From assembly GCA_017412705.1 (NCBI GenBank), contig JAFPWS010000074.1:47986-111985 (forward strand): a DNA stretch of 64,000 nt, read 5' to 3'. Shown in pieces: positions 1 through 64,000 of the stretch (positions are counted from its first letter, which is position 1; every line of letters starts with the position of its first letter). This stretch comes from Prevotella sp. (GTDB taxonomy: Bacteria > Bacteroidota > Bacteroidia > Bacteroidales > Bacteroidaceae). The translations under genes were made by a program, and so were the position numbers. The notes beneath the pieces are model-generated. The model was given only the letters and a program-made list of their open reading frames with translations, was not told the origin of the DNA and did no database searches.

Positions 1-366
1 GTAGATGTATTCGTTCTCATCGAACAACTCCGACGCCAGCACCAGGCAGACAGCACCCGAGGAGAAGTCCTCCAGCGTGCGCCAGACACCAGTACCGATG
101 TACAACCCCTGATAGGGATGGTTCAGGTGATATATTTTCTTGCCGCCATGTCCATCGTCAAGGGTCACATCAAATGAACCGCTGACGGCTATGACTATCT
201 CCTCACAAGTACGATGGGCATGGCCCCCACGACACTCACCTGAAGGAACATCGTAGGTCCAATAGACACGGGCTATATCGAATGGCACGTTCTTCATCCG
301 CTCAGCCACTGTCAGGTTGCCACGCGGGTCGACATGTTTGGGTAAGTTAATGATCTTTCCTACCAT
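1..366 (-). CDS. FdtA/WxcM-like sugar 3,4-ketoisomerase cupin (C-terminus outside window)
   Basis: The reverse strand from 366 translates without a stop to the window edge (122 residues). It shows the layout of the FdtA family of dTDP-4-oxo-6-deoxyglucose 3,4-ketoisomerases: an early DPRGNL segment, PFDIARVYW, the cupin metal-type cluster GGHAHRTCEE, then SGSFDVTLDDG, and near the edge GVWRTLEDFSSGAVCLVLAS. This family converts the RfbB product to a 3-keto sugar on the way to amino-deoxyhexoses for surface polysaccharides, and rfbB lies nearby at 1793-2929. The start at 366 overlaps the stop of the small upstream reading frame (ATGGTAG), which suggests translational coupling. The exact epimer specificity cannot be read from sequence. 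Confidence 0.8.
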   Translation of the reverse strand, partial: MVGKIINLPKHVDPRGNLTVAERMKNVPFDIARVYWTYDVPSGECRGGHAHRTCEEIVIAVSGSFDVTLDDGHGGKKIYHLNHPYQGLYIGTGVWRTLEDFSSGAVCLVLASELFDENEYIY

Positions 367-551
367 TTATATTGTGTTCGTTTTACTAATTGAGCTGAAA
401 TAGGAGACACAAAATAACGCTTCGTCAAATATGATATGACATAGATGACAGCAAGTGTCAACAAGATAACGGGCAGAGACCGGCGCATGTCCTCACCTAC
501 TCCTAACGTTAACAGCACGCTATAGAGCACACGTATCATCACATAGTGCAA
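360..551 (-). CDS. small hydrophobic protein or remnant, 63 aa
   Basis: A 63-residue frame ends inside the start codon of the FdtA-like gene. It has two hydrophobic stretches (VLYSVLLTLGV and SLPVILLTLAVIYVISYL) separated by a charged turn, then a basic tail. It resembles the last segments of a polytopic membrane protein such as an acyltransferase or flippase from a polysaccharide cluster, but it is too short to assign. The stop/start overlap favours translation; the lack of a recognisable family favours a decayed remnant. Function unknown. Confidence 0.35.
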   Translation of the reverse strand: MHYVMIRVLYSVLLTLGVGEDMRRSLPVILLTLAVIYVISYLTKRYFVSPISAQLVKRTQYKW

Positions 552-584
552 GGTTCTTAATCATATCACTTTTTTAGAGGGGGC

Positions 585-1787
585 TTAACGCAGTTTATCA
601 TACGGGTCGGTACCAAGCACGGTTTTTGCCAGCCGTTTGGCCTTGTCGCGAAGGTCTGTGGTGTCGTCGCCTACCTCGCCATAGCAGAGGACGACGCCCA
701 TACGACGACCCTTGTGAGCCTCGGGCTTACCGAAGATGCGGATGCGGGTGCGGTCTTCCTTCAGCGTTTCCTCGAGGTTATAGGGCAGCAGCGAGCGGTC
801 AACGGGTGTGTTAGCCTCAACGGGTGAGAGAATGACGGCCGAGGCACCGGCATGCTCCAGATGGATGCCAGCGATGGGTAAGCCCATGACGGCACGGAAG
901 TGGAGTTCGAACTCAGAGAGGTTGGTCGTGTGACCCAGCGTCACCATACCCGTATCATGCGGACGGGGAGAAAGCTCAGAGAAGATGACCTCACCTTGCT
1001 TGGTCAGGAAGAACTCGACACCCCAGATGCCAGCACCCGTCAGCGCCTTAGTCACCTTGTCAGCCATCATCTGGGCCTGTTTGAGGGCTTCATCGGAGAT
1101 CTTGTAGGGCTGCCACGACTCACGATAATCGCCCGACTTCTGTACATGACCTATCGGAGGACAGAACAGCGTTGGCCAGCCGTGCTGCTGGGTGACGGTG
1201 AGCAGCGTGAACTCGGAATCGAAGTCGATGAACTCCTCGATAATGACCTCCTTGACATCACCTCTACCCTCCTCCATAGCCTCTTTGAAGGCTGCTTCCA
1301 GTTCTGCATCATTATGCACATAGCTCTGACCGTGACCTGAGGACGACATCAGGGGCTTGACGACACAGGGGAAACCAATCTCGTCAGCGGCCTTCTTAAA
1401 CTCCTCGAAGGTCTTGGCGTAGAAATACTTCGCCGTGCGCAGGCCCAGTTCCTTGGCGGCCAGGTCGCGGATGGCACGGCGGTTCATGGTGTAGTTGACG
1501 GCACGGGCTGAGGGGACAACCTGGATGCCCTGCTCCTCGAACTTAAAGAGGCGTTCGGTGCGGATGGCCTCGATCTCGGGCACGATGATGTCGGGCTTAT
1601 GCTTGTTGACAACAGCCTCCAAGGCGTCGCCATCGAGCATAGAAAAGACTTCGCGCTCGTCAGCCACCTGCATGGCCGGCGCATTGTCGTAACGGTCGCA
1701 GGCAATGACATACTGGCCGGCACGCATGGCGGCAATCACAAACTCCTTGCCCAGTTCGCCTGAGCCCAAAAGCAATATCTTCTTCAT
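585..1787 (-). CDS. purT: formate-dependent phosphoribosylglycinamide formyltransferase (PurT)
   Basis: The 400-residue product is full length for PurT, which uses formate and ATP to formylate GAR in cytosolic de novo purine synthesis. The N-terminus has the nucleotide-fold loop [12 protein letters not shown] (residues 4-15). The ATP-grasp core follows, with [15 protein letters not shown] at about 141-155. Near 270 the PurT-type metal/phosphate segment [16 protein letters not shown] distinguishes it from PurK and biotin carboxylase. It lies 5 bp downstream of rfbB on the same strand, so it is probably cotranscribed with the sugar genes, though the pathways are unrelated. Confidence 0.95.
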
Positions 1788-1792
1788 AACGT

Positions 1793-2929
1793 TTATCGGT
1801 TAGCGTACATATTATCGTAATACTTCTGATAGTCACCCGAGGTGACATTGTCCAGCCACTCCTGGTTGTCGAGATACCAGCGGACGGTCTTCTCGATGCC
1901 CTCCTCGAACTGGAGCGAAGGCTCCCAGCCCAGCTCGCGCTGCAATTTCGACGAGTCGATGGCGTAGCGGAGGTCGTGGCCGGCGCGGTCGGTGACGTAG
2001 GTGATGAGGTTCATATCCTCGCCCTCCTTGCGGCCGAGGAGACGGTCGACGGTGTTGATGAGCACCTTGATGATGTCAATGTTCTTCCACTCGTTAAAGC
2101 CGCCTATGTTGTAGGTCTCAGCAACCTTACCCTCATGGAAGATGAGGTCGATAGCACGGGCATGGTCCTCAACGAACAACCAATCGCGTACGTTCTCGCC
2201 CTTACCATAGACGGGCAACGGCTTGCGGTGACGGATGTTATTAATAAACAGAGGTATCAGTTTCTCAGGGAACTGGTACGGGCCATAGTTGTTCGAGCAG
2301 TTGGTCACGATGACGGGCATGCCGTACGTATCATGGTAGGCACGAACGAAGTGGTCACTCGAGGCCTTGGCAGCCGAGTACGGCGAGTGCGGATTATACT
2401 TTGTAGTCTCCAAGAAGAACTTGTCGCCGTATGCCAAATGATGCTCAGCACTCGAGGCCGTCGTGGTGAACGGAGGCTCGATACCCTCAGGATGCGTCAG
2501 TTCCAGGGCGCCATACACCTCGTCAGTCGAGATGTGATAGAAGCGCTTGCCCTCGTAACGCTCGGGCAGCGACTCCCAGTAGAGCTTGGCAGCCTGCAAC
2601 AGCGACAGCGTACCCATGACGTTGGTCTTGGCAAACGTAAACGGGTCCTTGATGCTGCGGTCCACATGGCTCTCAGCAGCGAGGTGAATGATACCATCGA
2701 CCTTCTTGTCCTGCATCAGCTTGTAGAAGGCGTCGAAGTCGCAGATGTCCATCTTTACAAACTCGTAGTTCGGCTTGTCCTCGATGTCCTTGAGGTTAGC
2801 CAGGTTGCCGGCATACGTCAGTTTGTCGAGGTTGATGATGTGGTAGTCGGGATACTTGTTCACAAACAGGCGCACCACATGGCTTCCTATAAAGCCTGCG
2901 CCACCAGTAATGACAACGGTACGTTTCAT
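1793..2929 (-). CDS. rfbB: dTDP-glucose 4,6-dehydratase (RfbB)
   Basis: An extended-SDR enzyme of 378 residues from ATG 2929; an upstream in-frame ATG at 2962 is less likely because the NAD loop GGAGFIGSH should begin about residue 8. Catalytic elements are STDEVYG (about 134-140) and the YSAAK tetrad segment (about 184-188), with [20 protein letters not shown] typical of RmlB. It dehydrates dTDP-glucose to dTDP-4-keto-6-deoxyglucose, which feeds rhamnose or 3-amino-sugar pathways. The FdtA-like gene at the left edge would use this product. Confidence 0.95.
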
Positions 2930-2940
2930 ATTTCTAAATA

Positions 2941-3126
2941 TTATTTCTTTTTCTTCTTCCAATCATAAATAAAGTTGCCAAGTCCAAACACGAGGGCAAA
3001 AATAGCCGTTCTATAAAAGTTGATTTCTGGTTTCGTAAAATACTGAAACACAATGTCAACGATAGCGGCAAGCACGACCATCCCTGCGGCCTTTGCCAAA
3101 AAAGCGAAAAGTTTATCTCTTGTCAT
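2941..3126 (-). CDS. small inner-membrane protein, 61 aa
   Basis: A 61-residue protein with two hydrophobic helices (AAGMVVLAAIVDIVFQYF and TAIFALVFGLGNFIYDW) and a C-terminal run of five lysines, predicted to sit in the inner membrane with the basic tail in the cytoplasm. It is 11 bp upstream of rfbB on the same strand and 18 bp downstream of the phosphoesterase gene, so it fits the local operon. I do not recognise the family. Confidence 0.65.
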   Translation of the reverse strand: MTRDKLFAFLAKAAGMVVLAAIVDIVFQYFTKPEINFYRTAIFALVFGLGNFIYDWKKKKK

Positions 3127-3144
3127 AATTCTATTTTGTTGTAT

Positions 3145-3636
3145 TTATCTCCCTAATGTTATAACTTCGCAATCACTGAATTTATTGCCCTCAATGGTCA
3201 GACGAATCAGCGTACGCTCCTTGTGCCATCCTTGGAGACCCGCAGCACCCGGATTGATGTGCAGCAGGTTGAGCGTCTTGTCGAACTTCACCTTTAGGAT
3301 ATGCGAGTGTCCTGCGATAAACAGTTGCGGAGGGTTGGCATACAGCTGGCCGCGGATGGAGTAGTCGTAGTTGCCAGGGTATCCGCCAATGTGCTTCATC
3401 AGCACCTCGACATCCTCACACTTCCAGCGCAGCACCTCCGGATACATCAGACGCAGGTCGCCACCATCGCAGTTGCCGCAGACGGCCCGCAACGGTCGGA
3501 ACTCGTTCAGCTTCTCGGCCACTTCCAGCGACCCTATGTCGCCGGCATGCCATATCTCGTCGCAGGGTTCAAAGTAATGCAGGTACTTAGGGTCCCAGTA
3601 GCTATGCGTATCGCTGATAATACCTATTTTCTTCAT
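3145..3636 (-). CDS. YfcE/MJ0936-type metallophosphoesterase
   Basis: A 163-residue calcineurin-like phosphoesterase with the full set of metal-binding motifs in order: ISDTHS (D9, H11), HAGDIG (about 31-36), VCGNCD, and GHSH near the C-terminus. Size and motif spacing match YfcE-like cytosolic phosphodiesterases; the natural substrate is unknown. The start overlaps the stop of the barrel gene (ATGA at 3633-3636), indicating translational coupling. Confidence 0.88.
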   Translation of the reverse strand: MKKIGIISDTHSYWDPKYLHYFEPCDEIWHAGDIGSLEVAEKLNEFRPLRAVCGNCDGGDLRLMYPEVLRWKCEDVEVLMKHIGGYPGNYDYSIRGQLYANPPQLFIAGHSHILKVKFDKTLNLLHINPGAAGLQGWHKERTLIRLTIEGNKFSDCEVITLGR

Positions 3637-4697
3637 GCGCCAAGTCTTAAGCCGATGCCCAGCATCAGGTTGTTTGTATAATTATAGTTGTAGAGACAGT
3701 AGCCGATGTTGAAGAAGAAATGACGGCTCACGTCAATCTTCATGGCCAGCGTCTCATAGAAGCAGTCAAGGCCTCCCACCACATAGCGCCCAAAGCCAGC
3801 GCTGGCGCGGAACACGGGCATGGTGAGCTCAGCACGGACCTGTAAGCCCAGCGACATCATCGGACTGACGCTCTCGTCGTAGACACCATCTATCGACGGC
3901 CCCAAAGCAAAGGCACTATTCAGCCTGTAAGTAGGGCTGACGCTGATTCCCGCCACGCTATAGGTCGTCGGATTCTCCAGGCTACGCTTCTTCCACCCCC
4001 CGTAAGCCACTATGTCCCACGCCCAGTGTTTGCCTTGGGGCATGGTCTCCGCCGAGAACAACGAAGCGCTTGAGATGTCCTCCCTGCGGTTGAAGTAATA
4101 AGCCAGCGACACACGTCCACCCATCGTGTTAAAGCCTTCGTTGGGCATGCGCAGGTTGGCGTTGGAGGAGTGGGCATAGCCATAGCCCAGGTTCAGGTCC
4201 CATTGGCGCGACAGCATAAACCTCAGGAACACGTCGGCACCGATATACGACATCACCTTCGAGCCCACGACATGGTTGGTCTCATTGATCTTCGCCTCGT
4301 AGGCCTTCCATCCGACGGCGACACCCAGGTTCAGCTCGTAGCTCAGCGACACCCTTCGGGAAAAGTTGATGATAGGCGCTCCCTGCACGATATACGCCAG
4401 AAAGGGTGTTCCCAACTGGCGATTGGTCACCAGCGTACCGACGCCTATGCCGGCATAGGCACCGGCCTCCGACGGATTACCGGCCCGCTGCAAGGCATAC
4501 TTCAGGCGGAAGGTCGTCGAGCTATTGATATTCACACCATCAGGGTTCTCGCCGCGCAGATAGCGGTTATTCTGGATAACCCCGCTGGGCACCACGTCAA
4601 CCTCCAGCCTATGCACCGTCGTCGTGTCGCTCCACACAGGGAGAGCAACCATCGACATAAGCGCAATCAGCAAGCAGTGGCACACGACATGTCTCAT
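3633..4697 (-). CDS. PagL-like acyloxyacyl hydrolase family outer-membrane barrel
   Basis: A 354-residue protein with a signal peptide (hydrophobic core LLIALMSMVALPVW, cleavage likely near residue 23) and alternating beta strands. The segment GYGYAHSSNANLRMPNEG (about 185-203) matches the PagL-type active region with conserved His, Ser and Asn followed by PN-x-G. PagL removes the 3-O-acyl chain of lipid A in the outer membrane. The protein is about twice the size of classical PagL, so it may carry two barrel modules and lipid A activity is inferred. Its ends overlap both neighbouring genes by 4 bp. Confidence 0.7.
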   Translation of the reverse strand: MRHVVCHCLLIALMSMVALPVWSDTTTVHRLEVDVVPSGVIQNNRYLRGENPDGVNINSSTTFRLKYALQRAGNPSEAGAYAGIGVGTLVTNRQLGTPFLAYIVQGAPIINFSRRVSLSYELNLGVAVGWKAYEAKINETNHVVGSKVMSYIGADVFLRFMLSRQWDLNLGYGYAHSSNANLRMPNEGFNTMGGRVSLAYYFNRREDISSASLFSAETMPQGKHWAWDIVAYGGWKKRSLENPTTYSVAGISVSPTYRLNSAFALGPSIDGVYDESVSPMMSLGLQVRAELTMPVFRASAGFGRYVVGGLDCFYETLAMKIDVSRHFFFNIGYCLYNYNYTNNLMLGIGLRLGA

Positions 4698-5323
4698 AGC
4701 ATGAACCGTTTACGGATGAAGTCGGCTATCAGTTTCTCCGTAGCCTGCAACCCGAGCACGGAGGTGTCGATGCAGAGGTCGTACGACTCGGCTGCTCCCC
4801 ACTTCTTTCCAGTATAGTAGTTGTAATAGGCCGCACGCTTGGCCTCGCGCTGCTCAATGAACCGTCGGGCCTGTGCCATATCCAACTGTTGCTTGGCCAT
4901 AATCTGCTGGGCACGGAACTCCATCGAGGCTGTAATAAACACATTCACCACATTGGGCTTAGCGCGTAATACGTAGTCGGCACAACGTCCCACAAAGACA
5001 CACGAGCCTTCACTGGCGGCCTTCATGATAGCGTCGCTCTGAAACTTGAACAACGACTCCTGCGAGAAGTTGTTCTGATACATATTGTTGTCGGACACGT
5101 GGGTTGCATGCAGGTGGAACAACGAGCGGAAAATGCCACGCTGCTCGTCGTTCTGTTCAAAAAACTTTTCCGAGAAGCCGCTCTCCTTGGCAGCCAGGTT
5201 CAACAGTTCACGATCGTAATACTTGGCATTGAAGTCGAGTGCCAGCATACGGGCTATGTCGTGTCCGCCCGAACCTAATTGGCGACCCACGCAGATAATA
5301 ATATGGCTATTGTTCTTTTCCAT
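4694..5323 (-). CDS. cytidylate kinase-like family protein
   Basis: A 209-residue P-loop kinase-like protein. The N-terminus IICVGRQLGSGGHDIARMLA carries the modified P-loop (GRQLGSGG) of the cytidylate-kinase-like family common in Bacteroidota, followed by a YYDRELL acceptor-like segment and CVFVGRCADYVL, which resembles the second nucleotide-binding region. It is not the canonical Cmk. The substrate is unknown. It overlaps the barrel gene downstream by 4 bp and the MATE gene upstream by about 17 bp. Confidence 0.8.
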   Translation of the reverse strand: MEKNNSHIIICVGRQLGSGGHDIARMLALDFNAKYYDRELLNLAAKESGFSEKFFEQNDEQRGIFRSLFHLHATHVSDNNMYQNNFSQESLFKFQSDAIMKAASEGSCVFVGRCADYVLRAKPNVVNVFITASMEFRAQQIMAKQQLDMAQARRFIEQREAKRAAYYNYYTGKKWGAAESYDLCIDTSVLGLQATEKLIADFIRKRFML

Positions 5324-6665
5324 TTGTCTTTAGTTTTTTCATATACCACCATAGCAGGGGCAAGGTCATGGCAAACGAGCCAAAGTCAGAGACACACATT
5401 GAATACCAGACACCATCGAGCCCAAGGAACAATGGGAATACGTATGCCATGGGAATCAGCAAGATGAGCTGACGCGAGAGCGACAGGAAGATGCTGACCT
5501 TCACCTTGCCGATACACTGGAAGAAATTGGTGATGACAGCCTGCGAGCCGACGACGAAGAACACCAGCATGTTGAGCTTGATGCCCCGTGCCGCCATGTC
5601 TATCAGCGTCTGGTCGGTCGTGAACACCCGTGCTATCGCATTCGGGAACAGCATGGAGAGCGACCAGCCTATCAGCAGGATGGTCGTTGCCGACGCGATG
5701 GTCAGCCACAAGCAGCGGAACATACGGTCATAGTTCTCCGCACCGTAGTTATAGCCCACGATGGGCTGCATGCCCTGGTTCATGCCCATGACGAACATAA
5801 AGAGCACCATCACCACCGAGTTGGCTATCGAGTAGGCTCCCACCGCCATGTCGCCGCCATAGCGCACAAACTGGTTGTTCATAAAGATGACCACCAGACA
5901 GGCCGTGACATTCATCAGAAACGGCGAGATACCGATGGCAATGATGTTGCGCACAAGGTTGGCCTTTAGCCTGTAGATGCCTCGCTTCAGGTGCAGCAGC
6001 TCCTTGGGATTGCTGAAAATCCACATCTGCCAGCACAGGGCCATCGTCTGACTGGTAATCGTTGCCAGGGCCGCACCGCGGATGCCCCAGCGCAGCCACC
6101 ACACAAAAGTCACCACCAGCAGGATGTTCATGCCGACGGTGAACAGCGTGGCATACATGGCATGGCGCGGCTTTCCCGCCGCTCTCAGCACGGCATTCAT
6201 GCCGAAGTACATGTGCGTCACCATGTTACCCAAAAGGATGACCACCATGAATTCACGGGCATAGGGCAGTGTCACCTCTGAGGCACCGAAGAAACGCAGG
6301 ATGGGGTCGAGGAATATCAGGCATACCGCCATGAACAGGAATCCGATGATGAGGTTCAACGTCACCGTATTGCCCAGCAGGTGCTCGGCAGTCCTGTAGT
6401 CCTTCTGTCCCAGCTTTACGCTGATACACGTCGAGGCACCCACGCCGACGGCAGCACCAAAGGCTCCCGAGAGATTCATGAAGGGAAAGGTGATGCCCAG
6501 GCCCGCAATGGCCTCAGGACCTACCATCTGCCCTATCATGGCACGGTCTATGATGTTATACAGGCTGCTGGCTGTCATAGCCACAATAGCCGGCAGGGCA
6601 TACTGCATAAGCAGTCCGCCAACAGGTTTTGTCCCCAATTCCAGAGCAGCTTGTTTGTTGTCCAT
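5307..6665 (-). CDS. MATE family efflux transporter
   Basis: A 452-residue polytopic membrane protein with about twelve hydrophobic segments arranged as two similar halves, the MATE/NorM architecture. Family-typical segments include the N-terminal ALPAIVAMTASSLYNIIDRA, and later GMNQGMQPIVGYNYGAENY. It probably exports cationic compounds in exchange for Na+ or H+. It is first in the leftward run, with a promoter at 6682-6712. Confidence 0.92.
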   Translation of the reverse strand: MDNKQAALELGTKPVGGLLMQYALPAIVAMTASSLYNIIDRAMIGQMVGPEAIAGLGITFPFMNLSGAFGAAVGVGASTCISVKLGQKDYRTAEHLLGNTVTLNLIIGFLFMAVCLIFLDPILRFFGASEVTLPYAREFMVVILLGNMVTHMYFGMNAVLRAAGKPRHAMYATLFTVGMNILLVVTFVWWLRWGIRGAALATITSQTMALCWQMWIFSNPKELLHLKRGIYRLKANLVRNIIAIGISPFLMNVTACLVVIFMNNQFVRYGGDMAVGAYSIANSVVMVLFMFVMGMNQGMQPIVGYNYGAENYDRMFRCLWLTIASATTILLIGWSLSMLFPNAIARVFTTDQTLIDMAARGIKLNMLVFFVVGSQAVITNFFQCIGKVKVSIFLSLSRQLILLIPMAYVFPLFLGLDGVWYSMCVSDFGSFAMTLPLLWWYMKKLKTNGKEQ

Positions 6666-6681
6666 ATCTGAAAATAATGTG

Positions 6682-6712
6682 CAAAAGTACTGCTTATTCT
6701 TCGAATAACCAA
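6682..6712 (-). promoter_or_regulatory. promoter for the MATE-phosphoesterase run
   Basis: On the reverse strand a -7 box TACTTTTG (6689-6682) lies 20 bp from a -33 TTG (6712-6710), matching the Bacteroidota consensus just upstream of the MATE start at 6665. Confidence 0.7.
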
Positions 6713-6754
6713 ATAATCCTTGCTATTTATTATCTATTTTTATATTTTTCTTTG

Positions 6755-6762
6755 TACCTTTG
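6755..6762 (+). promoter_or_regulatory. -7 box of the S8 protease promoter
   Basis: TACCTTTG matches TAnnTTTG and stands 20 bp before the ATG at 6783. No clear TTG lies at the expected -33 distance; the upstream region is very AT-rich. Confidence 0.55.
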
Positions 6763-6782
6763 CACACGGAAAACAAACTACA

Positions 6783-8213
6783 ATGCGAATGCGACGAATC
6801 CTTCTTCTGCTCACCATACTCTTCTGCGCAACCGGCTTATATGCCGAGTCGCAACAGGAGACGCTGCAGCGTGTCAAGTACAAGCACGGACCTGCCTACA
6901 TCTACCGCCTGACTCTCACCGACAAGCAGGGCACAGGCTACTCGCTGGAGCACCCCATGCGCTTCCTGTCACGTCGTAGCGTCGAGCGTCGCCGTCGGCA
7001 GGGACTGCCCCTCGACTCCACCGACCTGCCTGTATCCGACCGTTACATCAGAATGGTTGAGCGCAACGAAGTCGTCGTCATCGGACAGAGCCGCTGGCAG
7101 AACACCCTTCTGGTGCGCATCCCCGACACCACAGTCATCCAGCGCATCAGCCAGCTGCCCTTCGTCAAGTCCTGCAAGATGGTCTGGCAAGCCCCCGACT
7201 CAGTGACGCCGACAGCCATCAAAGCCAAATACCACGAGCACTTTGAGGAGCGCGACAGCGTCACTGGCGACCCCTACGGACAGACCTCCCTGCAGACAAC
7301 CACCCTCATGGGACAGCGGCTGCACGACATCGGACTGCGTGGCGAGACCATGATGATAGCCGTCATCGACGGAGGATTCAAGAACGTAGACAAGATTCCA
7401 GCCTTCCAGAATATCGACATCCGAGGCTATCATGACTTCGTCACTCCACCCTCGCCCAGCATCTTTGCCGAGACCGACCATGGCACAAAGGTACTGTCGG
7501 CCATGGCCCTCTACGCAACTTATTACTATGTAGGTACGGCCCCCCGGGCCAGCTACTGGCTGCTGCGCTCGGAAGACCAGCAGACGGAGCAGGAGGTCGA
7601 GGAAGACTACTGGACCATGGCCGCCGAGTATGCCGACTCCGTGGGTTGCGACCTCGTCAACTCGTCGCTTGGCTATAACGAGTACGACCACGCCAGCATG
7701 TCCTACCGGCAGTGGCAGATGGACGGCCAGACTTCCTTTGCCAGCCGCTCGGCGTCGCTGATGGCCCGCAAGGGAATGATCCTCGTCAACTCCGCCGGCA
7801 ACTCCGGCATGGGAACATGGAAGAAGATTGGCGTGCCTGCCGATGCCGACCACATCCTGACCGTCGGCGCCATGCTGGCCGACGCACCGCATAAGATAGC
7901 ACCCTTCAGCAGCGTCGGCCCTACACAGGACCAGCGTGTCAAACCCGACGTGGTGGCCATCGGAGCCCCGGCGCGTCTGGTCAATGGCCGTGGCGTCATC
8001 ATGGACGACATGGGGACATCGTTCTCAGCGCCCATCGTCTGCGGACTGACGGCATGCCTGTGGCAGGCCCTGCCCAAGATGACTGCCGAACAGGTCATCG
8101 AGCTCATCCGCCTGAGCAGCAGTAATTACGAACATCCCGACAATATCTACGGCTACGGCGTGCCCAACTTCTGGCGAGCCTACCAGATAGGGAGATACAA
8201 GAGTCTGAAGTGA
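6783..8213 (+). CDS. secreted subtilisin-like serine peptidase (S8)
   Basis: A 476-residue protein from ATG 6783, chosen because it gives a clean signal peptide (RRILLLLTILFCATGLYA) right after the -7 box. An N-terminal prodomain of about 170 residues precedes the catalytic domain. The triad is visible: Asp in AVIDGGFK, His in ETDHGTKV, Ser in GTSFSAPIVCG, plus the oxyanion Asn in NSAGNSG. It is exported to the periplasm or beyond; no C-terminal sorting domain is obvious. Its stop TGA overlaps the ATG of xseA (TGATG), which implies coupling. Confidence 0.92.
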   Translation: MRMRRILLLLTILFCATGLYAESQQETLQRVKYKHGPAYIYRLTLTDKQGTGYSLEHPMRFLSRRSVERRRRQGLPLDSTDLPVSDRYIRMVERNEVVVIGQSRWQNTLLVRIPDTTVIQRISQLPFVKSCKMVWQAPDSVTPTAIKAKYHEHFEERDSVTGDPYGQTSLQTTTLMGQRLHDIGLRGETMMIAVIDGGFKNVDKIPAFQNIDIRGYHDFVTPPSPSIFAETDHGTKVLSAMALYATYYYVGTAPRASYWLLRSEDQQTEQEVEEDYWTMAAEYADSVGCDLVNSSLGYNEYDHASMSYRQWQMDGQTSFASRSASLMARKGMILVNSAGNSGMGTWKKIGVPADADHILTVGAMLADAPHKIAPFSSVGPTQDQRVKPDVVAIGAPARLVNGRGVIMDDMGTSFSAPIVCGLTACLWQALPKMTAEQVIELIRLSSSNYEHPDNIYGYGVPNFWRAYQIGRYKSLK

Positions 8214-9448
8214 TGGGTGGGAAGCATTATACCTTGCGCCAGCTGAACCTGATGGTGCGCGAAGCCGTCGAGATGCAACTGCCCGACGAATACTGGGTAG
8301 AGGCAGAGCTGTCGGAGTGTCGCGAACATGGCGGACACTGCTACATGGAACTCATCGAGAAGGACGAGCGTTCCAACACGCCAACAGCCCGTGCCTCGGC
8401 CAAGTGCTGGCATCAGACGTGGCAGATGGTACGTCCCTACTTCGAGCGCACCACCGGACAGCCGCTCCGTGCCGGCATGAAGGTGCTGCTGCAGGTCTAT
8501 GCCCAGTACCATGAGGCTTACGGCTTCTCGTGGATTGTCACCGACATCGACCCCACCTATACCCTGGGCGACATGGCCCGCCGTCGGCAGGAGATTATCC
8601 GACAGCTCAAGGAGGAAGGTGTCTTCGACCTGCAGCGCGAGCTGCGAATACCCCTGTTTGCACAGCGCATAGCCGTCATCAGTGCCCCCAACGCTGCCGG
8701 CTATGGCGACTTCTGCCGCCAGCTGGAGGATAACGCCTACGGATTCCGCTTCACCGTGCAGCTGTTTCCTGCCGTCATGCAGGGCGAGCAGGTGGAGCAG
8801 AGCGTCATTGCCGCCCTCAACAGAATCTACGAACAAAGCCCACAGCCATACGACGTCGTCTGCATCCTGCGCGGCGGTGGTGCCACGGCCGATTTGAGCG
8901 GCTTCGACACGCTGGCTCTGGCAGAGAACGTAGCCCAGTTCCCCCTGCCCGTCATCACAGGCATCGGACACGACCGCGACGAGACCATCCTCGACATGGT
9001 GGCCAACATCCATGTCAAGACACCCACCGCTGCTGCCACCCTGCTCATCGACCGACTGCGGCAGGTACTGGACCGCATCGGGCAGGCAGAAGACTTCATC
9101 GCCCACTACGTCAGCGAGCGCATCCGCAGCCAGCAGCAACGCATCAACCAGCTGGCCACGCTCATCCCCACCCTCGCCCTGCACGCCATCAGCGAGGGGC
9201 GCCACCGCATCGAGCTGGCAGAGAGCCGTCTGCCCATAGCCATCGAGCGCAGGCTCACCGAGCAGAAGCACCGTCTGGAGCGCATCACCCTCCAGCTGCA
9301 GGGCTTCGACCCGCAGCTGCTGCTCAGCCGTGGCTACAGCATCACCCTCAAGGATGGCCGTGCCGTCCGCGACCCCAGCCTGCTCAGGCCTGGCGACGAG
9401 ATAGTAACACGAGTAGAAAAAGGAACCATCAAATCCATTGTCAAATGA
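8213..9448 (+). CDS. xseA: exodeoxyribonuclease VII large subunit (XseA)
   Basis: A 411-residue protein. An N-terminal OB-fold region (about 1-105) is followed by the catalytic domain with VISAPNAAGYGDF, CILRGGGATADLSGFD and GIGHDRDETILD, all diagnostic for XseA, then a helical region and a short C-terminal segment SRGYSITLKDGR. It degrades single-stranded DNA in complex with XseB. I take ATG 8213 rather than the GTG one codon earlier. It is immediately followed by xseB with a 4-bp overlap. Confidence 0.95.
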   Translation: MGGKHYTLRQLNLMVREAVEMQLPDEYWVEAELSECREHGGHCYMELIEKDERSNTPTARASAKCWHQTWQMVRPYFERTTGQPLRAGMKVLLQVYAQYHEAYGFSWIVTDIDPTYTLGDMARRRQEIIRQLKEEGVFDLQRELRIPLFAQRIAVISAPNAAGYGDFCRQLEDNAYGFRFTVQLFPAVMQGEQVEQSVIAALNRIYEQSPQPYDVVCILRGGGATADLSGFDTLALAENVAQFPLPVITGIGHDRDETILDMVANIHVKTPTAAATLLIDRLRQVLDRIGQAEDFIAHYVSERIRSQQQRINQLATLIPTLALHAISEGRHRIELAESRLPIAIERRLTEQKHRLERITLQLQGFDPQLLLSRGYSITLKDGRAVRDPSLLRPGDEIVTRVEKGTIKSIVK

Positions 9449-9642
9449 ACGAAGAAACGATGAAATACGAAGAGGCACTGGCTCAGCTGGAGGCCATAGT
9501 CCGCAAGATGGAAGCTAACGAGTACGACATAGACGAACTCGCTGTGCAGCTGAAGACTGCACAGCGGTTAATCAAGCTCTGCAAGGACAAGCTGACCAAG
9601 ACAGAGGCGGACATCCTGAAGATACAGGCCGAGCGCGAGTAG
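9445..9642 (+). CDS. xseB: exodeoxyribonuclease VII small subunit (XseB)
   Basis: A 65-residue helical protein with the XseB pattern YEEALAQLEAIVRKMEANE and a later acidic/basic helix containing KLTKTEADI. The size is normal for the small subunit, several of which bind each XseA. It overlaps xseA by ATGA at 9445-9448, so stoichiometric coupled translation is likely. Confidence 0.93.
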   Translation: MNEETMKYEEALAQLEAIVRKMEANEYDIDELAVQLKTAQRLIKLCKDKLTKTEADILKIQAERE

Positions 9643-9647
9643 TTTCC

Positions 9648-10496
9648 TTAGATGAAGATACCGAACGTCAGCGAGTGGAACTGCGGACCCATATCGGTCT
9701 TCAGCACACTCATGGGCGAGTACTTGCAGTAGATACTCAACTCCTTGTAGGTCACAAAGCCCATGAAGTCTACCGTCACCGGACGATACTCAATGCCTTT
9801 GGTGGTGATGTCGTAGTCATTGTCGCCCAAGGTGTACTCGGTATTAATGCGGCCACGCAGGTTGAAGTTCACCACCGGACCCACCGTGAAGCGCCAGTCA
9901 CTCTTCTGACCGAACCGCTGGGTGAACAGCAAGGGCACCGACAGGCTGAAGATGTTGATACGCGAGCGCCTGCCGGAGGCATCCTTGGGGAAAGATTCTA
10001 CGCTTACCGCATTCGAGGCAGAGGTCTGATTGGTGGAGATTTGGCCACCCTTTAAGAACATATAGTCCGAGCTCAGCGTATAGCGGCGCCAGTTGCACCA
10101 AAGGCCCACCGAATAAGTCTGCAAGGCTTTCTTCGGTCTATACTTATAGCGGAGACCCAGAATCCACTCCCACGACTTAAAGGGGGCAAAACTCATGCCA
10201 TCAGGCACACTGGTCGGTGCACACCAGCCTACTGCCAAGTCAAAATCCCAGCTCTCCCTGCCCTTGCCCGACTCATGCTGACGACGAACATAGTTCGAGT
10301 CGCGCAGCTGAATGGTATTCTCGTAACGGTAGGCGCTGTTGCCCTCCGTACCTACTACCTTAATCTTCTGCAGCGAGTCGTTGGTGACAATAGTCACCTT
10401 CCTGGCATTATTGATAATGGTAGTGTCGTTCTTGACCTGACCCTGCGCGGCCATGGCGACTGCCAAGGCCATCATAAAAAACAGTTTTCTCTTCAT
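9648..10496 (-). CDS. outer-membrane beta-barrel protein
   Basis: A 282-residue protein from ATG 10496, selected because it begins with a signal peptide (KRKLFFMMALAVAMAAQGQ) 31 bp after a good -7 box. The mature part is rich in alternating aromatic strands (FDLAVGW, WEWILGLRYKY, YSVGLWCNWRRYTL) and ends in FHSLTFGIFI, a typical barrel C-terminus recognised by BAM. It resembles PorT-like barrels of Bacteroidota. The specific function is unknown. It converges on xseB with only 5 bp between stops. Confidence 0.7.
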   Translation of the reverse strand: MKRKLFFMMALAVAMAAQGQVKNDTTIINNARKVTIVTNDSLQKIKVVGTEGNSAYRYENTIQLRDSNYVRRQHESGKGRESWDFDLAVGWCAPTSVPDGMSFAPFKSWEWILGLRYKYRPKKALQTYSVGLWCNWRRYTLSSDYMFLKGGQISTNQTSASNAVSVESFPKDASGRRSRINIFSLSVPLLFTQRFGQKSDWRFTVGPVVNFNLRGRINTEYTLGDNDYDITTKGIEYRPVTVDFMGFVTYKELSIYCKYSPMSVLKTDMGPQFHSLTFGIFI

Positions 10497-10526
10497 ACGA
10501 TTCCTTTTTATTACCAAACTGGGCTG

Positions 10527-10556
10527 CAAAGATACGAATAAGCGAGAACAATCCAA
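10527..10556 (-). promoter_or_regulatory. promoter of the beta-barrel gene
   Basis: Reverse-strand -7 box TATCTTTG (10534-10527) and -33 TTG (10556-10554) separated by 19 bp, 31 bp upstream of the chosen start. Confidence 0.7.
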
Positions 10557-10684
10557 AACAAATAACAGATTTTTTGTCATTATTGTCGAGTGCAAGTTTG
10601 CTGCGGTACCCTCTGACTTTGAGCGGTCAGAGTGTCGGTGAAGGCGTAAGGTGAACGGGGGAAAGGCGGTGCCAAGCCACCGTT

Positions 10685-10811
10685 TACATACGTTCAAACG
10701 TTCGTTTACATACGTCCAAACGTTCGTTCGCCTATAGGCAAAAGTATGTGTGCCTATAGGTAAAAGTACTTGCGCCTATAGGCAAAAGATCGTTCGCCTA
10801 TAGGCAAAAGC
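10685..10811. repeat. 22-bp period tandem repeat array, two unit types
   Basis: The intergenic stretch holds two units of the type tacatacgt(t/c)caaacgttcgtt (10685 and 10707), then four units built on gcctatagg(c/t)aaaag starting at 10730, 10752, 10774 and 10796, so every unit starts 22 bp from the last apart from a 1-bp join between types. The units contain the palindromes cctatagg or aacgtt. It lies between the 3' end of the GH43 gene and the promoter of the barrel gene. The rest of the gap (10557-10684) shows nothing else I can identify. Confidence 0.85.
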
Positions 10812-10836
10812 AAACACAAAAATTTTCCTTCCCCTG

Positions 10837-12876
10837 CTACAAGCTGGGCTTCACTGGCAGAATGCCGCCAGATGCATCGAAGGACAGGGGGTCGATGCAA
10901 ACCTCACGGTTATACCCGGCGCTCCAGTCAAGTTTGGCAGCACGCGGGCGCTGGAAACGATGATAGACGATATACCACTCGTCGGTACCGGGCTTCTGCA
11001 CGATAGCATGATGTCCTGTGCCGAAAATCTGGTTGCCGTTATCACGCTGTAACACAATTGTCTTCTCGGCTGCCGTCACGGGCTTGCCATCACGCACCAG
11101 CGCCGTAGGCGAGTCGCTGATGGCGTAGCGCACCCGATAGTTCTTCGAACGGGTGTCATTCTCCGACCATGTAAAGTAGTACTTGCCGTCGCGATAGAAC
11201 ACATACGTCCCTTCGTTATAGTTGTAGCGCGCTTTGTCCTTACGCGCCAGCACGACGACGGGCTGACTCTTGAAGCTGGTCATGTCGTCGTTCAGCTCGG
11301 CACAAACGATGGTGCCATTGCCCCAATAGAGATAGTACTTGCCTGTCTGAGGATCCTGGAAGACGTCAGGGTCGATAGTCGCACCGCCTTGTTTCATCAC
11401 CTCCATGTCCTTGCTGACGAGCGGCCTGCCAAGTGCATCCTTGAAAGGCCCCGTAGGCTGGTCGCTGACAGCCACTCCTATTTCCCCTTCGCCGACGAAA
11501 TAGAAGAAATACCTGTATTGCGCCTTCTTGCCCTTACCCACTTTGCGCTCTATGATACAGGGAGCCCATGCCTTCTGGTGTGCCCACTGGCAATCGGTCT
11601 TCAAGTCGAAGATGACCCCTTCGTACTTCCATTCCTTCAGGTCACTGCTCGAATAGCAGCGGAAGTCATGGTTCATCCAGTTCTCTTCACCGTCCGTCGT
11701 AGGATAGAGGTAGTATTTGCCGTCCTTCTCCGAATACAGCACTTCCGGATCGGCATAGAGCCCTTCTATGACGGGGTTCTGCCTGTTGCCCTTCATCGTA
11801 GCCAGCTCGTAGCCGTCACTCCAGGCTTGCAGCCTGTCATATTCCTCCTTGGTGATGCGGAGGAAAGAGCCGTGCTGGGGATAGTTCACACCCTCTATAT
11901 GGCGCGGACTCTTGAAATTCCGCATATACCGGTCCGCACTACAAAGACGATAGTTCTTTGGGCGCGACGAGTATTCGATGTAACCAATCATCCAGTCGTC
12001 CCTGCCTGCCAACTGAAAGGCCGACACGCCCTCACACTTCTTCTTGCCCTCAAAGCTGACAAAGTCGTCCTCCACAGGTTCGCCCCAAGGGCCTGTCAGT
12101 TCCTTGGAAGTAGCCGTAAACAGCCCTGGCGTCCCTCCTTCCTTCTTAATCATCATGTGCCATTGCTTGTCGGAATCCAGCCAGTTGATGTCGGCATCAA
12201 TGGTGGCATAGCCCCAGTCAAAGAGCAGACGGGGCTGTGTCAGACGGGTAAAAGTCTCGTCGGCATACGAGTAGTACATGCGGTCGTAGGCCTCCTCCTC
12301 GCGATTCCACATCGAATAGTAAATGAAATATCCCCCGCGCCTGCCGTCAGGCCACACATAGGTTTCATCCCACATAATCTGGGGAGCCCACACACGGTTG
12401 ACGGTCGACCAGTCCTTATAGACACTCTCTGCCGTAGGGTTGCAGAAGATGCTCACTCCCTTGCGATAATCGAAAGTCTTCGACTGCCAATGTATCAGGT
12501 CGTCACTGGTCAGCAGGTCGATGCCGTAATTGTCCCACTCCGCCTTTTTCTTCAAGTCCTTGAAGCGTCCCACATTCATGTCCGTGCAGACCATCAGGTA
12601 GCCTGTCCCGTCATGCTTGCGACAAAGATAGGCATCGCGGGTGGCACCCTCTATCCGGGCATGCTCATAGTCGCTGAAGATGCTGTCGCCATTGAGCAAA
12701 TCGTGATAGTGCAGCCCGTCGCGACTCAGCGCATAGGCTGTCCATGCCCTGCCCCTGTCGTTCATGTGACAAAACAAATAGCCATAGTCGCCTTTCTGGC
12801 AGTTGCCTCTTTGCTCTTGGGCAAAGTCAGCCGCCGACACCATAGCCAGCATAGCCAATAAGTAGAACTTCTTCAT
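10837..12876 (-). CDS. two-domain GH43-type glycoside hydrolase, secreted
   Basis: A 679-residue protein from ATG 12876, chosen for its signal peptide (KKFYLLAMLAMVSAADFAQ) and position just after a promoter. Two five-bladed-propeller-like modules follow. The first (about 25-340) has ATRDAYLCRK and VNRVWAPQIMWDETY. The second (about 360-679) has EGLYADPEVLYSEKDGKYYLYPT, WAHQKAWAPCIIERK, GATIDPDVFQD and YNEGTYVFYRDGKYYFTWS, giving the Asp, Asp, Glu catalytic trio of family 43. It is likely a periplasmic arabinofuranosidase or xylosidase for plant polysaccharides. The first module looks degenerate and may only bind substrate. Confidence 0.85.
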   Translation of the reverse strand: MKKFYLLAMLAMVSAADFAQEQRGNCQKGDYGYLFCHMNDRGRAWTAYALSRDGLHYHDLLNGDSIFSDYEHARIEGATRDAYLCRKHDGTGYLMVCTDMNVGRFKDLKKKAEWDNYGIDLLTSDDLIHWQSKTFDYRKGVSIFCNPTAESVYKDWSTVNRVWAPQIMWDETYVWPDGRRGGYFIYYSMWNREEEAYDRMYYSYADETFTRLTQPRLLFDWGYATIDADINWLDSDKQWHMMIKKEGGTPGLFTATSKELTGPWGEPVEDDFVSFEGKKKCEGVSAFQLAGRDDWMIGYIEYSSRPKNYRLCSADRYMRNFKSPRHIEGVNYPQHGSFLRITKEEYDRLQAWSDGYELATMKGNRQNPVIEGLYADPEVLYSEKDGKYYLYPTTDGEENWMNHDFRCYSSSDLKEWKYEGVIFDLKTDCQWAHQKAWAPCIIERKVGKGKKAQYRYFFYFVGEGEIGVAVSDQPTGPFKDALGRPLVSKDMEVMKQGGATIDPDVFQDPQTGKYYLYWGNGTIVCAELNDDMTSFKSQPVVVLARKDKARYNYNEGTYVFYRDGKYYFTWSENDTRSKNYRVRYAISDSPTALVRDGKPVTAAEKTIVLQRDNGNQIFGTGHHAIVQKPGTDEWYIVYHRFQRPRAAKLDWSAGYNREVCIDPLSFDASGGILPVKPSL

Positions 12877-12899
12877 ATCCTTCGTTGTTATAATGAGTG

Positions 12900-12929
12900 C
12901 AAAGATACGAAGAAGCGAGCAAAGAACAA
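12900..12929 (-). promoter_or_regulatory. promoter of the GH43 gene
   Basis: Reverse strand -7 box TATCTTTG (12907-12900) and -33 TTG (12929-12927), 19 bp apart, 24 bp before the ATG at 12876. Confidence 0.75.
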
Positions 12930-13030
12930 AGAAAAAACCGTTTTTTCTTTTTCTTTCGAGCGAAAGTAACTTCTCCGAGGGAGAAAGATGCAAAAAATCT
13001 TTTCATCATCTCATTTTTCCCTCCTTTTTC

Positions 13031-13061
13031 TTGCACGGGCGCAAGATTTTGATTACTTTTG
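13031..13061 (+). promoter_or_regulatory. promoter of ilvE operon
   Basis: TTG at 13031-13033 and TACTTTTG at 13054-13061 with 20 bp between, upstream of ATG 13102. Confidence 0.75.
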
Positions 13062-13101
13062 CGGGCAAATAGACAACAAACATCTTTTAAAGACAGACAT
13101 T

Positions 13102-14118
13102 ATGAAGAACTTAGACTGGGGAAACCTGTCGTTCGGTTACATGAAGACCGACTACAACGTACGCTGTTACTATCGTGACGGCAAATGGGGCGAGATTGAG
13201 GTCTGCTCCGACGAGTATCTGAACCTGCACATGGCAGCCACCTGCCTGCACTACGGCCAGGAGGCTTTCGAGGGCCTGAAGGCATACCGTTGCAAGGACG
13301 GCAAGGTGCGCGTGTTCCGCGTCGACGAGAATGCCGCCCGCCTGCAGTCTACCTGCCGCGGCATCCTGATGCCCGAGGTATCGACAGAACTGTTCACCGA
13401 GATGGTCAAGAAGGTGGTACGCCTGAACCAGGAGTGGATTCCCACCTACGAGAGTGGTGCCACGCTCTACATCCGTCCGCTGCTCATCGGTACCAGCGCC
13501 CAGGTAGGCGTTCACCCCGCCAAGGAGTACTGCTTCCTCATCTTCGTCACTCCCGTAGGCCCTTACTTCAAGGGAGGCTTCGCCGCCAACCCCTACGTCA
13601 TCATCCGCGACTACGACCGCTCGGCACCCCTCGGCACCGGCAAGTACAAGGTCGGCGGGAACTATGCCGCCTCGCTGAAGGCCAACGACATTGCCCACGA
13701 GAAGGGCTATGCCTGCGAGTTCTACCTCGACGCCAAGGAGAAGAAGTACATGGACGAGTGCGGTGCCGCCAACTTCTTCGGCATCAAGGACAACACCTAT
13801 ATCACCCCGGAGTCTACCTCCATCCTGCCCTCTATCACCAACAAGTCGCTCATGCAGGTGGCTGAGGACCTGGGCATGAAGGTGGAGCGCCGTCCTATTC
13901 CCGAGGAAGAGCTTGAGACCTTCGAGGAGGCTGGTGCTTGCGGCACGGCAGCCGTCATCAGTCCTATCTCTTACATCGACGACCTCGACACCGGCAAGCG
14001 CTACTCGTTTGGCGACAAGCCCGGCCCACTGTCGAAGAAGCTCTACGACACCCTCCGCGCCATCCAGTATGGCGACATCGAGGACAAGCACGGCTGGACA
14101 ACCGTTGTCATTGAGTAA
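13102..14118 (+). CDS. ilvE: branched-chain amino acid aminotransferase (IlvE)
   Basis: A 338-residue class IV PLP aminotransferase, the length of the eukaryotic-like BCAT type used by Bacteroidota. The PLP lysine is in [12 protein letters not shown] (K183). The cofactor-phosphate segment [11 protein letters not shown] and the TSILPSITN substrate-loop region follow. It makes Val, Leu and Ile from their 2-oxo acids in the cytosol. I start at 13102 because the conserved N-terminus begins there and the promoter is just upstream. Its stop overlaps trmB (TAATG). Confidence 0.95.
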
Positions 14119-14888
14119 TGGGAAAGGGCAAGCTGGCGAAGTTCGCCGACATGGCAACCTACGATAACGTCTTTCAGTACCCCTATGGGGCGCTGAAAGA
14201 CGTTGAGTTTCCTTTGCAGGGCCGCTGGCACGAGGAGTACTTCCACAACCAGAACCCCATCGTGCTGGAGCTGGGCTGCGGCAAGGGCGAGTACACCGTA
14301 GGGCTGGCCAAGAAGTATCCTGGCATGAACTTCATCGGCGTCGACATCAAGGGTGCCCGCATGTGGACCGGCGCCACGCAGGCCGTCAACGAAGGCCTGA
14401 AGAACGTGGCCTTCCTGCGTACCAACATTGAGATCATCGACCGCTTCTTCGCTGCCGACGAGGTGCAGGAAATCTGGCTCACCTTCTCCGACCCCCAGAT
14501 GAAGAGCCCCCGCAAACGCCTGACGTCGTCGTGGTTCCTGGAGCGCTATCGCCACTTCCTCGTCGACGGTGGCATCATCCATCTGAAGACAGACTCCAAT
14601 TTCCTGTTCACCTACACCACCTACATGGTGGAGCGCAACAGCCTGTCCGTACTGCTGACAACCAAGGACCTGTATGCAGAGAGCCCTGAGAACCCTGCGT
14701 TCGCCGAGCCAGCCTCCATCCAGACCTATTACGAGAGCATGTGGATAGCCCGTGGGCTGAACATCAAGTACATGAAATTCCTGCTGCCGCGTGAAGGTCA
14801 CCTCGAGGAGCCTGACGTGGAGATAGAGCTCGACGACTACCGCTCCTACCACCGCGACAAGCGCAGCAGCAAAGACAAAGCCAAGTAA
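14118..14888 (+). CDS. trmB: tRNA (guanine-N7)-methyltransferase (TrmB)
   Basis: A 256-residue SAM-dependent enzyme with motif [13 protein letters not shown], motif [12 protein letters not shown] and the TrmB signature [15 protein letters not shown], followed by [13 protein letters not shown]. It makes m7G46 in tRNA variable loops. The ATG shares its A with the ilvE stop codon. The C-terminus is lysine-rich. Confidence 0.95.
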
Positions 14889-14909
14889 AACCCCAAAAAA
14901 CTAACAATA

Positions 14910-16592
14910 ATGAAAAAATTGTTTTGCATTCTTTTTACGGCCATACCACTCTTCAGTATGGCACAGGGCCAGACCATCGTCACCGTTGACGCTGTAGGCC
15001 AACTGTCACAGAAAATCGCCGAAGCCGACAGGTTCAAGATTTCCGAGCTCAAAATCAGCGGTCCCCTGAATGGTGCCGACATCAAGCTGCTGCAGGAGAT
15101 AGTCATCCGCACCAAAGCCAAGGAGAAAGAAGGCGAGTGCCTCGTCAGCAGCGTTGACCTGTCCGAAGCCGTCATCACAGAGGGCAAGGAGGGCATGAAG
15201 ACCAAGGCCAACGAGCTGCCTAACGCCCTCTTCTCTGGTGCCAGGAGCCTCAAGCAGGTCGTACTGCCTGCCAACGTCATCAACGTCAGCAAGAACTGTT
15301 TCTACGACTGCCAGTCGTTGCTCACCGTCACCATTCCCGAGAGAGTCACCACCATCGAGAACCAGGCCTTCCAGAATTGCGAACAGCTGGCCGCCGTCAA
15401 CCTCCCGTCCTATCTGACAGCCATCGGCAGCGAGGCTTTCGAAGGCTGCAAGTCGCTGGCCACCATCAGCGTCCCCGCCAACGTCAAGAAGATTGGCACA
15501 CAGGCCTTCAAGGACTGCGCAGCGCTCACCAGCATCTCCCTTCAGGCAAACGTCAAGGTCATCGACAACGATGTCTTCTATGGTTGCAAGAGCCTGACGG
15601 CTATCGAGCTGCCGGCCACAGTCACCGAGATTGGCACCTCCGCCTTTGAGAATTGCAAGAGCCTGAAAGCCATCACGCTGGAAAACATCCGCGAGGTGGG
15701 CAGCAACGCCTTCAACGACTGCACCTCGCTGCAGGAGGCAGGCTTCCAGCGTCTCTCCAAGTTAGGCAGCTCTGCCTTCCAGGACTGCTCCAACCTGAAG
15801 ACCGTGGTGCTGCAAGGCGGCCTCGACGAAATCAACAGCGACACCTTCAAGGGTTGCAGCAACCTGAGCGGCATCTCCATCTCCTCGTCCGTCAAGACCA
15901 TTGGCAGCGACGCTTTCAAGGGCTGTAAGAGCCTTTCCGCCGTTGAGCTGCCCGCGGCACTGACAAAGATAGGCAGCTATGCCTTCGAGGACTGCAACAG
16001 CCTGCAGGGCATAGCCATCCCCAACATGATGAAGAGCATTGGCAGCTCGGCCTTCCAGAACTGCAGCCAGCTGGCCACAGTCACCATCGGAGGCTTCATC
16101 ACGGAAATAGAGGCCGACCTCTTCAAGAACTGCAGCAGTCTGAGTTCAATCACCCTGCCTACCACCATCAAGAAGATAGGCAACCAGGCCTTCCAGAACT
16201 GCATTGCCCTGACCGCCATCGAACTCCCCATCAGCCTCGTTAGCATTGGCGACGACGCCTTCGAGAAGTGCACCTCGCTGAATCAGATTAAACTGCCCGT
16301 AGCCGTCACCACCATTGGCAGCGACGCCTTCAACGGATGCGCCATGCTGACCCGTGCCGAGCTGTCCATCGCCTTGAAGAAGATTGGCGGCTCAGCCTTC
16401 CAGAACTGTCCGCTGCTGCGCGAGGTCGTCCTCAACAGCCCCAATCCTCCTTCCATCTCCAAGAGCACCTTCAAGGGCGTGGCGGCGTCCTTCCTGATTC
16501 CCACCGGCAGCCAGCCCCTCTACAGCAACGACAAAGACTGGAAGAAGCTGCCCACAAGAGAAAAACCAATCTACAGCGCCCCGACAATATAA
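14910..16592 (+). CDS. BspA-like leucine-rich repeat (LRR_5) protein
   Basis: A 560-residue protein with a signal peptide (LFCILFTAIPLFSMAQG) and about sixteen repeats of 22-24 residues with the pattern IGSxAFxxCxSLxxIxLPxxVxxI from about residue 100 to 530. This is the Treponema pallidum/BspA-type LRR fold of surface or exported adhesion proteins. Its end is CxSF-less and no PorSS or sortase signal is evident, so surface anchoring is not shown. It sits between trmB (21 bp gap) and mrp (TAATG overlap), an unusual place for a repetitive surface protein. Confidence 0.85.
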   Translation: MKKLFCILFTAIPLFSMAQGQTIVTVDAVGQLSQKIAEADRFKISELKISGPLNGADIKLLQEIVIRTKAKEKEGECLVSSVDLSEAVITEGKEGMKTKANELPNALFSGARSLKQVVLPANVINVSKNCFYDCQSLLTVTIPERVTTIENQAFQNCEQLAAVNLPSYLTAIGSEAFEGCKSLATISVPANVKKIGTQAFKDCAALTSISLQANVKVIDNDVFYGCKSLTAIELPATVTEIGTSAFENCKSLKAITLENIREVGSNAFNDCTSLQEAGFQRLSKLGSSAFQDCSNLKTVVLQGGLDEINSDTFKGCSNLSGISISSSVKTIGSDAFKGCKSLSAVELPAALTKIGSYAFEDCNSLQGIAIPNMMKSIGSSAFQNCSQLATVTIGGFITEIEADLFKNCSSLSSITLPTTIKKIGNQAFQNCIALTAIELPISLVSIGDDAFEKCTSLNQIKLPVAVTTIGSDAFNGCAMLTRAELSIALKKIGGSAFQNCPLLREVVLNSPNPPSISKSTFKGVAASFLIPTGSQPLYSNDKDWKKLPTREKPIYSAPTI

Positions 16593-17689
16593 TGCAACTA
16601 TATCCCAAACTCATCATGGATGCCCTGGCTACGGTGACGTATGCCGGCACCAAGAAAAACCTGGTAGAGAGCCAGATGGTGGCTGACCAGCCTGTCGTCA
16701 ACGGACAGAAAGTCACCGTCGTGCTGGAGTTCCCACGTGACACCGACCCCTTCCTCAAGTCCACCGTCAAGGCCGCCGAGGCTGCCATCAAGTACCACTG
16801 CGGCAAGGAGGTTGAGGTGGAGATTGTCACGGAGTTCAAGTCGAAGCCCCGGCCGGAGGTCGGCCATCTGCTGCCGCACGTCAGGAACATCATCGCCGTC
16901 AGCAGCGGCAAGGGGGGCGTAGGCAAGTCCACCGTCTCGGCCAACCTGGCCATCGCCCTGGCACGTTTGGGCTATAAGGTAGGCCTCCTGGACTGCGACA
17001 TCTTCGGGCCTTCCATGCCCAAGATGTTCCATGTCGAGGACGAGCGCCCCTATGCCGTCGAGGTTGACGGCCGCCAGCTCATCAACCCCATCGAGGCCTA
17101 TGGTGTCAAGATGCTGTCCATCGGCTTCTTCGTCAACCCCGACACGGCGACGCTCTGGCGTGGCGGCATGGCCACTAACGCCCTGAAGCAGCTCATTGCC
17201 GATGCCGACTGGGGCGAGCTCGACTACTTCATCCTCGACACCCCGCCCGGAACCTCCGACATCCACCTCACGCTGTTGCAGACGCTCAGCATCACCGGTG
17301 CCGTCATCGTGTCCACACCCCAGCAGGTGGCACTGGCCGATGCCCGCAAAGGCATCGACATGTACCGCAACGAGAAGGTCAACGTGCCCATCCTCGGCCT
17401 GGTAGAGAACATGGCATGGTTCACCCCTGCCGAGCTGCCGCAGAACCGCTACTACATCTTCGGCAAGGAAGGCTGCAAGCAGCTGGCCCAGGAGATGAGC
17501 GTACCCCTGCTGGCACAGATACCACTGGTACAGAGCATCTGCGAGAGCGGCGATGCCGGCGAGCCCGCTGCCGTCAGCAGCGACACAGCCACAGGCCTGG
17601 CCTTCATCAACCTGGCACAAGCCGTCGTCACCGTCGTCAACCGCCGCAACGCCGAACTCCCCAAGACAAAAATCGTCGGGATAAAATAG
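16592..17689 (+). CDS. Mrp/NBP35-type Fe-S carrier ATPase
   Basis: A 365-residue protein from ATG 16592. An N-terminal MIP18-like domain (about 1-90) precedes a deviant Walker A GKGGVGKST (about 106-114), DCDIFGPSMPKMF, LDTPPGTSDIHLTL and VENMAWF. It is the ApbC/Mrp family that carries Fe-S clusters to apoproteins in the cytosol. The typical CxxC metal site usually found near the C-terminus is not evident: that segment reads FTPAELPQNRYYIFG, so cluster ligation may differ. It shares TAATG with the LRR gene. Confidence 0.92.
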   Translation: MQLYPKLIMDALATVTYAGTKKNLVESQMVADQPVVNGQKVTVVLEFPRDTDPFLKSTVKAAEAAIKYHCGKEVEVEIVTEFKSKPRPEVGHLLPHVRNIIAVSSGKGGVGKSTVSANLAIALARLGYKVGLLDCDIFGPSMPKMFHVEDERPYAVEVDGRQLINPIEAYGVKMLSIGFFVNPDTATLWRGGMATNALKQLIADADWGELDYFILDTPPGTSDIHLTLLQTLSITGAVIVSTPQQVALADARKGIDMYRNEKVNVPILGLVENMAWFTPAELPQNRYYIFGKEGCKQLAQEMSVPLLAQIPLVQSICESGDAGEPAAVSSDTATGLAFINLAQAVVTVVNRRNAELPKTKIVGIK

Positions 17690-17840
17690 CACCGCCACCA
17701 TCCCCCAGCACGGCCAAGATTTAGAGTGAGCTGGAATTACCCACCGACAAACCCATAGTTACATGCCGAGAAACCGATATGGTTTGTCGACAGGTTCAAA
17801 GAGGTCTTTTACCAGCACTCCGAATGCAAAGACACACTAA

Positions 17841-17940
17841 GGGTCTGAAAAAGTTAAATCCACGACGATGATTTAACAAACTACGACGATGATTTAATAA
17901 ACCACGACGTAGATTTAACAATCCTCGGCGAGGAAACAAC
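17841..17940. repeat. 21-bp tandem repeat, three clear and two degenerate units
   Basis: acgacgatgatttaa or a close variant begins at 17862, 17883 and 17904, exactly 21 bp apart; weaker units flank at about 17841 and 17925. The period is a multiple of three, so a false reverse-strand frame with LLNxRRG repeats appears, but nothing suggests it is a gene. It lies in the gap between mrp and the broken lipoprotein gene; 17690-17840 shows nothing else. Confidence 0.8.
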
Positions 17941-17963
17941 TTCCGCCACAGACTTAAACGACG

Positions 17964-18000
17964 AAAGGACGGAGCAAACATCATTTTTGCTCCGTCCTTT
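17964..18000. terminator. bidirectional intrinsic terminator
   Basis: A 15-bp perfect stem (17964-17978 with 17986-18000, core ggacggagcaaa) around a 7-nt loop, with A/T runs on both sides. It lies between the convergent mrp and lipoprotein-remnant genes and can serve both. Confidence 0.85.
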
Positions 18001-18026
18001 GGCAACCATAGAAAGGTGCGGATTAT

Positions 18027-18332
18027 TTAAGAGGTAAAGAGGTTAGAAAGCGAGGACAGCACGAGCGTAGCCTTTGTGCGAATAGTTGTCCCAATAGAAA
18101 GCGCCGAGGGTGAAGCGGTAGTACCGGCTGCCTCGGCGGCACTGACGGTGGAGTACACCTTGCCGTCGACACCTATCACCTTGCCCACATCGTTAAAGGT
18201 GACAGAACCCTAGCTAACGGGAGTCTCAGGCTCCGTGACGGGAGCATCGTTCTGGTCGTCGCCGCTGCAAGCGGCAAACAGCAACATGGCTGCCACGGCG
18301 GGCAGCACGCGGAATAGATTCTTCGTCTTCAT
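18027..18332 (-). pseudogene. broken lipoprotein gene
   Basis: From ATG 18332 the reverse strand encodes a lipoprotein start (LFRVLPAVAAMLLFAACSGDD, Cys at the lipobox) that stops after 40 codons at 18210 with TAG. The same frame continues past the stop with GKVIGVDGKVYSTVSAAEAA, then loses sense; a shifted frame (ending at 18042) resumes with FTLGAFYWDNYSHKGYARA and a VLAF terminus. This pattern of stop plus frameshift or deletion indicates a decayed secreted protein of a Bacteroidota paralogous family. Confidence 0.7.
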
Positions 18333-18462
18333 TGTCCTTATCTTTTTGGGGGTGTAAAGATACGTCAAAAAAACGTAAACAAAAAAAGAAAAGGGAAAAA
18401 GATAGTTAAAGCCCATAAGAAAAATAGCCCTTATCGGGGAAAAGGTGCTTTTAGATACAAAA

Positions 18463-18492
18463 ACGGCAGAAGAGCCATTGCTCTTCTGCCGT
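18463..18492 (-). terminator. terminator of the ABC-2 exporter operon
   Basis: A 13-bp stem acggcagaagagc / gctcttctgccgt with loop catt, followed on the reverse strand by a T run, 23 bp past the permease stop at 18516. Confidence 0.85.
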
Positions 18493-18515
18493 AGGGGGTG
18501 ACGATGCCGATATGA

Positions 18516-19772
18516 CTATTCCTCCTTCTCAGAAAGGTGGGCCTCGCGGTTGTGCTTCAGGAACTTAAGACGCTCCATGGCATACCGGCGGGCCTGGTGA
18601 ATCTGGAAACGATAGACAATGAGGGTAAGGACGAAATAGCTGAGTGCCTGAACCCAGAGGATGCGGTACTCGGGGAGAATAACGTAGAAGTCGGCTCCCA
18701 TGGAGTTCAGACGGATGTAGGCGCGGGCTCCGAAGGTGGAGGGGAAGAGCCACGACACGCCCTGCCAGTAGCTGGGGATGTTGCTCTGGGGCCAGCTGAC
18801 ACCGGTCAGAAACAGCAGCGGCACGGAGACGAAGACGACGAGCAGCATGACGTTCTCGCGGTACTTGACGGTACAGGACACCATCATGCCGAAGAAGATG
18901 CAGGCCAGGGTGTAGGGCAGCATGAGCTGCAGGAGCGACTGCCACGTTGCCAGCTGCGGGAAGTGGAACAGGCTGGGTACGGCAGCAGTGAGCCAAGCAC
19001 CCATGACCATAAAGATCATGAGATAGCAGAGGGCCTTGCCCAGCACGATGGGGAAGACACGGCTGTAGCGCACGTCGCCGACGGGGATGAGCATGCGGTA
19101 GGGATTCTCGTCGCGGGCGGTACCGGCAGAGAGGCCGATGCCCAGGACGAGGGTCTGCTGCAGGATGAGCATCAGCACGGCGGGGAGGATGCTGGAGCCG
19201 TAGCCTCCGGCAGGACTGAACAGGGGCACGTCGTCGTAGTCGAGAGGACGGGCCGCTATGACCTCCTCGCGCTTGGTGTAATGGCGGCCCAGCTTCTTTG
19301 TCAGGCTGCTGCCCATATCCATAGTCACGGCCTGGGCGGTCTGGAAGACGGCCTTATAGGCGAGCATGAGGCTCATGTCACAATAGACGCTGACGGTGCC
19401 TTGGCGCAGGCCGTAGGTGTCGGCCTCGAAGGTGGCGGGAATGAGGTAGACACCCTTCACTAGCTGGCGGCTGACGAGCGACTTGGCCTCGTCGAGGTCC
19501 TGGGCATAGCACCTGACATGGACATCGGGCGAGGCATCGCACATGCGGATGAACTGGCGCGAAAGCTGCGAGTGCGACTGGTCGACCACGCAGACGGGTA
19601 CCTCGCGCACCTGTTCATTATTATATATCCAGGAATAGAGCAGCGGATAGACCAGCGGCACCACGATGAAGAAGATGATGACTCCCTCGTCCTTGACGAC
19701 CTGCATCATCTCTCTGCGCCAGATAAAGCAGGCGTCTTGAAGTGCGCGGTATAGGTTATGGAATATAGACAT
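18516..19772 (-). CDS. ABC-2 type exporter permease (second)
   Basis: A 418-residue membrane protein of the ABC2_membrane_3 type: one N-terminal helix (VIIFFIVVPLVYPLLYSW), a periplasmic domain of about 130 residues, then five helices including LPAVLMLILQQTLVLGIG and VSVPLLFLTGVSWPQSNIPSY. The last is the family signature. It is the final gene of a TolC-HlyD-permease-permease operon and overlaps the preceding permease by 17 bp. No ATP-binding subunit is encoded in this operon. Confidence 0.85.
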   Translation of the reverse strand: MSIFHNLYRALQDACFIWRREMMQVVKDEGVIIFFIVVPLVYPLLYSWIYNNEQVREVPVCVVDQSHSQLSRQFIRMCDASPDVHVRCYAQDLDEAKSLVSRQLVKGVYLIPATFEADTYGLRQGTVSVYCDMSLMLAYKAVFQTAQAVTMDMGSSLTKKLGRHYTKREEVIAARPLDYDDVPLFSPAGGYGSSILPAVLMLILQQTLVLGIGLSAGTARDENPYRMLIPVGDVRYSRVFPIVLGKALCYLMIFMVMGAWLTAAVPSLFHFPQLATWQSLLQLMLPYTLACIFFGMMVSCTVKYRENVMLLVVFVSVPLLFLTGVSWPQSNIPSYWQGVSWLFPSTFGARAYIRLNSMGADFYVILPEYRILWVQALSYFVLTLIVYRFQIHQARRYAMERLKFLKHNREAHLSEKEE

Positions 19773-20925
19773 AGGTCAGCATTGCATTCTTAATCTTCTT
19801 GACTACCAGCCACGGCAACAGCATGAAGGCTGCCAGGGCTGCAAAGTGGAACCACGACTCGATGAGGGGGAAGCCATTGAACACACAAGTCTGGTACATC
19901 ATCCAATAGTGACGCAGGGGGAACAGCCACGACAGCGACTGCAGGGAACCGTCCATGCCCATGACGGGGAAGGCGGAGCCGGCCATGGAGAAGCTGAGCA
20001 CGGCCCACAGGGACGAGACACTCATCGACATGCGCAACGAGGGCATGAGGCCAAAGGCAAAGATGCCAAAGCCCTGCGACGCCAGCACCGCCATGAGCCC
20101 CAGGAGCACAAGCATCCAGCTGCTGCCCAGATGGGGGAACTGCAGATGGTAGAACACGTAGTACTCATAGCTGAAGAAGATGGCCAGCCAGATGATGGTC
20201 TGTGGCAGGAACTTGCCCAGAATGGCCACCATGATATTGTTGTCGGCTGCCGCCATCCACTGCTTGGCGGTGTTGAACTTTAGCTCGGTGCCTAAGGAAT
20301 AGGCAGAGATGAGGAAGATGAACAGCATGATGGCGCCGGGCACCATGACGGTGCTCAGGTAGACATTATAGCTGGTCCAGGGGTTGGCTATCTGGTGCAG
20401 GTCGACCTTGATGGGTTGCAGGACAGCCTGTATCTGGCGGTCCGTCATGCCACGGGCCCGCATGGTGGCCTGTCCTACGGCAGCGGAACCGAGGGTAGAG
20501 ATGGTCTTCATGTCCTTCATGAGCATGGAGCCCGCCGCCAAGGTGGTATAGGAATAATAATAGGATATCTTCGGCTGACGGGCTGCCAGCAGCTTCGCCG
20601 TAGTTCCCTTGGGGATGTAAAGGAAGCCGTATATCTCGTTGCGCTGGATGGCGCGACGGGCCTCGGTGACGCTGGGATAGCGGGCTACGACCTTCGACAT
20701 CTGGAAACCGTCCAGACGGCGTGTCAGCGAGCGCGTCGTGGAGGTGTTGTCGAGGTCGACCACACCGACGGGCAGGTCTGTAGGCTGGCCGTCGTCCAAG
20801 ATAGAGGTGAAGAAGAAGATGACGAGGATGGGGAACAGCACCATGCAGAAACGGTAGATGTGATTCTGGCGCAGAATCCGCAGCTCCCGCATCATGATAT
20901 GATATATATTGGAAAGTGCTTTCAA
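19756..20925 (-). CDS. ABC-2 type exporter permease (first)
   Basis: A 389-residue paralogue of the next gene with the same topology: N-terminal helix FCMVLFPILVIFFFTSIL, large periplasmic domain (DLPVGVVDLDNTSTTR), then a multi-helix half with GSAFPVMGMDGSLQSLSWLFPLRHYW. The two permeases probably form the heterodimeric channel of a YhiI/YbhFSR-like exporter with the HlyD-like adaptor and TolC. Confidence 0.85.
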   Translation of the reverse strand: MKALSNIYHIMMRELRILRQNHIYRFCMVLFPILVIFFFTSILDDGQPTDLPVGVVDLDNTSTTRSLTRRLDGFQMSKVVARYPSVTEARRAIQRNEIYGFLYIPKGTTAKLLAARQPKISYYYSYTTLAAGSMLMKDMKTISTLGSAAVGQATMRARGMTDRQIQAVLQPIKVDLHQIANPWTSYNVYLSTVMVPGAIMLFIFLISAYSLGTELKFNTAKQWMAAADNNIMVAILGKFLPQTIIWLAIFFSYEYYVFYHLQFPHLGSSWMLVLLGLMAVLASQGFGIFAFGLMPSLRMSMSVSSLWAVLSFSMAGSAFPVMGMDGSLQSLSWLFPLRHYWMMYQTCVFNGFPLIESWFHFAALAAFMLLPWLVVKKIKNAMLTYVYIP

Positions 20926-20928
20926 TTC

Positions 20929-21915
20929 TTAATCCTTAATGATAAGAGACATGCCCGGACGCAGGCCCTCGAACTTCCCTACAGGACGGGCCTTTACCTC
21001 GAAAGTCTTCAGGTCGTACTGGCCATTAGCCTTAGTGGCCTTCCACACGGCATACGAACCCATGTCCTTCATATAGTAGACCTTCATCTCGACATCTTTG
21101 TTGAAGGCAGGAACGAAAGCCTTGAAGGTCTTACCGACCTCCATGCCGTTGAGCTGGTCCTCGCGAACATTGAAGGTTCCCCAAAGGTCGCTCATGACGG
21201 CCACGCTCATGATAGGCGAGCCAGTGCCTACTAACTCGCCCACCTTGGGGAAGACATCGGTGACCTCGCCTTCCATCTGGGCTACCTGTACCGTCTCGTG
21301 GATATAGCTGTTGACCTCCTGGACGGCACCCTTGGCACGGCCTACCTGTGCCGCAGCAGCGAGCTTGTCCTCACGGCGGGCACCGTTACGGGCCATGTCG
21401 TACTGGCTCTCGGCAGCCTTGCACTGGGCCTCCATGGCCTTGTAGTTGGCATAGACCTCGTCGCGCTTCTGGGCACTGATGACTCCCTCGTCATACAGAC
21501 GCTGGATGCGCTGATACGACTTCTCGGCAATCTCCAGACCGGCCTTGGCCTGCTGAAGGATGTTGTAGGCACCGCGAATCTGCTCCTCACGGGCACCGTT
21601 CTGAGCCTTCAGCTCTAAGGCGGCGGCGGCGTTCTGCGCACTCTGGGCCTGCTCCATCTTGGCACGCACCTCCGGGGCATCGAGGATGGCCAGCGTGTCG
21701 CCGACCTTCACGTAGTCGCCCTCCTTGACACGTATCTCAAGAATACGGCCCGGCACCTTGCTCGATACACGATACTCACTGACTTCGACCTGGCCCTGGA
21801 TCAACTCGGGGTCACGTCCCAGGGCAAAGAAACCTATCAAGGCCACAATGGCCACGGCTGCAGCAAATCCGAGGATTGCATACAGAATGTTGTTATGTTG
21901 TGTTTTTGCTGACAT
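20929..21915 (-). CDS. HlyD/EmrA-type periplasmic adaptor
   Basis: A 328-residue protein with an N-terminal anchor helix (ILGFAAAVAIVALIGFFALG), a biotinyl-lipoyl half (VSSKVPGRILEIRVKEGDYVKVGDTL), a long coiled hairpin rich in Ala, Gln and Glu (about 80-190), and the returning lipoyl half plus beta-barrel (VREDQLNGMEVGKTFKAF). It bridges the inner-membrane permeases to TolC. Confidence 0.9.
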   Translation of the reverse strand: MSAKTQHNNILYAILGFAAAVAIVALIGFFALGRDPELIQGQVEVSEYRVSSKVPGRILEIRVKEGDYVKVGDTLAILDAPEVRAKMEQAQSAQNAAAALELKAQNGAREEQIRGAYNILQQAKAGLEIAEKSYQRIQRLYDEGVISAQKRDEVYANYKAMEAQCKAAESQYDMARNGARREDKLAAAAQVGRAKGAVQEVNSYIHETVQVAQMEGEVTDVFPKVGELVGTGSPIMSVAVMSDLWGTFNVREDQLNGMEVGKTFKAFVPAFNKDVEMKVYYMKDMGSYAVWKATKANGQYDLKTFEVKARPVGKFEGLRPGMSLIIKD

Positions 21916-21969
21916 ATTCTCTTTTTTTTCGTTATTACGTTATTCAAGTTTCGTTATTGCGGCCAATGA

Positions 21970-23475
21970 TTACTGCAAGGTTCCCAAAGCCTTCTGCAGG
22001 CTTACCTGGCTGAGCTTGACATCAATCTCAGCGTCTATCTTCTGCGACTGGGCCTGCAGCCAGGCAGTCTGCGCCTCCATGACGGTGGTAGACGAGATGA
22101 CACCCTCGCGGAATCCGAGGTTGGCCGTGCGCAGGTTCTCGTCGGCTTTGGCGGTACTGGCCTTTGCCATGGCCAGCTTCTTGTTGGCCTCGTCAACGCG
22201 GAAGGCACTCTGGCTGACCTGCAACTCTATCTTCTCGCGAATCTCCTCCATCTCGAGGTTGGCAATGGTAGTGGCACCCTTTGAAGCGCGTACCTTATAT
22301 GCTACGTCACCCCAGTTCCAGATGGGGATGCGCACCAAGACACCGATGTTCCACATGCCGCCGAACTTGCGCTGGAAGCTGTTGAACAGGTTGGGATTGG
22401 TCACCACATAGCCTCCCGTCAGCAGTACTTGCGGCAGATTGCCAGCCTTCAGGATATTAGTGAGCTGACGGCTCATGTCGACCATGTTCTGCAACTGCTT
22501 CAGCTCAGGGCGCTGGGCCATGACGGCCTCCATGTCCACCAGAGCCTTCTGCTCGACGGTGGCAAGCTCGTCAGCCTCCTCGTCGGCCAGTGTCACCTGC
22601 TCGTTCATGGGAAGGCCGCAGAGCTGGCACAGTAGCATCTTCGACAGCACCAGACCGTCGTTGACCTTGGTCAGCGCCATCTCGGCCTCATTGACCTTCA
22701 CGCTGACGCTCAGCCCCTCGCTGCGGGTGGCGACACCCTCGCGAATCATCTTCTGCACGTCGCCGTCGAGCTTCTGCACCAAGTCGTAGAAGGCCTGCGC
22801 CAGCTTCTGCTTATGGCGCAGCGACACCACCTGCCAGTAGGCCTGGTCTATATTATATAAGGTATGCTGGCGCTTGGTCTCGGCTGAGTTGGCCATCATC
22901 TGCTCATTGATATCGGCCAACTTATTCATGGCAATAATGGCACCGCCCATGAAGACAGGCTGTGTCACCATGATAGAACCAGCGAACATGTTACGGGTGT
23001 CGGTATGGAAGGCATCGACAACTTTCTGGCCGATGCCGTTACCCAGTCCGGCCAGATTATTCAGCGCCGGGGTGAACTGCTGCTGCAAGCTTTCGGGCGT
23101 GATGCCCAAGGCTCCCAACACTGACCACACACCCTGAGGCATCTGTGCCATGGTCTGGTTTAACTGGTTGCCAATGTTGGTCGACACCCCTGTTCCCAGA
23201 TGAGAGAGCGTTTCCTTCTGCTCGTCACTCAGCAGCGATATTTCCCTGCTGGTCCATTCATAGCCACCCAAGGCGCTGACGTGCGGCAGGTACTTGGTAC
23301 GTGCCGACTTGCGCAGGTTGACGGCTATCTCCTGCTTGACCTTAGAGACGCTCATTTGCTTGTTGTTGCGGAGCGCCATGGCTCGGCAGCTGTCAAGCGA
23401 CAGGAGCCGCTGGGCAACCGCTGTCTGTGCCATCCCTGCTGTCAGCAGGACCATTCCTATGATTTTGTATCTCAT
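21970..23475 (-). CDS. TolC-family outer-membrane channel
   Basis: A 501-residue protein with a signal peptide (IIGMVLLTAGMAQTAVAQ) and the two-fold TolC pattern: LSLDSCRAMALRNNKQM near the start and long coiled-coil regions, with RTANLGFREGVISSTTVMEAQ near residue 440. It forms the outer-membrane exit duct for the adaptor/permease genes immediately downstream. Confidence 0.9.
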   Translation of the reverse strand: MRYKIIGMVLLTAGMAQTAVAQRLLSLDSCRAMALRNNKQMSVSKVKQEIAVNLRKSARTKYLPHVSALGGYEWTSREISLLSDEQKETLSHLGTGVSTNIGNQLNQTMAQMPQGVWSVLGALGITPESLQQQFTPALNNLAGLGNGIGQKVVDAFHTDTRNMFAGSIMVTQPVFMGGAIIAMNKLADINEQMMANSAETKRQHTLYNIDQAYWQVVSLRHKQKLAQAFYDLVQKLDGDVQKMIREGVATRSEGLSVSVKVNEAEMALTKVNDGLVLSKMLLCQLCGLPMNEQVTLADEEADELATVEQKALVDMEAVMAQRPELKQLQNMVDMSRQLTNILKAGNLPQVLLTGGYVVTNPNLFNSFQRKFGGMWNIGVLVRIPIWNWGDVAYKVRASKGATTIANLEMEEIREKIELQVSQSAFRVDEANKKLAMAKASTAKADENLRTANLGFREGVISSTTVMEAQTAWLQAQSQKIDAEIDVKLSQVSLQKALGTLQ

Positions 23476-24342
23476 TTATTTATTAAATGTATAGTTACGT
23501 GATCCTATAGCCTGACCATCGCAGAAGATGCTGACGTTGTATTGTCCGCTGCCAAGATACTCGCCGACAGTCCAGTAAAGTATCTGGGTGGTCTCCTCGC
23601 CGGTGTACTCGATGTCTTTCTTCATGGACCATGCCAGCTGCTTGCCGGCATAGGTGAAGGTACCGCCACCGTCGAGCACCTCCCCCTCAGGGGTCATAAT
23701 GCGGACATAGACAGTACGCACACCATTGGTAGCCGTCACATTCTTGGTGATGGTAAACGACACTGCCAGCGTCTTGCCGTTCTTCATATACTTCTCGGGC
23801 TTGCCCTTCTTACTCAGCGGGGTCAGCGCGATATTGGTAGCATCAAGCTGGGCAGCAATGGCCACCTTCTCTGACAGCGAGGCTTTCTCGGTAGCCAGCG
23901 TCTGGTTCTGCAGGTTGCTCTGCTCCAGCTCAGTGCGTACACGGTCGTTCTCGTCCATCAGATTCTGGTTCAGACGGTTCAGCGAGTCTATCTGAATGAC
24001 ATAGGAGCGCAGCACGGCACGCACCGTGGCCAGTTCTTTCTTCAGACGGGTAATCTCCGCCACATCGCTGGCATGGGTACGCTTCAGGTCTTCCAGCAGC
24101 TTCTGGGTACGCTCCTGCTCGGCCGTCAACTGCTCCACCAACGAGTCGTTCTGGATGTAGGTCTTCATCTCACTGTACTGGGCTGCGAAGTTCTGGTACT
24201 CTTTCTCCATCTCCTGTTTGTCCAGCGCTGCCAGCTCCTGCATGTCCTTGTTGGCCTGCTTCTCCTTCATGAGACTGTAGCCCAGCCAGCCCATAACAGC
24301 AAGCAGCGCTACAATGACAATCGCTACAATATATTTGTTCAT
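23476..24342 (-). CDS. membrane-anchored coiled-coil protein, 288 aa
   Basis: One N-terminal helix (IVAIVIVALLAVMGWLGYSL), a coiled coil of about 120 residues (35-150), and a beta-rich C-terminal domain of about 120 residues (GKTLAVSFTITKNVTATNG ... GSGQYNVSIFCDGQAIGSR). It is the first gene of the exporter operon, one base before the TolC gene. The family occurs in Bacteroidota, but its function is unknown; an accessory role in the envelope is inferred. Confidence 0.75.
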   Translation of the reverse strand: MNKYIVAIVIVALLAVMGWLGYSLMKEKQANKDMQELAALDKQEMEKEYQNFAAQYSEMKTYIQNDSLVEQLTAEQERTQKLLEDLKRTHASDVAEITRLKKELATVRAVLRSYVIQIDSLNRLNQNLMDENDRVRTELEQSNLQNQTLATEKASLSEKVAIAAQLDATNIALTPLSKKGKPEKYMKNGKTLAVSFTITKNVTATNGVRTVYVRIMTPEGEVLDGGGTFTYAGKQLAWSMKKDIEYTGEETTQILYWTVGEYLGSGQYNVSIFCDGQAIGSRNYTFNK

Positions 24343-24370
24343 CTTAACAGTTTTTCCGTTAAATCAGGTG

Positions 24371-24400
24371 CAAAGTTAACTTTTTTCTGCGAAAAGGCAA
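24371..24400 (-). promoter_or_regulatory. promoter of the TolC-HlyD-permease operon
   Basis: Reverse strand TAACTTTG (24378-24371) and TTG (24400-24398) with 19 bp between, 29 bp upstream of the start at 24342. Confidence 0.75.
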
Positions 24401-24407
24401 AGAAAAG

Positions 24408-24438
24408 TTGGAAGTTTAGCAATTATTTATTATATTTG
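24408..24438 (+). promoter_or_regulatory. promoter of the cyd operon
   Basis: TTG 24408-24410, 20-bp spacer, TATATTTG 24431-24438, 30 bp before ATG 24469. It is back-to-back with the exporter promoter, only 7 bp between the two -33 boxes. Confidence 0.78.
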
Positions 24439-24468
24439 CAGCATAATTAACGCTCAAAAAGCCTGAAA

Positions 24469-24684
24469 ATGAACAAAAAGAGCTTCTTATACCGTGTGTT
24501 TGACCTCTACTACGACGGTTTCCGGCACATGACACTGGGCAAGACACTGTGGGCCATCATCATCGTCAAGCTGGTGGTCATCTTCCTGGTGCTGAAACTC
24601 TTCTTCTTTCCCGACTTCATCAAGCAGCACGCCGAAGAGGGCAAGGAGTCTGACTTTGTCGCAACTCAAATCCTAAAACAATAA
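24469..24684 (+). CDS. DUF4492 small membrane protein
   Basis: A 71-residue protein with one helix (LWAIIIVKLVVIFLVLKLFFF) after a basic-aromatic N-terminus (LYRVFDLYYDGFRHMTLG), matching DUF4492, which regularly precedes cydAB in Bacteroidota and Campylobacterota. It is probably a small subunit or assembly factor of the bd oxidase. cydA starts 4 bp downstream. Confidence 0.85.
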   Translation: MNKKSFLYRVFDLYYDGFRHMTLGKTLWAIIIVKLVVIFLVLKLFFFPDFIKQHAEEGKESDFVATQILKQ

Positions 24685-24688
24685 CGTT

Positions 24689-26263
24689 ATGACAACTGAC
24701 TTTCTTCTTAACATTGACGCCAACTCCATCAATTGGGCAAGAGCACAGTTTGCACTGACGGCCATCTACCACTGGCTCTTCGTGCCGCTTACCCTCGGGC
24801 TGGCAGTCATCATGGGTATCTGCGAGACCCTTTGGTATCGCAAGCGTGACACCTTCTGGCGCGAGACGGCCCAGTTCTGGCAACGCCTCTTCGGCATCAA
24901 CTTCGCCATGGGTGTGGCAACGGGTATCATCCTCGAATTCGAGTTTGGCACCAACTGGTCTAACTATTCCTGGTTCGTAGGCGACATCTTTGGAGCGCCT
25001 CTGGCTATAGAGGGCATCGTGGCTTTCTTCATGGAGTCGACATTCGTGGCGGTGATGTTCTTCGGATGGAAAAAGGTTTCGCCTGGCTTCCATCTGGCAT
25101 CGACATGGCTGACAGGACTGGGAGCCACCATCTCCGCATGGTGGATACTGGTGGCCAACGCATGGATGCAGTATCCGGTAGGCTGTGAGTTCAACCCTGA
25201 CACGATGCGCAACGAGATGGTGTCGTTCCTCGACGTGGCCCTCTCCCCCTTTGCCGTGGGCAAGTTCTGCCATACGGTCATCTCGGCATGGATTATCGGT
25301 GCCGTCTTCGTGGTAGCCGTCTCATGCTGGTACCTGATGAAGCGCCGCGAGATACGCCTGGCCAAAGAGAGCATCCGCATTGCCTCTGTCGTAGGACTTG
25401 TCGCTGCCTTAGGAGCAGCCTTCACCGGTCATATCAGCGGCCAACAGGTAGCCAAGGTGCAGCCTATGAAGATGGCAGCCATGGAGGCACTATACGATGG
25501 TGGTACGGAGCAAGGGCTGGCCCTTGTGCCCGGCATTGAGATGCCTTACTTCCTATCCATCATGGCCACCAACGACCCGCAGGGCTATGTGCCCGGCATC
25601 AACGACATCCTGAACGGCTACACAACTCCAGACGGCAAGACTGAACCCTCAGTAGACGAGAAGATAGCCCGTGGCAAGAAAGCCATCAGTGCCCTGGCAA
25701 GCTATCGTGAGGCCAAAGCCAACGGTGCCGCCGCCGACAGCCATCTGCAGGAGCTGAAGGAGAATATGCAATACTTCGGCTACGGCTACGTCAAGGACAA
25801 GAAAGACGTAGTCCCCCCGATATGGGTGAACTTCTGGGCCTTCCGCATTATGGTGGGCTTGGGCACCCTCTTCGTCCTGTTCTTTGCCGTACTGGCCATC
25901 ATGTCATTCGAGATTCCCGTCCTCTCCGTCATCACGCGCCGTTTGCTGGCAGCCATCGGAATACTGCCTGAGACAAAGGCCGACGTACACGACATCGAGG
26001 GACTGCCCGACTGGCACTATTGGGCCGCCATTGCCCTGCTGCCACTGGCCTACATCGCCTCGGAGAGCGGATGGCTCGTAGCCGAGTTCGGACGTCAGCC
26101 CTGGACCATTCAAGACATGCTGCCGACATGGGTCAGCGTCAGTGACATCGGCAGTTCGGCTGTCGCCCTGACATTCATTCTCTTCCTGGTACTCTTCACA
26201 CTCATGCTGGCTGTCGAAATCAACATCATGCTTAAACAAATCAAGAAAGGAACCTCATTATGA
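24689..26263 (+). CDS. cydA: cytochrome bd ubiquinol oxidase subunit I (CydA)
   Basis: A 524-residue polytopic protein with the N-terminal quinol-oxidase signature around WARAQFALTAIYHWLFVPLT, which includes a heme-ligand His, and GRQPWTIQDMLPTWVSVSD near the C-terminus, as in CydA. The periplasmic Q-loop (about 255-365) is present. It reduces O2 to water using quinol at the inner membrane under low oxygen. It overlaps cydB by 4 bp. Confidence 0.95.
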   Translation: MTTDFLLNIDANSINWARAQFALTAIYHWLFVPLTLGLAVIMGICETLWYRKRDTFWRETAQFWQRLFGINFAMGVATGIILEFEFGTNWSNYSWFVGDIFGAPLAIEGIVAFFMESTFVAVMFFGWKKVSPGFHLASTWLTGLGATISAWWILVANAWMQYPVGCEFNPDTMRNEMVSFLDVALSPFAVGKFCHTVISAWIIGAVFVVAVSCWYLMKRREIRLAKESIRIASVVGLVAALGAAFTGHISGQQVAKVQPMKMAAMEALYDGGTEQGLALVPGIEMPYFLSIMATNDPQGYVPGINDILNGYTTPDGKTEPSVDEKIARGKKAISALASYREAKANGAAADSHLQELKENMQYFGYGYVKDKKDVVPPIWVNFWAFRIMVGLGTLFVLFFAVLAIMSFEIPVLSVITRRLLAAIGILPETKADVHDIEGLPDWHYWAAIALLPLAYIASESGWLVAEFGRQPWTIQDMLPTWVSVSDIGSSAVALTFILFLVLFTLMLAVEINIMLKQIKKGTSL

Positions 26264-27405
26264 CATACGAAATTCTGCAACAATACTGGTGGTTCATCGT
26301 CTCGCTCTTAGGGGCGCTGTTAGTATTCCTGATGTTTGTACAGGGTGCCAACTCATGCATCCGTTCCCTTGGATGGACAGAAGAAGGCAAGCGTCTGGTG
26401 CTGAACTCTACAGGCAGGAAGTGGGAGTTTACCTTTACCACCTTGGTGACCTTCGGCGGCGCATTCTTCGCCTCTTTCCCCCTCTTCTACTCCACCTCAT
26501 TTGGCGGTGCCTACTGGCTGTGGATGATAATTCTCTTTACCTTCGTGCTCCAGGCTGTGAGCTATGAGTTCCAGAACAAGATAGGCAACTTCCTGGGACC
26601 GAAGACCTTCCAGTGGTTCCTCGTGCTGAACGGACTGGCAGGCCCATTGCTGCTGGGTGGTGCCGTGGCAACCTTCTTTGAGGGGTCTAACTTTATCATT
26701 GTCAAGGAGAATCTAGTTGACGCCGGTGCCTTTACGCCCATCATCAGCCGCTGGGCCAATGCCTCACACGGCCTTGACGCCCTGCTCAATCCATGGGTGC
26801 TGGTATTCGGACTGGCTGTCATGTTCCTGGCCCGTGTCCTGGGCATCCTCTACGTAATGAACAATGTGGAGGACGAAGACATCCGCTCCCGAGGCTCCGT
26901 ACGTCTGATAGGTGCAGCCATCCCCTTCCTGATTCTCTTCGTGGCCTACCTGGCACACCTGCTGCTGAAAGACGGCTATGCCTACGACGAGGCGGGAGTC
27001 ATCGTGATGGAACCCATGAAATACCTTAACAACTTCATCGACATGTGGTACCTGCTTGTCATCTTGCTCATTGGCGTAGTCATGGTGCTCTTGGGCATTG
27101 GCAAGACCGTGATGTCGAAAGACTACAACTGCGGCGTCTGGCCTACAGGCATCGGTGTGGTGCTGGTAGTACTAACCCTGCTGCTCTGCGCAGGATGGAA
27201 CCATACCGCCTACTACCCCTCCACTGCCGATCTGCAGTCGTCACTGACCATCGTCAACTCCTGCAGCAGTGAGTTCACACTGACCACTATGTTCTACGTC
27301 TCACTGCTTGTACCCTTCGTACTGGCTTATATCGTGTATGCCTGGTGGTCTATCGACAAGAAGAAGCTGACAAAGGAGGATATTCACGACGACCATTCCT
27401 ATTAA
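26260..27405 (+). CDS. cydB: cytochrome bd ubiquinol oxidase subunit II (CydB)
   Basis: A 381-residue membrane protein with about eight to nine helices and the CydB landmarks: an early Trp-rich helix (YWWFIVSLLGALLVFLMFVQG), FQNKIGNFLGPKTFQWFLV, and the C-terminal FVLAYIVYAWWSIDKKKLT. It pairs with CydA and lacks hemes. Confidence 0.94.
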   Translation: MTYEILQQYWWFIVSLLGALLVFLMFVQGANSCIRSLGWTEEGKRLVLNSTGRKWEFTFTTLVTFGGAFFASFPLFYSTSFGGAYWLWMIILFTFVLQAVSYEFQNKIGNFLGPKTFQWFLVLNGLAGPLLLGGAVATFFEGSNFIIVKENLVDAGAFTPIISRWANASHGLDALLNPWVLVFGLAVMFLARVLGILYVMNNVEDEDIRSRGSVRLIGAAIPFLILFVAYLAHLLLKDGYAYDEAGVIVMEPMKYLNNFIDMWYLLVILLIGVVMVLLGIGKTVMSKDYNCGVWPTGIGVVLVVLTLLLCAGWNHTAYYPSTADLQSSLTIVNSCSSEFTLTTMFYVSLLVPFVLAYIVYAWWSIDKKKLTKEDIHDDHSY

Positions 27406-27420
27406 TCAAGACAAGAAAAG

Positions 27421-28059
27421 ATGACTCCTACAGAACAACGTAATGAACGCTTAGGTGCCAAGATGGTGAAAGCCATGCAGCGCCGCCACTTTGATGCCTT
27501 CTATTGTGCCACGGCAGAAGAGGCCAAAGCCAAGGTCAACGAGCTGATACCTGACGGAAGCAGTGTCACCTGGGGCGGCACGATGACCGTCCGCGACATG
27601 GGCATTCCACAGATGCTCAAGCAACGCGACACGCTGAATGTCTGGGACCGCGATACCGTTGAGACGGCAGAAGAGAAGCAAGAGATGTATATGCGCGCTT
27701 TCCGTGCCGACTATTACCTCTCGTCAGCCAACGCCATCTCGGAAGACGGCGTCATCGTCAACATCGACGGCAACGGCAACCGTGTGGCAGCCATCACCTG
27801 GGGGCCTCAGCACGTTATCTTCATCGTAGGCATGAACAAGGTGGCGCAAGATGTAGAGGCCGCATTGAAAAGGGCCCGTTCCACGGCATCGCCCATCAAT
27901 GCGGCACGCTTCGACATCCAGACACCCTGTCAGGTGGATGGGCAATGTCACAACTGCAACTCCCCGCAAAGCATCTGCAACTACGTTCATTTCCTACGCA
28001 ACAGCAGTAAGCCAGGACGCATCACCGTCATCCTCGTTGGTGAGACCTTAGGCTACTGA
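27421..28059 (+). CDS. LUD-domain (LutC/YkgG-like) protein
   Basis: A 212-residue LUD (DUF162) protein. Diagnostic features are the GSSVTWGGTMTVRDMGI segment, YLSSANAISEDGVIVNIDGNGNR, and GPQHVIFIVGMNKV. The related LutC subunit belongs to lactate-utilisation complexes, but single LUD proteins occur widely. It carries a Cys-rich CQVDGQCHNCNSPQSICN tail portion (about 177-194), which could bind metal. It is 15 bp after cydB and probably cotranscribed. Confidence 0.85.
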   Translation: MTPTEQRNERLGAKMVKAMQRRHFDAFYCATAEEAKAKVNELIPDGSSVTWGGTMTVRDMGIPQMLKQRDTLNVWDRDTVETAEEKQEMYMRAFRADYYLSSANAISEDGVIVNIDGNGNRVAAITWGPQHVIFIVGMNKVAQDVEAALKRARSTASPINAARFDIQTPCQVDGQCHNCNSPQSICNYVHFLRNSSKPGRITVILVGETLGY

Positions 28060-28117
28060 AGCCCAAGCGCCACCACCTGTACCGCCAGTGCATGAAGTTC
28101 CTCGAGCATGAGCTGAG

Positions 28118-28125
28118 TATCTTTG
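28118..28125 (+). promoter_or_regulatory. -7 box upstream of the GH3 gene
   Basis: TATCTTTG, 26 bp before the start at 28151. No exact TTG lies at the expected distance. Confidence 0.5.
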
Positions 28126-28150
28126 CACAAAAAAATAACTATAAATAAAA

Positions 28151-30475
28151 ATGATGAAAAAGCTATTATTGACAGGGCTCGCGCTGCTGGTGGCAGCGAC
28201 AGCCATGATGGGACAGAAGCCTGCCATTGCCCGCGACGCGAAGATGGAGGCGAAAATTGAGAAACAACTCGCGAAAATGACGCTGGACGAGAAAATCGGA
28301 CAGATGCTGGAGCTGAACCTGGACATCATGGGACAGTACGATGCCAGTGGGAAGTGGAAGCTGAACGAGGTGATGCTGGACACCATTATCAAGAAATACA
28401 AGATAGGCAGTATCTTGAATGCTCCGGGAACGCGCGCTGCGACGGTGGAGCAGTGGCAGGAATGGATCAGACTGATTCAGGAGAAGTCGATGAAGTACAT
28501 CGGCATTCCTGACGTATACGGACTGGACCATAACCACGGTGTGACCTACACACAGGGCGGCACGCTGTTTCCCCAGCCCATCAACCTGGGAGCATCATTC
28601 AACACAGAGCTGGCCCGTATAGGAGCAGAGATTACTGCTTACGAGAGTCGTGCTGCGAACTGTCCATGGGTGTACAACCCAGTGGTGGACTTAGGACGTG
28701 ACCCACGCTGGCCTCGCATCTGGGAAAGTTTCGGCGAGGATGCCATCGTGAACGCAAAGATGGTGGTGGCCCAGGTGAAGGGCTATCAGGGCGACGACCC
28801 GAACCACCTGAACAGGTATCAGGTGGGGACAAGCGTGAAGCACTACTTTGCCTACGGTGCACCGTGGAGCGGCAAGGACCGTACGCCAGCCTATGTGTCG
28901 CCGCAGATGCTTAGGGAGAAGTACTTCGAGCCTTTCAAGTGTGCCGCACAGGCCGGTGCGCTGACCATGATGGTGAACTCGGCTTCCATCAACGGAGTGC
29001 CGGTACATGCCAGTTGGGAGTACCTGACGAAGTGGCTGAAGGAGGACCTGCAGTGGGACGGCATGCTGGTGACGGACTGGGCGGACATCAACAACCTGTT
29101 CCAGCGCGAGCACGTGGCAAAGGACAAAAAGGACGCTATCCGTCTGGCCATCAATGCAGGCATCGACATGTCGATGGACCCCTATAGCGTGGACTTCTGC
29201 ATCTTGCTGAAGGAACTGGTGCAGGAAGGCCAGGTGAAGATGGAACGCATAGACGATGCGGTACGTCGCATACTGCGACTGAAACACCGTCTGAACTTGT
29301 TTGACGAGCCTAATACGGGTGGCAAGGACTACGAGAAGTTCGGTTCCGACGAGTTTGCACAGCAGTCGCTGAAGGCTGCCGAAGAGAGTGAGGTGCTGCT
29401 GAAGAACGACGACGGCATCCTGCCGCTGGCTAAGGGCAAGAAGATTCTGCTGACGGGTCCCAACGCCAATCAGATGCGCTGTCTACACGGTGGCTGGAGC
29501 TACACGTGGCAGGGTTCGAAGGCCGAGGACCTGGCTGCTAAGTACAACACCATCTACGAGGCGCTGTGCAACAAATACGGAAAGGAGAATATCATCCTGG
29601 AACAGGGTGTGACCTATAACGAGGCCGGAGCGTACTACGACGAGAACACGCCCCAGACAGAAAAGGCCGTGAGCGCCGCCCAGCAGGCAGACGTCATCAT
29701 CGCCTGCATAGGCGAGAATAGCTATACGGAAACCCCAGGCAATCTCTCGGACCTGTGGCTGTCGGAGAACCAACGCAACCTGGTAAAAGTCCTGGCAAAG
29801 ACTGGCAAGCCCATCATCCTGGTGCTGAACGAGGGTCGCCCGCGTCTGATAGCCGACATAGAGCCGCTGGCCAAGGCGGTGGTGAACATCATGCTGCCGG
29901 GTAACTACGGTGCCGACGCCCTGGCAAATCTGCTGAGTGGCGACGCGAACTTCTCGGGAAAGCTGCCCTACACGTATCCGCGCGAGATTAACTCGCTGAA
30001 CACCTACGACTACAAGGTAAGCGAGGAGGTAGGCACCATGGCTGGGGCATACAACTACGACGCGAAAGTAAGCCTGCAGTGGCCCTTTGGCTACGGAATG
30101 AGCTACACAACGTATGAGTACACGAACCTGAAAGTGGACAAGACCAGCTTTACGGCAGACGACGTGCTGACGGTAAGCGTGGACGTGAAGAACACTGGCA
30201 ACCGTGCCGGCAAGGAGTCTGTACTGCTCTATTCGAGTGACCTGGTAGCCTCGGTGGTGCCTGACAACAAGCGTCTGCGTGACTTCGCCAAGGTGGAGCT
30301 GCAGCCTGGTGAGTTGAAGACAGTGACTTTCCAGCTGCCTGCCAAGAGTCTGGCCTTCGTGGGTGCCGACTGTCGCTGGACACTGGAGGAGGGTGACTTC
30401 AAACTACGTGTAGGTCGGCTGACTCAACACATTACGTGTACCCAGACGAAGGTATGGGAGGAAACGAATATTTGA
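28151..30475 (+). CDS. periplasmic GH3 beta-glucosidase (BglX-like)
   Basis: A 774-residue glycoside hydrolase family 3 enzyme with a signal peptide ([18 protein letters not shown]). Domain 1 (about 35-375) is the TIM-like barrel with the nucleophile Asp in [11 protein letters not shown] and [10 protein letters not shown]. Domain 2 (about 400-610) begins [17 protein letters not shown] and includes [17 protein letters not shown]. The C-terminal fibronectin III-like domain (about 660-765) has [20 protein letters not shown]. It cleaves beta-linked glucosides or xylosides in the periplasm. The RND operon follows after 28 bp. Confidence 0.93.
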
Positions 30476-30503
30476 AGAAGATAGGAGGAGAGATTATAAT
30501 AAC

Positions 30504-31526
30504 ATGAAAAAAGGAATCATCGGGCTGCTGGCAATTGTGCTTGTTTGTAGCTGTGGCAAGAGCAAGAATCAAGTTACGAAAAAACCTGTCAGGGTGAAGA
30601 CTCACGTGGTGTCGCCAGCCTTCGTAAACAATGCTCAGACGTATGTCGGCATCGTGGAGGAGAGCGAGGGTACAGCCGTGAGCTTCACAGGCATGGGTGT
30701 AGTCAGGCGTGTGCTGGTAAAGGAAGGGCAGCAAGTTGTCCGTGGTCAGCTACTGGCAGAGATGGACGACACGCAGGCACGCAACGTGCTGAATGGTGCC
30801 GAAGCCCAGATGAAACAGGCCAACGACGCCTACGAGCGCTACAAGATGCTGCACGATGCAGGGTCGCTACCCGACGTGAAATGGGTGGAGATAGAGAGCA
30901 AGGTGGCACAGGCGAAGTCACAATTGGAAGTGGCCAGGAAGAATCTGGCAGACTGCAGGCTGACAGCCCCAGTAAGTGGCGTCATAGGTCATCGGGTGAT
31001 GAGTGCCGGCGAGACTGCCATGCCCTCGCAGGCGGTGGTAACCATCCTGAACATCAACACGGTAAAGGTGAAGGTAGCTATTCCCGAAACGGAAATCAGC
31101 GCCCTGACGGCGACAACACCCTCCAACATCAGCGTGGAGGCTGTGGCGACACAGCTGAAGGGCGGACACATAGAGAAGGGAGTGCAGGCAGATGCACTGA
31201 CGCACACCTACGACGTACGCATCAGCGTCAAAAATGCAGGCCATAAGCTACTGCCCGGCATGGTAGCCAATGTGAACTTCATAACAGAGGGCTCACAGGC
31301 CTTTACCAGCAAGTCGCTGCCAGTGACTGCCGTGCAGAAGTCGGCTGACGGCAAACTGTTCGTATGGACCATCAGCGAGAAGGACAGCACAGCACACCGC
31401 GCCAACGTCACAATAGGTGCCACCATGGGTAACTACATCGCCATCAGCGAGGGCATCAACATGGGACAGCGCATCGTCACAGAGGGCTATCAGAAGCTGA
31501 GTGAGGGCACGAAAGTCATATTTTAA
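30504..31526 (+). CDS. RND efflux periplasmic adaptor lipoprotein
   Basis: A 340-residue membrane-fusion protein with a lipoprotein signal (GLLAIVLVCSCGKSKN). A lipoyl half (RRVLVKEGQQVVRGQLLAEMDD), a helical hairpin (about 95-145), the second lipoyl half (LTAPVSGVIGHRVMSAGETAM), and a membrane-proximal domain (LPVTAVQKSADGKLFVWTI) follow in the usual order. It couples the pump at 31550 to the TolC protein at 34694. Confidence 0.92.
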   Translation: MKKGIIGLLAIVLVCSCGKSKNQVTKKPVRVKTHVVSPAFVNNAQTYVGIVEESEGTAVSFTGMGVVRRVLVKEGQQVVRGQLLAEMDDTQARNVLNGAEAQMKQANDAYERYKMLHDAGSLPDVKWVEIESKVAQAKSQLEVARKNLADCRLTAPVSGVIGHRVMSAGETAMPSQAVVTILNINTVKVKVAIPETEISALTATTPSNISVEAVATQLKGGHIEKGVQADALTHTYDVRISVKNAGHKLLPGMVANVNFITEGSQAFTSKSLPVTAVQKSADGKLFVWTISEKDSTAHRANVTIGATMGNYIAISEGINMGQRIVTEGYQKLSEGTKVIF

Positions 31527-31549
31527 TAATAAGCATTAGACTCTAAAAT

Positions 31550-34500
31550 ATGGCTCAAGAGAAAATGTCATGGCTACGATGGCCATTGGACCACTACCCC
31601 ATCACGCTACTCATCATACTGATACTGTTTGTGCTGGGCATCTTCGGCATGTACGATATGCCCAAGGACGAGTTTCCGCATGCCACCATCCGACAGGGTG
31701 TGGTCGTAGCGGTGTATCCCGGTGCTACCAGTGAAGAGGTGGAACAGCAGGTGGCGCATCCACTGGAGCGATACCTATTCACCTTTGGCGAGATAAACCG
31801 CGTGAAGACGACGACAACGTCGCAGAACGGCCTGTGCATTGTGATGGTTAAGCTGAACGACAATGTGAACAACAAGGACGAGGTGTGGAGCAAGATCAAG
31901 CACGGGCTGAACAACTTTAAGGCCTCGCTGCCCGCAGGTGTGCCGGCCATTATCGTGAACGACGACTTCGGCAACACCTCGGCGCTGCTCATTGCCATAG
32001 AGAGTGCCCAGCGCAACTACCGAGAGCTGAAGGAGTATAGCGAACAGCTGTCAGACCGTCTGCGCCGCATACCCTCAGTGGCTAACGTGAAGCTGTTTGG
32101 TGAGCAGAAGGAACAGATCACGCTGTATGTGGACCGCCAACGCCTGCAGGCCTACGGCATAGGCCAGCAGATGCTGTTCTCAAGACTGCAGTCGCAGGGA
32201 CTGACAACGATGAGTGGCAGCATCAACGACAAAGACCAGCAGATACCCATCCATATAGAGAATACGGAAAACTCGGAAGAGGCCATTGCCAACCAGATTA
32301 TCTTCAGCGACCCCGTCACCGGCAAGGTGGCAAGGGTGCGAGACGTGGCACGCGTGGTGCGGGAGTACAACCCGCTGGCCAGCCGCATAGAGCAAGACGG
32401 ACACCCCTGCGTGCTACTGTCGATGGAGATGACACCAGGCAATAACGTGGTGGCCTATGGCAAGGAGGTGGACAAGGTGCTGGACGACTTCAGGGTTACA
32501 GAGATGCCCGAGGACGTCAACATCACCCGCATAGCCGACAAGCCCAAGGTAGTGGGACTGAGTGTCAGCTCGTTCCTGCGCGACCTGCTGGTGTCAATGG
32601 CCATCATTATACTGGTCATGATAGTATTGTTCCCTTTGAGGTCTGCCATCGTGGCAGCTATCACTATTCCGCTGAGCACCTTCGTCAGCGTGTCTATTAT
32701 GTATATGGCTGGCATCGAGCTGAACATTGTCACGCTGGCTGCTCTCATCGTTGTGCTGGGAATGGTAGTAGACAACTCGATAGTGGTCATTGACGGCTAT
32801 CTGGAATATCTGGGAAAGGGATTCGAACCCAAGGAGGCGGCAGTAGTGTCGGCCAGACAGTACTTCATGCCCATGATGCTGGCTACGGTGTGTATTTGCG
32901 CCATCTTCTTCCCCTTCCTCATCACGATGAAAGGCATGTTCCTGGATGCCTTGCAGGACTTCCCATGGACCATCACCATCAACCTGATGGCATCGCTGTT
33001 CCTGGCAGTAACGGTAATTCCCTTCCTGGAGGTGCTCATCATCAAGCCAGACAAGGTGTCTACCAGCGGTAATGCCATCACCTCGTGGGTGCAGAAGACC
33101 TACGACAAGGTGCTGGACTGGACCTTCCGCAACCCCAGGATGACCATGTGCATTGGTGTGGGGGTGGTGCTGCTGTCACTGCTCATCATGCCAACGCTGA
33201 AGATACGCCTGTTCCCCTATGCTGACCGCGACCAGTTTGCCGTGGAGATATTCCTGCCTGACGGCAAGGGTATGGCAGAGACGGAGAGCATAGCAGACTC
33301 GGTGCAACACGTATTGCAGAAGGACGAGCGCGTGAAAAGTATAACCAGCTTTATAGGTTGCTCGTCACCACGATTCATGGATGCCTACGCACCACAGATG
33401 GCTGGAAACAATTATGCGCAGTTCATTGTCAACACGGAGTCGGAAGACGCTACGCTGGAGCTTCTGGCAACATACCAGCCCAAGCTGAGCGAGACTTTCC
33501 CTGGGGCGTATGTCAAGTTCAAGCGGCTGGATTACCTGGAGGTGCCTGAGCTGGAGTACCGCTTCTATGGTGAGGATTTGGACTCGTTGCACACCGTGGC
33601 AGAGCGGCTGATGGTGCGCATGCGAGAGATGCCTGAGCTGGAGTGGGTACACACGGACTACTTCCAGCCTTACCCCATTATCAACGTACGCCTGGATCCT
33701 GTGACAGCGATGCAGCTGGGCATCACACGCACCACGGCACAGCTACACCTGAGTGCCACCTCGAGTGACCTACGAGTAGGACAGATATGGGAAGGCAACT
33801 ACGAGCTGCCCATTGTGGTAAAAGACGACCAGGATATGACATACTCGAGCATTGAGGACCTGGGCATCTCGTCACCACTGACCATGTTGTCGTCGGGTCT
33901 GAACAGCAGCAACAGCACCATTCCCTTGCGACAGATAGCGAAGGTGGCACCGGAATGGAGTGAGAGCCGCATCATGCACCGTGGCGGAGAACGTTGCATC
34001 ACAGTGACAGCCCAGTTTGCGCAGGGGGTATTCACAGCTCCGGTGGAAAACCACATTGCTAAGATGATGCAAGAAGAGATAGCCCTGCCTGACGGTGTTC
34101 GCTGTGATGTGGGTGGCGAGATAGAGTACGGTGACGAGGCACTGCCTCAGATTTTTGGAGGCATTGCCATTGCCATGATTATCGTCTTCTTCTTCCTACT
34201 GTTTAACTTCAAGAAGTACGGCATTACCACGGTATGCATGGTGGCCCTGACGCTACTGATACCTGGTGCCCTGTTGGGACTGGGACTCATGAACCGCGCA
34301 CTGGGACTGACCTCCATCTTCGGACTCATCACCCTGATGGGTATGATTATGCGTAATGAAATCCTAATCTTCGAGCATGCCAACGATCTGGTAAAGAAAT
34401 ATGTCACAGAGCATGGTAACTGGACCAAAGACCGTCAAGGATACAATGAGGCTGTGCGGCAGGCAGCGTACGATGCAGGAAAACGACGCATGGTGCCTAT

Positions 34501-34666
34501 CTTCCTCACCACAGCAACAACTGCCGTTGGTGTGGTACCTATGATTATGGCGCAATCGTCGTTCTGGATGCCGGTAGGTGTAACGATCTTCGCTGGTGGC
34601 ATAGGCTCGCTCATCCTCGTAGTCACCATTCTGCCTGTGGTTTATTGGAAAGTCTCGACGAAGTGA
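31550..34666 (+). CDS. RND efflux pump inner-membrane transporter
   Basis: A 1038-residue protein with the AcrB/MdtB topology: one N-terminal helix, a large periplasmic porter domain, helices 2-6 around LLVSMAIIILVMIVLFPLR and IVTLAALIVVLGMVVDNSIV, then the repeated second half. The proton-relay Asp pair position in the fourth helix is LGMVVDNSIVVIDG. It exports small molecules from periplasm or membrane across the outer membrane using the proton gradient. Substrates are not predictable here. Confidence 0.93.
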   Translation: MAQEKMSWLRWPLDHYPITLLIILILFVLGIFGMYDMPKDEFPHATIRQGVVVAVYPGATSEEVEQQVAHPLERYLFTFGEINRVKTTTTSQNGLCIVMVKLNDNVNNKDEVWSKIKHGLNNFKASLPAGVPAIIVNDDFGNTSALLIAIESAQRNYRELKEYSEQLSDRLRRIPSVANVKLFGEQKEQITLYVDRQRLQAYGIGQQMLFSRLQSQGLTTMSGSINDKDQQIPIHIENTENSEEAIANQIIFSDPVTGKVARVRDVARVVREYNPLASRIEQDGHPCVLLSMEMTPGNNVVAYGKEVDKVLDDFRVTEMPEDVNITRIADKPKVVGLSVSSFLRDLLVSMAIIILVMIVLFPLRSAIVAAITIPLSTFVSVSIMYMAGIELNIVTLAALIVVLGMVVDNSIVVIDGYLEYLGKGFEPKEAAVVSARQYFMPMMLATVCICAIFFPFLITMKGMFLDALQDFPWTITINLMASLFLAVTVIPFLEVLIIKPDKVSTSGNAITSWVQKTYDKVLDWTFRNPRMTMCIGVGVVLLSLLIMPTLKIRLFPYADRDQFAVEIFLPDGKGMAETESIADSVQHVLQKDERVKSITSFIGCSSPRFMDAYAPQMAGNNYAQFIVNTESEDATLELLATYQPKLSETFPGAYVKFKRLDYLEVPELEYRFYGEDLDSLHTVAERLMVRMREMPELEWVHTDYFQPYPIINVRLDPVTAMQLGITRTTAQLHLSATSSDLRVGQIWEGNYELPIVVKDDQDMTYSSIEDLGISSPLTMLSSGLNSSNSTIPLRQIAKVAPEWSESRIMHRGGERCITVTAQFAQGVFTAPVENHIAKMMQEEIALPDGVRCDVGGEIEYGDEALPQIFGGIAIAMIIVFFFLLFNFKKYGITTVCMVALTLLIPGALLGLGLMNRALGLTSIFGLITLMGMIMRNEILIFEHANDLVKKYVTEHGNWTKDRQGYNEAVRQAAYDAGKRRMVPIFLTTATTAVGVVPMIMAQSSFWMPVGVTIFAGGIGSLILVVTILPVVYWKVSTK

Positions 34667-34693
34667 AAAAAAGAAGAATGAAAATGTAACAAT

Positions 34694-36028
34694 ATGAAAA
34701 AGATAGTATCTTTCATGGTGTGTGCTGTGTGTTACGGCTTGACTACAACCGCCCAGACCTATACGCTACAGCAACTGAAGGACTCGGCGCTTAACAACAA
34801 CATTGCCATCCGCAATGCACGCCACTCCATTGACGCGGCAAAACAGCAACGCAAGGAGGCTTTCACCAAATATTTCCCCAACATCAGCGGAACAGGACTA
34901 TGGTTTAATGCCAACAAAGGAATGGCGCAGACCACAGTCACGCCTTCTGAGGTCATGCCACCCTCGTTAAGCGCTACCTTCGCACAGATGCTCCCGGCAG
35001 AGGCTCTGGTTGAGTTGGCGACACCCATACCGCTCTCGATGCTTAAGAATGGAACGGTCGCAGGAGTGACGGCTACACAGCCTGTCTTTGCAGGAGGCCA
35101 GATTATTAATGGCAACCGGTTGGCAAAGGTGGGTGAAGACGTCAGCAAGCTACAGCTACGTCTGTCGGAGAATCAGGTGGAGAAAGCCACAGAACAGTAC
35201 TACTGGCAACTGGTTTCGCTGCAAGAGAAGATGAAGACCATCACTGCTGTAGAGGCTCTGCTGGCTGACATCAAGAAAGATGTAGATATGGCCGTCAGGG
35301 CGGGGGTTGCCATGCGCAACGACCTGCTGCAAGTGCAATTGCGACAGAACGACATGGGAAGCCAGCGGCTGAAAGTAGAAAACGGCATTTCAGTGCTCAA
35401 ACTCATCATGGCACAATACTGTGGACTGCGCGACACTGACTTTAGTGTCAAACCTAACTACAGCCAGGTGGCGGCAGCACCCTCTTCGTTGTCGACAACT
35501 ATTGCCGCCTTGCCGGAATACCAGCTTCTCCAGAAACAGGTGGAAGCAGCCTCGCTGCAGCATAAGATGGAGGTTGGAAAAAACCTGCCGACAGTGGCGG
35601 TGGGAGCAGGGTACAACTACCACAACCTGTTGGAGAACAATCATACCTTCGGCATGGTTTTCGCTACCGTCAGCGTGCCCATCTCTGACTGGTGGGGAGG
35701 CTCACATGCCATCAAGCGGCGCAAAATAGAACAGCAGAAGGCACAAGATCAGCTGGCAGACAACTCAGAGCTGCTGGTAATCCGCATGCAGAAGGCATAC
35801 AACGACGTTGTAGAGGCACAACAACAGCTGCAGATAGCCCAACGCAGCATAGAACAGGCAGAAGAGAACCTTCGCCTGAACCGTGACTACTACCGTGCCG
35901 GCACCTCAAAGATGTCTGACCTACTGGAGGCCCAACTGCTCTATCAGCAGGCTTGCGACAAGCAGACGGATGCCTTTGCGGACTACCACAACAAACTGCT
36001 GGAATACAAACAGGCTACTGCTCAATAA
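34694..36028 (+). CDS. TolC-family outer-membrane channel of the RND system
   Basis: A 444-residue protein with a signal peptide (SFMVCAVCYGLTTTAQT), start motif YTLQQLKDSALNNNIAIRNA and the late repeat LRLNRDYYRAGTSKMSDLLEAQ. It completes the tripartite pump with the two genes upstream (27 bp spacing). The stop lies in the loop of the downstream terminator. Confidence 0.92.
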   Translation: MKKIVSFMVCAVCYGLTTTAQTYTLQQLKDSALNNNIAIRNARHSIDAAKQQRKEAFTKYFPNISGTGLWFNANKGMAQTTVTPSEVMPPSLSATFAQMLPAEALVELATPIPLSMLKNGTVAGVTATQPVFAGGQIINGNRLAKVGEDVSKLQLRLSENQVEKATEQYYWQLVSLQEKMKTITAVEALLADIKKDVDMAVRAGVAMRNDLLQVQLRQNDMGSQRLKVENGISVLKLIMAQYCGLRDTDFSVKPNYSQVAAAPSSLSTTIAALPEYQLLQKQVEAASLQHKMEVGKNLPTVAVGAGYNYHNLLENNHTFGMVFATVSVPISDWWGGSHAIKRRKIEQQKAQDQLADNSELLVIRMQKAYNDVVEAQQQLQIAQRSIEQAEENLRLNRDYYRAGTSKMSDLLEAQLLYQQACDKQTDAFADYHNKLLEYKQATAQ

Positions 36029-36041
36029 AAGCAGTAGCCTG
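36011..36041. terminator. terminator between convergent efflux and fabG operons
   Basis: An 11-bp perfect stem caggctactgc / gcagtagcctg with a 9-nt loop that contains the TAA of the TolC gene. No strong T run follows on either strand. Confidence 0.6.
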
Positions 36042-36063
36042 TAATAAATGGTTATGTGGCTTA

Positions 36064-36801
36064 TTACATATTCATACCACCATCGACCTGAATGACCTGT
36101 CCGCTGATATAGCTTGACATGTCACTGGCCAGGAAGGTTGCCACATTAGCGATATCCTCCACCTGGCCACCACGACGCAGAGGAATCTTATTGACCCACT
36201 CCTTGCGGATATCCTCAGGAAGCGCTGCGGTCATAGCTGTCTCGATGAAGCCTGGGGCAATGGCGTTAGCACGGATACCCTTCGGACCCATCTCCTGACC
36301 TATAGATTTTGCAAGGGCTATCAGACCAGCCTTGGAAGCAGCATAGTTAGCCTGTCCGGCATTGCCGTGAACACCTACGACAGATGCCATATTGATGATG
36401 CTGCCACCACGCTGACGCATCATGACAGGAATACAGGCATGGATGAAGTTGAAAGCTGACTTCAGGTTGACAGCAATCACGGCATCCCACTGCTGCTCAG
36501 TCATACGCAACATTAGGCCATCCTTTGTAATACCAGCATTATTTACCAGAATATCAATGCTGCCAAACTCGTCCTTCACAGCCTTTACAACTTCCTCTGT
36601 CTGCGCAAAATCGGCAGCGTTAGAAGCATAACTCTTGGCCTTGACACCTTTAGCGGCAATCTCCTTCTCGGTTTCTTCATTAATCTCAAGGTCGGTGAAT
36701 GCAATATTTGCACCTTCCTCGGCAAACTTCAACGCGATAGATTTTCCAATACCGCGTGCAGCACCAGTAATCAGCGCTGTCTTACCTTGTAATAATCCCA
36801 T
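36064..36801 (-). CDS. fabG: 3-oxoacyl-ACP reductase (FabG)
   Basis: A 245-residue short-chain dehydrogenase with TGAARGIGKSIA (NADPH loop), NNAGITKDGLMLRM, catalytic Ser in INMASVVGVHGNAGQ and YAASKAG, all characteristic of FabG. It catalyses the first reduction in the fatty-acid elongation cycle in the cytosol. It lies 31 bp after a TetR-type regulator on the same strand, so the pair may be coregulated. Confidence 0.93.
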   Translation of the reverse strand: MGLLQGKTALITGAARGIGKSIALKFAEEGANIAFTDLEINEETEKEIAAKGVKAKSYASNAADFAQTEEVVKAVKDEFGSIDILVNNAGITKDGLMLRMTEQQWDAVIAVNLKSAFNFIHACIPVMMRQRGGSIINMASVVGVHGNAGQANYAASKAGLIALAKSIGQEMGPKGIRANAIAPGFIETAMTAALPEDIRKEWVNKIPLRRGGQVEDIANVATFLASDMSSYISGQVIQVDGGMNM

Positions 36802-36832
36802 AATCTAAATACTAAACTATTATCATTAATTT

Positions 36833-37423
36833 TCAATACCTTCTCTTGCCTAAGGCACTATATACTATCTTGGCTACCTGGGGTTTCGTGTCTTCCTCTT
36901 TCATACCATGGGCTATACGACCATAGATGTAAGGTACCTCCAAACCCTTGATACAGTAGTGCGTGATATCGGCTACTAAATCGACATTGTCAATATCAAA
37001 CTCGCCATCTTCCTTACCCTCACGAAATACCTTACGGAAAAGCTCTATCTCTGCGTCGTCAAAGTTCTTACGGACTTTCTCAACCATCCAGATGTTACGG
37101 AAAAACTCGGCACGCAGGTTTCCATTGCGTACCACCGTCTCACGAATCATGCTCAGGTGCATATAAATCAGCTCTATAATCTTTGCCTGAGGGGGAATAC
37201 GCTTGGCTGCAACTTCGTCAAGCTTATCTGACAGGCGCTCCAACTCGCTCTCTATCACCGCATAGTATATATCCTCTTTTGACTTAAAATAGGTATACAA
37301 AGTACGGCGGCCCTTCTTCGACGAAAGAGCGATATCATTCATCGTCGTATTCTCAAGCCCCTTTTTGGCAAATAATTGACGAGCTTCATCAACCAGTAAC
37401 TGTCTTGTCTTCGATATTGACAT
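36833..37423 (-). CDS. TetR/AcrR-family transcriptional regulator
   Basis: A 196-residue protein. The N-terminal helix-turn-helix is clear: ARQLFAKKGLENTTMNDIAL and RRTLYTYFKSKEDIYYAVI (about 14-62). The C-terminal ligand domain (about 70-196) is not recognisable by family. The promoter has an inverted repeat that could be its operator, so autoregulation of tetR-fabG is plausible. Confidence 0.9.
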   Translation of the reverse strand: MSISKTRQLLVDEARQLFAKKGLENTTMNDIALSSKKGRRTLYTYFKSKEDIYYAVIESELERLSDKLDEVAAKRIPPQAKIIELIYMHLSMIRETVVRNGNLRAEFFRNIWMVEKVRKNFDDAEIELFRKVFREGKEDGEFDIDNVDLVADITHYCIKGLEVPYIYGRIAHGMKEEDTKPQVAKIVYSALGKRRY

Positions 37424-37453
37424 ATTCCTTATCCTCCCAATTTCTCAAATATT

Positions 37454-37475
37454 GCACATCACTGATACAGTGTGC
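37454..37475. promoter_or_regulatory. candidate TetR operator
   Basis: An imperfect palindrome gcacatcactg-ata-cagtgtgc lies between the -7 box (37475-37482) and the tetR start at 37423, a position where a bound repressor would block initiation. The assignment is inferred from position and symmetry. Confidence 0.45.
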
Positions 37476-37505
37476 AAAAGTAAGAAATAATGTTGAAACC
37501 TGCAA
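37475..37505 (-). promoter_or_regulatory. promoter of tetR-fabG
   Basis: Reverse-strand TACTTTTG (37482-37475) and TTG (37505-37503) separated by 20 bp. Confidence 0.75.
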
Positions 37506-37563
37506 ATATTTGTACCCAAAAAGTGCTAAAACTGCTATTTTTTACGAAAAGTAGCGCAAATAT

Positions 37564-37594
37564 TTGGCTATATCAAAAAATATATGTACCTTTG
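37564..37594 (+). promoter_or_regulatory. promoter of tRNA-Met
   Basis: TTG 37564-37566, 20 bp, TACCTTTG 37587-37594, ending 23 bp before the mature 5' end at 37618. Confidence 0.8.
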
Positions 37595-37617
37595 CACCCG
37601 CTTAAGAGAAATAATAT

Positions 37618-37690
37618 CGCGGAGTGGAGCAGTTGGTAGCTCGCCAGGCTCATAACCTGGAGGTCGCATGTTCGAGTCCTGCCTCCGCAA
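37618..37690 (+). tRNA. tRNA-Met(CAT), initiator-like; prophage attachment site
   Basis: The 73-nt sequence folds as a cloverleaf: acceptor CGCGGAG / CTCCGCA with C1xA72 unpaired, D stem GAGC/GCTC, anticodon stem CCAGG/CCTGG with loop CTCATAA, T stem GCATG/CCTGC around TTCGAGT, discriminator A; CCA is not encoded. The C1xA72 mismatch is the initiator hallmark, though the anticodon stem has only two of the usual three consecutive G-C pairs. T-stem position 52-62 is a T-C mismatch. The integrase gene follows at once, so the 3' part is probably the attL copy of the attachment core. Confidence 0.92.
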
Positions 37691-37705
37691 CTAAAACCAC
37701 TAAGG

Positions 37706-37732
37706 AAGCCCCTGACGACGGGGCTTTTCTTT
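37706..37732 (+). terminator. intrinsic terminator after tRNA-Met
   Basis: Stem AAGCCCC (37706-37712) / GGGGCTT (37720-37726) followed by a T-rich run. It lies on the phage side of the tRNA, so it is probably phage-supplied. Confidence 0.8.
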
Positions 37733-37791
37733 TGTCCGGGGACGAAACACTCGGACAGAAGTGGGACATTGTTGAACCTGTTGGGGAGGAC

Positions 37792-38979
37792 ATGGTGTTT
37801 TCCCCAACAAAAAAAATGCCCATAGGTGAAGATTTCCCGAACTCGGCAAATGGTATAATAGGTTTTACCCTGCCAAGGCTGCATACCGGCAAGAGCTGGT
37901 ATGTGGACTTCTTTTCTTACGACCCCGTCAGTAACAGGATGAAGCGCAAGAAGTACATGCTTGACCGCACCAAGAAGCACAGCGAGCGGCGGATCATGGG
38001 CACCCTGCTCATCGCGCAAATTACCCAGAGGCTCCTCCGCGGCTGGAACCCGTGGGTGCGCGATGACAGCACCAGGCACCTGACGGAGTTCGACGAGGTG
38101 GTGCGGAAATACTGCGAGTATGTGACGGCCATGGAGACGCAAGGGGCGCTGAAGCACAAGACGGCATACGACTACCTGTCGAGGGTCGGAACGCTGACCA
38201 CGTATATCCAGGAGTGCAACGTCGCCATCCGCTACATCTACCAGTTCGACCGATCGTTCGTGGTGGATTACCTGGACTACCTTATTCTCGACAAGGATGT
38301 CAGCGCCACGACGAGGAACAACCACCGCACATGGCTGTCCACGTTCGGCAGCTGGCTGGTGGAGCGGAGCTACCTGAGCGCCAACCCCGTCGAGGGCACC
38401 CACATGCTGAGGGAGAAGGAGAAGCGGCGCGACGCACTGTCTGCCGGCGCTCTCGCGCGCATGCGCGTATACCTTTATAATAATAACAAGCCTTTCCTGC
38501 TGGCCTGCATGATGGAATACTACACCTTCATACGCCCGGACGAACTGAGGCATATCCGCGTCGGCGACGTATCCGTCTCGGAGAAAGAGGTGCGTGTGCC
38601 TGCGGAGGTGTCGAAGAACCACAAGGAGCGCCATGTCGGCATCAACTCGAAGGTGCTACAGCTGATGATTGAGCTGAGGGTGTTCGACGCACCGTCACAA
38701 TACTACCTGTTCGGAAAGGAACTGAAACCGGGCCCGGAGATGACGTACCTCAACCGCTTCCGCTACGAATGGAAGAAGATGCGCCAGGCGCTTCGCTGGC
38801 CTGCCAGCTACCAGTTCTACTCGCTGAAGGACTCTGGCATCCGCGACCTTGCCAACGCTGCCGGCGTGGTGGTGGCACGCGACCAGGCGGGTCACAGCGA
38901 CATCGCCGTCACGAACAGGTACCTGAAGCGGAACAGCACGATTCCGGAAAGCGTCAAGGAGTTCGACGGGTCACTCTAG
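37792..38979 (+). CDS. phage tyrosine recombinase (integrase)
   Basis: About 395 residues if started at ATG 37792; ATG 37816 is an alternative, and longer frames would run into the tRNA. An N-terminal SAM-like DNA-binding region (about 85-185) precedes the catalytic domain. Catalytic positions seen: Arg in YYTFIRPDELR, Lys near SKNHKERHVGI, SLKDSGIRDL in place of the usual HxxR box, His in QAGHSDI and the nucleophile Tyr in TNRYLKR. The LKD-SGI variant occurs in Bacteroidota phage recombinases. It catalyses integration at the adjacent tRNA. The 3' end overlaps the convergent tail gene by 9 bp. Confidence 0.88.
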   Translation: MVFSPTKKMPIGEDFPNSANGIIGFTLPRLHTGKSWYVDFFSYDPVSNRMKRKKYMLDRTKKHSERRIMGTLLIAQITQRLLRGWNPWVRDDSTRHLTEFDEVVRKYCEYVTAMETQGALKHKTAYDYLSRVGTLTTYIQECNVAIRYIYQFDRSFVVDYLDYLILDKDVSATTRNNHRTWLSTFGSWLVERSYLSANPVEGTHMLREKEKRRDALSAGALARMRVYLYNNNKPFLLACMMEYYTFIRPDELRHIRVGDVSVSEKEVRVPAEVSKNHKERHVGINSKVLQLMIELRVFDAPSQYYLFGKELKPGPEMTYLNRFRYEWKKMRQALRWPASYQFYSLKDSGIRDLANAAGVVVARDQAGHSDIAVTNRYLKRNSTIPESVKEFDGSL

Positions 38980-40830
38980 TATCTCGTAGAAATAGCCGGT
39001 CTTGAGGCGGTCGATGCCGTCATCCGAGATGCTGACATCTATCTTCGAGCAGAGGAACCGCTTGCCGTTGAAGATGTAGTTCAGCGAAGGGTCGGGAATC
39101 CCGTCGCACAGGAACGGTATCTTCTGCTCGTCATTCGCATCGATATTGCCACCCATGTTAATCTTGGTGGAGTGTTCGTGGAACTGTCCGATGTAGGGAT
39201 GGCCACCGGCATGGGTGAGGGCCAGCGTATAGTAGCGCATGCAGTTGCCGATGCGCCAGTCGACATGGCATTCGGGGTAGACCAGCTCCATAATCCCGTC
39301 TTCACCGACGAGATACTGGTTGAACTGGCCGACCCACATCAGCTGCATGGTCTGCTCTTCCTCCGTCTCCTCCCTGGTGGCCGACTCTCCGGCAGCCACA
39401 ACCTCCTCTACGGTTACATAGGAACGCTCGTCCGCATCGTCTGCGGTATTCGCATCCTGGTCGACAACCTCGCTGTTCTCGATCTCAGGCAGCCACGCCT
39501 TGACGGTCGGGTTGTATTCCACCAAGGGATATTCTGCTATCAGCAACACAAATTCCACGTAGTTCATGGCTACGGGACACATGTCCAACTCAATGGTGTT
39601 GTCGGACGCCGTATCCCTCAGGATACGCGAGAAATAGCCGAACCGCTGCAGCTGGATTTCGCCCGTCTTCTGGCCCTCGCTGTCGGTGACCTCCGAGCCG
39701 TAGAGGAAGCCGAGCGGGTCGACTAGAAGCGTGGTCAGCTTCTCCTTGACCGTCATGGCGTCAAAGGCGTTGGCCATCTCGGTGGTGGTGTTGTACTCGC
39801 GGGTGTCGAAATTCTCCGTCACATCCTCGGGGACCTCGACGAGCGTCTCGCTCAGTCCGCTCAGGTTGTAACCGATGTTCGACGAGCCTATATAGTCCAG
39901 CCCCTCCTCGTCGTAGTCGCTGCTGAACTCGTCGGCAGCCTCGTAGCTCACGGTGCCCGTCTGGTCTGCCGCGTCAGCCCTGACAATATCGACGGTCTTC
40001 TCGTCCTCGTTGAAGAGAAAGGCGGCATTGAAGAGCTTGCGGAACTCGTCGAGGAATTTCCTGACGGTCCAGTGCGGAAGGGCCTTGGCGATGATGGCCG
40101 TCTGCCGTGCGGAGCAGATGATGAGCTCGTTCCATGGCGCCACGTCGTAGACGTTGCCTTTGACCGTGTAGCCCATGCTGGAGAGGACTGTCCGCAGCAC
40201 CATCATCAGGTTGGGCTGGACGGCACGGTTCAAGAGACAGTACCGGGCTATGTCACCCGTCTCGCCTTCCTCTCCCGGCAAGTAGACATTTATACGGTTG
40301 GCGATACAGTCGTTGCTGGCATCCCGCACGGGCATGAAGACCGCCGTGGAGATGTCGCCGATGTAGCGATTGTTCCTGACTTCTGTACTCACGTCTGTGT
40401 ATTGCCCATCCACGGCCAGGCGGATGTTCCACCTCGTATGATTCGTCCTGTATTTCTGGGGTACCTGCGGATAGGTCAGCCTGTCTATGTATATCCGGCT
40501 GAAATCAGAGCGGTAGCGCAGGCTGCTGGCGCCTGCCAGTATCTGCAGCTTCAGCTCATCCTGGTTGACTGCGGTGACAGTCCCCACGCCACGGATGACG
40601 GTGATGTTGTCGACCGTCAGGATGCAGTCGTCGAACTGGCGTATGCGCTTCGACGTGTCGAGCCTCCCGCGTGCGCCGAAGACCAGAACGTTCTCAGCGA
40701 TATCCAGCGGGAAGACGATATCGTAGGTGTACGAATCCTTCTCCTTGATGTACGGGTTTTCAAGGGTCAGCTTGATATTGTCCGCAAGACGCGGGACGGC
40801 CACTTTGCCGTCAATGAAACACTGTACCAT
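38971..40830 (-). CDS. large phage tail (baseplate/hub-like) protein, 619 aa
   Basis: A 619-residue protein directly after the tape measure (1 bp gap), the position of tail-tip or hub proteins in siphophages. The N-terminus (MVQCFIDGKVAVPRLADNIK) and the stretch to about 170 are beta-rich; the middle has ALPHWTVRKFLDEFRKLFNA, a pattern seen in hub-like domains of Bacteroidota phages. An acidic linker (NTADDADERS) interrupts near 470. No enzymatic motif is seen. Assignment rests on position and size. Confidence 0.65.
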   Translation of the reverse strand: MVQCFIDGKVAVPRLADNIKLTLENPYIKEKDSYTYDIVFPLDIAENVLVFGARGRLDTSKRIRQFDDCILTVDNITVIRGVGTVTAVNQDELKLQILAGASSLRYRSDFSRIYIDRLTYPQVPQKYRTNHTRWNIRLAVDGQYTDVSTEVRNNRYIGDISTAVFMPVRDASNDCIANRINVYLPGEEGETGDIARYCLLNRAVQPNLMMVLRTVLSSMGYTVKGNVYDVAPWNELIICSARQTAIIAKALPHWTVRKFLDEFRKLFNAAFLFNEDEKTVDIVRADAADQTGTVSYEAADEFSSDYDEEGLDYIGSSNIGYNLSGLSETLVEVPEDVTENFDTREYNTTTEMANAFDAMTVKEKLTTLLVDPLGFLYGSEVTDSEGQKTGEIQLQRFGYFSRILRDTASDNTIELDMCPVAMNYVEFVLLIAEYPLVEYNPTVKAWLPEIENSEVVDQDANTADDADERSYVTVEEVVAAGESATREETEEEQTMQLMWVGQFNQYLVGEDGIMELVYPECHVDWRIGNCMRYYTLALTHAGGHPYIGQFHEHSTKINMGGNIDANDEQKIPFLCDGIPDPSLNYIFNGKRFLCSKIDVSISDDGIDRLKTGYFYEILE

Positions 40831-40831
40831 A

Positions 40832-43800
40832 CTATCCTCTGTTCTTCAAATTATCAAAATGCTTCAGCTTGGAACGGAGCGTACCGACGTCATCCCGCAT
40901 GGCTATACCCTCGGCCAGCGCGCCGTTGAGCTCCGCGATGGAGGCGTTCAGGTCGTCGATGGTACTGCGCAGCTCCTCGTTGTCTGTCTGGACGTTGACG
41001 ACGGGAGCCACAACAGTGCCGCCGCCCGGCCCAAGTTGTCTGGAGATGTCGTCGGCTGTCAGCCTTCCGACGGTATTGTTGCGCTGCGCCTGGTCGAGGA
41101 ACTCGAGCATGGGCAGGACGTTCGGGTTGTTGACGGCCTGGTGGTTGGCGACGAACTCTCCCTCGTGCACCACGCCGGCCTCCTTGCGGTAGCGCCTGCC
41201 GCCTGTGAAGCCTCCCTCGTAGTAGCCAGCCTGCTGAGTCTCGTGCTGCTTTTTGATAGCTGCTACCTGGGTTAGTCCAGCAGCGGTTGCCATTGCGGCA
41301 AAGGCTGCCGCAATTATCGGCGCGGCAGGGCCTCCTACGGAAAGTCCTGCTCCATAGGCTTGCAAGGCGTTGACTGCAGTTTGTGCAACGGCTTGTGCCA
41401 TCTGGATTACCATTTGTTTTCTATTATATTTCGTCTTGATGGCTGCCTCTTCCTTCGCCTGCTTCTCCTGCAGCTTCTTGACCTTCTTCTGATTGTTGCC
41501 TGCTGCCTCAATCTGCTTCTCGTACTTCTTTTTGGTCATGGCGACCTCGTAGTCCGACTGTGCGCCAAAGTAAGAAGATGTTGCGGACAATATCTGATTT
41601 ATCTGCTGATAAGCTACCGCAAACTCTTGTCCAAGTTCTCCCAGGAAACTTTTTGTCGCTTCTTTCTTGGCCTCCAGGTATGCCTCATGATTGGCTGCGT
41701 CCTGTCCGTAAAGCTCCTTGAGCTTTTCCAACTGTGCCGAGTACATCTGAATGGTACCGATGATGGGGATGCTGGTACCGCTGCCTGCACCCTTCGCTGC
41801 TTCCGACGATGCCACCTTCAGCATGTCGGAGGCTGTGGAAGCGGTCTGCTGGTCTGGAGTCTGGCCATTGGCATACTGGGCCTTGATGGCCAGCAAGGCG
41901 CGCTGGTATTCCTCTTCCTTCAGAAGACCTCGCTTGTGCAGATCGTCGAGGGCATTCAGCTCCATCTGCTCGCGCTCCGTGTCCGACTGTTGCAGGTAGG
42001 TGGCCTTCAGCTCCCTGACACGCTCCTGGTAGTAGCGCTCGTTCTCCAGCTGGTGCTCGTGCATGCGGTCGTCTATCTCCCACTCTATCTGCATGCGCTC
42101 CAGAGAACCTTCGCGGGTGAGCGACTTCTTGTTCTCAAGGAAGTCCATCTCCTCCTGGAAACGGGCTTCACGGTATGCAGCCTCGTTACGGTAGATGGCA
42201 GAGCCTGAGGTCTGGTAATCCCTCTCCAGCTGGTGCAGCATGTCAACATGTATGCGCTCGTAGTCCATCAGCGACAACTTTGCCTGGGCATTGTCGCCAC
42301 CCAGCATCAGGGCAGCCAGCTGCTTCTGGTACTTGGCGTACTCGGCAGTATCCTCACCCCATACCTTCATGCGGTTCTCAAAGCCCTCCTGCTGAATCCT
42401 CAACTGCTCGTCGACGTACTCACGGTAATTCTTCAGACCTGCCTGATAGGCAAGCATGTTCTCAGCCAGGCGAGTGTCGGTAATGGCCTTCTCCTGACGG
42501 TCGGCCTCCTTCAGCTTCTCTAGACGCTCCTTGCGGGCCTTTTCAGCTGCAGCCTCCTGCTTCTTCTGTTCGGCTGCAGAGGTATAGGTGGTGGTACCAG
42601 CCTTCTTGCGGTGGCCGGTGACCACTACTTCGCCTATCTCGCTGATGCCGTCGGGGTTGGCAGGGGAGGCACCTGACTGCCGGGACGGTCCTGGCACGGA
42701 GAAGGTCTTCTGCCACTGGCGCTCAATGATATGAAACTGTGTGACGGCGGCATCGGCCAAGCCCTTGAAAGTCTGCGTGAAGCCCTCCTTGACCTTTCCC
42801 CAGTCGAGGGTGAAGATTCCCTGCAGCACCTTGCCGACACCGTCCAGCTCTTCCACGACAAGCTTCACGCCATTGGAGATGGTGGAGAAGCCTGCCGCGA
42901 AATTTGCGACGACAACACCTATAATCCAGCGCAGGAGTCCGAACTTGTCATACAGCGAGCCGACCCACTTGACGACCACGACAAGCTGTCTGGCGATAGC
43001 AGCAAAGCCGTCCAGCAGCTTCGCGGCTGCCGAACGCAGCATGCCCATCGCCTCGTTGGCCCCTTCTATCCTGTCGCGATACTTGACGAACAACGCCACG
43101 GCTGCCGTCAACCCAGCCACAAGCAAGCCGATAGGGTTAAGCTTGAGCGCGCCGTTGAAAAGCTGTGTGGCTATGGTGGCTGCCTTTGTCATGGCGATGT
43201 CGGCCTTGACGGCCATGGTCTTGAGCTTGACGTATGCAGTATATGTCGCAATGGTCACGGCAGCTATTGCAAGCGCCTCCTTGTGCTTGAAGACGAAGGA
43301 GGTGAGGGTGTTGAGGATGCGGACAAACAACGACGCGGAGGAAATGGTGTACTTTACAATAGGCATCAGCCTCTCGCCCAGCTCGACGGTCATCTCCTGG
43401 AACTGCTTCTTGGCCTTCTCGATGCCGGCCTCGACGGTGTTGTTCATGGTGTTATACTCCTTCTGGACGCTGGTAGCCTCCTTGTATGCCTCGGTGGCCA
43501 GCTGCTGGCGCTGGCGCACGTCGTCAATCTTGTCGGCCATCGTCGAGAGCACCCCGACTGCACGGTTGCCGTCCAGCCCCATGTCGTCGAGCATCTTCAT
43601 CATGCTCTGCGGGTCGGCCTGCTTCAGGCTGTCGGCCAGCGCCAGGATGGCGGCGTTGGCATCCTTGTTCAGCAGGTCGGTGAACTCCTTCACGCCCATG
43701 CCTGCAATGCGGGCGAACTTCTCTGTGTCGGTCTGCATCTTCGTGAGCATGTTGCCGAAGGCCGTTGCGGCCATCTCGTCGCGCAGCAGGTTCTCGTCCA

Positions 43801-44794
43801 TGACTGCACCGAAGCCCATGATCTGCGCCTGCGTCAAGCCCAGCTGCTTGCCGAAGCCTGCCACGCGGGCCGTGAAGTCTACCAGGTAGCCCGCCTTGGC
43901 GCTGGAGTTCTGGGCGAGCTCGTTGACGGCGGAACCCGTGGCGAGCATGGCGCCACGCAGGCCCATCCGCTCGTCCTCGCCGAAGGCCATGGCCAGCTTG
44001 CCCACATTGTCTATGGCTCCCTCGCCCAGGTCGTCGCCCAGGGCGACCTTGATCATGTTGCCGGCTTCGACGAATTCCAGGATATCCTGCTTCGACGTCT
44101 TTCCCAGACGGCCTGCCGCACCTGCCAGTTCGTTGAGTTCCTCACGACTCGTGCGGGTGTCCATCTTCTTCAGGTCCTCGTTCAGGTCGCGGATGGCCTC
44201 GTCGGTCAGGCCTGTATATTTCCTGGTGTCGGCCATCGCCTCCTCCATGTCGGCATAGGCCTTGACCGATGAGCGTATGGCGACAGTCAGTCCGGTGATG
44301 GCGCCGATGATCTGGGTGATGGCACCCCAGTGGGTGTTGAGTCCCACGACAAGCCGCTGGAAGACGTTCTGCTGCTTGGTCGCCTCCTTGGTGGCGTCCT
44401 CGTAGGTCTTCATCTCGCGCTTCGCAGCCTTGATGCGCTCGGCCAGGGCGTTCCACTCCTCGGAGTTCTTCTTGACGGAGCCGTCGCGCAGCAGGCGGTT
44501 CAGCTGGGCCACCTCCTGCCGCAGGTCCTTGTAGGTCTTGTCCGCCACGGTCTTCAGCGCAGCATTGAGGCCGTTCACGTGACGGGTCTCCTCCTTGATG
44601 TCGCGACTGACACGGTTGATGTCCTTCTGCATGGCGTCAGCCTGCTTCTTCGACTCCTTGGTGCCCTGGGCGTACAGCGCCTTCTGCTCGTCGAGCAGCT
44701 TCTTCTGTTCTGCCTGCAGCTCTTTCAGACGCGACTGGGCCTGCTTGGAATTAATCTCAATGGTAGCCTGGAATGTTTCGTTATGGTTTGCCAT
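40832..44794 (-). CDS. phage tail tape measure protein
   Basis: A 1320-residue protein, the largest in the window. The N-terminal 130 residues are coiled coil. The region about 180-470 matches the TIGR01760-type tape-measure core (MEEAMADTRKYTGLTDEAIR, ELAGAAGRLGKTSKQDI, MTKMQTDTEKFARIAG-like segments). Hydrophobic helices lie at about 520-640, then another long coiled coil and a Gly/Ala-rich segment before the C-terminus. It sets tail length. Tail length from residue count would be on the order of 200 nm if fully helical, an inference. A promoter lies upstream at 45046-45076. Confidence 0.93.
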   Translation of the reverse strand: MANHNETFQATIEINSKQAQSRLKELQAEQKKLLDEQKALYAQGTKESKKQADAMQKDINRVSRDIKEETRHVNGLNAALKTVADKTYKDLRQEVAQLNRLLRDGSVKKNSEEWNALAERIKAAKREMKTYEDATKEATKQQNVFQRLVVGLNTHWGAITQIIGAITGLTVAIRSSVKAYADMEEAMADTRKYTGLTDEAIRDLNEDLKKMDTRTSREELNELAGAAGRLGKTSKQDILEFVEAGNMIKVALGDDLGEGAIDNVGKLAMAFGEDERMGLRGAMLATGSAVNELAQNSSAKAGYLVDFTARVAGFGKQLGLTQAQIMGFGAVMDENLLRDEMAATAFGNMLTKMQTDTEKFARIAGMGVKEFTDLLNKDANAAILALADSLKQADPQSMMKMLDDMGLDGNRAVGVLSTMADKIDDVRQRQQLATEAYKEATSVQKEYNTMNNTVEAGIEKAKKQFQEMTVELGERLMPIVKYTISSASLFVRILNTLTSFVFKHKEALAIAAVTIATYTAYVKLKTMAVKADIAMTKAATIATQLFNGALKLNPIGLLVAGLTAAVALFVKYRDRIEGANEAMGMLRSAAAKLLDGFAAIARQLVVVVKWVGSLYDKFGLLRWIIGVVVANFAAGFSTISNGVKLVVEELDGVGKVLQGIFTLDWGKVKEGFTQTFKGLADAAVTQFHIIERQWQKTFSVPGPSRQSGASPANPDGISEIGEVVVTGHRKKAGTTTYTSAAEQKKQEAAAEKARKERLEKLKEADRQEKAITDTRLAENMLAYQAGLKNYREYVDEQLRIQQEGFENRMKVWGEDTAEYAKYQKQLAALMLGGDNAQAKLSLMDYERIHVDMLHQLERDYQTSGSAIYRNEAAYREARFQEEMDFLENKKSLTREGSLERMQIEWEIDDRMHEHQLENERYYQERVRELKATYLQQSDTEREQMELNALDDLHKRGLLKEEEYQRALLAIKAQYANGQTPDQQTASTASDMLKVASSEAAKGAGSGTSIPIIGTIQMYSAQLEKLKELYGQDAANHEAYLEAKKEATKSFLGELGQEFAVAYQQINQILSATSSYFGAQSDYEVAMTKKKYEKQIEAAGNNQKKVKKLQEKQAKEEAAIKTKYNRKQMVIQMAQAVAQTAVNALQAYGAGLSVGGPAAPIIAAAFAAMATAAGLTQVAAIKKQHETQQAGYYEGGFTGGRRYRKEAGVVHEGEFVANHQAVNNPNVLPMLEFLDQAQRNNTVGRLTADDISRQLGPGGGTVVAPVVNVQTDNEELRSTIDDLNASIAELNGALAEGIAMRDDVGTLRSKLKHFDNLKNRG

Positions 44795-44926
44795 AGAAAA
44801 ACGGTATATTTGTTTTCCGCAAATATACCGCTATTCCCATGATAGTGAAAATACTAATGTCTGTCCCGTTCCTGTTCTGCGTCCCGGGCGATCTGCTCGG
44901 CAAGCTCCTCAAGCTTCCGTTCCAGC

Positions 44927-45004
44927 TCATCCTTTGCCGGAGCCGTCCCTGGTTACCAGGAACACCACCAGCCATACGATGGGTAACAATGCCAAGAACT
45001 CCAT
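44927..45004 (-). CDS. 25-aa membrane peptide upstream of tape measure, with possible frameshifted extension
   Basis: From ATG 45004 the reverse strand encodes MEFLALLPIVWLVVFLVTRD and five more residues, then TGA. It is the first likely start after the promoter at 45046-45076. In the +1 frame, open from just before this stop down to a stop at 44853, lies a charged coiled-coil-like stretch (KDELERKLEELAEQIARDAE...). Joined, the two would give a 49-residue membrane protein with a cytoplasmic coil. This may be a programmed shift, a mutation, or chance. Confidence 0.45.
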   Translation of the reverse strand: MEFLALLPIVWLVVFLVTRDGSGKG

Positions 45005-45045
45005 ACGCTTACACCTTTTGAACGGTTTTATTCTCTTTCATGCTG

Positions 45046-45076
45046 CAAATATAAGAATTATTTCTGAATGTTCCAA
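45046..45076 (-). promoter_or_regulatory. promoter of the tape-measure operon
   Basis: Reverse strand -7 TATATTTG (45053-45046) and -33 TTG (45076-45074), 20 bp apart. The -33 box lies just downstream of the terminator that ends the upstream operon. Confidence 0.8.
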
Positions 45077-45083
45077 ATAAAAA

Positions 45084-45121
45084 CAGCGGGAACTATCCTC
45101 ACGGACCGCATGGCCCCGCTG
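45084..45121 (-). terminator. terminator of the small-gene operon
   Basis: Stem cagcggg / cccgctg (45084-45090 with 45115-45121) with an inner imperfect hairpin, followed on the reverse strand by TTTTTATTT. It sits 29 bp after the stop at 45150. Confidence 0.65.
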
Positions 45122-45149
45122 AAAAAAATACCACAAAGGGACAATGTTG

Positions 45150-45365
45150 TCATTCTGTCCACACCAGCCGGTCGTCGTCGCGCTCCAGCCGGTAGCCGTG
45201 CTTCAGCATGTAGCCTGTCACCTGGTCGGGCTCCAGCCTGGCAGTCTCGCGCAGGTTGTCGCAGATGTCCTGCGACGTCCAGCGCCCGCTGTCCTTCTGA
45301 TGCATGAAGTAGGCGTCCAGCAAGCAGTCTAAAATGCTCACTTCCTGTTCTTTCTCCTTGCTCAT
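45150..45365 (-). CDS. small phage protein, 71 aa
   Basis: A 71-residue acidic protein with a helical N-terminus (VSILDCLLDAYFMHQ) and a winged-helix-like middle (RWTSQDICDNLRETARLEPDQVTG is longer than shown motifs allow: key part TSQDICDNL ... VTGYMLKHGY). Its start overlaps the preceding gene by 4 bp, supporting translation. Function unknown. Confidence 0.65.
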   Translation of the reverse strand: MSKEKEQEVSILDCLLDAYFMHQKDSGRWTSQDICDNLRETARLEPDQVTGYMLKHGYRLERDDDRLVWTE

Positions 45366-45595
45366 GGCTCTTCTGTCTTTAGGGTTGCGTCAAGTATCTT
45401 CTTCAAATCCTGCTTCAGGTAGCGCAGGCACCTCAGAGTGTCGAGAACCTCTGCGGGTTCTCCGCTGTCGTCGTCGAAGTAATGGTCTTCGATGCTGTTC
45501 AGCAGGTCGATGCGGTTCTCCAGCCCCTCCCTGTCGAGGAAGCCGGACAGCGCTGCTGTCAGTTCCGGGGTAAGCGTCATCTTATTCATCGTCAT
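45362..45595 (-). CDS. small acidic phage protein, 77 aa
   Basis: A 77-residue helical protein (LTPELTAALSGFLDREGL, DTLRCLRYLKQDLKKILDA). It overlaps both neighbours by several bases. ATG 45589 is an alternative start. No family recognised; its place upstream of the tape measure allows a tail-assembly chaperone role, but nothing in the sequence proves it. Confidence 0.6.
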   Translation of the reverse strand: MTMNKMTLTPELTAALSGFLDREGLENRIDLLNSIEDHYFDDDSGEPAEVLDTLRCLRYLKQDLKKILDATLKTEEP

Positions 45596-45929
45596 GCTGC
45601 TCTAAAGTAGAGGGGGGGGTAAGTTTCGCAGGGCGCACGTCCTGGACGCCGTTGACGGTCAGGTACTCCATGCGCAGCGCATGCATCTGCTGGGTCACCT
45701 GGCGCTTCTCGTCGCGGTACTTGCGGTGGAACCACGCCTTGTCATTCTCGTACTGCTTGTTGACCTCGGCCCGCTGGTGCTTCAGGTTGCCTATCTGCGA
45801 GGCGATTTTCTGCAGCTGTGCCTGGTGCTTGATGCTGAGCTCCATCTTGTGCGCCGCCTCGCGCTCGCCAATCTCCTGCATCTTCTTCTCGAGGGCCTCA
45901 CGCTTGGCCTGGTATTCTGAGAGTATCAT
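45582..45929 (-). CDS. coiled-coil phage protein, 115 aa
   Basis: A 115-residue protein that is almost wholly coiled coil (about 5-90: EYQAKREALEKKMQEIGERE and following heptads) with a short disordered tail. It starts 4 bp after the 81-residue gene and overlaps the next. Function unknown; could be a scaffold or tail-associated protein. Confidence 0.65.
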   Translation of the reverse strand: MILSEYQAKREALEKKMQEIGEREAAHKMELSIKHQAQLQKIASQIGNLKHQRAEVNKQYENDKAWFHRKYRDEKRQVTQQMHALRMEYLTVNGVQDVRPAKLTPPSTLEQHDDE

Positions 45930-45933
45930 ACGC

Positions 45934-46179
45934 CTATCCTTCTATAACTGCTGCGAGAAACAAGAGTGAGAAACCGAAAGCGACCACTACCGCTGCCTGA
46001 GAGAAGAGCTTCACACGGCTTACCACTTGCTGGAGAGCCGCTGATGCGTTGACCTTCCTGAGAGCCCAGCCTACTGAAATCTCATGTAACTTTACTCGAT
46101 GGCACTGTTTCGCCGTGCCCGCGTCGATGCTGCCTCCTATCGGAGCGTAGCCATCAAATTGAAGGGTTAACTGTTGCAT
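45934..46179 (-). CDS. small membrane phage protein, 81 aa
   Basis: An 81-residue protein beginning MQQLTLQFDGYAPIGGSID, with one C-terminal helix (AAVVVAFGFSLLFLAAVI). It starts the four-gene small operon. The repeat element gctaaacaaagcag lies 5 bp upstream of its ATG (46184-46197, reverse orientation). Function unknown. Confidence 0.6.
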   Translation of the reverse strand: MQQLTLQFDGYAPIGGSIDAGTAKQCHRVKLHEISVGWALRKVNASAALQQVVSRVKLFSQAAVVVAFGFSLLFLAAVIEG

Positions 46180-46183
46180 ATTA

Positions 46184-46618
46184 CTGCTTTGTTTAGCTAT
46201 ACAGGGATCCGCCCTGTGCGGTTTGTTTCCTTGAAAATAGGGGGAGAGCTAGGGGCACCTGTCCGACGCCATTTAATCCCTGCCAGGTTCTCCGTCCTCG
46301 CGGATGGGAGCATCTCCCCCTGGGGAGGAAGGCGTCTCTAGGTTCCAGACATGACCCTTGCGGGCGGTTCTTCGTTCATCTCCTGCCTCACGGCGAGGAG
46401 CGCCTTCCCCTATGAGACAGAGAAAGCGGCAGCCCTCCCTGTCGCTAAACAAAGCAGATTTTAGTCCGAGGACTTTATATTCTACTGGGTGGCCACCGCT
46501 ATTGGTGTAGTGAGACCTCTGGCAGGTCTCGGAAGTATGGACATAAAAAAATGCCCAGAGTCGTTACTCGGGCGTCTCTCACCGCCCTCGGAGCTGAGCG
46601 CTCTGCTTTGTTTAGCGA
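46184..46618. repeat. three copies of gctaaacaaagcag, one inverted
   Basis: The 14-bp element occurs at 46184-46197 and 46602-46618 on the reverse strand and at 46442-46458 on the forward strand. The last two match over 17 bp as a perfect inverted repeat (tcgctaaacaaagcaga) around 143 bp. The reverse-strand copies sit just before an ATG and at a predicted transcription start. The 46198-46441 stretch between copies holds no gene I can support, only GC-rich hairpin-prone sequence. Confidence 0.8.
46545..46617 (-). ncRNA. predicted small RNA of about 70 nt
   Basis: A promoter at 46622-46652 would start a reverse-strand transcript near 46616, beginning with the gctaaacaaagcag element. It runs to an intrinsic terminator: stem GCCCGAGT...ACTCTGGGC (46573-46553, one bulge, loop AACG) followed by seven T residues (to about 46545). 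No reading frame of note is inside. The RNA is predicted only from promoter, terminator and structure. Confidence 0.45.
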
Positions 46619-46621
46619 TGG

Positions 46622-46652
46622 CAAAGATAGACAAAAATCCCGAAACCTGCAA
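46622..46652 (-). promoter_or_regulatory. promoter of the predicted small RNA
   Basis: Reverse strand -7 TATCTTTG (46629-46622) and -33 TTG (46652-46650), 20 bp apart. The -33 box falls in the loop of the hairpin at 46639-46663. Confidence 0.7.
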
Positions 46653-46663
46653 GAGATTTCGGG
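46633..46663 (-). terminator. terminator after the 127-aa gene
   Basis: Stem cccgaaa / tttcggg (46639-46645 with 46657-46663) followed on the reverse strand by TTTTT, 32 bp after the stop at 46695. Confidence 0.7.
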
Positions 46664-46694
46664 AAAATGTGTAGCTATTTAGACGGAATATATT

Positions 46695-47078
46695 TTAATC
46701 CTCCGAATCTTGAACTTCAAGGCCATTCATTATATCGTCATCAGACTCAATCTTCTTTTTGAGGACAAAGTATAAGACTAACTGCTGCTTGAAGTCACGG
46801 TCAGTATAGGTGCTGACCACTTCCCATCCACGTTTTCCCATGTAATTAAGACTCTCTCCATTGCTATTGAAATGCTTTTTCTTGCCGTTCTCGTATATCT
46901 GCTTTCTTTTGCTTATGACCTCTCCAAAATCAAGTGTAACGACATACTTCGAACTGAATAATTTGCCAAAACATTGCATAATGCAATAAGCATACTTCTC
47001 ACCTGGTTGAGTTGCGTTTTGCGCACTCACCTTAGCGCCCATCAGCGCCATGACCATAATAAAAATGACCTTTTTCAT
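46695..47078 (-). CDS. exported protein, 127 aa, unknown function
   Basis: A 127-residue protein with a signal peptide (KKVIFIMVMALMGAKVSAQ). The mature part has CIMQCFGKLFSSKYVVTLDF, SLNYMGKRGWEVVSTYTDRD and an acidic tail. The GWE segment resembles small DUF4177-like folds, but I cannot assign it. It has its own terminator and an imperfect promoter upstream (CACTTTTG at about 47111), so it may be expressed from the lysogen, possibly as a cargo gene. The 47079-47272 gap is AT-rich with no gene. Confidence 0.6.
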   Translation of the reverse strand: MKKVIFIMVMALMGAKVSAQNATQPGEKYAYCIMQCFGKLFSSKYVVTLDFGEVISKRKQIYENGKKKHFNSNGESLNYMGKRGWEVVSTYTDRDFKQQLVLYFVLKKKIESDDDIMNGLEVQDSED

Positions 47079-47272
47079 AATGTAGTTTTTAGAATTATCG
47101 CTGCAAAAGTGCGAAGAAAAATGTAATTACCAAAGAAAAACGAAGGAAAAATACGCTCAACCGCGAAAATCGGAGGCATTTTAGTGATTTTATCGCCGAT
47201 TTCGACATTTTCAGAACGCATTTTGGCGATTTTGGTACATCTAAGAAAAAAAGGAAAACGCAATATAAGTTT

Positions 47273-47803
47273 TTATTTTCTGTTGAATTTCGCCCAGGTT
47301 TGGCGCAGTTTCTCATGAAAAACAGTCATCTTCCGCATCGTGGTCACTGAGTCGTCACCCTCGAAATCAATGAACCTCGACGTGTCGAAGGTGAAGAGCA
47401 GCTCCGACTTGTCACCCTTCGGACGCAACACCATCTCGCCCATCAGGATGATGTCCAGTCCGATGATGAAGTCCGGCACACCCTTCACGTCCGGCAGCCA
47501 CGACGCTTCCACCAGCGCCGCATAGCGACTGTTGCCAGGAAAGGCAAAGCAAATGGATATGCTGCCGTCTATGGGACCGCCTACGCCGATGCTTAACGCC
47601 TTGCCGTCAGCAGGAAGCTCCAGCCTTTTAACCACCCACGGGGCTACGGAAGAATAAGAGGCACCTGTGTCCCATACGGCATTGACAATCAACTCCCGAT
47701 TCGGATTCAGGTTTAGCACCCGCAGCGGGGTCTCTATCCTGCCGAGGTCTGCGGGGAACTCGTGGCGGAATACGTTGTCGGGGATGTACTTGTCTTGGTT
47801 CAT
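47273..47803 (-). CDS. retropepsin-like aspartic protease
   Basis: A 176-residue protein with a single retropepsin-like motif, AVWDTGASYSSVAPWVV (about 43-59), in which DTGA is the catalytic Asp loop; VPDFIIGLDIILMGEM (about 109-124) matches the later IIGxDxL element of clan AA proteases. Single-domain enzymes act as homodimers. A leading -7 box (TAATTTTG, 47815-47808) precedes it. Role is unknown; phage protein maturation or a lysogenic cargo function are both possible. Confidence 0.7.
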   Translation of the reverse strand: MNQDKYIPDNVFRHEFPADLGRIETPLRVLNLNPNRELIVNAVWDTGASYSSVAPWVVKRLELPADGKALSIGVGGPIDGSISICFAFPGNSRYAALVEASWLPDVKGVPDFIIGLDIILMGEMVLRPKGDKSELLFTFDTSRFIDFEGDDSVTTMRKMTVFHEKLRQTWAKFNRK

Positions 47804-47947
47804 GCCGCAAAATTACACAATAAAACCGAGAAACGTGCAAGAGGCTGAAAAAAGTTCCCGACTTTCACAAGCCAGGAACCTCGGAGATGAAATCAAACGA
47901 ACTTTTCTATTAATTTATTTAAACATGGTTTGGAAGAGAGGTATTTG

Positions 47948-48532
47948 CTATTCCGGTTTTATATAGGTATTGTATCGTATGTGCGCGCGCGGGTTGAAGT
48001 TGATCAGCGTCACCTTGTAGCCCTTGGTGCCCCAGCGGAACCACAGGAAGCGGTGCTTGTACTCGCGGTGCACGACGGTCGCCAGTGAGTCGCGGATGTT
48101 GTAGTAGAAAGTGGAGTCCTGCAGGCGGAACTGCAGGTGGCTCCACTCGTCGCAATAACTAAAAACCTTATTATGACTATTGACTTCCGCTTTCACGCTG
48201 TCCTCTGTCTCGGTGACCGTGGTCTGGACGGCCTCCAGCTGCTTGAGCCTGAGGCCGAGGGTCTTGATGAGGTCCTCGTCGACGAGGTGCTGCCGTCTGA
48301 GGTCGGCAAGCTCCGCCCGGATGACCTTGGAGCTGACGGCCTCGCGGTAGACGGTGTCGCCCGGCAGGAGGATGGTGTCGCGCTCGAGGGGCGTGAAGGT
48401 CATGGCGTAGGCCAGCTCTGACTTGAGATGCTGTATCTCCTGCTCGTAGCCGATGCTCTGCCAGCGTGCGTGGGCGAAGGCTGCGGCAAGCAGCAGGAGG
48501 GGGATGAAGATTTGCAATGCTATTCTTTTCAT
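47948..48532 (-). CDS. spanin-like membrane-anchored coiled-coil protein
   Basis: A 194-residue protein with an N-terminal anchor (LQIFIPLLLLAAAFAHARW), a periplasmic coiled coil (about 30-110) and a beta-rich C-terminus (EWSHLQFRLQDSTFYYNIRD). It is 5 bp after the endolysin gene and matches the Rz-like position and topology of Bacteroidota phages. An overlapping Rz1-type lipoprotein was not found. Confidence 0.6.
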   Translation of the reverse strand: MKRIALQIFIPLLLLAAAFAHARWQSIGYEQEIQHLKSELAYAMTFTPLERDTILLPGDTVYREAVSSKVIRAELADLRRQHLVDEDLIKTLGLRLKQLEAVQTTVTETEDSVKAEVNSHNKVFSYCDEWSHLQFRLQDSTFYYNIRDSLATVVHREYKHRFLWFRWGTKGYKVTLINFNPRAHIRYNTYIKPE

Positions 48533-48536
48533 GATG

Positions 48537-49103
48537 TTACGCTTTTATGAGTCCTACCGCTATCTTCGCCACACGGAGGTACGGCAGGCGCCTGGAGGCC
48601 GTGGCGGTGGAGCCGTTGATGATTCTCGTGATGTTGGTATGCTCGTCGCGGTCGGCACGCTCGTTCAGGCCGTGGGTCTTCCAGAACCAGCCTGCTGAGT
48701 CGGCGGCATAGCGGGGCTGGCGCAGCAGCAGCCAGTTCCGCTCGTTCATGTCCTCCATATCCTTGCCTATGATGATGCCGTAGAGCTTGTAGTTCGTGCG
48801 GCCTGTCACTTGCAGCAGCCCGCGGCCCTTGTAGCGCTGTCCGTCGCCGTCGGCCTGAGGGGTGTTGCCGAGGGCCTGCGCCTTGCGCCCCGTGTCGTAG
48901 GCCGCTCCGCTGGCAATCTCCTCGACGTAGCGCAGCGACCCGCTCTCCCAGGCGCACTGTGCGAGGAAGTGGGCCGCCCGCAGCGGGGTGTCGATGTTGT
49001 ACCGGAACATCGCGTTGTTGATGGGTTTCAGGAACTCGCGGCACCGTGCCATGGAGGCATGGGGCATGGCCGTCCGGAGCTGCTCAATAGTCAGTTCTTC
49101 CAT
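48537..49103 (-). CDS. GH19-type endolysin
   Basis: A 188-residue lytic enzyme from ATG 49103. Family-19 features are AAHFLAQCAWESGSLRYVEE with the catalytic Glu (about 51-70), and GQRYKGRGLLQVTGRTNY (about 91-108), the GRG-x-x-Q-TG core. It cleaves peptidoglycan between GlcNAc and MurNAc-type residues during lysis. No signal peptide, so export depends on the holin just upstream, whose 3' end overlaps its start. Confidence 0.85.
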   Translation of the reverse strand: MEELTIEQLRTAMPHASMARCREFLKPINNAMFRYNIDTPLRAAHFLAQCAWESGSLRYVEEIASGAAYDTGRKAQALGNTPQADGDGQRYKGRGLLQVTGRTNYKLYGIIIGKDMEDMNERNWLLLRQPRYAADSAGWFWKTHGLNERADRDEHTNITRIINGSTATASRRLPYLRVAKIAVGLIKA

Positions 49104-49596
49104 AGTCTTTCGTGTTAGGGTCAATCAAATCGGGGTTTATCGTGTCTTCCTTCGTGACGTTCAGGGCACGGAAGAGGTTCTCGACGGTACCGTACTCGCG
49201 GATCAGGGCAATCAGCGCCAGCTTGTAGTCCTGCTGCAGCTTGCGCTCCTTGATGTCGGCAGGCTCCCAGATGCTCTTCACCTCGACAAAGCCCACATAG
49301 CCGAGGGCTATCAGCGTGAACCAGGGAATCATGACGATGTCGATGCGGTAGAAGTGGTAGAGGAAGAAGATGATGGCCAGCTGGAGGGCATCGAGGAGCG
49401 ACAGGGCGAAAGTCATGTTGTAGTACTTCGAAATCTTCTCTATGGTGCGCTTGTAGCCCGCACTGGTACGGTACTTGCCCTGTTGCTTGGCCTTGCGGAT
49501 GCCCGCACGGAGGTCGCAGAAGATAAGGCCCAGGATGATGACGTATGCCAGCAGCATGATGCCGCTGCAGAAGAGAAGGGTTGTCAGTCGTTCCAT
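49084..49596 (-). CDS. phage holin (holin_4-like)
   Basis: A 170-residue protein from ATG 49596 with three or so hydrophobic segments: LLFCSGIMLLAYVIILGLIF, FALSLLDALQLAIIFFLYHF and MIPWFTLIALGYVGFVEV, and the conserved FCDLRAGIRKA and YKRTIEKISKYYNM between. The layout matches Bacteroidota phage holins. It forms the membrane lesion that releases the endolysin. A -7 box TACCTTTG (49625-49618) lies upstream, without a clear -33. Confidence 0.78.
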   Translation of the reverse strand: MERLTTLLFCSGIMLLAYVIILGLIFCDLRAGIRKAKQQGKYRTSAGYKRTIEKISKYYNMTFALSLLDALQLAIIFFLYHFYRIDIVMIPWFTLIALGYVGFVEVKSIWEPADIKERKLQQDYKLALIALIREYGTVENLFRALNVTKEDTINPDLIDPNTKDYGRTDY

Positions 49597-49650
49597 AACT
49601 ATCGTGTCATTTTTCCACAAAGGTAGGTGTTGCCATGGGAAGCGAGAATA

Positions 49651-50214
49651 CTAAAAACGGGAGAGTGCGGGCGTGACCACCGTGCCCATGCTGCCCGAGA
49701 CCCTGACGCTGCCGAACATGGCGTCGACGACGTTCGACAGGGTGCCCATGTAGGCCTCGCCGTAGAGCTGCACCTCGACCCGGTTCAGCACGTCGATGCT
49801 GGAGAGGTAGCGGCCCGTGAACCAGTCGCGCTTCTCACGGGGCTTGCCGCTGGTGTACTTGTCGCTGCCGTCGGAGTACTTCAGGCCTGTCCTGCGGGGT
49901 TTGTTCAGGCCGTGGGCCTTGCGGTAGTCCTTGTTCAGGATGTCCAGGTCGCCGGGGTTGCCGCGACGGTAGCCGTTGCCGACGCCACGGGCCACATAGA
50001 TGCCGTACAGCATGAACTCGTGGGCTATCTGTATCTGGCCGCCGGTGTCTGTTATGCGGTGGCTCATCTTGTTGTGCAGCGTCATGGTGTCGACGATGCC
50101 GAGGCGCAGGATGTTCTCGCGCCAGATGGTCACCATCATCTCCGTCCACGCCTGCTCCCAGCGGCGGATGTCCTCCTCGCTGACAGGGCGCCTGATCTCA
50201 CGTCCACTGCTCAT
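49651..50214 (-). CDS. phage neck/head-completion-like protein
   Basis: A 187-residue protein from ATG 50214. The segment WTEMMVTIWRENILRLGIVDTMTLHNKM resembles the start of HK97 gp10-type completion proteins of Bacteroidota phages, followed by EFMLYGIYVARGVGNGYRRG and a basic stretch. It overlaps the next gene by 17 bp. The role is inferred from pattern and position between portal-like and lysis genes. Confidence 0.5.
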   Translation of the reverse strand: MSSGREIRRPVSEEDIRRWEQAWTEMMVTIWRENILRLGIVDTMTLHNKMSHRITDTGGQIQIAHEFMLYGIYVARGVGNGYRRGNPGDLDILNKDYRKAHGLNKPRRTGLKYSDGSDKYTSGKPREKRDWFTGRYLSSIDVLNRVEVQLYGEAYMGTLSNVVDAMFGSVRVSGSMGTVVTPALSRF

Positions 50215-50698
50215 CGTCGTACACAAGGTCCACGGGTTCCTGGACGTAGATGGTGAAGAACAGGCCCGTCATGCCCGAGAGGTAGTAGCGGCCCAGCTCC
50301 TGGTTGGGGATGTTCTGGGTGTCGATGTACGTCAGCTCCTCACGGTAGGTGTACTTGTCGCGGAGGATGCGCGAGACGAGCTGCAGGAACAGCCGGCGGC
50401 AAAGCTCCAGCTGCCGCTGGCGGTCGTCCATGTTGTCGTGCTCGTAGGCTGACAGGATGAAGACGGTGTATGCACGGCGCTTCGTGAAGCCGTAGGTGCC
50501 GTCAGGAGAAGAGAGGCTGCCCGTGTTGGTGTCGCTGACAGCCACGAAGCGGTCGTGGTCACGGTAGAGTTCAAAGATGCCCTCCAGGTTGTCGGGTCCG
50601 CTGATGACAACAGGCTGGAAGCCCTCCTCCAGCGCCAGCTTGTTGCGCTGGCACATGTCGGTGAAATAACCGACGGCGTCGAACATTCTGTTTTCCAT
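50198..50698 (-). CDS. phage tail-terminator-like protein
   Basis: A 166-residue protein from ATG 50698 (the longer frame enters the previous gene). It has a helix near the start (MFDAVGYFTDMCQRNKLA), strands in the middle (RAYTVFILSAYEHDN), a long helix (RQRQLELCRRLFLQLVSRIL) and the C-terminal strand LFFTIYVQEPVDLVYDD. The order matches tail-terminator folds, and the neighbours fit. No direct similarity could be tested. Confidence 0.5.
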   Translation of the reverse strand: MENRMFDAVGYFTDMCQRNKLALEEGFQPVVISGPDNLEGIFELYRDHDRFVAVSDTNTGSLSSPDGTYGFTKRRAYTVFILSAYEHDNMDDRQRQLELCRRLFLQLVSRILRDKYTYREELTYIDTQNIPNQELGRYYLSGMTGLFFTIYVQEPVDLVYDDEQWT

Positions 50699-50699
50699 A

Positions 50700-51479
50700 T
50701 CAGGTCTTTGGGTGTTTCTTCTTGAATTCTTCAGACTCACGGGTAAGGGCGTCCAGCTCGTAGAGCGCCTGCCAGGTGTCGGAGTCCATGACTTGCTGGT
50801 AGCGGGTGACGTCGCCTTTGGTAAGCAGGCGTACCTGCATCTGCATCATCTCGAACTGCGTCTGCCTGGTGCCGCTCTGGACACCCTCGCCGACAGGCCT
50901 CAGGAAGTGCGTGAACACCTGACTGAGGCGCTTCTTGACGGCCGTATACCAGAAGAAGACCGACAGTAGGACGTGAGGCTCGACGTCAATGCTGACGTAG
51001 GGTGTCAACCTGATGCCGTACAGGAAGTGCAGCATCCTGTCCAGCTGCTTGGGGTCGTTGGTCAGAAGATAGGCCTGATAGTGGTTCTCGAGGGCAAGGT
51101 AGTTGCCGAAGGGGTATCCCTGCAGCCACTGGCTGGCAGCCTCGTAGTCGCCTATCTTCTCTATACGGACGGTCATGTCCTCGGGGTGCTCCAGCCACGA
51201 CAGCTGCTCCTCCATGGCGGGCACCAGCTCGGGGTTGAGGAGAAAGTCGCGCCCGGTGTCGTTCAGCCGGCAGAGCCAGCCTGCATCGGTGGGGCGGACG
51301 ACACGGAAGCCGCAGAAGTAGCGCAGCGCACACGTCTTGACGGCAGCCAGCCCCGACGGGTGATGGCCGTAGATGTGGTACAGCTTCAGGACGTAGTGCA
51401 GCTGCTGCTGTGTCAACCCGTCCCACGCCGCGGGAACGGTGAAGCTGACGTGTCTACATAAAGAAGAACGTGGGGTCAT
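50700..51479 (-). CDS. phage structural protein, 259 aa, unknown
   Basis: From ATG 51479, which overlaps the stop of the preceding gene by 26 bp. It has an RTSRM-free acidic/aromatic composition with SWLEHPEDMTVRIEKIGDYE, a helix-rich centre (FLYGIRLTPYVSIDVEPHV) and a Gln-Met-rich segment QFEMMQMQVRLLTKGDVTRY. No family recognised. It lies between two connector-like genes, so a head-tail role is inferred. Confidence 0.6.
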   Translation of the reverse strand: MTPRSSLCRHVSFTVPAAWDGLTQQQLHYVLKLYHIYGHHPSGLAAVKTCALRYFCGFRVVRPTDAGWLCRLNDTGRDFLLNPELVPAMEEQLSWLEHPEDMTVRIEKIGDYEAASQWLQGYPFGNYLALENHYQAYLLTNDPKQLDRMLHFLYGIRLTPYVSIDVEPHVLLSVFFWYTAVKKRLSQVFTHFLRPVGEGVQSGTRQTQFEMMQMQVRLLTKGDVTRYQQVMDSDTWQALYELDALTRESEEFKKKHPKT

Positions 51480-52290
51480 CCTGCTTGTTCGTGTAGCGTT
51501 GGGCATGGCGTCCTTTGTATGTCTCGGAGTTCTGATAGGTGGGGTACAGCTGTATGTGGGTCTCCAGCTGACCGACAATGTCGTCGAGCATCAGCTGGTT
51601 GGGACGGCGGTTCTGCTCGTAGCCGCTGATGAAGGCACCCGTGAAGCTCAGGCACTTCTCGACGATGACGGTGTCGGCGTCGCCGAGGGTCGACGTGCGC
51701 AGCTTCTCCAGCAGCTCATCCATGTACTCGCCGCTGATGGCCTTGCGCAGGAAGCCGTCGGCGACAATGGCCAGGCCGCTGGCCGTCTGCCAGCTCTCTG
51801 CGGTATAGCGCAGCGTGGTGTGCTTGCGCAGATGGCCGATGCTCCAGAACAGGCACGTCACAGCCTGGCGGGCGTGGGCGGTGGTGCCCCACCCTTCCGT
51901 CCGCATCAGCTCCCCGAGGATGTCGTCAAGGGCTTCCGCCGCCCGCAGGAGGCAGTCGTCGATGAGCGCATCGACGCGGGCCTTGCTGGCAGGGGCCGTA
52001 CTGTTGGTGCTGACGATGCCGAAGCCGGTAGCCGTCAGTACCACGTCGAGCGAACGCGCCGAGAGGATGAAGGCCCTGAGGCACACGAGGCGCAGGACTG
52101 CACGCATGAGCGACTCGCTGGACTCGATATAGGTCCAGATGACGGGACCCGCGATGTCCTCCAGCTGGCGGCTGGCAATCTCGAGCTGCTCCTGGAGGCG
52201 CGTGAACACACTGCTGCTACGCTCGGGCATGCGGGCCGCGGGAACGTAGTTCTCGAACACTTCCTTACTGATTTCCTTGATTATTTCCAT
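51454..52290 (-). CDS. phage connector-like protein, 278 aa
   Basis: A largely helical 278-residue protein beginning MEIIKEISKEVFENYVPAAR. This N-terminal pattern is common in Bacteroidota prophages next to portal genes (DUF6712-like by memory; not checked). Its start overlaps the end of the portal-like gene by 26 bp. It probably acts in the head-tail connector. Confidence 0.55.
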   Translation of the reverse strand: MEIIKEISKEVFENYVPAARMPERSSSVFTRLQEQLEIASRQLEDIAGPVIWTYIESSESLMRAVLRLVCLRAFILSARSLDVVLTATGFGIVSTNSTAPASKARVDALIDDCLLRAAEALDDILGELMRTEGWGTTAHARQAVTCLFWSIGHLRKHTTLRYTAESWQTASGLAIVADGFLRKAISGEYMDELLEKLRTSTLGDADTVIVEKCLSFTGAFISGYEQNRRPNQLMLDDIVGQLETHIQLYPTYQNSETYKGRHAQRYTNKQDDPTFFFM

Positions 52291-53668
52291 TGTCGTCTGA
52301 ATTGGCGTTGTTGTTCATGTTCACCTGCTTGGCGTCGGTATTCTTGTCGAGCGTGGTGAGGATGATCATCGGAATGACAGGCTCCACGCGATCCTCCCAT
52401 CCGTTGAAACAGATGGCGAGGTGGTGGACGGTCAGCAGCATGTCGTGGGGAAGGGTCTCGAGGGACTGCTTCATGGTGAACAGCTCGCGCTTGTCGCTGC
52501 CCGAATTGTTCATCTGGCTCTTTCCTGGAGTGGCACCGGCAAGGTTGGGGTGTACATTGTCGTCGTAGCACAGCACGTTGGCCGCCTCGGCAACATCGTC
52601 GTTGTACTCGCTGCCTGCCTTGGAGGTGTCGACGACATTGATCTTCAGGTAATGCTTCTCCTTGCCGTCGATAAGACTCTCGAACTCGCTCCAGACAACC
52701 TTGTCGCTGTTCTGCGAACCGCCGAGATACATCTTCAGCTGGTCGATGAACTCTGTCTTCATGTCCTCGAAGGCAGTGGAGCCGATGCTGATGCCGCGGG
52801 AGCGGGCACGGCTCTCCCAGAACTCGAGGTTGATCTCGACATGGTAGCGGATATTCTGGCCGTTCTTGATCTTGGCCTTCTTGGCTGCCGTGAGCAGGCC
52901 GTAGATGTCATACCAGCCGTCACGGAAGACGGCGCTGTAGGTCGGGATGGGATAGTACTGGCAGCCCGGCGTCGGAATCTTGCAGACCACGGCATACATG
53001 CAGCAACTGGCCCTGTCGGGGGTGAAATTGTTGTAGAGGTCTCTCTCGCGTCCCGTGCGGGCCATCAGGTCGCCCAGCGGGTCCTGCTCGTCGAGCAGGG
53101 GGATGGCCTCGACATTGTCGGGGGCGTTGTCGTCCTTCCAGTCGGCAAAGAGGACGTGGCCGATGCGCCCGGTTCTGTCGTCGGCCTTCTGGAACCTGCA
53201 GTGGCAGGCGTCCTTGTGGACTATCTTCACGATAGTCTGGCGCTGACGGTCGAGAATGACGACAGCGACGGCGAAGAAGTAATACTTCAGATCGACAATC
53301 TGCTCGGCGAAGAAGCGCTTGACGGAGCTGCGCAGCAGCCAGCGCCTGATATCCTTGTCACGGGTGGGCTTGGGCTCCTTGTCGCCCAGCGTGGCAACGT
53401 CCATGTACTCCAGGCCGCGGCCGTAGCAGGTGAGCAGGTTGAAGAACTTGTTCTGCATCATCACGCTGTTGCGCTCCACCTTGTCCTTTATCTCATAGGG
53501 CAGCTGGTTGTCGTTACCCCACCCGATGATGGTGTACGTCTTTCCGTCTTTCGCCTTGACCTCTATCTCCGTCAGCTTCTCGGGAGACGAGTACAGGCTT
53601 CCGCTGGTGACCGTATCGGAAAGCCGGTCGTTCGGGAGGTCAAAAACAAAACTTTCTATTCTTTCCAT
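52265..53668 (-). CDS. phage portal-like protein
   Basis: A 467-residue protein with portal-like order: GWGNDNQLPYEIKDKVERNS, then VDLKYYFFAVAVVILDRQRQ and IVKIVHKDACHCRFQK in the wing/clip part, a core region, and C-terminal ELFTMKQSLETLPHDMLLTV leading to an Asn-rich disordered tail (about 445-467). The ring would form the DNA entry vertex. Terminase and capsid genes normally beside a portal are absent here, so this is a moderate call. Confidence 0.6.
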   Translation of the reverse strand: MERIESFVFDLPNDRLSDTVTSGSLYSSPEKLTEIEVKAKDGKTYTIIGWGNDNQLPYEIKDKVERNSVMMQNKFFNLLTCYGRGLEYMDVATLGDKEPKPTRDKDIRRWLLRSSVKRFFAEQIVDLKYYFFAVAVVILDRQRQTIVKIVHKDACHCRFQKADDRTGRIGHVLFADWKDDNAPDNVEAIPLLDEQDPLGDLMARTGRERDLYNNFTPDRASCCMYAVVCKIPTPGCQYYPIPTYSAVFRDGWYDIYGLLTAAKKAKIKNGQNIRYHVEINLEFWESRARSRGISIGSTAFEDMKTEFIDQLKMYLGGSQNSDKVVWSEFESLIDGKEKHYLKINVVDTSKAGSEYNDDVAEAANVLCYDDNVHPNLAGATPGKSQMNNSGSDKRELFTMKQSLETLPHDMLLTVHHLAICFNGWEDRVEPVIPMIILTTLDKNTDAKQVNMNNNANSDDNGNNQGNQ

Positions 53669-53669
53669 A

Positions 53670-53915
53670 TTATATATATACTGGGTGTCCGTTCACATTG
53701 AAAATCAACACGTCGCGCACCTTGCGTATCTGACCGCTGACGGGACTGCGGAAGTCGTGGTACCCCTTGGTCCACCAGCCGCTGATACATATCCAGCCGT
53801 CAAGCTGGAGCAGGGTGCCGTCAGCCTTCAGGGCTGTAAGGGTTACCGGTTCACGTGTCTGTTTCGCGTGGTCCAGGAAGAGCTGGACATCTTTGAGGTA
53901 AAGGGCTGTATTCAT
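53670..53915 (-). CDS. small phage protein, 81 aa
   Basis: An 81-residue beta-rich protein (VTLTALKADGTLLQLDGWIC, KVRDVLIFNVNGHPVYI) one base upstream of the portal-like gene. No family recognised. The order implies structural or assembly use. Confidence 0.6.
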   Translation of the reverse strand: MNTALYLKDVQLFLDHAKQTREPVTLTALKADGTLLQLDGWICISGWWTKGYHDFRSPVSGQIRKVRDVLIFNVNGHPVYI

Positions 53916-53921
53916 GGTGTC

Positions 53922-54986
53922 CTAATTGAAAGTGGCGTCGAAGGTGTTGTCGAAGATCCTGCCTGCACGGGTCGTCTGTATCACGTTGTGGATGCGCTGG
54001 GCGTACTGGTAGCTGAAGGTGTGGGAGGGCAGGTAGTCGTCGTCGTTCGTGATCTCGCTCTTGCTGTCCGTGATAACCACTTCCTTGCCGATGTCGGGAT
54101 AGCCGCCCACGATGTTCACCACATAGACCTCCTGGGAGCGGAACAGCTCGTCGACCCACTGCGCCATGGCGGTGTTGAGGATGCCCGTGTCGGCATGGAA
54201 CGTCCTGGTCTCGCGGATGGAGTAGTTGCGCAGGTTCTTGCCGATGCGGGCCTGCTTGCGCTCGTAGGTGGGCTCTACGCGATGGGTGCCCGTGCAGTAG
54301 AGCAGCTCCTGGACACCGAAAGAGTTGTCGAAGATGAGGATGGGGGCGCAGTCGGGATTGCGGAGGTCCATCTGGAACTGCTGGCTGCGGAGGCCCGCCG
54401 TCACGCTATAGCAGACAAGGGTCTTCCCCGACCGCACGAAGTTCGACGGACTGACGTCTATGGTGGTGTAGCTGCCGTTGCCGGCAATGGCCTGAGGGGT
54501 GAAGGTGGCGGTCGTCCCGTCGGAGTAGACGGCCACACAGGACGCCGCATCGCTGCCGTAATAGTGCAGGTACTCGAGCCTGCCCTGGGCCGTCACCTTG
54601 GGGCCGTCAAGGATGGTCAGGAATCGGCTGCCGTAGAACTCGGAGGCCGTCATGCCCACATCGCAAAGGGAGAAGAGGATGGTGGCCGAGGAGGTGCCGG
54701 TCTTGACCGTGCTGTCACTGCTGCTCAGCTGGCGGACGGCGACCTGCAGGGGGATGACCAGGCTGGCCCTGGCGAAAGGCTCCAGCAGCCGGCCGATGTC
54801 GGTAAGGGTGACGAAGCCGCTGACAGGCCACAGGGTCTCCTTGAAGTAGACGTCGCCGGTGTTGAGGTTTGTCAGCGTCACCTCTGCCTTGACGGCACTG
54901 GAGCTGACGGCCTCCCGGATGTCAGGAATGTCGGATGTGAAGTAGTGCCCAGAAAAGGAACTGAGGGTTATATAGCTCATACGCAT
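53922..54986 (-). CDS. phage tail/baseplate-like protein, 354 aa
   Basis: A beta-rich protein of 354 residues from ATG 54986 (ATG 54980 is also possible); longer frames run into the terminator region. It includes DVYFKETLWPVSGFVTLTD, FDNSFGVQELLYCTGTHRVE and ETRTFHADTGILNTAMAQWV. A -7 box TATATTTG (55006-54999) is just upstream, so it starts a new unit after the DGR terminator. Likely a tail-tip or baseplate component. Confidence 0.6.
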   Translation of the reverse strand: MRMSYITLSSFSGHYFTSDIPDIREAVSSSAVKAEVTLTNLNTGDVYFKETLWPVSGFVTLTDIGRLLEPFARASLVIPLQVAVRQLSSSDSTVKTGTSSATILFSLCDVGMTASEFYGSRFLTILDGPKVTAQGRLEYLHYYGSDAASCVAVYSDGTTATFTPQAIAGNGSYTTIDVSPSNFVRSGKTLVCYSVTAGLRSQQFQMDLRNPDCAPILIFDNSFGVQELLYCTGTHRVEPTYERKQARIGKNLRNYSIRETRTFHADTGILNTAMAQWVDELFRSQEVYVVNIVGGYPDIGKEVVITDSKSEITNDDDYLPSHTFSYQYAQRIHNVIQTTRAGRIFDNTFDATFN

Positions 54987-54998
54987 TACTTTTGACTG

Positions 54999-55006
54999 CA
55001 AATATA
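54999..55006 (-). promoter_or_regulatory. -7 box upstream of the 354-aa tail gene
   Basis: Reverse strand TATATTTG, 13 bp before ATG 54986; no good -33 TTG is found. It follows the DGR-unit terminator at 55038-55061. Confidence 0.5.
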
Positions 55007-55037
55007 AAAGGTAAGCAGGTAATGCGAGAATACAGAA

Positions 55038-55061
55038 AGACCTTCCGCAACGGGAAGGTCT
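55038..55061 (-). terminator. terminator of the TR-RT-orf129 unit
   Basis: A perfect 9-bp stem agaccttcc / ggaaggtct with a 6-nt loop right after the stop at 55067; a short T-rich run follows on the reverse strand. Confidence 0.65.
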
Positions 55062-55066
55062 CTCTG

Positions 55067-55456
55067 TCAGATGCCGAGCCAGCTCCTGGCCAGCTGCTTG
55101 GCCGACTCGCAGAAGGCGTTGTACTCCCTCCACTCGTCAGCATACAGGGACGGGTCGTTTCCGTAGTGGCGATGGATGGCCATCTCGTCGCTCTCGGTGT
55201 ACTTCGAGCGGATGATGGCGTTCGTCACCTCCGGGTAGGACGTGGCGTCGCCGCACGGCATGACGGTGCCGCCGTCGCGCTCCGTGCCTGTATAGCGGTA
55301 CGCGGTGACGGGGGATGCCTCCTCCCCGGGTTCCGTAACTTCAGGAGTGTAGTCGGGCAACACCTCCTCGTTCATGTAGCCGATAATGTGCGTGGCATCA
55401 TACTTGGCCATGGTCATCGGCTGCTGGTAGACTGCTGAAAACTGTACTTTCTCCAT
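55067..55456 (-). CDS. orf129, downstream partner of the DGR reverse transcriptase
   Basis: A 129-residue protein that begins 2 bp after the RT stop and is followed by a terminator, so it shares the RT transcript. It starts MEKVQFSAVYQQPMTMAKYD, has an acidic linker (YTPEVTEPGEEAS) and ends with a helical, aromatic segment (SLYADEWREYNAFCESAKQL). It does not look like Avd, which is a basic all-helical bundle. Similar tails occur in small tail-associated phage proteins. A role in DGR function or in tail-tip assembly is open. Confidence 0.6.
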   Translation of the reverse strand: MEKVQFSAVYQQPMTMAKYDATHIIGYMNEEVLPDYTPEVTEPGEEASPVTAYRYTGTERDGGTVMPCGDATSYPEVTNAIIRSKYTESDEMAIHRHYGNDPSLYADEWREYNAFCESAKQLARSWLGI

Positions 55457-55458
55457 AA

Positions 55459-57177
55459 CTATGTGAACTTAGTGTAACTCTTACCTTGCTTGCCCTCGAA
55501 CTGCGTGACATAGGTGGGGGACGGCAGGTCCTCAATGGTGAAGTCGTTGATGGCCTGGTCAATCATGATCTTGCTGCCGCTCCAGCTGTAGTATTCCGCA
55601 TCGACCTCCGTAGGATGGCCCTCCTTGTCCTTCACCTTCTCGAAAGTGTAGGTCTCCACCTCCTCACCGTTGGTACCGGTGGTGACAAAGGTCTGAAGGA
55701 TCTTCTTGAAACGGAAAGCCAGCGCCTTGCCCGTGACCTTCTTGACAACCTGCTGCTGCTCACCCTGTGAGTCGGAGACGTTGACAAGCACGTCCTCCTT
55801 GTACTTGCTGTCCGTCACCTTGCACTCCAGAAGGTATATCTTCTTGTCCCAGCCGACGCATCTCTCGCCTTCCTGCTTGACAAGCTCCGAAAAAACGTAC
55901 TTCTGCTCTGGCTGCATTCCTGGGAATGGCGGCTTGACACGCCTCTTCTTGATGATTTTTCCTAATGTTTTCTCCATACCTAGTTTATAAAATAGATTAA
56001 TAGAATTAGCGTGCTTTGCATAAGCAAACATGCTCGACAACCTTACACGTATCTGCTCTTCGTTGAAACCCAGCCTCTGCAGCTTCCTGACCTTCCTCGC
56101 CAGATTCTTCTTGTTCGTCTTGGAGACGGCTGTCTTGCATGGGAAGAACCCGTAACCGATCAGGCGCTCGCCCATCCATACCGGACGGACATTGTAATCG
56201 GTATTCATCAGGCAATGGTAGTCGCGCGTGAGATGCATGATCTCCAAGTCGCGAACCATTAGAAGAAAGGCTTTGTCCTCATGGAGATTGATGATGTTGT
56301 CGACGAAACGGTAATAATGCGGAAGGCCCCTGCCTACCAGCTCGTCGAAACGACGGCCGATAGCCTGGCTGCCCTGGTCGAGCAGATTCCTGTCGTCAGG
56401 TGTGCAGGCCGTCAGTATCTTGGCAGTGATATAGCGGCTTCTCCAATAGGCCATCTTCTCGGGGTCGTCGGCAATCCGGAAAAGACGGACGGCCTCGCGG
56501 TCGAAGTCGGCAAGGTAGATCATGCCCAGCAGCTGGGCGAGCTTGATACCGAGGGGGATGCCCTGGGGGTAGCTGTCGATGACCTTGAAGATGAGACGCC
56601 TGAGCTTCCCTTCCTTGAACATGTTGCTCACCTTCTCCTTGAGAATGGAATGGTCCATCAGCGGGAAATAGTGATGGATATCCTCTGCAAGACAGTATCC
56701 CATGGCCAGCCCAGGATGCCTGTAGATGGCATTCCGCAGGAAACGGAACATGGCATGGGTTCCCAGTCCGGGACGCACGGCAGGAGCCCGCCAGCTGATA
56801 TAGTCGTAGATGCTTTTCTCATACGGCAAGATGGCGGCAGCCTCGACATGATGGTCGTAGATAGGAACCTTTCCTAACACCCTGACCTTCTTGTCGTGAA
56901 TAGTCTTCGCCTTATAGCCTGACGGCCGAAAGGTCTCGTCCTGAATGTCGCGGAGAACTTCCGAGACATGAGTATCCAACTCAGCCTCGTATCTCTGCAC
57001 GTTCTTTCTGGAATGTTTTTCCTCAGAGAATAAGCAGAAGGCCTTGCGGATATTCGACTCGGTCTCGTTCTCCCCATGGTCGCGGATTCGTCGCATTGTT
57101 CTGGGGTCTGACGTGAATAAAATTGGGTCTGGCTGGGTCTTCTGGGGTTTTCTGGGGTCTCGGGATCTGTGGTGCAT
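55459..57177 (-). CDS. DGR-type reverse transcriptase with C-terminal extension
   Basis: A 572-residue RT; ATG 57096 (residue 28) is an equally plausible start. The DGR-like order is visible: GYKAKTIHDKKVRVLGKVPI (88-107), DHHVEAAAIL, PGLGTHAM (136-143), motif A AEDIHHYFPLMDHS (Asp166), motif B GIPLGIKLAQLLG (206-218), motif C YYRFVDNIINL (Asp293, Asn294), motif D/E LIGYGFFPCKTAVSKTNKK (339-357). DGR RTs normally have [I/V/L]GxxxSQ at motif B; here LGxxxAQ. YxDD is FVDN. Residues about 420-572 form a beta-rich, unrecognised extension. It copies TR RNA into mutagenised cDNA for VR. Located 123 bp downstream of TR. Confidence 0.9.
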   Translation of the reverse strand: MHHRSRDPRKPQKTQPDPILFTSDPRTMRRIRDHGENETESNIRKAFCLFSEEKHSRKNVQRYEAELDTHVSEVLRDIQDETFRPSGYKAKTIHDKKVRVLGKVPIYDHHVEAAAILPYEKSIYDYISWRAPAVRPGLGTHAMFRFLRNAIYRHPGLAMGYCLAEDIHHYFPLMDHSILKEKVSNMFKEGKLRRLIFKVIDSYPQGIPLGIKLAQLLGMIYLADFDREAVRLFRIADDPEKMAYWRSRYITAKILTACTPDDRNLLDQGSQAIGRRFDELVGRGLPHYYRFVDNIINLHEDKAFLLMVRDLEIMHLTRDYHCLMNTDYNVRPVWMGERLIGYGFFPCKTAVSKTNKKNLARKVRKLQRLGFNEEQIRVRLSSMFAYAKHANSINLFYKLGMEKTLGKIIKKRRVKPPFPGMQPEQKYVFSELVKQEGERCVGWDKKIYLLECKVTDSKYKEDVLVNVSDSQGEQQQVVKKVTGKALAFRFKKILQTFVTTGTNGEEVETYTFEKVKDKEGHPTEVDAEYYSWSGSKIMIDQAINDFTIEDLPSPTYVTQFEGKQGKSYTKFT

Positions 57178-57299
57178 GAGGGCTCTAAGAACCCATCCGA
57201 CGGGTATGGCGCTCGGCTGAAACCTACGAGCCTCGCCGTCATCTCAGCTGTATTCTTCCAATTGGAAAGGCTCACTCCCTTATACTTTTATGGTTCGTT

Positions 57300-57414
57300 A
57301 GCGCGAAGCCCCTGTTCGCATTGGCATTCGAGGGCGCATTGTTGCCATTGAGACAGCCGGAGCCAGCTTGGCCGGCATTGTTCGCGTTGCCCAAACGGAT
57401 AGCGCCGCGAAGGA
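57300..57414 (-). repeat. DGR template repeat (TR)
   Basis: A 115-bp non-coding copy of the VR at offset 329. Read on the reverse strand in the frame of the target gene it would encode LRGAIRLGNANNAGQAGSGC then LNGNNAPSNANANRGFA. It has 22 adenines on this strand, all within 12 codons (nine AAY Asn codons plus ATC, CAA, AGG). Eight of them differ in VR. It lies 36 bp downstream of a -7 box and 123 bp upstream of the RT start. Confidence 0.95.
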
Positions 57415-57449
57415 GCTGTGGGAGTTCCGCCTACACCGAAATGCGAGCA

Positions 57450-57479
57450 CAAAGGTACTACATTTCCACCTATGTTCAA
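57450..57479 (-). promoter_or_regulatory. promoter of the TR-RT unit
   Basis: Reverse strand -7 TACCTTTG (57457-57450) and -33 TTG (57479-57477) with a 19-bp spacer, a near-ideal Bacteroidota promoter. Start would fall near 57443, about 30 nt before TR. Confidence 0.78.
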
Positions 57480-57514
57480 CAAGTCAAAGAGCGATTTTAG
57501 AAATTTTTAAGATT

Positions 57515-57539
57515 CCCTCCGTCCGATGGGAACGGAGGG
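57515..57539. other. hairpin downstream of VR
   Basis: 8-bp perfect inverted repeat ccctccgt / acggaggg around a 9-nt loop, about 90 bp past the 3' end of VR. It may be a terminator for the fibre operon or the DNA hairpin that some DGRs use to promote retrohoming. Confidence 0.6.
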
Positions 57540-57566
57540 GGAGGCGCTGACGCGCCGGTGTTCCTC

Positions 57567-57581
57567 GTGCTCTCCGAGCAC
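57567..57581. other. short hairpin right after the DGR target gene
   Basis: gtgctc / gagcac (6 bp, 3-nt loop) begins 1 bp after the stop codon at 57583. Another small stem ggcgc / gcgcc lies at about 57543-57556. Confidence 0.5.
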
Positions 57582-57582
57582 C

Positions 57583-59052
57583 CTAATACCACGTCGGCTC
57601 CGTGGTGAAGGCCTCCGAGAATTCACAGAGCGCGAAGCCCCCGTGCGCATCGGCATACGAGGGCGCATTGTCGCCATTGAGACAACCGGAGCCAGCTCGG
57701 CCGGCATTGTTCGCGTCGCCCAAACGGACAGCGCCGCGAAGGACGGTATTGCCTGAGGCTGGATTGTAATAGCCGTCAGCCCAGCCGGTGGTTTCGCTGG
57801 CTCCTATGACTGTCGGTACCATACAGGCATTGTCGAGCTGCATCTCCTTGATCCATTGCCAGGCACTGGCTGAAGGAGTGGTGCCTATCAGCGTATGATT
57901 CGCAATCGAAGACCTGTCAAAGACATGCCCGTCGATATTGTTGTCGATGTACATGCTCTGCGTCTTGTCGGTGTTATTGATGAACAGCTCATCCTCTGTC
58001 GTTGCCCACAGATACTTGTAGTCGTTCTTCAGTCCCAAGAATGACGGAATATCTGACAGTGTAATCTCCTCGTCGTCCTTGTTCAGACCCGTCACACTGA
58101 AAGAGCCGGTATAGTCACCCAGCTCCAGGCCTGCGTCGAGGTCGATATAGGGATTGTATGCCAATTCTTCCGTCCAGTTCGGATGCTGTGTCACACCCTG
58201 GCCGGTACCACCCTGGGGAAGGTTGTCGGCGGTCAACGTAGCATTGACGGCTGCCTGGATGTTACGGTTGTGGAAGAAGATGCGCTTGATGACTGCGGTC
58301 AGGAAGAACACGGCACGCTCATTGACGAACCATAGCGTACCGTTGGCACGGGCATAGCCGACGACAGTGGCCACGTTGATATTCGTGACAGGCTTGCCGA
58401 GCAGGCTGCGCCAGGTGCCGTCCCAATTACTGTTGTTGCCACCACGGAACTGGGCGGTCTTGTTGATGCAGGACATCAGCACCAGGTTGGTGCGGTCGAG
58501 GGCCGCAAAACCTGCACAGCTGCGCGAGAAGACCGGGAAACGGATATTTTTGTGGCCGGGGATGGGCACGATGTCGATGGCTTCGTACTCGTAGACGGTA
58601 TCCTTCCAGTGTGCATAGTAGATGGGGACGTTCGACCCCCACTGGTAGTGGCCTGCGGAGCCGTCCAGGACTGCCTGCTGGCCGTCGGCAAGGTAGTTAT
58701 GGTCGGAAGCGGACAGTTTCTGTCGCGTGTGGTCGCTGGCGACGAGGTAACCGCCCAGGCCGAAGATGGAGGCCATCTTCTCGATCTTGGCAAGGGAACC
58801 CACAGGCTCGCCTTCCGTGGCTACGGAGTCAAGGCGCCAGCGGCAGCCGCACCAGGTGGTGGAGTGGCTGATGTGCAGATCCAGCGCATCCTGCACCTCC
58901 TGCACCTTGGCATCGGTCTCAGACTTCTTGTAGTACCGGTCGTCATGGGTGTGCGAGGTGTCGCTCTTCTTGTCGAACTCCGCCTTCAACTTCTGCAGAA
59001 AGACGGTTTCGGCATCGGTACCGGACAATTTGTTCAGAACGTTATCAGCCAT
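57583..59052 (-). CDS. DGR target: variable tail-tip protein
   Basis: A 489-residue tail-fibre protein. The N-terminus has a coiled-coil-like region (FLQKLKAEFDKKSDTSHTHD, 18-37) typical of fibre attachment; a middle domain (about 90-300) is beta-rich; a second domain (about 320-400) includes DYKYLWATTEDELFINNTD. The C-terminus (about 437-475) is the variable repeat: LRGAVRLGDANNAGRAGSGC, then LNGDNAPSYADAHGGFALCE. The GGFAL ending and spaced variable sites fit a C-type-lectin-like DGR variable domain. It probably binds host receptors at the tail tip, and VR variation would switch specificity. Confidence 0.88.
   Translation of the reverse strand: MADNVLNKLSGTDAETVFLQKLKAEFDKKSDTSHTHDDRYYKKSETDAKVQEVQDALDLHISHSTTWCGCRWRLDSVATEGEPVGSLAKIEKMASIFGLGGYLVASDHTRQKLSASDHNYLADGQQAVLDGSAGHYQWGSNVPIYYAHWKDTVYEYEAIDIVPIPGHKNIRFPVFSRSCAGFAALDRTNLVLMSCINKTAQFRGGNNSNWDGTWRSLLGKPVTNINVATVVGYARANGTLWFVNERAVFFLTAVIKRIFFHNRNIQAAVNATLTADNLPQGGTGQGVTQHPNWTEELAYNPYIDLDAGLELGDYTGSFSVTGLNKDDEEITLSDIPSFLGLKNDYKYLWATTEDELFINNTDKTQSMYIDNNIDGHVFDRSSIANHTLIGTTPSASAWQWIKEMQLDNACMVPTVIGASETTGWADGYYNPASGNTVLRGAVRLGDANNAGRAGSGCLNGDNAPSYADAHGGFALCEFSEAFTTEPTWY
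57629..57743 (-). repeat. DGR variable repeat (VR)
   Basis: 115 bp at the 3' end of the target gene, ending 46 bp before the stop. Compared with TR there are 9 differences; 8 at TR adenines (A to G five times, and A to T, C and others), all non-synonymous: Ile-Val, Asn-Asp x3, Gln-Arg, Asn-Tyr, Asn-His, Arg-Gly. The ninth is a synonymous C to T in a Gly codon. The 3' end ggggcttcgcgct is identical in both, a candidate initiation site. Confidence 0.95.
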
Positions 59053-59063
59053 GGCTCGGTTGT

Positions 59064-59555
59064 TTAGGGTTCTTGCTCATTCGTCTGGGGGTTGAACACG
59101 GAGTCAAACAGGGTTGCGGCGTCCTGGGCGGACATGACCTCGACATTCTCCAGTGTCGTGATGCGGCCGGAAAGGGCGCCCTCTGCGGTAGTAGCACGGG
59201 TCTGTTCGTCGGTGATGCGCTGGCCGAGGGACGTCTCGGCAGCCTGGGCGCGCGCGGCCTCGGCAGAGACAGCGGTATCGACGGCGTCAATGAGTGACTT
59301 CAGGGTGTCATCCTCACTGTAGTCGGCAAGGAAGGCCTTTACCTCGTTGAAGGTGTTGATGATCTTGTCGAGGTCGCCGTCACCGCCGACAAGGGTGTCC
59401 AGCTGCTGCTGGAGACTGTTGACCGCATTCGAGCGGGCCGTGCTCTCGGTGGTCATCTGCGTCGTGATGTACAGCTTGAGGTCGATAAGGGTCTGCTCCA
59501 GACTTAGGTCTGTGACAATCTGCTGCTGTGCAGCTACTTGTTTCAATGTTGCCAT
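59064..59555 (-). CDS. coiled-coil tail-fibre shaft protein, 163 aa
   Basis: A 163-residue protein made mostly of heptads and Ala-rich helices (ARAQAAETSLGQRITDEQTR), with a C-terminal motif MSAQDAATLFDSVFNPQTNE. A very similar C-terminal motif (EATNLFNRIFNPITD) ends the next upstream protein, pointing to a shared docking element. It is 11 bp upstream of the DGR target gene and probably forms a trimeric stalk. Confidence 0.65.
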   Translation of the reverse strand: MATLKQVAAQQQIVTDLSLEQTLIDLKLYITTQMTTESTARSNAVNSLQQQLDTLVGGDGDLDKIINTFNEVKAFLADYSEDDTLKSLIDAVDTAVSAEAARAQAAETSLGQRITDEQTRATTAEGALSGRITTLENVEVMSAQDAATLFDSVFNPQTNEQEP

Positions 59556-59559
59556 ATCA

Positions 59560-60204
59560 TTAATCAGTTATAGGGTTAAAAATTCTGTTGAAGAGGTTTG
59601 TGGCCTCGGTGACTCCCAGCACCTTCATGTCCTTGATGGCATCAAGGTCGGTCTTGTCCTCGGCACTCATCATACCGTCAGACTCATGGGTGGCCGTGCC
59701 TGTGACATACTGGTTGAGGAAGTCGTCCAGCGTACCGCTGTTGCCGGCCTCCAGCCATAGCTCGTAGGCGTTCTTGCCCGCAGCGACTGCACTGCCGACA
59801 ATGGCGATATCCATAGAAAAGGAGGCTGAGCGGGAACCGCCAATACGCTCGAATACGGTATTCGCCTCGGCGTTCGTGGCGACAATGGAGAAGACAGGGC
59901 TCTCGAAGCTGGCGACAGCCGCACCGTTGAGCATGGCTTTCACACGGACGCTGTAACGCCCTCTCTCGGTCTCGGCGGGAATGCTCAGGACAAGGCCGTT
60001 GGCACTGCCCTCGACACGCCGAGCCACGACCTCGCGGAACGAACGCGCATTGTGGATGGTGACCTGCAGAGAGGTGGCTTCCTCCAGGGGGAACTCCCTG
60101 AAGACACCACGACCGTTGCCACCTGCGACCTGCTCGTACAGCCAACACACCAGGAGGACATCGTTGCCCTCCACCCAGGATAGAATGTCGTTGCGTCTGT
60201 TCAT
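59560..60204 (-). CDS. tail-fibre/appendage protein, 214 aa
   Basis: A 214-residue protein with an Ig-like beta domain in the N-terminal half (VTIHNARSFREVVARRVEGS, LSIPAETERGRYSVRVKAML) and a helical C-terminal half ending EATNLFNRIFNPITD. Its place in the fibre gene run supports a baseplate or fibre-attachment role. It starts the two-gene pair whose products share a C-terminal motif. Confidence 0.6.
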   Translation of the reverse strand: MNRRNDILSWVEGNDVLLVCWLYEQVAGGNGRGVFREFPLEEATSLQVTIHNARSFREVVARRVEGSANGLVLSIPAETERGRYSVRVKAMLNGAAVASFESPVFSIVATNAEANTVFERIGGSRSASFSMDIAIVGSAVAAGKNAYELWLEAGNSGTLDDFLNQYVTGTATHESDGMMSAEDKTDLDAIKDMKVLGVTEATNLFNRIFNPITD

Positions 60205-60219
60205 AATGCTCTGCTCTGA

Positions 60220-60663
60220 TTATTCGACGATAAGCTCCCCGACCGTGACGGCCTGGTCCATGTTCCAGTCGTTGCTGGCCATCAGGTGACAGAAGGACTC
60301 CTCGGAAAGAGGCTCGAACTCAAGGGTGACTTCCTTGTCGCCATATTCCTTGACGGCGTCTCTGACGAGCTTGTTGTAGTCGCGCAGCTCAATGTTGAAG
60401 TCAAGGTACTCACCCTCGGTCATGCCTTTTTGGGTGGTCTGGTAACGGACGGCGTCGTCCCAGCGCCCCTGGAAGCCGTCGTCAGGCATCATCTTCTCGC
60501 GGGCGTCCTGCACGTCTCCGTCGTACTTGGTGGCGACAGGGGCCAGCTGCCGGGTGATACGCCACAGCTGCACCTTCTCGGCATCGCTGAGACAGGTGTA
60601 CTTGCTGGCAGAGAGGATTCTGTGAGCCAGAGCGGCTACAGAGACTTTGACTGTCTTCTTCAT
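60220..60663 (-). CDS. phage protein, 147 aa, unknown function
   Basis: A mixed helical protein beginning MKKTVKVSVAALAHRILSAS, with EKVQLWRITRQLAPVATKYD and FNIELRDYNKLVRDAVKEYG. The pattern is common next to tail-fibre genes in Bacteroidota prophages. Its start overlaps the preceding gene by 4 bp. I considered Avd because of helicity, but size, sequence and position do not fit. Confidence 0.55.
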   Translation of the reverse strand: MKKTVKVSVAALAHRILSASKYTCLSDAEKVQLWRITRQLAPVATKYDGDVQDAREKMMPDDGFQGRWDDAVRYQTTQKGMTEGEYLDFNIELRDYNKLVRDAVKEYGDKEVTLEFEPLSEESFCHLMASNDWNMDQAVTVGELIVE

Positions 60664-60974
60664 GCGGCACCTCCTTCCTGCACGTCTGCCGTGACGTGGT
60701 TCTCAATGTCGGTAATGGCAGCCCATACGTCGTCGTAGTCCTCCTTGGTGATTTCGCTGGTTGTGTACTTGATGACGCCGTTGCGAAGGCCGCCGGAAAA
60801 GCTGCAGAGGTAGACGCTGTTGCCGTCGGCATCGCTCTTGTTGACGGAACCGCCGATGGAAGTCACGCTGCCGTCGGAAGCGTTCCTGGTGTAGGAACCG
60901 CTGGCGGTGATGTCTTCGTTCTCGTAGGTGAACTGTGCGTTAATCACCTCATTCTGAATGCTGAATGTACTCAT
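60660..60974 (-). CDS. small phage tail-associated protein, 104 aa
   Basis: A 104-residue beta-rich protein (FSIQNEVINAQFTYENEDIT, VTSIGGSVNKSDADGNSVYL). It overlaps the next gene by 4 bp. No family recognised; a small fibre component is likely by position. Confidence 0.55.
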   Translation of the reverse strand: MSTFSIQNEVINAQFTYENEDITASGSYTRNASDGSVTSIGGSVNKSDADGNSVYLCSFSGGLRNGVIKYTTSEITKEDYDDVWAAITDIENHVTADVQEGGAA

Positions 60975-61008
60975 AATCGATAATTTTTTTTGAAGTTGTT
61001 AATAATGT

Positions 61009-61128
61009 TCAATCCCGGTCACTGAAGTCAGCCCTCTTGTTGCGGATGTGCTTGTAGACGGCCACTCCTACGGCTGCGATGACTATCACCGCTGCCACTG
61101 CCAATGCAATAGAATTCATGATGCTCAT
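61009..61128 (-). CDS. 39-aa single-span membrane protein
   Basis: From ATG 61128 the reverse strand encodes a 39-residue protein with one helix (SIALAVAAVIVIAAVGVAVY) and a basic tail (KHIRNKRADFSDRD) before TGA 61009. It lies 4 bp downstream of the 509-residue fibre gene, in line with the operon. The function is unknown; a small holin-like or exclusion peptide is possible. Confidence 0.5.
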   Translation of the reverse strand: MSIMNSIALAVAAVIVIAAVGVAVYKHIRNKRADFSDRD

Positions 61129-61132
61129 AGTC

Positions 61133-62662
61133 TTATCCATTTAATGGTGATGTACTTAGTGTTCTCTCGCTTATCGTCAGGCTCGGGCCGCCAGCCAATG
61201 TCAGCGACACAAGGGTATTGCCGGACGTTGCCAGCGTTACTTCGCCCTCCGCGGTGTTAGTTATGATGAGCGGCGTGTTGCCGCTGTAACCTGCCACGTA
61301 TGAATACGTCACCCTGTAATATATGGTGGTGTTAGGCATGGCGTACTCCTTCTGCTGGAGCACTGCGGCCCTGATTTCATGGCGCTTCCATGACTCCTCG
61401 CCCATCTGTGCGTAGGTGCCTGTAGATACGTTTGAGATGACGGCCAGCTGGTAGGCGTCCGTATTCGAGTAGTTCTTGTTGTCCGTCACTATAATCTCGA
61501 ACCTCGACATAGCCGACGGCGTGGAGTATATCAGGCTCTCGCCTCCAATCTTGCAGTGGTTGTACGTGTTGCCGTTTATGCTGTCCCTGTCAAGGAACAT
61601 ACTCTTGACCAGACACAGACAGGCAGGAAGCCTGAACGTGGGGCTTGCCTCGGAAGTCCTCGTGTTGCCTATGACATCCGTCCCGCTCACCGTCTTCAGG
61701 TAGTCGGCGTATTCCACGATGTAGTTGCATAGTGTCTGGTTTGTGCTCAGGCACGGCAACACCAGTGACGGGGAGTTCGACTGCTCGTGAGCATCCAAAA
61801 AGGACCAGCGCGAGCTGAAGAAGCGCATCGTCTGCAGATTACCCTCACTACTCGGCACCTGCACGGCAATCGCCAGCCGCCAGTACTCAGCCGTGTTCAT
61901 GATACCCAAGAGGTCGTTGAGGGGTATCGCCTTGACATCCATGCCGCCGACATTATCATACGACGAGCTGCCGAACCTGAATGACAGCCTGCTGTAGACG
62001 GGTGCCGCGATACCGGTGTTGACACCAACCTTCCATGCACTTATGGGAGAGCCTGCCGTATAGGGGATGGAGCCGAGACACGTTTCGATGTCTTTCAGGT
62101 TCAGCCCCCAGTCTGACACGCCCGACATAGGCTGGGGTGTGTCGTGGTAGTAGCCGTAGCCGCCGTCATTGTCTGCCGGTGCGTAGAAGTCCGTCAGGCG
62201 GTAGGGTGAATTCGTACCGCCCGTAGGCCGGTTATACGTCCAGTCCAGGTTGGCGTTCAGTATGTTCTCCAGTACCGTTGAGTCGGTGACGTTGGCACCG
62301 CCGCTTCCGTCGCCGAACGTCTTCAGTATTGTGTTCAGTGCGGGCACAAGCCCGAACTTCGCGTCGGCAATCTCTGAATATGTAAGACGGCCTATTTTCG
62401 CCACCTTCACGGGCTTGAACTTCGCCCACTTGTTGATGTCGGCAGACCTGCGCACTGTCCAGGTGACATTGTATGTCGTGCTTCCGATAGTAAGCTTGCC
62501 GGATATGGTGTCGCCGTCCTGTGCGCTACACAACAGGCCGACGTCGCCACTCAGCCTGCGGTAGGTTACACCGTTAAGGGTCGTCGTCAGAATGACGGGG
62601 ACGGCCTTCTGTACGTCTGCCACACTAACCGGGGCTGTGATTGTTCCATTGCTGTATGCCAT
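61133..62662 (-). CDS. phage tail-fibre/appendage protein, 509 aa
   Basis: A 509-residue beta-rich protein starting MAYSNGTITAPVSVADVQKA. The first 90 residues (LSGDVGLLCSAQDGDTISGK, TYNVTWTVRRSADINKWAKF) are an attachment-like domain; the rest is Ser/Thr/Gly/Tyr rich without repeats; the C-terminus (NTAEGEVTLATSGNTLVSLT) looks like a beta domain. It lies between two fibre genes. Likely an appendage protein. Confidence 0.6.
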   Translation of the reverse strand: MAYSNGTITAPVSVADVQKAVPVILTTTLNGVTYRRLSGDVGLLCSAQDGDTISGKLTIGSTTYNVTWTVRRSADINKWAKFKPVKVAKIGRLTYSEIADAKFGLVPALNTILKTFGDGSGGANVTDSTVLENILNANLDWTYNRPTGGTNSPYRLTDFYAPADNDGGYGYYHDTPQPMSGVSDWGLNLKDIETCLGSIPYTAGSPISAWKVGVNTGIAAPVYSRLSFRFGSSSYDNVGGMDVKAIPLNDLLGIMNTAEYWRLAIAVQVPSSEGNLQTMRFFSSRWSFLDAHEQSNSPSLVLPCLSTNQTLCNYIVEYADYLKTVSGTDVIGNTRTSEASPTFRLPACLCLVKSMFLDRDSINGNTYNHCKIGGESLIYSTPSAMSRFEIIVTDNKNYSNTDAYQLAVISNVSTGTYAQMGEESWKRHEIRAAVLQQKEYAMPNTTIYYRVTYSYVAGYSGNTPLIITNTAEGEVTLATSGNTLVSLTLAGGPSLTISERTLSTSPLNG

Positions 62663-62694
62663 AATTGCGATTTGTTGTTAACTGAACGACTGTC

Positions 62695-64000
62695 TTAACT
62701 GGTGAACGCTATTTGTTTGCGTACTGAACCGTTATAATAGTAGAGATTGCCGCCGCTGACGTAGATGTACCTGCTCGAATCGAGGAACACCCGGCCGCCA
62801 CCAGTGTAAATGCTTCCGCCGCCGGTGTTAATGTCGTACCCGTCGACGATAAGGTTATTGTCAATTATAACGCCCTCTGAACCGCTAATAACCAGGCTTC
62901 CGTTGCTGTCGCCATAGAAGGAATGCGTAAAGCCACTTCCTTTGACGTGCAGTCGGGTATTGACCGTCAGATAGTTGAACGCCATCGTGTCTACGGATGA
63001 CGTGCCTGCGCTCATTCCGAGGGCCGACACTGCACCTGTGGCGTAGAAGTTGGCAGCCGTACCGTCTGGCTTTATCACCTTCAGGGCATTGTTGACTGAG
63101 TCCCACACTATCATGCCGTCACCGACGCGTATACCGCCAAAGGCGTGTGCGATGTATCCATATGAGCTCTCGTTGTAGACACGAAATGCCAGTTTATTGT
63201 TGCCCTCGGTAACGGCAAAGCCGTCGCTGCTGGTGTCAGCACTACGCAAGTTGCCTATCTGCCACTCTGAACTGTACCACTTGAACGACAGCGCATGGCG
63301 AATGGCCGAAAGTCCGTACAACGCGTTTGTGGTGATGGCACCGTTGGTATTCCTGATTACCGTGATGTCATTGCTCTCGACGCCGATAATACGCATGGTG
63401 CCATATACATCAAGCTTGTAGGATGGGTTGCTGGTGCCTATACCAACATTGCCAGCTTGGTTCATACTTATGTTGCCCGAACCTGTCTTGAGCGTCAGGC
63501 CGAAATAGTCTGAGATGGTGGTGCTGAAGACACCTGTGTTCGGTTTCCGGTGGTCGTAGCCATGCCAAGGATGCGTGTTGGTGCCGTCGCTCCATGTGTC
63601 TGTATAACTGGTGGCCATCGCGAGCGTCGAGAACGTCATGATGCCGTTCACGGCACCGTTGCTCGCTGCCTGCCCCCAGAAGGTGGTAGCGTTGCTGAGT
63701 GGTGTGTAGCCCAGTGCGCTTGTCACCATCGACTGCGTGATGCCTGTCAGGTAGCCTGCCTGCGAGTGATCGCCCCAACCGTAAGCGGTGTCCCACTGTG
63801 TCTGTTTGGCCGTGGTGGGCAGGGAGTAGCCGCTGGCGAAGGTCAGGGCAAGCGTTCCGCTTGCAGTGATGGGCGAACCGCTGACGCTGAAGCCTGTAGG
63901 GACACTCATAGCCACGCTGGTAACGCCGCCTGCTGCCGCTCCGTAGTACCAGTGCTTTGTATCGTTGTTCCACAGCAGGCTGTAGCCGTTGACGGTAGGA
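62695..64000 (-). CDS. tail-fibre protein, N-terminus outside window
   Basis: The reverse strand is open to the right edge: upstream of the first internal ATG (63915) it reads TVNGYSLLWNNDTKHWYYGA, so the gene begins beyond 64000. Visible features include AYGWGDHSQAGYLTGITQSM, GNVGIGTSNPSYKLDVYGT and C-terminal RYIYVSGGNLYYYNGSVRKQ. These are recurrent fibre motifs in Bacteroidota phages. No chaperone (peptidase S74) domain is present at its end. It probably binds the host surface or scaffolds other fibre parts. Confidence 0.75.
   Translation of the reverse strand, partial: PTVNGYSLLWNNDTKHWYYGAAAGGVTSVAMSVPTGFSVSGSPITASGTLALTFASGYSLPTTAKQTQWDTAYGWGDHSQAGYLTGITQSMVTSALGYTPLSNATTFWGQAASNGAVNGIMTFSTLAMATSYTDTWSDGTNTHPWHGYDHRKPNTGVFSTTISDYFGLTLKTGSGNISMNQAGNVGIGTSNPSYKLDVYGTMRIIGVESNDITVIRNTNGAITTNALYGLSAIRHALSFKWYSSEWQIGNLRSADTSSDGFAVTEGNNKLAFRVYNESSYGYIAHAFGGIRVGDGMIVWDSVNNALKVIKPDGTAANFYATGAVSALGMSAGTSSVDTMAFNYLTVNTRLHVKGSGFTHSFYGDSNGSLVISGSEGVIIDNNLIVDGYDINTGGGSIYTGGGRVFLDSSRYIYVSGGNLYYYNGSVRKQIAFTS

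What the first reader, a model, noticed from the sequence alone, without database searches (positions are those of the whole stretch)
55038..59052. Complete diversity-generating retroelement in a prophage of a Prevotella-type bacterium
Seen: a 115-bp TR (57300-57414) matches the 3' coding end of a tail protein (57629-57743). They differ at 9 sites, 8 of them TR adenines on the coding strand, against 22 adenines and 93 other bases. All 8 alter the protein. Known: adenine-specific substitution between a template and a variable copy next to a reverse transcriptase defines DGRs. Inferred: the tail tip of this phage is diversified to track host receptors.
Basis: partly seen in the sequence, partly recalled or inferred. 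Interest (0 to 1): 0.9.

Follow-up and report, generated by a model that had tools for sequence, protein, structure and literature searches.

The report
Mutation-making phage cassette, atypical reverse transcriptase
A virus lying dormant in a bacterial chromosome carries a known kind of cassette that deliberately scrambles one of its tail proteins, but its copying enzyme lacks an active-site residue thought indispensable and yet, judging from its relatives, still works.

Summary
TR 57300-57414 and VR 57629-57743 differ at 9 of 115 sites, 8 at TR adenines (P=4e-6), all 8 non-synonymous: a diversity-generating retroelement (DGR) in a prophage, aimed at a PHROG_5302 tail protein. What is unusual was missed. 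The reverse transcriptase (RT, 55459-57177) has FVDN in motif C, not YxDD. Of 62 RTs (<90% identical) in the clade with this RT's fused C-terminal domain (CT), 61 have F[V/A/M]D[N/G] and one LADD; the tree needs one DD loss. The clade still diversifies: 894 of 1669 TR adenines changed against 9 of 6934 other bases in 73 distinct TR/VR pairs (pairs filtered for A-bias). Two loci identical over 2917 bases outside VR differ at 20 VR sites, 19 at TR adenines. CT was found with an RT in 79 of 80 loci, the other cut; Avd passed its cut-off in 1 of 20 clade phage records. In 49 of 96 CT stretches a G/C tract near the junction goes with frame breaks (12 of 49 in frame, 47 of 47 without), suggesting phase variation; the window copy has none.

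The parts
57629..57743 (-). Variable repeat (VR), codons 437-475 of the target gene
   Evidence: 9 differences from TR in 115 bases, 8 at TR adenines
57300..57414 (-). Template repeat (TR), between target and RT genes; 22 adenines, many in AAC/AAT codons when read in the VR frame
57583..59052 (-). Target gene, 489-aa tail protein
   Evidence: PHROG_5302 tail protein, E=3.4e-41; related targets beside the same RT in relatives
55459..57177 (-). Fused RT ORF, 572 aa (RT plus C-terminal domain); conserved start is probably M28 at 57096
   Evidence: PHROG_1423 reverse transcriptase E=3.6e-44; best solved structure 8ub7, E=2.7e-28 with the family profile; M28 invariant in A1
56680..56682 (-). Motif A catalytic Asp codon (D166)
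   Evidence: D in 61 of 61 xDN/xDG rows, 5 of 5 LADD rows and 24 of 24 YxDD rows
56296..56307 (-). RT motif C, read FVDN instead of YxDD; N294 codon is 56296-56298
   Evidence: alignment to the YMDD of 8ub7; 61 of 62 rows of the RT-CT clade have F[V/A/M]D[N/G]
56323..56499 (-). Insert between RT motifs B and C (about residues 227-285) carrying DPEKMAYW
   Evidence: 65-67 residues between D226 and D293 in the clade, 16 in 23 of 24 YxDD RTs and 25 in one
55459..55977 (-). Fused C-terminal (CT) domain from M401, 172 aa; no G tract in this copy
   Evidence: 26 aligned rows; CT hit in 62 of 62 clade rows, 60 of them in the RT ORF
57588..57606 (-). Short inverted repeat just 3' of VR (6-bp stem), candidate target hairpin; tentative
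   Evidence: stems of 6 bp or more in 37 of 77 family loci downstream of VR, 17 of 77 upstream, 6 of 77 shuffled
37624..38979 (+). ORF of the prophage tyrosine integrase; as listed it overlaps the tRNA, so the true start is probably downstream
   Evidence: PF00589 E=4.4e-10
37618..37691 (+). tRNA-Met gene, likely attachment site (inferred from position)
   Evidence: the other att end is not in the contig (window end = contig end)

Best explanation
A working DGR of a temperate tailed phage, probably of Bacteroidales. The RT copies the TR RNA, misreading adenines, and the cDNA replaces the VR at the 3' end of a tail-protein gene. The RT belongs to a clade that lost the second aspartate of motif C (xDN, in some xDG) and still polymerises in vivo with two catalytic carboxylates (D166, D293); an acidic residue in a clade-specific insert (position 240) may compensate. 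A C-terminal domain fused to the RT probably does part of the job that Avd does in BPP-1-type DGRs. In one subclade a G tract near the RT-CT junction makes the fusion phase-variable; the window copy has no tract and is in frame. Shown by sequence: TR/VR pattern, clade-wide xDN/xDG, adenine-directed VR change on fixed backgrounds, RT-CT linkage, scarcity of Avd, tract-frame association. Inferred: enzyme activity with two carboxylates, compensation, CT role, phase switching.
For: Window TR/VR P=4e-6. Of 86 FxDN loci (window included), 76 have a qualifying TR/VR pair, 73 distinct: 894 of 1669 A changed, 9 of 6934 non-A; FVDG 3 of 3 loci: 38 of 69 A, 1 of 288 non-A. VR change on fixed backgrounds: L041/L097 19 TR-A and 1 other, 0 of 2917 outside; L105/L112 11 TR-A, 0 of 2829 outside; over the 13 pairs compared 186 of 194 VR differences are at TR-A. 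Purifying selection on RT: dN/dS 0.039-0.12 in 22 of 24 pairs (2 not computable), FVDG pair L074/L078 0.061. One DD-to-nonDD change on a quick tree built without the motif C columns, branch support 99. Residue 240 D/E in 59 of 61 and W245 in 61 of 61 xDN/xDG rows; A and Y in the LADD sister. CT search: RT sequence upstream in 79 of 80 loci. Avd over cut-off in 1 of 20 clade phage records that I chose, in 6 of 7 YxDD genomes, in whose DGR loci it lies. In print, Ty1 RT D211N (second D of YXDD) polymerises in vitro, prefers Mn2+, kpol 223-fold lower (PMC2148107, abstract and passages).
Against: Ty1 D211N lost transposition in vivo (same passages), so the loss is costly elsewhere. A canonical DGR sits elsewhere in this genome (C39) and in P. 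lacticifex, so help in trans is not excluded. 10 of 86 FxDN loci gave no qualifying pair: four start at contig ends, one has a cut VR, two have broken RTs, three (L032, L107, L109) show no full VR. Pairs were filtered for A-bias, so the non-A rate is a lower bound. The FVDG pair L074/L095 (8 VR differences, all TR-A) also differs at 69 of 2828 outside sites, so it is not a fixed background. The LADD sister is one lineage (five close rows), so the co-change of residue 240 is one event; moreover the scans used DPEKMA-type peptide patterns, which inflates conservation at 238-244. L041 and L097 are both out of frame at the tract yet diversified, against a strict CT-dependent on/off switch.
Confidence: 0.82

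Rival explanations
1. The FxDN RT is catalytically dead or feeble and a canonical RT in the same cell (for example the second DGR of this genome) copies its TR in trans.
For: Own genome has a second DGR with YVDD RT; P. lacticifex has a YCDD DGR as well. Ty1 D211N lost transposition in vivo (PMC2148107 passages).
Against: RT under strong purifying selection, D166 and D293 in 61 of 61 xDN/xDG rows; a dead gene would not keep dN/dS 0.04-0.12. RT and TR stay together across the clade. Other RTs in the carriers' cells were looked for in two genomes only, and found in both.
Confidence: 0.1
2. Ordinary DGR: the motif C change is a tolerated side detail and the fused domain is a bystander phage gene read through from the RT.
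For: Mutation pattern is broadly like that of YxDD DGRs; CT begins with a conserved Met, as a separate gene would.
Against: CT found with RT sequence in 79 of 80 loci, the other cut (more divergent lone copies would have been missed); CT hit in 62 of 62 clade rows. In the 155-DGR survey both aspartates were 100% conserved (PMC3521204 passages).
Confidence: 0.12
3. The G tract is a programmed slippage or frameshift site, or partly a sequencing artefact, rather than a phase-variable switch.
For: Both members of the diversified pair L041/L097 are out of frame; many of the sequences are metagenome assemblies, presumably short-read, in which homopolymer length is error-prone (not checked per record).
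Against: Start 37-42 codons into CT in 49 of 49; 6 other G/C runs of 7 or more in 1.02 Mb of the same loci; tract-free copies 47 of 47 in frame (L044, incomplete by that test, has a break without a tract). CT stays under purifying selection in the 9 computable of 10 pairs out of frame on both sides, dN/dS 0.020-0.134, so it is probably translated some of the time; this also fits slippage.
Confidence: 0.35
4. TR and VR are an ordinary partial duplication that diverged by chance.
For: None beyond the existence of a repeat.
Against: P=4e-6 in the window; relatives repeat the pattern with P down to 9e-18.
Confidence: 0.001

Closest known systems
Bordetella phage BPP-1 DGR (bRT, Avd, mtd)
   Same: TR/VR adenine mutagenesis, RT beside TR, tail-protein target; closest solved structure is 8ub7 (E=2.7e-28; that 8ub7 is the Bordetella phage RT is recalled).
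   Different: 8ub7 has YMDD. In an E. coli reconstitution YMDD>SMAA, or loss of avd, cut repair to about 1e-9 (PMC12875486 passages). Here motif C is FVDN, a long insert lies between motifs B and C, no Avd was found beside it, and CT is fused.
RTs of DGR kin with YCDD/YADD/YMDD in phages and genomes of Bacteroidales (BT-TP2, cr50_1, Versailles, L202-L204)
   Same: DGR-type RTs by sequence; BT-TP2 has a phrog_19665-like C-terminus and L202-L204 a phrog_19665 ORF near the RT. Their TR/VR were not examined here.
   Different: They keep DD and lack the long insert.
IMG/VR records behind L191-L195
   Same: Same insert length and the same CT domain; TR/VR differences 9-13, all at adenines.
   Different: Motif C LADD, both aspartates kept; nearest row outside the xDN clade.
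Epsilon crAss-like DGR (crAssE-Sib)
   Same: A DGR whose RT departs from a textbook motif and was missed by myDGR (PMC11054128 abstract and passages).
   Different: There motif 4 is the odd one and YxDD is kept.
Ty1 RT D211N laboratory mutant
   Same: Second D of YXDD replaced by N, some polymerase activity left (PMC2148107 abstract and passages).
   Different: Man-made and dead for transposition; the phage clade is natural and divergent.

Membership tests
Diversity-generating retroelement | Near repeat pair TR/VR with substitutions at TR adenines | tested here: met
   8 of 9 in the window, P=4e-6; 76 of 86 FxDN loci have a qualifying pair
Diversity-generating retroelement | RT gene of DGR kin beside TR | tested here: met
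   8ub7 best of 7 solved sequences matched; tree with DGR RTs. PF00078 does not match it at the limits used
Diversity-generating retroelement | VR at the 3' end of a target gene | tested here: met
   VR ends 14 codons before the stop
Diversity-generating retroelement | VR changes while flanks do not | tested here: met
   in relatives: 13 pairs compared, two with no outside difference. Not testable for the window copy: no megablast match in phages, best other target in 60 related genomes 46% identical
Diversity-generating retroelement | cDNA made from TR RNA by this RT | not testable with these tools
   needs biochemistry
Diversity-generating retroelement | C-type lectin fold of the VR domain | tested here: inconclusive
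   no Pfam match in 18 of 18 targets; one PDB sequence at E=0.73, taken as chance; structure prediction off
BPP-1-type DGR RT (canonical motifs) | YxDD in motif C (DD 100% conserved in the 155-DGR survey, PMC3521204 passages) | tested here: not met
   FVDN here; F[V/A/M]D[N/G] in 61 of 62 rows of the RT-CT clade, LADD in one
BPP-1-type DGR RT (canonical motifs) | GxxxSQ in motif 4 (about 90% of DGR RTs, PMC3521204 passages) | tested here: not met
   GIKLAQ in the window; some relatives have SQ
BPP-1-type DGR | Avd gene in the cassette | tested here: not met
   VR-TR gap 214 nt and TR-RT ORF gap 122 nt; no bAvd hit among 10 phage proteins scanned; the window's genome was not searched with PF22296. 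Relatives: 1 of 20 records, about 15 kb from the RT
Phase-variable contingency locus (clade relatives, not the window) | Homopolymer in a coding region with in-frame and out-of-frame copies on near-identical backgrounds | tested here: met
   12 of 49 in frame; tract length and reading state differ between loci identical over the RT stretch compared, e.g. L020/L096
Phase-variable contingency locus (clade relatives, not the window) | Reversible switching in one culture | not testable with these tools
   needs deep sequencing

The most novel reading that the evidence does not exclude
A clade of Bacteroidales phage DGRs works with a two-carboxylate RT active site (xDN/xDG), with a replacement acid supplied by a clade-specific insert, has swapped Avd for a domain fused to the RT, and in one subclade puts that fusion under a slippage-prone G tract, so that a targeted mutator is itself switched by random mutation.
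Probability: 0.3. Interest if true: 0.85.

Novelty: new variant of a known kind. Interest (0 to 1): 0.7.

Why it matters
The second aspartate of YxDD is generally treated as essential for reverse transcription, and both aspartates were reported as fully conserved in a survey of 155 DGRs (PMC3521204 passages). A natural clade that diversifies target genes without it makes a basic question of polymerase catalysis testable: what replaces the carboxylate, and does its loss bear on fidelity? Such RTs are easily missed: PF00078 does not find the window RT or the one of P. lacticifex, the two genomes tried, and the first round of a large DGR survey required a Pfam RT match and 250-550 aa (PMC8144416 passages; later rounds may have recovered them). 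A carrier with a strain number is in the genome collection: Prevotella lacticifex JCM 34664 (L029).

Tried and rejected
Chance duplication: rejected. Bystander-gene reading of CT: tested by searching with CT alone; 79 of 80 loci carry RT sequence (81 encoded a relative, the best 80 were kept; the pattern scan reaches close kin only). Sequencing error in motif C: rejected, clade-wide. PDB, Pfam and PHROG searches with CT alone gave nothing firm. The link between CT and phrog_19665 is weak: the CT profile hits an ORF beside the vir525 RT at E=2e-4, hhalign probability 18%, and hhalign finds no link to the C-terminal extensions of BT-TP2 and P. lacticifex RT2; that vir525 gene matches phrog_19665 only at E=0.011. 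A lead only. Target versus PDB and Pfam: nothing convincing. Megablast of target plus TR against phages: no match. Far end of the prophage: the contig ends with the window. Mutation spectrum FxDN against YxDD: A>G 404/894 against 183/324, chi-square P=0.002; non-A 9/6934 against 9/2520, P=0.05; not relied on, because VRs are not independent, are under selection, and pairs were filtered. Downstream hairpin: enriched but short.

Rows dropped: one search left out L001 and L117 (copies of L118 and of the window) and 3 duplicate pairs; one search kept 86 of 200 rows (under 90% identity); one search kept 96 of 159 CT stretches (55 identical, 8 not complete at both ends or on the other strand).

Papers: only listings, abstracts or passages were seen, no whole text. 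That FxDN DGR RTs are not in print is only what (25 of 27,321 listed; 25 of 261; 0 found; 25 of 171 listed, mostly unrelated uses of the letters) and passages let me say; open-access library only. For the tract: 11 of 11 listed; 15 of 637 listed, none of the 15 holding the DGR term.

Full report
1. Observation. TR 57300-57414 and VR 57629-57743 are an ungapped 115-base repeat with sharp ends. On the coding strand 8 of 9 differences fall on the 22 TR adenines (P=4.3e-6); all 8 change the protein, the ninth is silent. VR lies near the 3' end of a 489-aa tail-protein gene (PHROG_5302, E=3.4e-41). The RT ORF follows TR. A tape-measure gene, an endolysin, a weak portal match and a tyrosine integrase next to a tRNA-Met gene mark a prophage; its far end is missing because the contig ends with the window.

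2. The RT. Motif A (D166) and the first D of motif C (D293) are kept, but motif C reads FVDN where 8ub7, the closest solved RT, reads YMDD (alignments). Scans with the RT and its alignment gave relatives in IMG/VR and in GTDB genomes. In the 119 sequences (118 loci, the window's own copy L117 among them, plus the window), motif C was FVDN 61, FADN 26, FVDG 3, YMDD 26, YVDD 3. With all loci fetched later, 86 of 200 RT rows remain at under 90% identity: 61 F[V/A/M]D[N/G] and 25 with DD. On a quick ML tree built without the motif C columns (SH-aLRT only) the DD rows are one side of a branch (support 99): one DD-to-nonDD change, then one DN-to-DG. The nearest DD row, L191 (LADD), groups with the 61 (62 rows, support 99) and shares CT: all 62 rows have a CT hit, 60 in the RT ORF and 2 (L027, L044, broken RTs) in another ORF, and none of the other 24 DD rows has one at that limit. 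So the fusion is probably older than the loss of the aspartate. The six rows named as outgroup did not form one side of a branch.

3. Still active? Of 86 FxDN loci (window included, L117 left out), 76 have a TR/VR pair meeting my filter (P<1e-3 and at least 80% of differences at A); 3 were duplicates. In the 73 left, 894 of 1669 TR adenines and 9 of 6934 other bases differ; the filter makes the second figure a lower bound. All 3 FVDG loci qualify (38 of 69; 1 of 288). YxDD loci: 25 pairs of 28 loci, 324 of 680 and 9 of 2520. Of the 10 FxDN misses, L026, L040, L073 and L090 start at a contig end, L099 has a cut VR (3 of 3 at A), L027 and L044 have broken RTs, and L032, L107 and L109 have a TR but no full VR. 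Of 25 further CT-bearing loci, 24 have a pair (L188 none), with at most one difference off the adenines. Fixed-background comparisons are the strongest evidence: L041/L097 differ at 20 VR sites (19 TR-A) and at 0 of 2917 other sites; L105/L112 at 11 VR sites (all TR-A) and 0 of 2829. I compared 13 pairs, chosen from the 95: 186 of 194 VR differences are at TR-A; the worst is L008/L037, with 3 of 19 elsewhere. In the FVDG pair L074/L095 all 8 VR differences are at TR-A, with 69 of 2828 outside. RT dN/dS was 0.039-0.12 in the 22 of 24 pairs where it could be computed.

4. What could compensate. Between D226 and D293 the clade has 65-67 residues where 23 of 24 YxDD rows have 16 and one 25. In that insert residue 240 is D or E in 59 of 61 xDN/xDG rows and residue 245 is W in 61 of 61; in the five close LADD rows they are A and Y. 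This is one evolutionary contrast, and the scans used DPEKMA-type patterns, so conservation at 238-244 is partly ascertainment. It is a hypothesis. In Ty1 RT the D-to-N change at the second D left in vitro activity with Mn2+ preference but abolished transposition (PMC2148107, abstract and passages). RNA polymerases of some RNA viruses with xDN in motif C are a recalled parallel, from no call.

5. The fused domain. CT (172 aa from M401; 26 rows aligned) has no Pfam match at E<=1 and no PDB sequence match at E<=10. A search with CT alone kept 80 loci (of 81 that encode a relative): 79 carry RT sequence upstream (in L195 in another frame), the other begins at a contig end. Avd (PF22296) passes its cut-off in 1 of 20 clade phage records that I chose, about 15 kb from the RT (a second record has a match below the cut-off), against 6 of 7 YxDD genomes, the seventh below the cut-off; in all 7 the match lies inside the DGR locus. 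The LADD record and BT-TP2 have none; L049 was not searched, and the phage records may be fragments. A small family, phrog_19665, stands within a 3.3-kb locus with a YADD RT in 3 of 3 genomes found among 198 searched and matches the C-terminal part of two YCDD RTs; its kinship to CT is only suggestive. I infer that CT takes over part of Avd's work.

6. The G tract (relatives, not the window). Of 159 stretches, 96 distinct ones complete at both ends were kept, the window included. 49 have a G or C run of 7-16 bases starting 37-42 codons into CT (48 of 61 FVDN, 1 of 3 FVDG, 0 of 28 FADN, 0 of 4 FMDN). Without a tract 47 of 47 are in frame; with it 12 of 49, not different from one third (P=0.23). 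The same loci hold 6 other such runs in 1.02 Mb. L044, dropped as incomplete, has a frame break without a tract. Loci identical over the RT stretch compared differ in tract length (L032/L091, L020/L096). CT stays under purifying selection in 9 of 10 pairs out of frame on both sides (dN/dS 0.020-0.134; the tenth, L032/L108, did not align in register). This fits phase variation. Against a strict switch, L041 and L097 are both out of frame and yet diversified; homopolymer miscalls and programmed slippage remain open.

7. Prevalence. At E<=1e-60 the family profile hits 2 of 201 genomes of the host's family, the window's own included. The 33 FxDN loci from named genomes (L012-L044) all carry Prevotella/Prevotellaceae or other Bacteroidales names (order membership of the genera recalled).

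8. Verdict. A real DGR, probably functional, of a known kind, with an atypical RT clade that merits biochemistry. Not tested: receptor binding, fold of the target, enzymology.

Noticed in passing
L001 / L118 (own genome contig C39): A second DGR in the same genome, with canonical YVDD RT; TR/VR differences 20 of 20 at template adenines (L118).
   Followed up: partly
L119 (Prevotella lacticifex genome): A second DGR with YCDD RT and a phrog_19665-like C-terminus; TR/VR differences 17 of 17 at adenines.
   Followed up: partly
L026: The homopolymer in the CT gene is a C run instead of a G run, at nearly the same place.
   Followed up: no
L088: Two long G tracts (16 and 14 bases) about 50 bases apart in the CT gene.
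   Followed up: no
L202, L203, L204 (and, weakly, L200): A small protein of phrog_19665 kind near DGR-type RTs; possible DGR accessory family.
   Followed up: partly
L207 (L072's record, about 15 kb from its RT): The only Avd gene over cut-off among 20 clade phage records; may belong to another DGR.
   Followed up: no
window 62695-63915 (-): Tail-fibre-like protein with a YTPLSN-type stretch (impression from the sequence); no PHROG match.
   Followed up: no
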